Source: a virus
DNA length: 25,105 bases
Strand: one strand, 5' to 3'
Virus record (IMG/VR): IMGVR_UViG_3300025138_000323
Coordinates: 1-25,105 of that record
This document shows positions 1 through 25,105 of this stretch, piece by piece (position 1 is the stretch's first letter; each line of letters starts with the position of its first letter). The translations under genes and the position numbers were made by a program. Below the pieces are notes generated by a model that had not been told where the DNA came from, did no database searches, and saw only the letters and a list, made by a program, of their open reading frames with translations.

Positions 1-1
1 C

Positions 2-535
2 CTTTCTAACTCTAGATTTTTAAAAATTATCAACAATTTTCTGAATGAAGAGGATAGAGTGTTGTTCGAACATGAATTCGTTAGACTAACATGGGATAAG
101 CCCGACTTAACCGCTGACGAATTAAATCTTTATCTAAACGTCTGCAAAGAAGTTATAAATTTAGAAGTTATTAGCGCTCATCTTAATAAATTGAACAGCA
201 TGTTCGATGAGGCAGACGAGCAGCAAGAAATGTCTATCCGCTTAGCGGAGATCATCAAGACAAAGAGTAGCGAGTATCATCAATGCGAAACCCGCATCGA
301 GAACCTTACAAAGAAGCTTCAAGGCGACAGGGGAGAGCGCATGAAGAAAATGCATAAGGAAAACGCATCTTTTCTCGCTATTGTGCAATTATTCCAAGAG
401 CAGGAAGAAAGAGAGACGATGGTCCGAATAGCTGAGATGCAAAAAGAATCAATCAAAAAAGAAGCTGAAAGGCTTGAAGGAATGGCGGAATGGAAAGCTA
501 GAGTTTTAGGGATAAGTCAAGAAGATGCAATTTAA
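2..535 (+). CDS. Putative terminase small subunit (5' end outside window)
   Basis: The reading frame is open from base 2, so the gene probably begins left of the window; the first possible start inside is a GTG at 59, and no ATG precedes it in frame. The visible 177 residues are highly charged and mostly helical: an N-terminal part with LFEHEFVRLTWDKPDLTADE, then a long Glu/Lys/Gln-rich stretch (roughly residues 75-165 of the visible part) that looks like coiled coil. No enzyme motif is visible. It lies directly before a nuclease gene and the large terminase, overlapping the next start by 11 bases. By position and the helical, charged character I infer the DNA-recognition small terminase subunit, but no helix-turn-helix is certain and it could be another packaging accessory protein. 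Confidence 0.45.
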   Translation, partial: LSNSRFLKIINNFLNEEDRVLFEHEFVRLTWDKPDLTADELNLYLNVCKEVINLEVISAHLNKLNSMFDEADEQQEMSIRLAEIIKTKSSEYHQCETRIENLTKKLQGDRGERMKKMHKENASFLAIVQLFQEQEERETMVRIAEMQKESIKKEAERLEGMAEWKARVLGISQEDAI

Positions 536-1541
536 ATGTCAGGAATGCGGCAAGGAGTTCAAAAGCCGAAGAAGTTTACATACTCATGTAAAAGCTCATG
601 ATCTATTTGTGGGTGACTATTATGTAAAATATTACCCACGTTTTGATAAGTTAACTAATCAACCGATAGAGTATAAAAATTACGATCAGTATTTCGCTAC
701 TGACTTCATCAATATATCTAATATGAAAAAGTGGTGCGATCAGGCTCCGCGAGAAGAGGTTAGAGAATTTATAAAAAAGTCTTTAAAAGAAAAGCTGGGA
801 GCCAAGGGCATTCAAGCAGGTCCGCCGTCCACTTACCTACTAACGGGTGGTCTGCCCGACATCGACATCTGCAAACAGATGTTCGGCAGTTATCGTGAAA
901 CCTGTCAGCATATCGATATGCTCCCCATGCTATCAGCGTCTTTACCAAAAGATTTTCAAAAAGATTATAGTGATACACCTATACTAATTGACACTAGGGA
1001 ACAACAGCCATTATCTTTTATCAATTCTGACTCATTGAAATTGGATGTGGGCGACTATGCCGTAGGGGGTGATCTATACGACTATACATTTGTGGATAGG
1101 AAGTCTTACCAGGATTTTTGCTCTACTATTACAAATGGCTATTCGCGTTTTATAAAAGAGTTAGAAAGGTGCAGATCTATTGGTTGTTATCTTTATATAG
1201 TTACAGAAACAGCCTTCGATGATATGTGGGCCACCAATAAAAAAGGCTTCAAGAAGTTTAAACTAGATTATGTTTATCATCAGATGCGTTCTATACAATC
1301 TGAGTATACTGATTGCTGTCAATTTGTGTTTAGTGGCTCTAGAGAGAAAAGCGAGGAGCTTATACCCAAAATCCTTGTTTTAGGAAAGAAGCTCTGGGAA
1401 GTAGACCTTCAATATTTTTGGGACAAAGAAATTAAAAAAGATGGCTTGGGAAACAGGAAAACAGAAGCTCCACAGAGAGTACAAGGATATAAACAAACTC
1501 ATTCTAGAAAAAGAGGGGTATTTAGAAGAAGCGGAAGCTAA
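525..1541 (+). CDS. C2H2 zinc-finger plus ERCC4/XPF-type nuclease
   Basis: The protein has 338 residues. Residues 5-25 form an exact C2H2 finger (C5-x2-C8-x12-H21-x3-H25), a likely DNA-binding module. The middle (30-150) is of unknown fold. From about 152 there is an ERCC4-type nuclease domain: IDTREQ at 155-160, GDY at 176-178, and DRK-x3-D at 191-197, matching the XPF signature GD...ERK-x3-D with the Glu replaced by Asp. Such nucleases cut branched or flapped DNA in a metal-dependent way. It lies between the candidate small terminase and the large terminase, so a role in resolving branched DNA before packaging is plausible, but that is inference. The C-terminal ~33 codons overlap the start of the terminase gene by 101 bases in another frame; this tail is basic and may be unimportant. 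Start ATG 525 overlaps the upstream gene. Confidence 0.82.
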   Translation: MQFKCQECGKEFKSRRSLHTHVKAHDLFVGDYYVKYYPRFDKLTNQPIEYKNYDQYFATDFINISNMKKWCDQAPREEVREFIKKSLKEKLGAKGIQAGPPSTYLLTGGLPDIDICKQMFGSYRETCQHIDMLPMLSASLPKDFQKDYSDTPILIDTREQQPLSFINSDSLKLDVGDYAVGGDLYDYTFVDRKSYQDFCSTITNGYSRFIKELERCRSIGCYLYIVTETAFDDMWATNKKGFKKFKLDYVYHQMRSIQSEYTDCCQFVFSGSREKSEELIPKILVLGKKLWEVDLQYFWDKEIKKDGLGNRKTEAPQRVQGYKQTHSRKRGVFRRSGS

Positions 1542-3306
1542 GATACTTCTTTATAAATTTTTTAGAGAGAATCCTTCTTTTGCTTGTGAATTGCTTACAG
1601 GGGTAAAATTATTCCCTTTCCAGCATATGGCTATCAAGTCCATGATGGAGTCCGATTACTTTTTGGGGATCTGGAGTCGCGGAATGTCCAAAAGCTTCTC
1701 TACAGGCGTTTTCGCGCTCTTAGACGCTATTTTTAATCAAGGTGTTCAGATAGGTATCATCTCGAAGTCTTTTCGACAGTCTAAAATGATTTTTAAAAAG
1801 ATAGAAGATATCGCAAAAAGCCCTAAAGCTGCATTCTTCTCTCAGTGTATAACTCGCACATCTAAGATGAATGACGAATGGGTTATGGAGATAGGGAGAA
1901 GCAGCATAAGAGCGTTACCTTTGGGTGACGGAGAAAAGTTGAGGGGTTTTCGTTTCCAACGGATGATTATTGACGAATTATTGTTGATGCCCGAAAAGAT
2001 TTACAACGAGGTTATCATACCCTTCTTGTCTGTTGTGGAGAATCCTACTGAAAGACAGGAAGTCTACGATCTAGAGACTAAGATGATAGAGCAGGGGAAA
2101 ATGAAGGAAGAAGAAAGAAAACGGTGGCCAAACAACAAGATTATTGGTTTATCTTCTGCCTCTTATAAATTTGAATATCTTTATAAGATATATCAAAAAT
2201 ACGAAGCTTTAATATTAAACGAAAAAAATCAAGATGGAGCGCATAGAACGATAATGCATTTTAGTTATGATTGTGCGCCAGAACAACTTTATGATCAAAG
2301 CTTAATCAACCAATCTAAATCAACAATGAGCCAATCTCAGTTTGACCGAGAGTTTGGGGCTGTCTTTACTGATGACAGTTCTGGATACTTTAAGGTTAGT
2401 AAAATGGCGGCTTGCACGGTCCCAGATGGCGAAGGGCAATCTGTAGAAGTAGTGGGCAATCCTAAAGACGAATACATCTTGGCTTTCGACCCATCGTGGT
2501 CTGAAAGTGAAAGCTCTGATGATTTTGCGATGATGCTTATAAAAATAAACAAGCAAACTAGGAAAGGGACGATAGTTCACAGCTACGCTTTATCAGGAGC
2601 TAGCCTTAAAACTCATATAAAATATATGGCTTATGTACTTACACACTTCAATATATCAGCTGTGGTAGGAGATTACAACGGTGGAGTGCAGTTTATCAAC
2701 TCTTGTAATGAAAGTGAGATATTCAAAAGGAAGAATTTAAATGTAGGAGTCATAGAGGCTGATTTAGACAAATCAAAAGATTACAACAAGAACTTAAGAA
2801 GGCTTAAGAATCAATATAACAAATCAGATAAAAAGTTTGTTTTCTTGAGGAAGCCTACATCTGCTTGGATTAGATTAGCTAACGAATCCCTACAATCAGC
2901 TTTCGATCACAAACGTATATTCTTCGCTGGTGCAGCAATGAATGATGACTACAACAATCAAAGAAAGTCTAGAGTTCCAATCGATCAATTAAAATTCATA
3001 AGGAACGATACAAATGAAAAAGGGCCAAAAGGGGCTAGGATGATCGACTTCGTAGAACATCAAAGAGATATGATGGATTTGATCAAAGTCCAGTGCGCTA
3101 TGGTTCAAATTACGACCTCTGCACAAGGGACACAGAGTTTTGATCTCCCTCCCAACCTACGAAAGCAAAGTGGCGCAGATAAAGCCCGTAAAGACTCCTA
3201 CTCAGCTTTGGTATTGGGTAATTGGATGATGAATGTTGTTTTCGATATGGAATCAGATGACATATCAGATCAACAAAGCACCTTTACTCCAATGTTTATT
3301 TCTTAA
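1441..3306 (+). CDS. terL: Terminase large subunit (ATPase-nuclease packaging motor)
   Basis: The 621-residue protein is the normal size for a phage TerL, which pumps DNA into the prohead and cuts concatemers. Visible motifs: a Q-motif-like LFPFQ at 57-61; a deviant Walker A, SRGMSKS at 79-85; Walker B with acidic pair, MIIDE at 175-179; a coupling motif, LSSAS at 237-241; and the RNase H-like nuclease, with acidic residues D350 (AFDPS), D411 (VVGDYNG) and D543/D546 (HQRDMMDL). ATG 1441 is the only good start before the Q motif; it lies inside the end of the upstream nuclease gene. The upstream sequence is A-rich without a clear Shine-Dalgarno site. The gene ends in TAA just before two palindromes and the portal promoter. 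Confidence 0.95.
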   Translation: MAWETGKQKLHREYKDINKLILEKEGYLEEAEAKILLYKFFRENPSFACELLTGVKLFPFQHMAIKSMMESDYFLGIWSRGMSKSFSTGVFALLDAIFNQGVQIGIISKSFRQSKMIFKKIEDIAKSPKAAFFSQCITRTSKMNDEWVMEIGRSSIRALPLGDGEKLRGFRFQRMIIDELLLMPEKIYNEVIIPFLSVVENPTERQEVYDLETKMIEQGKMKEEERKRWPNNKIIGLSSASYKFEYLYKIYQKYEALILNEKNQDGAHRTIMHFSYDCAPEQLYDQSLINQSKSTMSQSQFDREFGAVFTDDSSGYFKVSKMAACTVPDGEGQSVEVVGNPKDEYILAFDPSWSESESSDDFAMMLIKINKQTRKGTIVHSYALSGASLKTHIKYMAYVLTHFNISAVVGDYNGGVQFINSCNESEIFKRKNLNVGVIEADLDKSKDYNKNLRRLKNQYNKSDKKFVFLRKPTSAWIRLANESLQSAFDHKRIFFAGAAMNDDYNNQRKSRVPIDQLKFIRNDTNEKGPKGARMIDFVEHQRDMMDLIKVQCAMVQITTSAQGTQSFDLPPNLRKQSGADKARKDSYSALVLGNWMMNVVFDMESDDISDQQSTFTPMFIS

Positions 3307-3331
3307 CTTTTAAAAGTTGAAAGTTAACTTT
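3305..3331. repeat. Two adjacent perfect palindromes (operator-like)
   Basis: AACTTTTAAAAGTT (3305-3318) and AAAGTTAACTTT (3320-3331) are each perfectly self-complementary and share the AACTTT/AAAGTT half-site. They begin inside the terL stop codon and overlap the -35 element of the candidate portal promoter. There is no GC stem plus T-run, so a terminator is unlikely; a protein-binding operator is the simplest reading. Confidence 0.5.
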
Positions 3332-3346
3332 GAGGTGTAAGATAAT
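3317..3346 (+). promoter_or_regulatory. Candidate sigma70-type promoter for the portal gene
   Basis: TTGAAA (3317-3322), an 18-base spacer and GATAAT (3341-3346) each match the consensus at five of six positions. Predicted transcription starts near 3353, three bases before ATG 3356, which would make the portal message nearly leaderless. It overlaps the palindromes at 3305-3331. Confidence 0.45.
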
Positions 3347-5326
3347 TTGTATCTCATGTCTAAAAGAAAATATATTAAGCGCTCCGAATATTGGAAGAAA
3401 TTCAATATTTCAGACCACCCTTCACAAGCAGGTGATAATACAGAAGAGGCTTCCCCTGAATTACTAGGCGAGCCGTTTTACACTTCAGATGCTTCTTATA
3501 GTAATACATCTGAGGCTAGACGACAAGGGGCATCAACTAGCGACTTCTCAGGCTCTAGGACTAATCGTGCCGCTTACACTAATTTGCACAATCGATATTC
3601 AAGTATCCGTTCAGGGCTACTGCCTTACGAATACTCTTCTGAAGGAGTTACCTGCAGAGATGCTATAGAACTTTGTCAAAAAGCTTATTGCAACGTAGCT
3701 GTATTCCGAAACGCAATAGATATTATGTCAGAGTTCACCAACACTGATATCTACTTAGAAGGTGGCTCTAAAAAAAGCAGAGAGTTCTTTTACGAGTGGT
3801 TTAAAAAAGTTAACATTATAGCCCTTAAAGATCAATATTTTAGAGAGTATTATCGTAGTGGTAATGTTTTCCTTTACCGTGTAGACGGAAAATTTAAAGC
3901 TGATGATTATGCTAGACTTATTAATCAAGTAGGTACGATTGGGACTTCTACTAATAAAATCCCTTTGAAATATATTTTGCTTAATCCATATGATGTCATA
4001 GCTAAGAGGGCAACGACTTTTACTTATGGAGGAGTATATCAGAAGGTCTTATCTGAATATGAGCTTGCTCGACTAGCCAATCCACAAACAGAAGAGGATA
4101 TAGATATATTTAACGCTTTAGATGATGAAATAAAAGAGTCTATTAGGACAGGCTCCTTTAACAACAACGGTATTAGCATAGACCTAGATCCTCAGAGACT
4201 TTCTTTCTCTTTCTACAAGAAACAAGATTATGAGCCTTTTGCCATACCATTTGGATTCCCTGTGCTAGACGATATTAATGCAAAGCTTGAATTGAAGAAA
4301 ATGGATCAATCCATTACTCGCACAGTAGAGAATGTTATTCTGCTTATTACTATGGGCGCAGATCCAGAAAAGGGAGGGGTTAACCCAAACAATATGACTG
4401 CTATGCAGAACCTATTCAAAAATGAAAGTGTGGGTAGGGTTTTAGTTTCTGACTATACCACAAAAGCTGAATTTATTATCCCTGAGTTAAATTTAGTTCT
4501 CGGCCCTGAGAAGTATCAGATTCTCAATGAGGATATTAAACAAGGTTTGCAAAATATTGTAGTTGGAGAAGAGAAGTTCAATGCTACCCAAGTAAAAGCT
4601 CAAATATTTATTGATAGGCTACAGGAGTCGCGTCATGGATTTTTAAATGATTTCTTAAACAAAGAGATAAAAAGGATTGCTAAAGATTTAGGTTTCCGCT
4701 CTTGGCCTGAAGCGAAAATGAAAGATATCGATATGAGGGACGAAGTACAACTAATGAGGGCTTCTACTCGGCTTATGGAGCTGGGTATCATTACTCCTAG
4801 ACAAGGGATGGAAATGTTCCACAATGGAAAGTTCCCAGACCCCGATAAATTAGAGCCAGCTCAAAAAGAATTCCTTGAAGAGCGTGAAAAGGGTCACTTT
4901 AACCCTCTAGTCGGTGGAGTTCCTGTATTCGACCCTTCAGGCAGTTCATCAGGCCCAAGAAAAGAAAGCGGTAGGCCAGAGGGGACCACTGGTATTCCTC
5001 TAGCTAACGCTACTTACTCTAGGGCTAATATTCAAGATACAATCTATTCTATAGACAGTTTTATACATGACTCTAAGGCAAAAATGTCTTCTCATTTAAA
5101 AGTCGAAGAGCTTAGTCAAGCTCAAGAAGAGATGCTCTCTAACCTCTGCGAATCTATAGTTTGTTCACAGAATAAAGAATCTTGGGACGAAACCCTTGAA
5201 TCATGTGTAAAAGATTTTAATAAAATAGAGGATTTAGATACTTTACGGGAGGTTTTAGATATATCATCTGAACATTCATTAGAGACTTATCCAGCAGCAA
5301 TTCTATATCATAGCCATGAAAAATAA
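3347..5326 (+). CDS. Portal protein
   Basis: The dodecameric portal forms the head vertex through which DNA is packaged and to which the neck attaches. The 659-residue ORF (656 from ATG 3356) has a portal-like layout: a polar N-terminal arm (about 1-90), a core from about 105 containing YCNVAVFRNAIDIMSEF and YYRSGNVFLYR, then LKYILLNPYDV near 207-217, a long helical stem/clip region, and a wing ending in LMELGIITPRQGMEMFHNG. A low-complexity Gly/Ser/Pro linker and an acidic helical tail follow. The TTG at 3347 has a GAGGTG sequence nine bases upstream, but ATG 3356 fits the predicted transcription start better; I cannot decide between them. Order right after terL supports the call. The last 11 bases overlap the next gene. 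Confidence 0.88.
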   Translation: MYLMSKRKYIKRSEYWKKFNISDHPSQAGDNTEEASPELLGEPFYTSDASYSNTSEARRQGASTSDFSGSRTNRAAYTNLHNRYSSIRSGLLPYEYSSEGVTCRDAIELCQKAYCNVAVFRNAIDIMSEFTNTDIYLEGGSKKSREFFYEWFKKVNIIALKDQYFREYYRSGNVFLYRVDGKFKADDYARLINQVGTIGTSTNKIPLKYILLNPYDVIAKRATTFTYGGVYQKVLSEYELARLANPQTEEDIDIFNALDDEIKESIRTGSFNNNGISIDLDPQRLSFSFYKKQDYEPFAIPFGFPVLDDINAKLELKKMDQSITRTVENVILLITMGADPEKGGVNPNNMTAMQNLFKNESVGRVLVSDYTTKAEFIIPELNLVLGPEKYQILNEDIKQGLQNIVVGEEKFNATQVKAQIFIDRLQESRHGFLNDFLNKEIKRIAKDLGFRSWPEAKMKDIDMRDEVQLMRASTRLMELGIITPRQGMEMFHNGKFPDPDKLEPAQKEFLEEREKGHFNPLVGGVPVFDPSGSSSGPRKESGRPEGTTGIPLANATYSRANIQDTIYSIDSFIHDSKAKMSSHLKVEELSQAQEEMLSNLCESIVCSQNKESWDETLESCVKDFNKIEDLDTLREVLDISSEHSLETYPAAILYHSHEK

Positions 5327-5795
5327 TTTTGAGTATACAGAAAACGGTATCGAAGTTGATATCTCTGAAGCAATGCATTGCGGAGATAAAGACAAAGAAA
5401 GTCAATCTAAAAAAAAGAAATATTCTAGTTATGGTTCTCCAGATGTCGATAAACACTATTTTGATTCTAAGGACAAGGCTTTGGCTGATGCTAAGAAAAT
5501 GGGGCTTACTGGCGTTCACTCGCATAAAGGGAAAGATGGAAAAGTTGTTTATATGGCTGGTCCCGATCACGCATCGTTTATGAAGAAGCATAAAGAGATG
5601 GTAAAAGAGACTGAAGCTGCCATGTCTCCAAAACAAAAAGCGGCTTTAGATAAAAATAAAGATGGTAAGGTAACTAAGGAGGATTTTAAACTTCTACGTA
5701 AAAAAGGTAAAAAGTCAGAGAGTAAAGAGGATAAATCTAAAAAAAGCTACGCTAACCTCTTAACTGACATAGCTAACAAAAAAGACTCTGAGTAA
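5316..5795 (+). CDS. Small Lys-rich protein with an EF-hand-like calcium loop
   Basis: The protein has 159 residues, is very basic and lacks a signal peptide. Residues 112-123 read DKNKDGKVTKED, an EF-hand loop with D112, N114, D116, G117, T120 and D123 in coordinating positions (Asp instead of the usual Glu at position 12). Residues 49-95 form a separate compact segment with GVHSHKGKDGKVVYMAG, probably the conserved core. The start overlaps the portal stop by 11 bases and the next gene begins two bases after its stop, so it is translated with portal and protease. Its place between portal and prohead protease suggests a minor head or internal virion protein; function is otherwise unknown. A single EF-hand may be structural rather than regulatory. 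Confidence 0.75.
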   Translation: MKNNFEYTENGIEVDISEAMHCGDKDKESQSKKKKYSSYGSPDVDKHYFDSKDKALADAKKMGLTGVHSHKGKDGKVVYMAGPDHASFMKKHKEMVKETEAAMSPKQKAALDKNKDGKVTKEDFKLLRKKGKKSESKEDKSKKSYANLLTDIANKKDSE

Positions 5796-5797
5796 AT

Positions 5798-7288
5798 ATG
5801 GATTACAAATATACCGCGACTTTTGAAGCTCCGCTGTTATCTTGTGAGATAAACAAAGCTTCGTTGATATCAGAAGCTTCTCTAAAAAACTTAGAACCTC
5901 TTATACCAAAAGAAATAGACTACAATGAGAATGTAGATCTTATGGGTGTAGCTTTTAATGCTGCCGTCATAAATCAATTCAATAAGAATGGTGATGGTAT
6001 GGATGCGGAAACCGCTGTCAAATACACCAATAAGTTTATTCATAAGCCAACTAATATTGAACATGATAAACAAAAAGTTGTAGGACACATTGTTTCAGCT
6101 GGTTACAGTGACTACAAATCTAGCGAACTTATAGAAGAAGAAACTGCGGCTTCTATGAAAGAGCCTTTCAATATAGCTTTGGGAGCTGTTTTATATAAGA
6201 CTATAAACTCTAGTTTCACTAACTTAGTAGAGAAATCGCTAGACGAGAATAGCAAACAATTCCAAAAAGTCTCAGCGAGCTGGGAAGTTGGATTTAATGA
6301 TTATGTTTTAGCTGTTGGAAGTGATGAATTGAGCAAAGCTAGGATAGTTTCTGATCCTGAAGAAATAGCAGAAATGCAGGGGTTTTTGAGGAGCTATGGA
6401 GGGAACGGAAAAACTGATAAGGGCGAGACTATCAATAGACTTATCAAGGGTGACATTTATCCACTAGGTATAGCTTACACCTTGAATCCAGCCGCAGATG
6501 TTAAGGGGTTATACTCTTCCCCCAAGGAAACTACAAAAGTTTTTATATCTGATAAAAGGGATAAAATTTCACAAAACAGTAATTTAAATGTAAACAACGA
6601 AAAGAACATTATTAATATGGAACTTGAAAAAACTCTAAACGAACTAAAGGATCTTCTTGGTGAGAAGAAATTCTCCAAAGAGGCGGTAGCTTCTATGACC
6701 GATACCTTTGCTGATGCAATCCGTCAACGGGACGAACAATACCGTAAGGATCTTGAAGCAGAGAAATTGGAGAAGGAAGAAAAAATCAAAGAATATGAAG
6801 ACCTCAAAGCTTCGGTTGCAGAACTGGAAGCTAAATTTGGTGAAGCCAGTGAGCGTATCGTTTCCTTTGAGAATGAAAAGAAAGCTGAAGAAGCTGTTGC
6901 TTCGTTCAATACTCGTATGGATCAGATTGATGAGAAATTCGAACTTGATGACCAAGATCGTGAATTCCTCGCTTCTGAGCTTAAGGGTCTTGGAGATGAA
7001 GCTTCTTATGAGGCATTCGCTTCCAAACTCGATATTCTTTGGAAAACCAAAAATAAAGAGGTCCAAGAAGAGTTCAACTCTCAAATTCAAGCTCGTATTG
7101 ATGAAGAAGTCGCTAAAAAACTTTCAACCGCTTCAACTGAAGAGGTTAAAATCGAAGACGCTCTCGACGCTGCTGAAGTTGTGGATGCAGAAGTATCCAA
7201 CGCTAATGAAGCTGTAGCTTCCCAAGAGCCTTCACTGCGCGATAAGTTCGCATCAGCTTTCTCTCGCGAGAATATTCAAATTTCTTAG
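5798..7288 (+). CDS. Prohead protease fused in frame to capsid scaffold
   Basis: The 496-residue ORF has two parts. Residues 1-240 look like a His/Ser prohead protease of the assemblin-like class: KPTNIEHD with H89, then VVGHI (H97), and KVSASWEVGF with candidate nucleophile S159 or S161. After a polar linker, residues 274-496 are a Glu/Lys-rich coiled-coil scaffold domain ending in a short DKFASAFSR helix, a common form of capsid-binding tail. The protease matures the prohead by removing scaffold. An in-frame ATG at 6617 (residue 274) has its own AT-rich leader and begins a region of different codon use, so a second, scaffold-only product is likely. The position just before decoration and capsid genes fits. 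The exact catalytic residues are assigned by pattern only. Confidence 0.82.
   Translation: MDYKYTATFEAPLLSCEINKASLISEASLKNLEPLIPKEIDYNENVDLMGVAFNAAVINQFNKNGDGMDAETAVKYTNKFIHKPTNIEHDKQKVVGHIVSAGYSDYKSSELIEEETAASMKEPFNIALGAVLYKTINSSFTNLVEKSLDENSKQFQKVSASWEVGFNDYVLAVGSDELSKARIVSDPEEIAEMQGFLRSYGGNGKTDKGETINRLIKGDIYPLGIAYTLNPAADVKGLYSSPKETTKVFISDKRDKISQNSNLNVNNEKNIINMELEKTLNELKDLLGEKKFSKEAVASMTDTFADAIRQRDEQYRKDLEAEKLEKEEKIKEYEDLKASVAELEAKFGEASERIVSFENEKKAEEAVASFNTRMDQIDEKFELDDQDREFLASELKGLGDEASYEAFASKLDILWKTKNKEVQEEFNSQIQARIDEEVAKKLSTASTEEVKIEDALDAAEVVDAEVSNANEAVASQEPSLRDKFASAFSRENIQIS
6601..6606 (+). promoter_or_regulatory. AAAGAA box ten bases before the internal scaffold start
   Basis: AAAGAA is followed by ten AT-rich bases and ATG 6617. 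The same box and spacing precede the major capsid start, and a nine-base version precedes the major tail protein. This supports real initiation inside the protease-scaffold ORF. Confidence 0.5.
6617..7288 (+). CDS. Nested scaffold protein from internal start
   Basis: In frame with the protease ORF, ATG 6617 would give a 223-residue scaffold protein alone, as in the lambda C/Nu3 arrangement. The product is helical and acidic: residues 1-70 of the short form carry heptad-like Leu/Ile/Val spacing, and the C-terminus is an amphipathic helix with basic and aromatic residues. Evidence for use: the leader resembles that of the capsid gene, and arginine codons change at this point (four of four AGA/AGG upstream; nine of nine CGN downstream). 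Higher copy number of scaffold than protease is expected during prohead assembly. No direct evidence of the shorter product exists in the sequence beyond these signals. Confidence 0.6.
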   Translation: MELEKTLNELKDLLGEKKFSKEAVASMTDTFADAIRQRDEQYRKDLEAEKLEKEEKIKEYEDLKASVAELEAKFGEASERIVSFENEKKAEEAVASFNTRMDQIDEKFELDDQDREFLASELKGLGDEASYEAFASKLDILWKTKNKEVQEEFNSQIQARIDEEVAKKLSTASTEEVKIEDALDAAEVVDAEVSNANEAVASQEPSLRDKFASAFSRENIQIS

Positions 7289-7309
7289 AAAACAAACAAA
7301 AAATAGATT

Positions 7310-7948
7310 ATGGCATTACGAATTCTACCATTCAGACAATACTCTGACCACGATGTTGTGAACATGTACGCTGTCATTGGCAGTGATGTTCTCACAAGTA
7401 CTACTGACACAGGCGCTGGCGATGCTGGCGTTTTCGTGAAGGTATCAGACGGTAACTTTGATAACGATCCTGTAACCTACCAGACGAACAGCTACTTGGG
7501 TAAAACCGATTATCCTTTCGTTGGTACTACAGATATGTATCCTGAAGTTAATCTCAAGATTACAGGTTCTACCTCGGGAGAAATCCCCTTGGGCATGACT
7601 TTGTATCAAACTGCAAAAAATGATGAGAACGGCGAAAAGCTGCTCTACAATCCACAGAAACAAGAAGAACTGCAAGCACTGCTTCCAGGACAAGCTGTCC
7701 CAGTTGCTACTAAAGGTATCTTCACTTTAGCTGCTGCGGCATTTGATGGACCAATCTCCTCTTACGCTCCAGGAAAAGGTATCAAGGCTTCAGCAATCAC
7801 TGCTGGTAAAGTCACTGGCGCTCTTCGTGCTGATGGTCGTCAAGTTTTCGGTCACGTTCTTGGAACAGGAACTCGCACAAGCGTCGGACCTACCACTGAT
7901 CAGTTTGCTGGCGATTACATCGTTGTATCTTTTGATTGTAACGGATAA
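7310..7948 (+). CDS. Probable head decoration (cement) protein
   Basis: The protein has 212 residues, rich in Gly, Thr, Ala and beta-branched residues, without signal peptide or membrane segment. A central part (PVATKGIFTLAAAAFDG) and a C-terminal part with GHVLGTGTRTS and YIVVSFDCNG suggest a beta-barrel virion protein. It sits between scaffold and major capsid genes, the usual place of small decoration proteins that stabilise the expanded shell. It shares CGN-rich codon use with them (four of five Arg codons), which fits high expression. The leader is A-rich with no Shine-Dalgarno site. I do not recognise a specific family, so the call rests on position and composition. Confidence 0.6.
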   Translation: MALRILPFRQYSDHDVVNMYAVIGSDVLTSTTDTGAGDAGVFVKVSDGNFDNDPVTYQTNSYLGKTDYPFVGTTDMYPEVNLKITGSTSGEIPLGMTLYQTAKNDENGEKLLYNPQKQEELQALLPGQAVPVATKGIFTLAAAAFDGPISSYAPGKGIKASAITAGKVTGALRADGRQVFGHVLGTGTRTSVGPTTDQFAGDYIVVSFDCNG

Positions 7949-7952
7949 TTAG

Positions 7953-7958
7953 AAAGAA
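7953..7958 (+). promoter_or_regulatory. AAAGAA box ten bases before the capsid start
   Basis: AAAGAA, then ten AT-only bases, then ATG 7969. It is identical in box and spacing to the sequence before the internal scaffold start at 6617; no Shine-Dalgarno motif is present. Confidence 0.45.
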
Positions 7959-7968
7959 TTTTATTATT

Positions 7969-9126
7969 ATGAAAATTACTTTAAAACGTACCCCAGAACA
8001 AGTCGAGCTTGTGAAAGCTATGGCTTCCCGCAACCGCACTGTTGCACATGAGGCTCAAGTAGCTCTTGCTGATTTCATCGGACCAGTTTTGGCCGAGGTT
8101 CTCAACAATGCTCCTACTATCAGCACTCTCTTCCAGTCGCTTCAATTTGACGCTGACGACAATCCTAGCATCCCGCTTGACCTTTACTACGACATCTCTG
8201 ATGAAGATTATGTCAAAGTATGGAGCCAAAGCCATGCTGGTGGACTTCCGAGTAACCAAGTGCTTCCTACAGCTTCCGAGCTGAAGCTTGCCACTTACAC
8301 TCTTGATTCTGCTGTTGACTTTGATCGTCGTTACGCCGCTAAAAGCCGCATGGATGTTATCGGTAAGACTTTCTCCCGTGTTGCACAGGAGATTCTTCTT
8401 AAGCAGGAGCGTACATCCGCTTCCCTAGTCATGACTTCGCTTGCTAACGCAACCATTAAAACATCTCCACTCGCTGGAGATGCTCAGGTTTTCCGTTCTG
8501 CTCTTGCTGGTTCATTCCTTATTGATGACCTCAATAAGCTTATGACTCTTGCTAAGCGTATCAATACTTCATGGATCGGTGGAACTCCTACCTCTCGCAC
8601 TCGCGGTATTACTGACCTTATCGTTTCTCCAGAGATTATCGGTAGCATTCGCTCTATGGCTTATAACCCTGTTAACACTCGCGGCGGTGACGGCGCAGGT
8701 GCAGCTGGTGACGCTTCAGATGCAATTGGTATCGCAGCTCCAGAATCACTTCGTGAAGATCTTTTCCGCAATGCTGGTCTTGATAGCTTCATGGGTCTTA
8801 ACATTCTTGAGTTTAACGAGATGGGCAAAGGACAGAAGTTCAACACTATCTTTGATACTGCTGCAGGGAATACCTCCTTCGCTAAGTTCGATGGAACCAG
8901 CACAGCGGTATTTGACGGTGCTGCTAGTGAGATCGTCGTTGGAGTTGATCGCACTCGCGATTCCCTCATGCGCGTTGTTGCTACTGATCCAGATAGCAAT
9001 AGCGAGATGAACTTGATTGCAGATGACCAATACAGTGTTCGTCAGAACAAGATTGGTTACTACGGTCAAATCGAAGAAGGTCGTGTTGTCCTTGACAACC
9101 GTGTACTCCTTGGATGTATCGTCTAA
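7969..9126 (+). CDS. Major capsid protein
   Basis: The 385-residue protein forms the head shell. It lies immediately after scaffold and decoration genes and before a strong terminator, the classical capsid position. The N-terminal helical segment (about 1-45) could be an arm, followed by LADFIGPVLAEVLNNAPTIS, a beta-rich middle, a Gly/Ala-rich loop near residues 240-262 and a C-terminal region ending in GYYGQIEEGRVVLDNRVLLG, consistent with an HK97-type fold although I cannot prove the fold by eye. All 22 arginine codons are CGT or CGC, unlike the AGA/AGG habit of most genes in the window, which fits very high expression. No cysteine-rich or Ig-like extension is seen. Confidence 0.85.
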   Translation: MKITLKRTPEQVELVKAMASRNRTVAHEAQVALADFIGPVLAEVLNNAPTISTLFQSLQFDADDNPSIPLDLYYDISDEDYVKVWSQSHAGGLPSNQVLPTASELKLATYTLDSAVDFDRRYAAKSRMDVIGKTFSRVAQEILLKQERTSASLVMTSLANATIKTSPLAGDAQVFRSALAGSFLIDDLNKLMTLAKRINTSWIGGTPTSRTRGITDLIVSPEIIGSIRSMAYNPVNTRGGDGAGAAGDASDAIGIAAPESLREDLFRNAGLDSFMGLNILEFNEMGKGQKFNTIFDTAAGNTSFAKFDGTSTAVFDGAASEIVVGVDRTRDSLMRVVATDPDSNSEMNLIADDQYSVRQNKIGYYGQIEEGRVVLDNRVLLGCIV

Positions 9127-9150
9127 GCTAGACTTAACACTTATAAAGAG

Positions 9151-9179
9151 AGCCACTCCTTCGGGGGTGGCTTTTTTTT
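9151..9179 (+). terminator. Rho-independent terminator after the capsid gene
   Basis: AGCCACTCC (9151-9159), loop TTCG (9160-9163), GGGGTGGCT (9164-9172) and a T-run to 9179. The stem has nine pairs with one T-G wobble, a very stable UUCG tetraloop closed by C-G, and eight T's. It closes the head operon 24 bases after the capsid stop. Confidence 0.95.
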
Positions 9180-9206
9180 GTAATTTTTTTATTTAGTGTA
9201 TATAAT
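9178..9206 (+). promoter_or_regulatory. Candidate promoter for the post-capsid genes
   Basis: TTGTAA (9178-9183), a 17-base spacer and a perfect TATAAT (9201-9206). The -35 element begins in the end of the terminator T-run. Predicted start is about 9213, essentially the ATG at 9212, implying a leaderless or almost leaderless transcript. Confidence 0.55.
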
Positions 9207-9211
9207 ACTGT

Positions 9212-9661
9212 ATGGCTGACGAAGAAAACAAAGAAGAGAATGGAATGCCTTTCAATGAGGTGACTACTGGGCAAGAGATTCCCCCTAAGAAGGGTTTGTT
9301 GGAGGAGTTAGATGAGCTTAGAGCGAATGGCCAGACTAGCACAGCTAGATATCAAGAGGTAATGAAAGAGGTGGAAGTTATCTTCGGAACAGGGGAAACC
9401 AATAGTTTTGGCACTAATGATATTAATATTCTTAAAGAGAAGCTAAACAAAATGAGTAAGGCAGATCTCCAAGCTTTCTCTCGTAAGGTAGGAGTCAATC
9501 CATACTACGAAAAAGGCGCTGTCCATGACAATATTATCAAGGAGTTCAATAGGTATAATAGTAGAGGGAATATCGCTACTGCTCCCCAACCAGTCCCAGC
9601 TATGGAACTAGACCCTAATGATCCTAAACATAAAGAAGTTCTTGATTGGTTAAATCAATAA
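9212..9661 (+). CDS. Unknown head-region protein with a SAP/LEM-like helical segment
   Basis: The protein has 149 residues. The N-terminus (1-65) is acidic and probably disordered or helical, with a Pro-rich patch. Residues about 70-115 hold NILKEKLNKMSKADLQAFSR followed by KVGVNP and a further helix, a helix-loop-helix pattern seen in small SAP, HeH/LEM or Rho-N type nucleic-acid-binding modules; this is a resemblance only. A Pro-rich linker and a short acidic helix end the protein. It is the first gene after the capsid terminator and is followed 19 bases later by another small gene. No Shine-Dalgarno site precedes ATG 9212. Possible roles are head completion or DNA contact at the vertex. 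Confidence 0.6.
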   Translation: MADEENKEENGMPFNEVTTGQEIPPKKGLLEELDELRANGQTSTARYQEVMKEVEVIFGTGETNSFGTNDINILKEKLNKMSKADLQAFSRKVGVNPYYEKGAVHDNIIKEFNRYNSRGNIATAPQPVPAMELDPNDPKHKEVLDWLNQ

Positions 9662-9675
9662 AGATGGTGTAATAC
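9646..9675 (+). promoter_or_regulatory. Weak candidate promoter before the 9681 gene
   Basis: TTGGTT (9646-9651), 18 bases, TAATAC (9670-9675), then five bases and ATG 9681. The distance from the -10 element to ATG is the same as at 9212, and a GTGTA sequence is present in both. Confidence 0.3.
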
Positions 9676-9680
9676 ACTAT

Positions 9681-10166
9681 ATGCCGAATGTATTAGAAGA
9701 CCTCGCTTCAGGGATTGTCACCACGGAATTTGATGGTGATACAGGGATAGCTACAGTCGCTAGTGTTAGCGGGTGGCTTTATGAGAACTTAGGACAAGTC
9801 AATTCTTACCTCTATACAAACTTTAGTGGAGATAACGCCACAGGGACATATGGATTTATGGATATTGAAGCTCAGAACGTCCTCAAAGAGCTATACCTTT
9901 CTAATTACTACAATAAAGAGGCTAGGAACGCCCTCAGAGGCATTACTAAGTCATCTGTGAGTGGAGACAACGTTTTGTCCCTAAGAGACGGTGAGAGCGC
10001 TGTGACGTTCATTAACCGTAATGAGGTATCTAAAGTCTATCGAGGGTTAGCTAACGACTGTATGGATAAGGTCACTCAAATGGCAGCTCAATACAACATC
10101 TACCAAGCCCAACCTAGACAGTTGGGTGGTATAGATGCTAGTGGAATAGGTGTGGTTTACACCTAG
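9681..10166 (+). CDS. Probable head-tail connector (adaptor-like) protein
   Basis: The 161-residue protein has a mainly helical pattern: LEDLASGIVTTEF, a GWLYENLGQVNSYLYTNFSG segment, ALRGITKSS, and a C-terminal helix with VYRGLANDCMDKVTQMAAQY. Size and position, after the capsid and before the neck genes, match the adaptor that docks on the portal and forms the first neck ring in siphoviruses and myoviruses. I recognise no exact family. Its stop codon lies one base from the stop of the convergent minus-strand gene, with a short hairpin (10148-10164) inside its last codons. No ribosome binding site is obvious; the start is close to a promoter-like sequence. Confidence 0.55.
   Translation: MPNVLEDLASGIVTTEFDGDTGIATVASVSGWLYENLGQVNSYLYTNFSGDNATGTYGFMDIEAQNVLKELYLSNYYNKEARNALRGITKSSVSGDNVLSLRDGESAVTFINRNEVSKVYRGLANDCMDKVTQMAAQYNIYQAQPRQLGGIDASGIGVVYT
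10148..10164. repeat. Short hairpin at the convergent gene ends
   Basis: AGGTGT, loop GGTTT, ACACCT forms a six-pair stem at the point where plus- and minus-strand genes meet. No T-run follows on either strand, so it would at most be a weak terminator. Confidence 0.3.
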
Positions 10167-10167
10167 A

Positions 10168-10377
10168 TTACTTACCTTGTAGGATAGCCTTCTGCTTAAG
10201 GTATTCGGCACGAATAGCATCATCCTGTTCGGGATGAGCTTTACGGGCTGCTACAAACTCCTTCTTCAGATCTCCAAGAGTCTTAGCTGTAGGTTTTAAG
10301 GCTTCTGCCTTTTTAGGGGCTTCCACCTTTTTTTCTACAGCCTTCTTCGGTTCCGCTTTCTTTTTTGAATCACTCAT
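10168..10377 (-). CDS. Small Lys/Ala/Glu-rich protein
   Basis: The protein has 69 residues starting MSDSKKK. The first half is repeated Lys, Ala, Pro and Glu, like a disordered nucleic-acid- or protein-binding tail; the second half (LGDLKKEFVAARKAHPEQDD and following) is a predicted helix. I place the start at ATG 10377, four bases after the upstream stop, rather than the in-frame ATG at 10422, which would overlap that gene by 41 bases and add a stretch unlike the rest. It is the last gene of the inverted tail operon, directly after another small charged protein. Function is unknown; a minor tail or chaperone role is possible. Confidence 0.6.
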   Translation of the reverse strand: MSDSKKKAEPKKAVEKKVEAPKKAEALKPTAKTLGDLKKEFVAARKAHPEQDDAIRAEYLKQKAILQGK

Positions 10378-10381
10378 TTTA

Positions 10382-10564
10382 TTATGCGTCTGGGTGTGTG
10401 TCAAACCAATCTTTACCGTCATTAAACACCCTATTTTTACGCCTCATAGGGACATTCGGGTCATTTAATTTGCCAGTAAAAGTTTTTTTGTTTTTATCGG
10501 TTACCTTCTCCTCCTCAAAAGAGTAGAAGAATTTTTTTTCTGTTTTTTTATCTTTATCAGACAT
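10382..10564 (-). CDS. Small charged protein of unknown function
   Basis: The 60-residue protein starts MSDKDKK, resembling the start of its downstream neighbour. It has an acidic/basic N-terminus with an aromatic FFYSFEEE patch, then NDPNVPMRRKNRVFNDGKDW near the C-terminus. It starts one base after the major tail protein stop and ends four bases before the next gene, so it is clearly part of the same message. No family is recognised. Tight spacing with the major tail gene suggests a small virion component or tail assembly factor. Confidence 0.6.
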   Translation of the reverse strand: MSDKDKKTEKKFFYSFEEEKVTDKNKKTFTGKLNDPNVPMRRKNRVFNDGKDWFDTHPDA

Positions 10565-10565
10565 A

Positions 10566-11732
10566 CTAAACTGTAAAAACGTGATTTGCGCCTATACCAC
10601 TCATAAATACTCCGTTATCGGTATCATTAGGACCGCCAATTTGAGTGGAGAAAGTAAGGTCTACGGTTTTATTGGACCCAATACTAGAAGAGAAAGATTG
10701 ACTATCTATTCTTACACCTTTTAGTGTGTATTTAATAGCGTCATTCCCTTTTTGATCCTTAACAGTAATGCTAGCTGATTGAGTGCCAGAATTCAGTATG
10801 CTTGCTAAGTTTTGGGCGTGGGCATTAGCTACAATCGCGCTGACATTCAATGTTGCACTTACAGGGAAATCAACTTCTCTCGCAAATGGGAATCGACTAC
10901 CAAGTCTATCAATAGGAGTCCTTGAAAGGGGGAGGGAGATAGAAGCACTTTGGACATGAGCGCCGTCTGCACCATCTAGTTTTACTAGAGATTCTCCTTC
11001 GACATCGGCTAGAGATAAGGTTACATCTCCTGGGCGTAATGCGGTAATTGATGGGTCACCCAATTTCCCTGTGATCCCTCCATCTTCTGTTGGATTTGGG
11101 AGAGTGATAAAAGTAATTCCTGTAGTACCTGATTCCTGATTTATTGCAGGAGTAGGGATGGCACCACCCACAGCACTGATGGCCGAGTTCATATTAGCCC
11201 CCTCAACTGTAACATTTACAGTGGGTAAAGAGCCTACAGAAAGATCAACGCTATAATCACTAAGGTAGCAATTACCTACACCAAGGACAGTATCATTTCC
11301 GTTAAGAACGTCCCCAGTACCCGCTTTATTCAAATCTTCACCATCAGGAGAAGTTACAATAAAGAAATTAACTCCAGAACTAGAAGTTAATTGCCCAGAA
11401 GCGAAGTTTCCCTGATCAAAAGCTGCCCCCGTGGTACTTCTCTGTGACCCAGCTCCAGTACCAGAATTTTGCACGAAAAAGCCCAAAGCTCTTTCGTTAA
11501 ATCCATCTGTAAGATAATAACTAAAGTCAAGGCTAACAGTGGGTGGATCAAGAACCAACGAGTCAATCCTAGCTAAGTCTCCGAATTGGTTAACATCTTG
11601 ACGATTAATCGTGAAGCTATAGTTAGCACTTTGGACACGGCCTAATTGTTCGTGGTCTGCTATTCCTCCAAGGCTAGCGTCTTTTCCGACAAACAAGCCT
11701 TCTGATTGGTAAATTACTCTGTTTCTTGACAT
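10566..11732 (-). CDS. Major tail (tube) protein
   Basis: The 388-residue protein is beta-rich and Ser/Thr/Gly-rich, as expected of tail tube subunits that polymerise round the tape measure. Its order in the inverted operon, after head closure, neck and terminator-like genes, is the usual place. Residues 35-73 (SANYSFTINRQDVNQFGD and VSLDFSYY) and 153-178 (GNCYLSDYSVDLSVGSLP) recur in the two distal tail proteins at 22677 and 24441, showing a shared fold. A middle linker (about 190-255) precedes a C-terminal half with SLPLSRTPIDRLGSRFPFAR, also matched in the 22677 protein. An AAAGAA box lies nine bases before the ATG. Arginine codons are largely AGA/AGG, unlike the capsid genes. Confidence 0.78.
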   Translation of the reverse strand: MSRNRVIYQSEGLFVGKDASLGGIADHEQLGRVQSANYSFTINRQDVNQFGDLARIDSLVLDPPTVSLDFSYYLTDGFNERALGFFVQNSGTGAGSQRSTTGAAFDQGNFASGQLTSSSGVNFFIVTSPDGEDLNKAGTGDVLNGNDTVLGVGNCYLSDYSVDLSVGSLPTVNVTVEGANMNSAISAVGGAIPTPAINQESGTTGITFITLPNPTEDGGITGKLGDPSITALRPGDVTLSLADVEGESLVKLDGADGAHVQSASISLPLSRTPIDRLGSRFPFAREVDFPVSATLNVSAIVANAHAQNLASILNSGTQSASITVKDQKGNDAIKYTLKGVRIDSQSFSSSIGSNKTVDLTFSTQIGGPNDTDNGVFMSGIGANHVFTV

Positions 11733-11741
11733 AATTAAAGA

Positions 11742-11747
11742 TTCTTT
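11742..11747 (-). promoter_or_regulatory. AAAGAA box before the major tail protein start
   Basis: On the minus strand AAAGAA is followed by nine AT-rich bases and the ATG at 11732. It matches the leaders of the scaffold and capsid starts within one base of spacing. Confidence 0.4.
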
Positions 11748-11782
11748 ATTTTGTTTACAGTTTTAATATTAAAATATGAAAT

Positions 11783-12634
11783 TTATTGGAAGCGATATCT
11801 ATATTGTTCTATGTCGAAATCGACAAATCCGACATAAAGCTCATTCGCAAGGACATTTCTGGTCCTATCTGTTAGTTTTGAGGTTCTAACTTTCTCTATA
11901 CAGAACTTAGTTTCCCCTTTGTAGTCTTCCGCTAAGCCTGTGTAGTTAAAGCTCCCCCCTTTTAGATCTCCAAGTTCTGTGATTGGGTAACCTGACATTG
12001 GTATAGCCGCAATTACCTCATCGACTGAATCCATAAAGATAGACATGACTCCATCTAATTGGTAAGTATCCTCTGCGAGAACAACGGCTTTAGCTTGGAC
12101 TTTTGTCTCTTGCATACCTCCAAGAGCAAATGGGCTATTCTCTGCTTGAGAAACAGACAGGAAAATAGCAGGGACTACGTCATCATAAGGCTCAATATAC
12201 GTGAGTGGGCCAGACGGGAGTCTTGAATTAACAGTGTATTTGTTTTCTACTATTAAGTCATCTTCGGTATCATTAGTGAGATAAACATTAAAATCTTTTA
12301 CCGCGAACTCCCCTGTAACAGTCATACTAGTATCACTACCAGAGAATAAAGCTCTGCCATTTTCAAAATCGAAAACCACACCGTCATCTCGACCTGATGT
12401 GCCAGCCCCTACTACTGAAACCCCTGTAGGTATAATAGCTCCAGAAATTGATGAATCTGTTACCCATTGTTTATAAGGGCTTCCATAAGCCACATATCTA
12501 GAATCTAATCTGGGGTCAGCATAATTAAATAGCTCTCCAGTCTTATTGCTGTAAGCTTCACCTTTTTTAAGTAAGAAATTATCAAACCACAAAAAGAAAG
12601 ATGAGGTTAGTTTGTGTTGGAATTGTTCAATCAT
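11783..12634 (-). CDS. Probable neck/tail terminator-region structural protein
   Basis: The protein has 283 residues. The N-terminal segment (about 1-60) is aromatic and polar (FFLWFDNFLLKKGEAYSNK), followed by a Gly/Ser/Thr-rich beta region with SGAIIPTGVSVVGAGTSG, and a C-terminal half that includes AAIPMSGYPITELGDLKGGS and a final beta strand region VGFVDFDIEQYRYRF. It lies between the gp10-like neck gene and the major tail protein, where tail terminator or tail completion proteins are encoded. It overlaps the upstream stop by an ATGA junction. The length is greater than typical terminators (about 130-200 residues), so an alternative is a separate structural tail protein. I recognise no family. 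Confidence 0.5.
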   Translation of the reverse strand: MIEQFQHKLTSSFFLWFDNFLLKKGEAYSNKTGELFNYADPRLDSRYVAYGSPYKQWVTDSSISGAIIPTGVSVVGAGTSGRDDGVVFDFENGRALFSGSDTSMTVTGEFAVKDFNVYLTNDTEDDLIVENKYTVNSRLPSGPLTYIEPYDDVVPAIFLSVSQAENSPFALGGMQETKVQAKAVVLAEDTYQLDGVMSIFMDSVDEVIAAIPMSGYPITELGDLKGGSFNYTGLAEDYKGETKFCIEKVRTSKLTDRTRNVLANELYVGFVDFDIEQYRYRFQ

Positions 12635-13215
12635 TTCAAGTTTTCAAATCGTTTTCGGTATCTTTTAATCAAAGAAGATATATAAGGTCTATTTTGAAAT
12701 CTACCGCTTCTGACTTTCTTTACACGGCTTTGGATAGCTGCCCCCGATCTTCCGTCACTTTTTCTTAATAAATATCCTAACCCTGACAAACCTCTTTCTA
12801 TACCTTCAGCCCAACTCCTCCCAGAAGCCCAAGGTAAAGGTGTGACCATGAATATATCTTCTGCTGTAGGTAAAGACACTTCAAATTCAACTCCTATGCC
12901 TCTTTGTCTTATTTCTTGTTTGTAAATTATTTGAGTCCCCTCTAGCAATTGTAAGATGGGAGATATTGGCTGCTCTCCAGAATTAAAACCTATAAATGCA
13001 AATAAATTACTAATACCACCAAGAGTACCACTGACGTTTGATGCTCCAGCTCCTTCTAGCAGTTCTATAGTTACAGGATCAGTCAAGAACTCTTTGATCA
13101 TTTCATTTTTTAGATCTTTGAATTTCTTGTTTATGTCCTTTTCGAAGTCTCTTCTTAGAGCTTTTGGGGCTTGCCTTTTTAAAGCATTCTGGACATCTAT
13201 AGGGAGTTTTGCCAT
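12631..13215 (-). CDS. Neck protein, HK97 gp10-like candidate
   Basis: The 194-residue protein is basic. It has an N-terminal helix with many Lys/Arg (ALRRDFEKDINKKFKDLKNE), a central beta part, and a C-terminus with RSGAAIQSRVKKVRSGRFQN then RPYISSLIKRY. The pattern of helix, small alpha/beta core and closing aromatic-basic helix resembles HK97 gp10-like neck or tail-completion proteins, which join connector and tail; I judge this by order and shape, not by a clear signature. The stop overlaps the next start (ATGA) and the start directly abuts the upstream stop, so the three genes are translationally coupled. Confidence 0.5.
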   Translation of the reverse strand: MAKLPIDVQNALKRQAPKALRRDFEKDINKKFKDLKNEMIKEFLTDPVTIELLEGAGASNVSGTLGGISNLFAFIGFNSGEQPISPILQLLEGTQIIYKQEIRQRGIGVEFEVSLPTAEDIFMVTPLPWASGRSWAEGIERGLSGLGYLLRKSDGRSGAAIQSRVKKVRSGRFQNRPYISSLIKRYRKRFENLK

Positions 13216-13683
13216 CTATTCAGTTGGGCTTAGAACGAAGGTGTAGAATTGATTAGAGGTGAAACCTCTAGGCGTACCGTCACTTTCTATTATAAACATT
13301 GTGCCATCAAACTCAACTCTACGGGCTTCACTGAGATAGTTGTATCCATCTACTTTAACCACTATTCTTACTGTACCATCAGATACTACCACTTTGTTTT
13401 GAGTGCCAGCTTGATCTGCTGGGCCATCATCTGTCAAATACGATGTATCCATGTCATCGTAATATATCCGAGCTTGAAAAGTCTGAGATTCCGTGGAATA
13501 TTCAACTGAACTGTCAGAACCAGTATTAGTTCTTCCATACAAAGAGTTCCAAGAGCTATTAGAAGCTATGAGGGTTTTCTTAGCATTCTTATAAACTGTT
13601 ATAGTTCGCGCAAATGTAGTATGTAAAGTGTCAGCTAAGTTCTGAACTTTTGTTATTTGGTCGCTTGATAAAAAACCTGCCAT
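13216..13683 (-). CDS. Probable head closure (stopper) protein
   Basis: The protein has 155 residues. It starts with a short helix (SDQITKVQNLADTLHTTFAR) and is otherwise beta-rich, with TITVYKNAKK, QARIYYD, VRIVVKVDG and TMFIIESDGTPRG strands. This size and composition are typical of head closure proteins (SPP1 gp16-like) that plug the connector after packaging. It is the first gene of the inverted operon, followed by the neck, terminator and tube genes in the common order. The start is ATG 13683, with a short leader facing the divergent gene at 13728. Confidence 0.5.
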   Translation of the reverse strand: MAGFLSSDQITKVQNLADTLHTTFARTITVYKNAKKTLIASNSSWNSLYGRTNTGSDSSVEYSTESQTFQARIYYDDMDTSYLTDDGPADQAGTQNKVVVSDGTVRIVVKVDGYNYLSEARRVEFDGTMFIIESDGTPRGFTSNQFYTFVLSPTE

Positions 13684-13727
13684 GTTGATTTTTACACTAT
13701 TATTTATATAATAAGATAGGTTTAAGG
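13684..13727. promoter_or_regulatory. Divergent promoter region
   Basis: Only 44 bases separate two divergent operons. Plus strand: TTGATT (13685-13690), 16 bases, TATAAT (13707-13712), start predicted near 13719, with AGG before ATG 13728. Minus strand: AT-rich -10 candidates (TATAAA at 13709-13704, TAATAG at 13703-13698) before ATG 13683, with a weaker -35. Both promoters overlap, so expression of the two tail blocks may be linked. Confidence 0.5.
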
Positions 13728-14015
13728 ATGAACGCTAAAAAAAATTTGGAAAAGCTGTCTAATGATGAGATCTCTAGGCTTTTTAAGATGATGCTAATGT
13801 TGGTCGAAGATATGAAGAAAGACCATGATTTTCATTATGAGAAGCTTTATAAGAATATCCCGAAGAAGTATCACCCGATTATAGATACCGCAGATCACTT
13901 TACCCCTGATAAGGCTGATTGGATTCGAAAAAGAATTTTAGATTGCGGTAATGAATCTATTAGAAATTTGTGTTCAAGAATCGATAATTATCAGGTAAGT
14001 TTTACATTTAAATAA
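13728..14015 (+). CDS. Small helical protein of unknown function
   Basis: The 95-residue protein is charged and helical: NLEKLSNDEISRLFKMMLML, a His/Lys/Tyr-rich middle (KDHDFHYEKLYKNIPKKYHP) and a C-terminal DWIRKRILDCGNESIR segment. It contains two Cys residues but no metal-site pattern. It opens the plus-strand tail block behind a good promoter and is followed 11 bases later by the chaperone-position gene, which has an AAGGAAAAAGG ribosome binding region. I recognise no family; a tail assembly factor or a regulator of the block are both possible. Confidence 0.6.
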   Translation: MNAKKNLEKLSNDEISRLFKMMLMLVEDMKKDHDFHYEKLYKNIPKKYHPIIDTADHFTPDKADWIRKRILDCGNESIRNLCSRIDNYQVSFTFK

Positions 14016-14026
14016 GGAAAAAGGTT

Positions 14027-14782
14027 ATGGCATTTAAAGAATTATATTCATTCACTATTGAAGAAGAAAAAGAAGTCGAAAAAACTTCTAAAAGAAAAAA
14101 CAAGAAGACTGGAGAGGAGACCACTGTCACTAAAAAAGTGAAGCAAAAAGTCCCGATTCAAATTTCTATTAAACGCCCTTCCCGTAGAGAACTGGAAGAA
14201 GCTGAGCTGGAATACTCTGTGGAGATGAGCCGCTGTGTTAAAAAAGGTATTTTGACTAAGGCTATGCTATATAAAAAATACAGTGATACTGGCGGTGTCT
14301 GGACTGAAGACGAGGCTAAAGATTATGGGGTTCTTTATAAAGAAACCTTTGAAATTCAAAATAAGTATGTTCGTCTAGAGACTATTGAAAAAAAGACTGA
14401 TGCTCAACTAAAAGAGCTGGACCAGTTAAAGACTGACCTAGCAGAGATTAGGCGCAAGCTCGTAGATGCTGAGACTTCGATGGAAAGCTTGTTTAACCAT
14501 ACCGCTGATAATAAAGCTCAAAACAGACTACTTCTTTGGTATACACTTATGCTTACAAACATCAAGGCTGATGCTGATGGGGAGTTCGCTCCTTATTTTC
14601 AAGGTAAGGATTTTGATGAAAAAATTGAAGATTACTACAAGAAAGAGGACGAGGCTTCTGCATTTTACTCAGACGTTGTAAAAAAAGTTACCACGGTCTT
14701 AGCTTTCTGGTTCTTTAACCAAGCATCTTCTCCTGACGAATTTAATAAGCTTATTGAAGATGTCGAAAAAGGTGAGGTTTGA
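14027..14782 (+). CDS. Tail assembly chaperone candidate (first gene)
   Basis: The 251-residue cytoplasmic protein is highly charged and helical. Residues 1-50 are Lys/Glu-rich (EEEKEVEKTSKRKNKKTGEE); 52-62 form a strand-like IQISIKRPSRR; residues about 105-165 are a coiled-coil-like region; then a hydrophobic LLLWYTLMLTNI segment near 168-180 and a C-terminal helix, VTTVLAFWFFNQASSP. It lies between the tube gene cluster and the tape measure gene, where tail assembly chaperones (lambda G/GT-like) are found. It ends in TGA overlapping a TTG that opens the next frame, which is -1 relative to this gene. No slippery heptamer is visible. The role is inferred from place and size. Confidence 0.55.
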   Translation: MAFKELYSFTIEEEKEVEKTSKRKNKKTGEETTVTKKVKQKVPIQISIKRPSRRELEEAELEYSVEMSRCVKKGILTKAMLYKKYSDTGGVWTEDEAKDYGVLYKETFEIQNKYVRLETIEKKTDAQLKELDQLKTDLAEIRRKLVDAETSMESLFNHTADNKAQNRLLLWYTLMLTNIKADADGEFAPYFQGKDFDEKIEDYYKKEDEASAFYSDVVKKVTTVLAFWFFNQASSPDEFNKLIEDVEKGEV

Positions 14783-15753
14783 AGGATGAGTTCTATATCT
14801 CTTTAATAGGGGAAGCTTTTGATGGCTATACAGAGGCATCTTTAGGTGATAGTATTGTTTATATTAAACATGTAAATATTAGAGACCAAAGATATCTCCA
14901 CAAATACTTCGAAAAATATAAAGATGTAGCCCTAAAAAGGGGTCTTGATACAGAGGCTGAGAGAATAAAATACGTCTTAGAAGAGAAGCTCTGGGAAGAG
15001 AAAGATGATATGAAAATCGCTTCTCTTGAAGGCGAGATTACAAATCTAAAAAACACTGTCAATCAACTCCTGCTAGCCTCTCAAAGAGAAGAGTATAATA
15101 AGATTATACTGGAGAGAGCTGAAGAATTATACGAATTAAAGAAAAGCCGTTCTGAAGTCGTTGGAAAAACTGCAGAAGATTATGGTACTGGGAGGAGTTC
15201 AGATGAATTATTAAGATTTTTATTGTTTAAAGATAAAGATTTAACACAGAACCTCTATACAGAGGATGAATTTTCAGAATTAGAAGGTTGGGAAATAAAA
15301 CAATTAACTGACTTACATCTAGATATACAATCTAGATTAGCTGATGACCAGATACAAAAGGCTGTTCTACGACCATTCTTTAGTATGTATCTATCTCTTT
15401 GTGAAGATGCTTACGGATTCTACCAGAAACCTGTAACAGAACTCACTATATATCAACTACGGGTAGTATTGTTTGGTAGGATGTTCTTCAACATCTTTCA
15501 ACATACAGAAGATATACCTGATAACATCCGAGATGACCCAGAAAAATTGCTAGCATACTCTCAGAGTAAATCTAGCGGTAACACAGGTGGAATTAGAGAT
15601 GACGCTGATAGCTCTGTTGTGTTCGGTGCTACCAATCAAGATGTAAAAGAACTCGGTGGGGAGAAAGCTGTTTCTCTTTCCGAAGAAGCTGAAAAGCACG
15701 GTGGTCAACTAGATATGACACAAATGATGCGATTAGCTGGGCATGATGTGTAA
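14779..15753 (+). CDS. Tail assembly chaperone candidate (second gene, TTG start)
   Basis: The ORF has 324 residues from TTG 14779, which overlaps the upstream TGA (TTGA). No in-frame ATG is nearby, and the sequence AAGGTGAGG just upstream could guide reinitiation after the stop. Residues 1-45 are alpha/beta (FYISLIGEAFDGYTEASLGD), residues 55-125 are coiled-coil-like, residues about 140-260 are compact with aromatic residues (RPFFSMYLSLCEDAYGFYQK), and the tail (265-324) is polar, ending in LDMTQMMRLAGHDV. It is followed 33 bases later by the tape measure gene. The position suggests a partner of the preceding protein in protecting the tape measure protein before tube assembly; no family is recognised. 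Confidence 0.55.
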   Translation: MKDEFYISLIGEAFDGYTEASLGDSIVYIKHVNIRDQRYLHKYFEKYKDVALKRGLDTEAERIKYVLEEKLWEEKDDMKIASLEGEITNLKNTVNQLLLASQREEYNKIILERAEELYELKKSRSEVVGKTAEDYGTGRSSDELLRFLLFKDKDLTQNLYTEDEFSELEGWEIKQLTDLHLDIQSRLADDQIQKAVLRPFFSMYLSLCEDAYGFYQKPVTELTIYQLRVVLFGRMFFNIFQHTEDIPDNIRDDPEKLLAYSQSKSSGNTGGIRDDADSSVVFGATNQDVKELGGEKAVSLSEEAEKHGGQLDMTQMMRLAGHDV

Positions 15754-15786
15754 ATCTTTGTGTAATTACATTAAAGGTTAACGGAT

Positions 15787-18700
15787 ATGCCAGTAAAAAT
15801 ACCAGTAGTACAAACAGGATTAGAAGCCAGCATCGAGGCGGCAGCTAAAAAAGCAGGTAGAAACCTCAAGATAAATATGGGCGGAAACGCCAAAAGTATC
15901 GAAGGGTTATCTCAACCTTTAGGACGAATTACTGGTAAGGCCGATCAGTTTACTAAATCTATGGAAGCCGCTAATGCTCGCGTGTTAGCTTTCGGAGCTT
16001 CTGTAGGCATTCTATCTTCTGTCACAAGAGGGTTCCAAGATCTCATCAGGGTGACTATTGATGTAGAAAAATCTTTAACTAGTATTAATTCTATTTTAAA
16101 TGTCACAGCCAAAGAATTAGATTCTTTTAAAAGTACTATCTTTAGTGTTGCTAAAAACACAGAGCAGTCTTTTGGTGTAGTAGCTGAAGCTGCTTTGGAA
16201 TTAAGCCGTCAGGGTTTAAAAGCTTCAGAGGTCACTAACCGATTAAACGATTCTTTGATTTTAAGTCGTCTATCTGGATTAGGAGCTTCTGAAGCTGTTG
16301 CGGGTTTAACAGCGGCTATAAACTCTTTTAATAAATCTGGAATTACAAGTTCTGAAGTTCTTAATAAGTTGTCAGCCGCCGCTGTTTCTGCTGCTGTATC
16401 TGAGAAAGATCTTATTGAAGGTATTAAGCGTTCAGGATCAGTTGCTACTCAAGCTGGTGTTTCATTCGACGAATTGGTTGGTGTGATTACAGCTGTCCAA
16501 GCTAAAACTGCGCGAGGTGGAGCGGTTATTGGTAACTCCTTCAAAACGATATTCACCAGAATACAATCTATAGACAAGCTGCGAACTATGCAGAATTTGG
16601 GTGTAGAAGTCACAGACGCTTCTGGACAAGTTCTCGGGGCTACAAAATTAATTCAAAATTTAGCTAAATCTTTAGAAGCGGTTCCAGATGCGCGAAAATT
16701 GCAGATAGCTGAAGGTTTGGTTGGAAAATTTCAGGTAGCTCCATTCTTAGCTATACTCGATGATTACAGTTCTAAGACTTCCAAAGCTATAGAGGTAACT
16801 AAGGTATCTCAAGGAGCTTTTTCAGAAGCTTATAATCGAAATGAAGCTCAGAACGTGACTCTTTCTGCAGCTATCAATAGAACAACTGTAAGTGTCGCTC
16901 AATTAGCGGAAGCATTAGGCAAGATTGGTGTCACTGACAACCTTAAATCTATGCTTGGTTTCTTTACTACTGTTGTAGACGAGATACAAGAGATTTTGGA
17001 CGGAGACGGTGTGGGGAGTAAATTTGCTAAAGGTATCGTCGCGGGTATAGGAAATATTATTACTGGACCTGCATTCGCTGTATTCGCTGCTGTTATTGGT
17101 AAACTCGTAATTGATTTAGTTCGATTCGGGGCTGGATCTCTTAAGACATTTTTCGGTTTAAATAAAGCTGCAAAAGAGCAAGCTACTCTACAAGGACAGA
17201 TCGCCTCTACTCTTTTAGGTAATTCTAATATACAGAAAAAGATTCTATCCATCGAAAATAGTACTCTAAGTGTAGAGCAAAAAAGAGTAGCTCAAACAGC
17301 ATTCTTTACTACAGCTTTAAATGAGCAAGTGGCTATAATGACTAGGATGCAAGGTATTGCAGCAAAGATAGCTCCTGGAGTTATGCGTGGCACTGGAGGA
17401 GGTAAAGGTCGCGCTGCTGGAGGATTTATTCCAAATTACAATGCTATTGTTGGTTATGGGTCAGAAAGCTCAGATATTAGTAAGGGTGTAGGAGGCGCTC
17501 CTTCTTCAGCGAGACCAGTAACTATACCCAACTTTAATTTTGGAGGCGGACAAAAAGGAACTATGGTCGCTAATAGTAGCGAATTTATAGTACCTAATTA
17601 TGCTGGAGGAGACGGGTCAGCTATCTTTAATCAAGATATGGCTGCTTCTATAGGTCTTCCTCCAAGAGCTAGGAAGATTGGTGCAGCTGGGGGTTATATA
17701 CCTAACTTCGTTAATGAAGAAGAAAGCCTAGTAATGTTCGCGGGTAATAGAGGGGTAGATAAAAAAAGAGATTTTTTTGTTGGTAAAAGAGGTAAAGAAA
17801 CTATGGCTTATTCATCGATGGCTGCGGCGCAGAAGGCGAAGTTGAGTAAAAACAGTATTAAGTCTATCCGTGTCCCTGTATACAAGCTAAACCAAAAAGA
17901 AGGCGACAAGAAGCCATTGTCTATAAAAAAAATCAGGAAAAGATTATCAACGTCGTCTACTGATACGGCGATGAAATTTGCTAAAAGCTTAGCTCCAAAA
18001 AGTGATATACCTAACATCAGCAAGAATAAATTAAAAAACTTGTTTAACCCAGGATCTTTTGAAGGGATGGCGGGAAGTATTTTCGAAGTGGCTTTAAGTG
18101 GAGTTTTGGGCAGTAGCCAATTCAAGGACTACTCAAGTAGGACTTCTAATTCTAGAATAGATTTACCTTACGACAAAGGGCTTTTCGACATGTTTGGCAC
18201 TAAAGGTAAGGGAATAATGGGGTCAGAAGTTAAAGCTACAGCTTCTTTAGCGAAGAGTGCAGCTATAAAATTTTATGATATACTCGTCGGTGGTCAGGGG
18301 GTAGCTCAATATAAAGAAAAAATTCCTGTTTATGATAAAAATGGGAAAATAATCAAAGGGAAGTTCGAGACAACTCAATTCGGCGCTCAAGTTAAGAAGA
18401 GCGAAATAGGAAATAGAATGACTGGGATTGTAGGCCCAAACGGTGGACAAGTAGGATTTGTGAAGCTTCAACAAATGTTGGGGGGCAGAGTAACTGTCGG
18501 GGGATTAAGAAATTTGAGAACGCAACAGGGTCTCCCTAATTTTGCTGGAGGATACATGCCAAATTTTGCTGGCGGGTTACAAGATGCGATAGGAAGAGAA
18601 AAAGCCGCTGGCTTACCAATAAATCAGATTCGCATAAACCAAGATTCAAAACTCAGAAATTCTGGTAACCCAATGGGGTTAGCCGTCACTAACACTAGAG

Positions 18701-21700
18701 ACGAACCTACTGGGGCTATACCTAACTTTGCTAAGGGATCAAAGGGATCTACTGGAAATGATGGCGGCGCAATTAGTGGAGATTTTCTTACTAAGTTATT
18801 TGCGGTACAAATAGGTATGTCTGCTCTTAGTGGGGTATTGGGAGAAGTAACCGACAAAAATAAAGCTGTCTCTGCAAGCTTGACGGCTTTAAATGTAGTG
18901 ATTAGCGCAGCTATGACGGCGCAAGCTTTTGGTGGATTTGCTAAAACTGCCCGTGGGATAGGAAGTTTTGCTACAGGGGGGTTTGGAAAGAGTGTTATGG
19001 GCAGAGGCCAAGGAATAGTAGACTCTGGGGTAAGAAACATGGCAACAGCTCAAACTTTGAAGGGTCGTGGTTTTACTGGCCTTGGGGGAAATTTGTCTGT
19101 TAGGAAAGGTGTAGGTTTACAAGTAACAGGAGCTTTGACAAAAGTAGGTGGAGCGCTTTTAAGATTTGCTGGACCAGTAGGAGCTGCTGCGACTGCTGCA
19201 TTCGCAGTCAGTAAAGCTATGGATTATATCAGTGGGAGAACTGAGCAAGCCGCTGATATGCAAGAGGAATTAGCAGATAGCGCTGCCTCGGCTTCTAAAA
19301 AATTATCTTCATTAAAAATACCACAGGAGTTTAAAGAAAGAAATAGAGACAGAGCAAACAAGAGATCTAAATTAGAAGGAGAGCAGCTTGGTATAGGGAT
19401 GGACGCTGAAAGAGGGTCGATTTTCAGCATGAAGGGACTTAAAGATATAGGTCTAGCTGTCAATCCATTAACTGCTATGTTTGGTGGAACGAAGGGGCTA
19501 GTAAATAGATTTGGAGGAAACATAAAAGGTACTCAAGATGACAAATTTGAAGCTAGTTTCCAAGAATCCATAAGACAGGCTTTAGAAGCGGGAGTTTCTA
19601 ATAACGTTCTAAACGAAGCTCGAAATACCTTGGAAGATACAAGAGGGGAAGGCGAACAATTTGATTCCGATGCTATTGAGGATTTTGTAGAGACTTTGGC
19701 AACCGCGAGGGCGAACCTCGATGTTCAAAAAAGCGCGAACCTAGTAAGTGCAAAATTAACTCCTGAACAAATTCGAAACATCATTAATGTAGATAGGGCG
19801 ACAAAAGAGGCAGAAGATAGCGGTCTAGATTTACCTGATGAAGTAAAAGCACAAAGAAAACAAAATAAATCGGATATCTTAGGGGCGCGGAAGGGTGTCC
19901 AAGGTGCTAATTTAGCAGATGAAGAACTTTTACGAGCAGCAGTAAGAGAAAAGGTTTTGAGTCAAGGGACCAAAATTCAAAGAATAGATAAGATCAGAGG
20001 GGATTTAGCCAAGGAAGAATTAAAATCTGCTATAGATATAGCAAAATTAAGAGCTACAGAACTATCTAAAGAAGAAAAGTTAATGGCTAATGATAAATTT
20101 AGAAAAAATTTAACAGCTATTAAAAAAGCGGAGTTGGCAGAAACAATTGCCTTACAAAAAATAGACCTTAACACAAATAAGCAAATTGCAGATTCAATCA
20201 AAAGTAGGATTAATTCTCTAGAATCTGTAGATTTCAATGAAGAAGAACAAGCTGCATTAAAAGAAAAAATTAACGGCCTCACTCTAGAACAATTGACTGC
20301 AGAAGGAAAAGTCCAAGAACTCATCAATGAAACTCTAGGTTTAGACGGGAAGAAAAAAGATGAAAAACAGGAGTTGATTAAATTGTTGAATAAGGAGGTA
20401 AGCAGGACGAGAGAGCTAGGTAGAGAGCAAAAAAAACTCGAAACAGACAAAAGGGAACCCGAAAAACAAGGGGTGTCGGCTGCGAGTCGATTGAGTAATC
20501 AAGTAGACTCTCAAATTACTGAAATTGAAAGAGCTAGAATTAGGAGAAAAATATCACAGAAAGAGAGAGAGACAGAACTTAGAGTAGACAGGGCTAAGGT
20601 AAATCCAAATTTATCTCCTACAGAAGCATTTAGAAAAGAAACTGAGTTTCTCTCTCAGGAGCAGGAGAATGCAGAGTTAGATGCGACGAGAAACCTCTTG
20701 GATGAAACGAAAAAATCTTTGATAAATATGAAAGAAACAGCTCCAGCCGACCTCGCGGATGATATCGATTTATTAGTAACAGCTCTCAATGATTTGGGGG
20801 TAAGCGGTTTGGGTAAAGTTGCAGAATTCTTTAAATTGATGGGAGAAGGAACTAAACCTCAAGTAAGTGAAGTAGGTGGTAAAGTGTTTGTCCAACAAGA
20901 TATGAAAACGGGGGTAGAAACTGTACCTGATCCAGCTCGAAAGGCAAGTAGAGCTGAAGGTGAAAAATTGCTCGAAGGTCGAGTCGATTTAGAGATTCGT
21001 GAAATGGAAGGGGAAACTTTAAAAAGAGTCAGAGGCGAGCAAGAAAAATACATCGAAGGATTTAAAACCTATAATGACCTTCTAACAAATTTCACTCGCG
21101 ATCTGAGACAGTCTGCAGAAGGATTAAAACTAGATCTTTTGATGGTTAGAGATGGATCTAGCGCTATCTCTAATATAGATGAACAATTATTCACAAAATC
21201 TGCACAAGCTGGTGGAGCAGGAGCTACGGCCAGAGCTTCAGATCAAGTAGCTCTAAGGGGAGCGACAGATAAAATTACATTAGCGAGAACTAGTGCAGAG
21301 CGGAGAGCCGCAATAAAGAATAAAGATATACTTGCTAAAGAATTAGCTCTTAAAACAGAAATAGCCGTAAAACAAGAAGATGGCATAACTAAAGAAAAAG
21401 ATCTTATAGGTCTTAGGGCGCAGCTCATAGAGTTAGAGAAACAGAGATTAGCCATCGGTACATCAAGAGCTGAATTGTTTGAAAATGAATTTAACTTTAC
21501 CGCAGAAGAAATACAAGAAGGTTTAGATAGGGCTTTGGTGCAAAATGCTAGAACATTTGTAGATACAATCAGTGATGGTTTAGTAGATGCTATAGCTAAA
21601 GGTCAAGACTTAGGTGATGTGTTGAAACAGGCTGCTTCGAACTTCTTCCTTGGAGAAGCTAAAAGTAATATGTCTGCTGCGTTTAAGAACATTACAGGGA

Positions 21701-22677
21701 ACTTCTTCGCTTCTGGTGGGCCAGTCACTGGAGGTTCAGGATCTAAAGACGATGTGCCAGCTTTGCTTATGGGTGGAGAATTCGTGATGAAAAAAAGTGC
21801 TGTTCAGAAATACGGTTCTGGATTTATGAACTCTTTGAACTCGGGTAACATACCAGCTATGGCTAGAGGAGGATTGTTTACCCCAGGAACTTATGGCCAA
21901 GGAGCTATGAAGGGTTCGCGTAATCTATTAGATTTTGCAACACAATCATTCACTACAGGAGCTTCTGATAGATTTGGTTCTGGTTCAGGCTTCGCCTCTA
22001 TAGGTTTAGAGCCTCAGAGCGCCGCTCTGACGATGTTTGGCCGTAGAAACAGTCCAGCATTCCAAAGAGAGCAAGCCTCCAAGCAAAAAGCGTTTGGCCT
22101 GTTTACTAGGCAGATGGAAAAAGAAAAAGCAGCGAGAGAAAAAGGTAGTGGATTCTCTGAAATTTTGAAGAATTCCCTATTGTCATTTGGGGCCAGCTTT
22201 GGATTCAAAAAACTTACGGATGTGTTTGGTCCAAAAGTAGACATTTCGAAAGTAGGCGAGGGGTTAGATATGCCTAAAAAGATTCGATACGCTGATGAAA
22301 GGCCATATGCTACAGGCGGATATGTCCCTAATGCAGCTGGGGTAGACACTATCCCATCCATGTTATCTGGTGGCGAGTTCGTCATGAATGCTGCCGCCAC
22401 TCAGAAAATTGGTAGGGGTAATTTAAACGCTCTTAATTCAGGCTCTGGTGGAGGATCTGGAGATGTAGTAGGTAAACTAGATGAGCTTATTTCTGTTTCT
22501 GATAATTCAGGAGAGACTGTGATTAATATTACCGTAAACTCTGATGGTTCATCTAATTCTCAAGGTAATGGAGACGATCAACAAAATTCATTAGCGACGA
22601 AAATAAAAGATGTGGTTAAACAAGTGATTGATGACGAAAAAAGACTGGGGGGATCACTAAGACAAGCTAGAGCATAA
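15787..22677 (+). CDS. Tail tape measure protein with embedded nuclease-like insert
   Basis: The 2296-residue protein sets tail length and is ejected with DNA. Residues about 55-390 form a TP901-type tape measure core (AFGASVGILSS, VAKNTEQSFGVVAEAALELS, RGGAVIGNSFKTIFTRIQSI). Hydrophobic stretches at about 417-448, 999-1018, 1030-1050 and 1121-1144 could insert into a membrane during ejection. Residues 545-985 are Gly-rich with GG-x-x-PNF/Y motifs and contain a PD-(D/E)XK-like insert (642-915). Residues about 1150-1960 are Lys/Glu/Leu-rich coiled coil. The C-terminus has two copies of a D-x-(V/I)-P-(A/S)-(L/M)-L...GGEFVM segment, common in tape measure proteins. No lysozyme or peptidase motif was seen. 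Start ATG 15787 has AAAGG nine bases upstream. The stop overlaps the next start (TAATG). Confidence 0.93.
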   Translation: MPVKIPVVQTGLEASIEAAAKKAGRNLKINMGGNAKSIEGLSQPLGRITGKADQFTKSMEAANARVLAFGASVGILSSVTRGFQDLIRVTIDVEKSLTSINSILNVTAKELDSFKSTIFSVAKNTEQSFGVVAEAALELSRQGLKASEVTNRLNDSLILSRLSGLGASEAVAGLTAAINSFNKSGITSSEVLNKLSAAAVSAAVSEKDLIEGIKRSGSVATQAGVSFDELVGVITAVQAKTARGGAVIGNSFKTIFTRIQSIDKLRTMQNLGVEVTDASGQVLGATKLIQNLAKSLEAVPDARKLQIAEGLVGKFQVAPFLAILDDYSSKTSKAIEVTKVSQGAFSEAYNRNEAQNVTLSAAINRTTVSVAQLAEALGKIGVTDNLKSMLGFFTTVVDEIQEILDGDGVGSKFAKGIVAGIGNIITGPAFAVFAAVIGKLVIDLVRFGAGSLKTFFGLNKAAKEQATLQGQIASTLLGNSNIQKKILSIENSTLSVEQKRVAQTAFFTTALNEQVAIMTRMQGIAAKIAPGVMRGTGGGKGRAAGGFIPNYNAIVGYGSESSDISKGVGGAPSSARPVTIPNFNFGGGQKGTMVANSSEFIVPNYAGGDGSAIFNQDMAASIGLPPRARKIGAAGGYIPNFVNEEESLVMFAGNRGVDKKRDFFVGKRGKETMAYSSMAAAQKAKLSKNSIKSIRVPVYKLNQKEGDKKPLSIKKIRKRLSTSSTDTAMKFAKSLAPKSDIPNISKNKLKNLFNPGSFEGMAGSIFEVALSGVLGSSQFKDYSSRTSNSRIDLPYDKGLFDMFGTKGKGIMGSEVKATASLAKSAAIKFYDILVGGQGVAQYKEKIPVYDKNGKIIKGKFETTQFGAQVKKSEIGNRMTGIVGPNGGQVGFVKLQQMLGGRVTVGGLRNLRTQQGLPNFAGGYMPNFAGGLQDAIGREKAAGLPINQIRINQDSKLRNSGNPMGLAVTNTRDEPTGAIPNFAKGSKGSTGNDGGAISGDFLTKLFAVQIGMSALSGVLGEVTDKNKAVSASLTALNVVISAAMTAQAFGGFAKTARGIGSFATGGFGKSVMGRGQGIVDSGVRNMATAQTLKGRGFTGLGGNLSVRKGVGLQVTGALTKVGGALLRFAGPVGAAATAAFAVSKAMDYISGRTEQAADMQEELADSAASASKKLSSLKIPQEFKERNRDRANKRSKLEGEQLGIGMDAERGSIFSMKGLKDIGLAVNPLTAMFGGTKGLVNRFGGNIKGTQDDKFEASFQESIRQALEAGVSNNVLNEARNTLEDTRGEGEQFDSDAIEDFVETLATARANLDVQKSANLVSAKLTPEQIRNIINVDRATKEAEDSGLDLPDEVKAQRKQNKSDILGARKGVQGANLADEELLRAAVREKVLSQGTKIQRIDKIRGDLAKEELKSAIDIAKLRATELSKEEKLMANDKFRKNLTAIKKAELAETIALQKIDLNTNKQIADSIKSRINSLESVDFNEEEQAALKEKINGLTLEQLTAEGKVQELINETLGLDGKKKDEKQELIKLLNKEVSRTRELGREQKKLETDKREPEKQGVSAASRLSNQVDSQITEIERARIRRKISQKERETELRVDRAKVNPNLSPTEAFRKETEFLSQEQENAELDATRNLLDETKKSLINMKETAPADLADDIDLLVTALNDLGVSGLGKVAEFFKLMGEGTKPQVSEVGGKVFVQQDMKTGVETVPDPARKASRAEGEKLLEGRVDLEIREMEGETLKRVRGEQEKYIEGFKTYNDLLTNFTRDLRQSAEGLKLDLLMVRDGSSAISNIDEQLFTKSAQAGGAGATARASDQVALRGATDKITLARTSAERRAAIKNKDILAKELALKTEIAVKQEDGITKEKDLIGLRAQLIELEKQRLAIGTSRAELFENEFNFTAEEIQEGLDRALVQNARTFVDTISDGLVDAIAKGQDLGDVLKQAASNFFLGEAKSNMSAAFKNITGNFFASGGPVTGGSGSKDDVPALLMGGEFVMKKSAVQKYGSGFMNSLNSGNIPAMARGGLFTPGTYGQGAMKGSRNLLDFATQSFTTGASDRFGSGSGFASIGLEPQSAALTMFGRRNSPAFQREQASKQKAFGLFTRQMEKEKAAREKGSGFSEILKNSLLSFGASFGFKKLTDVFGPKVDISKVGEGLDMPKKIRYADERPYATGGYVPNAAGVDTIPSMLSGGEFVMNAAATQKIGRGNLNALNSGSGGGSGDVVGKLDELISVSDNSGETVINITVNSDGSSNSQGNGDDQQNSLATKIKDVVKQVIDDEKRLGGSLRQARA
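17413..18744 (+). repeat. Dispersed GG-x-x-PNF/PNY motifs in the tape measure gene
   Basis: Protein-level repeats: GGFIPNY (545-551), TIPNF (579-583), VPNYAGG (602-608), GGYIPNF (635-641), LPNFAGGYMPNFAGG (916-930) and AIPNFAKG (977-984). A further GGYVPN lies at 2177-2182 (22315-22332). The codons differ between copies, so the motif is conserved at protein level and not as recent DNA duplication. They bracket the nuclease-like insert. Confidence 0.8.
17710..18531 (+). other. PD-(D/E)XK nuclease-like insert within the tape measure protein
   Basis: This domain-level annotation covers residues 642-915, between the PNF motifs at 641 and 917. An N-terminal basic part (642-730) leads to FEGMAGSIFEVALSGVLG (758-775, with E759 and E767), then RIDLPYDKGLFDMFG (790-804) and GSEVKAT (812-818). 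D801 followed 13 residues later by E814-x-K816 fits the D...(E/D)xK core of restriction-endonuclease-fold nucleases, with E767 as the helix Glu. Lys/Ser-rich and Gly-rich parts follow. The segment interrupts the Gly-rich PNF region and is unlike the coiled coil around it. Nuclease identity is inference from motif order. Confidence 0.6.
21712..22431 (+). repeat. Duplicated GGEFVM segment near the tape measure C-terminus
   Basis: SGG...DDVPALLMGGEFVM followed by a Gly and LNSGN (residues about 1976-2023) recurs as TGG...DTIPSMLSGGEFVM followed by LNSGS (about 2176-2215). The two copies are about 199 residues apart with different codons, an old internal duplication. The motif is usual at tape measure C-termini; two copies are less usual. 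Confidence 0.7.
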
Positions 22678-23486
22678 TGTACGGAACAACACTAAATTAC
22701 GATTGTCACTTCTTTATCGCTGGGGCAGATGGAAGCCCTAGCGCTAGAGAGCTTTCGGGGGTCAATAGTCTTGACATAGGCTATTCTAATAGCAGTAATG
22801 TTACAAAGCCTTTGGGGTCAATCCGTGGTGTGACCACAGTAGGAGGAGCTACAAGTCAAACGGTTTCCTTTTCGAGGAATCTCATGTATGAAGACCCCAT
22901 CCTAGCTTTCACGGGAGAATCCGAGGCTATGAAGGGGAGTTTTAATTATAAAAATAATACTTCTTATGGATTTAATAGTGGGTATTTAACTTCTTATTCT
23001 GTTAATTGCGCTGTAGGCTCGATACCCAAAGTGAATACATCTTTTGTTGTTTACGATGAAATGAAGAGTGGGATTAATGCTACTGGCTCAGTAACAACCC
23101 CTATTTATATTCCAAGCCAAGGATCTATAAGTGCTACTTGTGATAATAGTACTAGTAATAGAATTATTGGATTTGATTATTCTTTAACAATTAATAAAAT
23201 ACCTTATTACACTATAGGTTCCGAAACTCCAGTAGAAGTGAAACATATCAATCCTATTGAATATACCGCTTCTGTGCAAATGGAAGTCGATGATACTTTC
23301 CTGAAGAGCGGTTTTAATTTCTTAGATGAGAGAGAAGATAAGACTGTAAGTTTTTCACTATCATCTAGAGATGGAGATGCAATTCAACAGCTATCGATAC
23401 CTAACGCATCGCTTGTTTCTGAACAATTGAGTAGTAGTTCAGATGGGTCTGTAAGATTAACCCTTAACTATATTGGACACTCATGA
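22677..23486 (+). CDS. Distal tail protein, tail-tube-like paralogue
   Basis: The 269-residue protein is beta-rich. SGYLTSYSVNCAVGSIPKVN (101-120) matches GNCYLSDYSVDLSVGSLPTV of the major tail protein and GNCFATSYGLSYSVGSLPSV of the protein at 24441. The second half (SLTINKIPYYTIGSETPVEV, HINPIEYTASV, then a final strand set) matches the C-terminal half of the major tail protein. It is therefore a shorter version of the tube fold, placed right after the tape measure gene where distal tail and baseplate hub proteins are encoded; many hub proteins are tube-fold relatives. ATG 22677 overlaps the tape measure stop (TAATG) and its own stop overlaps the next ATG (ATGA), so translation is coupled. 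Confidence 0.65.
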   Translation: MYGTTLNYDCHFFIAGADGSPSARELSGVNSLDIGYSNSSNVTKPLGSIRGVTTVGGATSQTVSFSRNLMYEDPILAFTGESEAMKGSFNYKNNTSYGFNSGYLTSYSVNCAVGSIPKVNTSFVVYDEMKSGINATGSVTTPIYIPSQGSISATCDNSTSNRIIGFDYSLTINKIPYYTIGSETPVEVKHINPIEYTASVQMEVDDTFLKSGFNFLDEREDKTVSFSLSSRDGDAIQQLSIPNASLVSEQLSSSSDGSVRLTLNYIGHS

Positions 23487-24439
23487 GTGAAGACTTATTT
23501 TACAACAGGGATCGCAACATAAGCGGTATAGCCTCGCCTTCAGAACTAGCAGGTCTTGGCCTTACGCCAGTTTATGGATCTACCGTAGAATTCGAAGCTA
23601 AGAATCATAGTTATGTCACTGATGATTTTTATTATAATTTAATACCTCTTTCTGTCGATAGTTTAGTAGCTAGGTTTTCCTTAAAGTATCAAGTCAATGA
23701 GACTAATGCTAGAAAGCTAGCTAACTTTTTCGAAGCTCAATCTGGGTATCTACCTATAGAATTTAAACCCGACAACTCGGGTATTTACAAAACTGTTTCG
23801 GGGTTCTGCGATAATTATGCTATTAATTTTATTAATAATCAACACTTCGAAGTAGCAACTAGTTTGACTGTGGATCATGCTCCTACTTTATTGAAGTGGT
23901 CTGGTATGGGTTGCTTCCCAAACTTAACCTTTGATGATTATAATTATTCTGAGGCTTATGAAGAATACGACATCGTTTATACAGGTGTGAACCAAAACAA
24001 GTTGGATAACTTTTATTATTGCACAGGAGATCATACATCTACGCAATCTAACTCTCCAACAGGAGCGACATCAATGTGGACGCAAGATTTCTTTTTTGAG
24101 CCTGATATCGGTACTCAAAACAATGTTGAAATTAAAGCTGATAAGCTAGAATATAAAAACTCTTTCACTCAGAGATTAAAGACTAACGATAATATCGCTA
24201 CATTCGATATGAATTATAGTTTTAATAATATCTCTGACAAACAATTAAAAACAATGCTCCACTTCTTAGAGAATAAAGGTGGTTATCGTAGATTCAAACA
24301 TCAAATTCCTTCTGTTTACAACAGACCAAAAGTATACTATAGCCCTAAGTGGACTCATACATGGAACTACGTTAATTCTAATACTCTTAGTGTAGAACTA
24401 AAAGAAGACCCTATGGGCGTAATTCCAACAGGAACATAA
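23483..24439 (+). CDS. Minor tail protein, duplicated gpM-like domain with carbohydrate-binding-like insert
   Basis: The 318-residue protein consists of two related domains. Copy 1 (about 30-132) has ARFSLKYQVNETNARKLANF, then FEAQSGYLPIEF and EVATSLTVDHAP. Copy 2 (about 208-312) has ATFDMNYSFNNISDKQLKTM, then LENKGGYRRFKHQIPSVYNR and TLSVELKEDP. This strand-helix-G-Y-x-x-F layout resembles lambda gpM-type minor tail proteins that lie at the tail tip. Between them (about 152-207) is an aromatic module, EYDIVYTGVNQNKLDNFYYC then DHTSTQSNSP...W, like CBM5/12 carbohydrate-binding modules. It is coupled to the upstream gene by ATGA. The insert could touch host surface sugar; this is inferred. Confidence 0.7.
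   Translation: MSEDLFYNRDRNISGIASPSELAGLGLTPVYGSTVEFEAKNHSYVTDDFYYNLIPLSVDSLVARFSLKYQVNETNARKLANFFEAQSGYLPIEFKPDNSGIYKTVSGFCDNYAINFINNQHFEVATSLTVDHAPTLLKWSGMGCFPNLTFDDYNYSEAYEEYDIVYTGVNQNKLDNFYYCTGDHTSTQSNSPTGATSMWTQDFFFEPDIGTQNNVEIKADKLEYKNSFTQRLKTNDNIATFDMNYSFNNISDKQLKTMLHFLENKGGYRRFKHQIPSVYNRPKVYYSPKWTHTWNYVNSNTLSVELKEDPMGVIPTGT
23936..24103 (+). other. CBM5/12-like module inside the minor tail protein
   Basis: Residues 152-207 carry Y-x-x-YD-IVYTG, an FYYC strand, a GDHTST turn, SNSPTG and a closing Trp. The spacing of Tyr, Asp, Thr-Ser and Trp is that of CBM5/12 chitin-type binding modules. The assignment is by pattern only. Confidence 0.5.
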
Positions 24440-24440
24440 A

Positions 24441-25105
24441 ATGGCGAGAAATATTGTAAAAAGTTATAATTCTGTAGTAGCTACTTCAGAATCTACTGTG
24501 GCTTTCAGCACTGCGGATCAATCCTTGTTATTACACAAAATAACACAGGGTTTAGAATATTCTATAGGATATGAAAGACAGAAGTCGAAGCAAATTGGCT
24601 CTCAAGATTTTTCTACTAATGATATTTTTCGACAGCCAGATGTATCATTAAATATTACATATATTCCTGAACCTAGTTTTGCTAATGAAGTTCAAGGAAG
24701 ATTTATTAGCACAAAACCCAATTCTTCATTTAAAAACTTTTTCGACACCAACGAACAGGATTCTACAAATTTTTTTGTGTTGATAACAGAAAATGCAGAA
24801 GATGCTTTTTTAGATAAAATAGAATTTTTGACCGCTGGAGGTCAAAATTTTAATGGCGATGACGCTATTGCTTTTGGTAATTGTTTCGCTACCTCTTATG
24901 GTTTAAGTTATTCTGTAGGTTCCTTACCATCAGTTAGCACTCAATACATATGCTCTAATACAGTATTTGATAAATTAACTGGCACATCTATGCAGTCTCC
25001 AGCCATAAATTTAACTGGAGGTAATAATGACAATGTGGGAAGAACAAGGTTTAATTTCAATATAGAATCAAGTAGCGCGAGTTTAGAAAAGGCTCCTCCT
25101 ATAGT
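24441..25105 (+). CDS. Distal tail protein, tube-fold paralogue (3' end outside window)
   Basis: The frame from ATG 24441 is open for 221 codons to the end of the window without a stop. The product resembles the major tail protein of the minus-strand operon: LEYSIGYERQKSKQIGSQDF (38-57) corresponds to ANYSFTINRQDVNQFGD; QPDVSLNITY matches PPTVSLDFSY; NFFVLITENAEDAF corresponds to NFFIVTSPDGEDLN; and GNCFATSYGLSYSVGSLPSV (146-165) to GNCYLSDYSVDLSVGSLPTV. The start lies one base after the upstream stop. It is closer to the major tail protein than the 22677 product is, suggesting a tube-like ring at the tail tip or a second tube protein. Confidence 0.7.
   Translation, partial: MARNIVKSYNSVVATSESTVAFSTADQSLLLHKITQGLEYSIGYERQKSKQIGSQDFSTNDIFRQPDVSLNITYIPEPSFANEVQGRFISTKPNSSFKNFFDTNEQDSTNFFVLITENAEDAFLDKIEFLTAGGQNFNGDDAIAFGNCFATSYGLSYSVGSLPSVSTQYICSNTVFDKLTGTSMQSPAINLTGGNNDNVGRTRFNFNIESSSASLEKAPPI

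Follow-up and report, generated by a model that had tools for sequence, protein, structure and literature searches.

What is the compact domain that sits inside the tail tape measure protein (TMP) of this phage, and could it be a nuclease that enters the host together with the genome? The enzyme domains known in TMPs serve for the most part to get the phage through the cell wall. We analysed 25,105 bases of the virus record IMGVR_UViG_3300025138_000323 (hereafter, the window, meaning the whole of this stretch). The long ORF at its right-hand side encodes a TP901-type TMP: the product matched TIGR01760 (E = 4.2e-33, 114.8 bits vs. the curated cut-off of 28.8) and, over residues 122-313, PF10145 (E = 9.6e-26, 91.3 bits vs. 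a cut-off of 33.2), and it has 0 Cys and 0 Trp. Cys is nearly absent from the 89 TMPs longer than 1500 aa that were counted, with 6 Cys in 196,400 aa and none at all in 84 of the 89. The features of the gene that concern us are as follows.

15787..22677, + strand: TMP ORF of 2296 aa, assigned by TIGR01760, PF10145 and composition
17056..17112, + strand: hydrophobic, membrane-span-like segment upstream of the slot (residues 424-442; Kyte-Doolittle 2.12)
17407..17709, + strand: upstream conserved arm (residues 541-641), ending in AAGGYIPNF; 63-98% identity across relatives, motif profile
17710..18531, + strand: cargo domain (residues 642-915), nuclease-like, candidate new family; 74-member alignment, AlphaFold2 model, no Pfam or PHROGs match
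18547..18729, + strand: downstream conserved arm (residues 921-981), GGYMPNF...NTRDEPTGAIPNF; alignment, 56-100% identity
18784..18921, + strand: second, weaker hydrophobic region downstream of the slot (residues 1000-1045), by hydropathy

The original prediction had placed an inserted domain at residues 642-915, and the insert proved to be real. It folds in the AlphaFold2 model (74-sequence alignment, pLDDT 88.5, pTM 0.81) as a compact domain, it is bounded by IPNF-type motifs, namely AAGGYIPNF ending at residue 641 and LPNFAGGYMPNFAGG at residues 916-930, and it lies between two hydrophobic segments. A segment at about residues 422-434, matching the upstream hydrophobic stretch of the window, was present in 9/9 other TMPs tested. 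The motifs quoted in that prediction, FEGMAGSIFE, LFDMFG (as part of RIDLP...LFDMFG) and SEVKAT, were all located within the insert.

The next question was which residues of the cargo are constant. In an alignment of 74 cargo sequences (mean column identity 16%), gathered with a loose motif and hence favourable to finding that motif conserved, the only invariant columns were D792 and K816; G763 was kept in 73/74. The residues of the putative site, together with one that falls outside it, are listed below.

18085..18087, + strand: E767, near-invariant acid in GSIFE, on helix 755-773 of the model (72 E and 2 D of 74)
18160..18162, + strand: D792, the Asp of motif II, within RIDLP; invariant (74/74)
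18187..18189, + strand: D801, not conserved in the 74-sequence alignment, outside the site
18226..18234, + strand: E814-V815-K816, motif III [E/D]xK, on strand 812-816 (column 814 E 34, D 40; K816 74/74)
18268..18270, + strand: K828, K or Q in every sequence, on the helix that follows motif III (K59/Q15 of 74)

It had been proposed that D801, E814 and K816 form an active site of the restriction-endonuclease type, and that poor conservation of these residues would speak against it. Conservation indeed told against D801, which we rejected as a catalytic residue since its column is mixed (D 15, K 15, E 12, T 6, S 5, G and others), and it told in favour of D792, E814 and K816, with E or D at 814 and K at 816 in all 74 sequences. 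The restriction-type order of residues thus holds across the family as E767-D792-[E/D]814-x-K816, followed by K/Q828, provided that the misassigned motif-II Asp is taken to be D792. The acid E767, quoted earlier within GSIFE with no role given to it, turned out to be conserved in the family, and the K/Q alternation at column 828 was also seen in a core set of 56 sequences (K43/Q13). Judging from the sequences, this is the pattern of a catalytic site: besides glycines and a Phe, only acids and Lys are conserved, as in the PD-(D/E)XK superfamily, with E and D exchanging at 814 and K and Q at 828.

The spaced E-D-[ED]xK pattern occurred in 94 of 106 slot segments vs. 10.3 expected in shuffles, a count obtained with a regular expression devised after the family had been seen. 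Because of this, and because the 74 sequences had been collected with a looser version of the same motif, a core HMM built from the 74-sequence set gives a fairer result: it matched 104 of the 108 distinct complete IMG/VR slots. In the four others (L134, L190, L202 and L210) the E..D..[ED]xK order is visible by eye. A further alignment, the diverse A3, offered no stretch with the conservation needed for a scan. No empty slot was found among the 108, the IMG/VR loci having been chosen by the conserved flanks themselves (13 from the first scan; L014-L156 and L167-L219 added by conserved-flank scans).

In the window model, a beta-meander (648-701) is followed by a long helix, by helix 755-773 carrying E767 and by a bridge at D792; then come a short helix, strand 812-816 with E814 and K816, and helix 819-833 with K828. 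The model of a second subfamily (L007, pLDDT 82.1) showed the same order of elements. The restriction-endonuclease fold expected by the original prediction was not confirmed. In the Foldseek comparisons, the confident window model found no restriction-fold nuclease in the PDB (best E 1.5) and no nuclease in BFVD (best E 0.23), and the L007 model found no nuclease in the PDB (best 0.13, a G protein complex). At the sequence level, no Pfam or PHROGs family matched the cargo domain; the PDB sequences gave no match of the cargo to a known nuclease domain, and the sole match to the window insert was insignificant (E 0.64). Matches of PDB sequences to seed lectins (E 0.009) were set aside as chance, resting on a short GxxFE stretch with about half of the core aligned and the [E/D]xK uncovered.

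Since neither of the two models has a nuclease match, membership in the PD-(D/E)XK fold is not established: structure comparison did not recover the alpha-beta-beta-beta-alpha-beta core, with which the order of secondary structures agrees in part, and no profile match to a known member family was obtained in Pfam, PHROGs or the PDB sequences. The cargo resembles this superfamily in having E on a helix, then D, [E/D]xK on a strand and K/Q on the next helix. It differs from it in the helix between D792 and E814, where classical enzymes have a tight hairpin, in the N-terminal beta-meander, and in the lack of a PDB or BFVD fold match or a Pfam or PHROGs profile match. We call the domain nuclease-like, a PD-(D/E)XK-like working being suggested by the pattern of residues and by where they fall on the predicted elements; the putative active site, E767 - D792 - E814-x-K816 (- K828), would be metal-dependent. 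The cargo appears to represent a new, very divergent family with a predicted fold that has no match among solved structures. As far as sequences and models go, a lineage-wide nuclease-like cargo domain in the TMP is real, its motif strong and its fold unrecognised.

The same features might be read otherwise. The cargo may have some other enzymatic activity, or it may be a structural or DNA-binding module, catalytically dead, in which E, D, E/D and K are conserved by coincidence. The two models with no fold match, the helix inserted between D and [E/D]xK and the dependence of the nuclease reading on a motif all speak for this explanation, which we regard as possible, if rather improbable. Against it stand the catalytic-site pattern described above and a second family of beads that keeps the same residue order within the same run of beads. 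In this second family E, D, ExK and a later K are invariant and the spacing is that of the classical hairpin (SxVD...LLEVKxG); it is represented by SSVDGFKFKGNKNIDLLEVKAG in L202/L210 and occurs also in L128, L130, L147 and L086. No credible Pfam match was found for it, and profile comparison detected no relation between it and the main cargo family.

While the window TMP has one bead, its relatives L012, L133, L153 and L202 have multiple beads. A recurrent motif between beads, A-A-[GS]-G-[YF]-[IV]-P-N-[FY]-A, was seen in 238 contexts in 103 TMPs and could be a cleavage or docking site. A P-loop bead (GPAGSGKST) lies between IPNF motifs in about 17 TMPs (L010:8091-8561, L012:8808-9278, L206, L214 and others), with weak Pfam matches (best about E 0.002). 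In L012, of the beads at 10530-11129 and 10062-10508, one carries LFVDYDYTIF and one starts with SILAPSGQFYDLDTADAFL; neither matched Pfam, and a HAD-phosphatase-like reading of the former, made by eye only, was not retained. The Halobacteriovorax MAG contigs L160 and L161 encode a TMP of 5001 aa with at least 7 IPNF-type motifs and several beads of no assigned kind. The multi-bead TMPs may be comparable to the polyvalent proteins of phages and conjugative elements (Iyer et al. 2017, PMC5512222), large proteins with several effector domains presumed to travel with the DNA; the carrier here is a TMP, and the words 'tape measure' are absent from the text of that paper.

How the cargo varies among close relatives was evident from the comparison with L003, where the arms are 97-98% identical to those of the window and the cargo 60-75%. 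In the cargo dS reached 0.61, compared with 0.28 on its upstream side and 0.05 immediately downstream, and the synonymous difference was 0.12 and 0.08 in the flanking intervals vs. 0.35-0.51 across most of the cargo. Against close relatives the dN/dS of the cargo was about 0.39. High divergence by itself does not set the cargo apart, because residues 1051-1400 and 1541-1750 of the TMP are broadly as divergent (vs. L003 and L008), so the idea of the cargo as the single fastest TMP region was rejected. The cargo type does not track the TMP backbone: for L008 the identity to the window is 86% over residues 1-540 and falls to 25-33% within the cargo, while for L125, L129 and L144 it is 55-59% over residues 1-540 and 50-52% in the cargo core. 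Furthermore, L005 has a hybrid cargo, which resembles L003 in its visible start and shows no difference from the window once the core begins. This mismatch and the hybrid, seen in the sequences, indicate that the cargo is exchanged by recombination between the conserved arms. For TMPs, a published survey of domain shuffling in phages was unable to confirm mosaicism of recent origin (PMC10684548); the cargo slot is a candidate for it, with defined boundaries.

As regards delivery, a location in the host cytoplasm has been predicted for the segment between the hydrophobic regions of the TP901-1 TMP (PMC5099701), and the slot of the window occupies the matching position relative to its hydrophobic regions. 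The two proteins share the conserved TMP domain, the hydrophobic regions and, by homology, the tail-length role (TIGR01760; PMC5099701), and they differ in that the stretch between the hydrophobic regions is 129 aa long in TP901-1 and holds the large cargo in the window. In the course of injection, the lambda TMP was located at the inner membrane (PMC13190303). SNIPE, described in the same work (PMC13190303), offers a parallel as a nuclease that works at the TMP/inner-membrane site of entry, with the difference that it is a host defence cutting phage DNA, while the nuclease-like domain here belongs to the phage TMP. By analogy with this TMP biology, and given the slot between hydrophobic segments, we infer that the cargo is probably delivered together with the phage DNA. 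The avoidance of Cys is common to TMP and cargo (the 74 cargo domains have 0 Cys over 18,755 aa, ten non-TMP proteins of a related phage 72 over 6,066 aa), which fits a shared route or constraint and is no proof of delivery.

Taken together, these observations lead us to favour, with about an even chance of being right, a slot cargo that is a metal-dependent nuclease-type domain, delivered with the TMP and cutting nucleic acid in the host. Lying between two hydrophobic TMP regions, it would come in with the TMP during genome entry, and its most plausible target at this early stage would be DNA or RNA of the host or of a competitor. The cargo would be swapped via recombination between the IPNF-bearing arms, some relatives stringing several beads. 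An attack on host DNA, suggested earlier, gained no specific support. Genes for TGT, QueC, C5-methylase and thymidylate synthase, four families that might protect the phage's own DNA by modification, were found in 0/17 related records, all incomplete; an N6/N4-methylase was found in 2/18 records searched, one of them a bacterial MAG. Within the scope of these records, self-protection by DNA modification was set aside.

The lack of these four families in 17 incomplete records would suit a nuclease directed at the phage genome itself and not at the host, one that processes or grips the end meeting the TMP at head-tail joining or during ejection. A core function of this kind would be expected in every slot examined, as is observed, and the window cargo is basic (49 K+R vs. 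22 D+E). The extreme divergence, the swapping of subfamilies and the multiple beads would be unusual for a constant self-processing role, and we consider this explanation unlikely. Least probable is a homing-like cassette, whose nuclease would cut the TMP gene of a co-infecting phage with a different cargo so that the arms repair the break and its own version spreads: conserved arms around a variable cargo (as in the synonymous differences from L003), the hybrid L005 and the independence of cargo type from backbone agree with it, but none of the 108 distinct complete slots is empty, the domain is read in frame as part of a virion protein, with no splicing, and other TMP regions are as divergent.

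With a nuclease-type cargo acting in the host as the preferred reading, the sequences suggest that phages of this lineage inject a nuclease with their DNA. The terminase of the window has matches of 38-91% identity in related records; among isolated phages the identity does not exceed about 29%. A related 91-kb record encodes a DNA polymerase III alpha-type polymerase, ribonucleotide reductase, PhoH, DnaB and UvsX, and this gene content suggests a lytic phage. No relative of the cargo was detected in 50,697 isolated-phage records (at tblastn sensitivity), and in bacterial genomes the cargo occurred on four contigs only, all in MAGs. Among open-licence papers, searches turned up no description of the cargo domain and nothing relevant to an IPNFA motif or to a TMP-borne nuclease. 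The broader picture, which we offer tentatively and would not expect to hold in every part, is of an uncultured, widespread lineage that may use the TMP as the carrier of a polymorphic nuclease effector of unseen fold, present in every TMP, recombining through the IPNF arms, sometimes joined by P-loop or other enzyme beads, and injected with the genome. If a nuclease-like domain is indeed in every TMP of the lineage, the TMP could carry effectors that act inside the cell as soon as infection begins, and such a cargo would offer a direct route to asking which TMP segment gets into the cytoplasm; should it prove active, the domain may also represent a new nuclease fold.

Elsewhere in the window, tRNA and Rfam scans of all 25,105 bases gave no match. 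A block of reverse-strand ORFs (10168-13683, - strand), with no function assigned, lies within the structural gene module. The ORF at 525-1541 (+ strand) combines a C2H2 zinc-finger-like N-terminus with an ERCC4-type nuclease domain (PF02732, E 2.4e-8) and overlaps the start of the terminase ORF.
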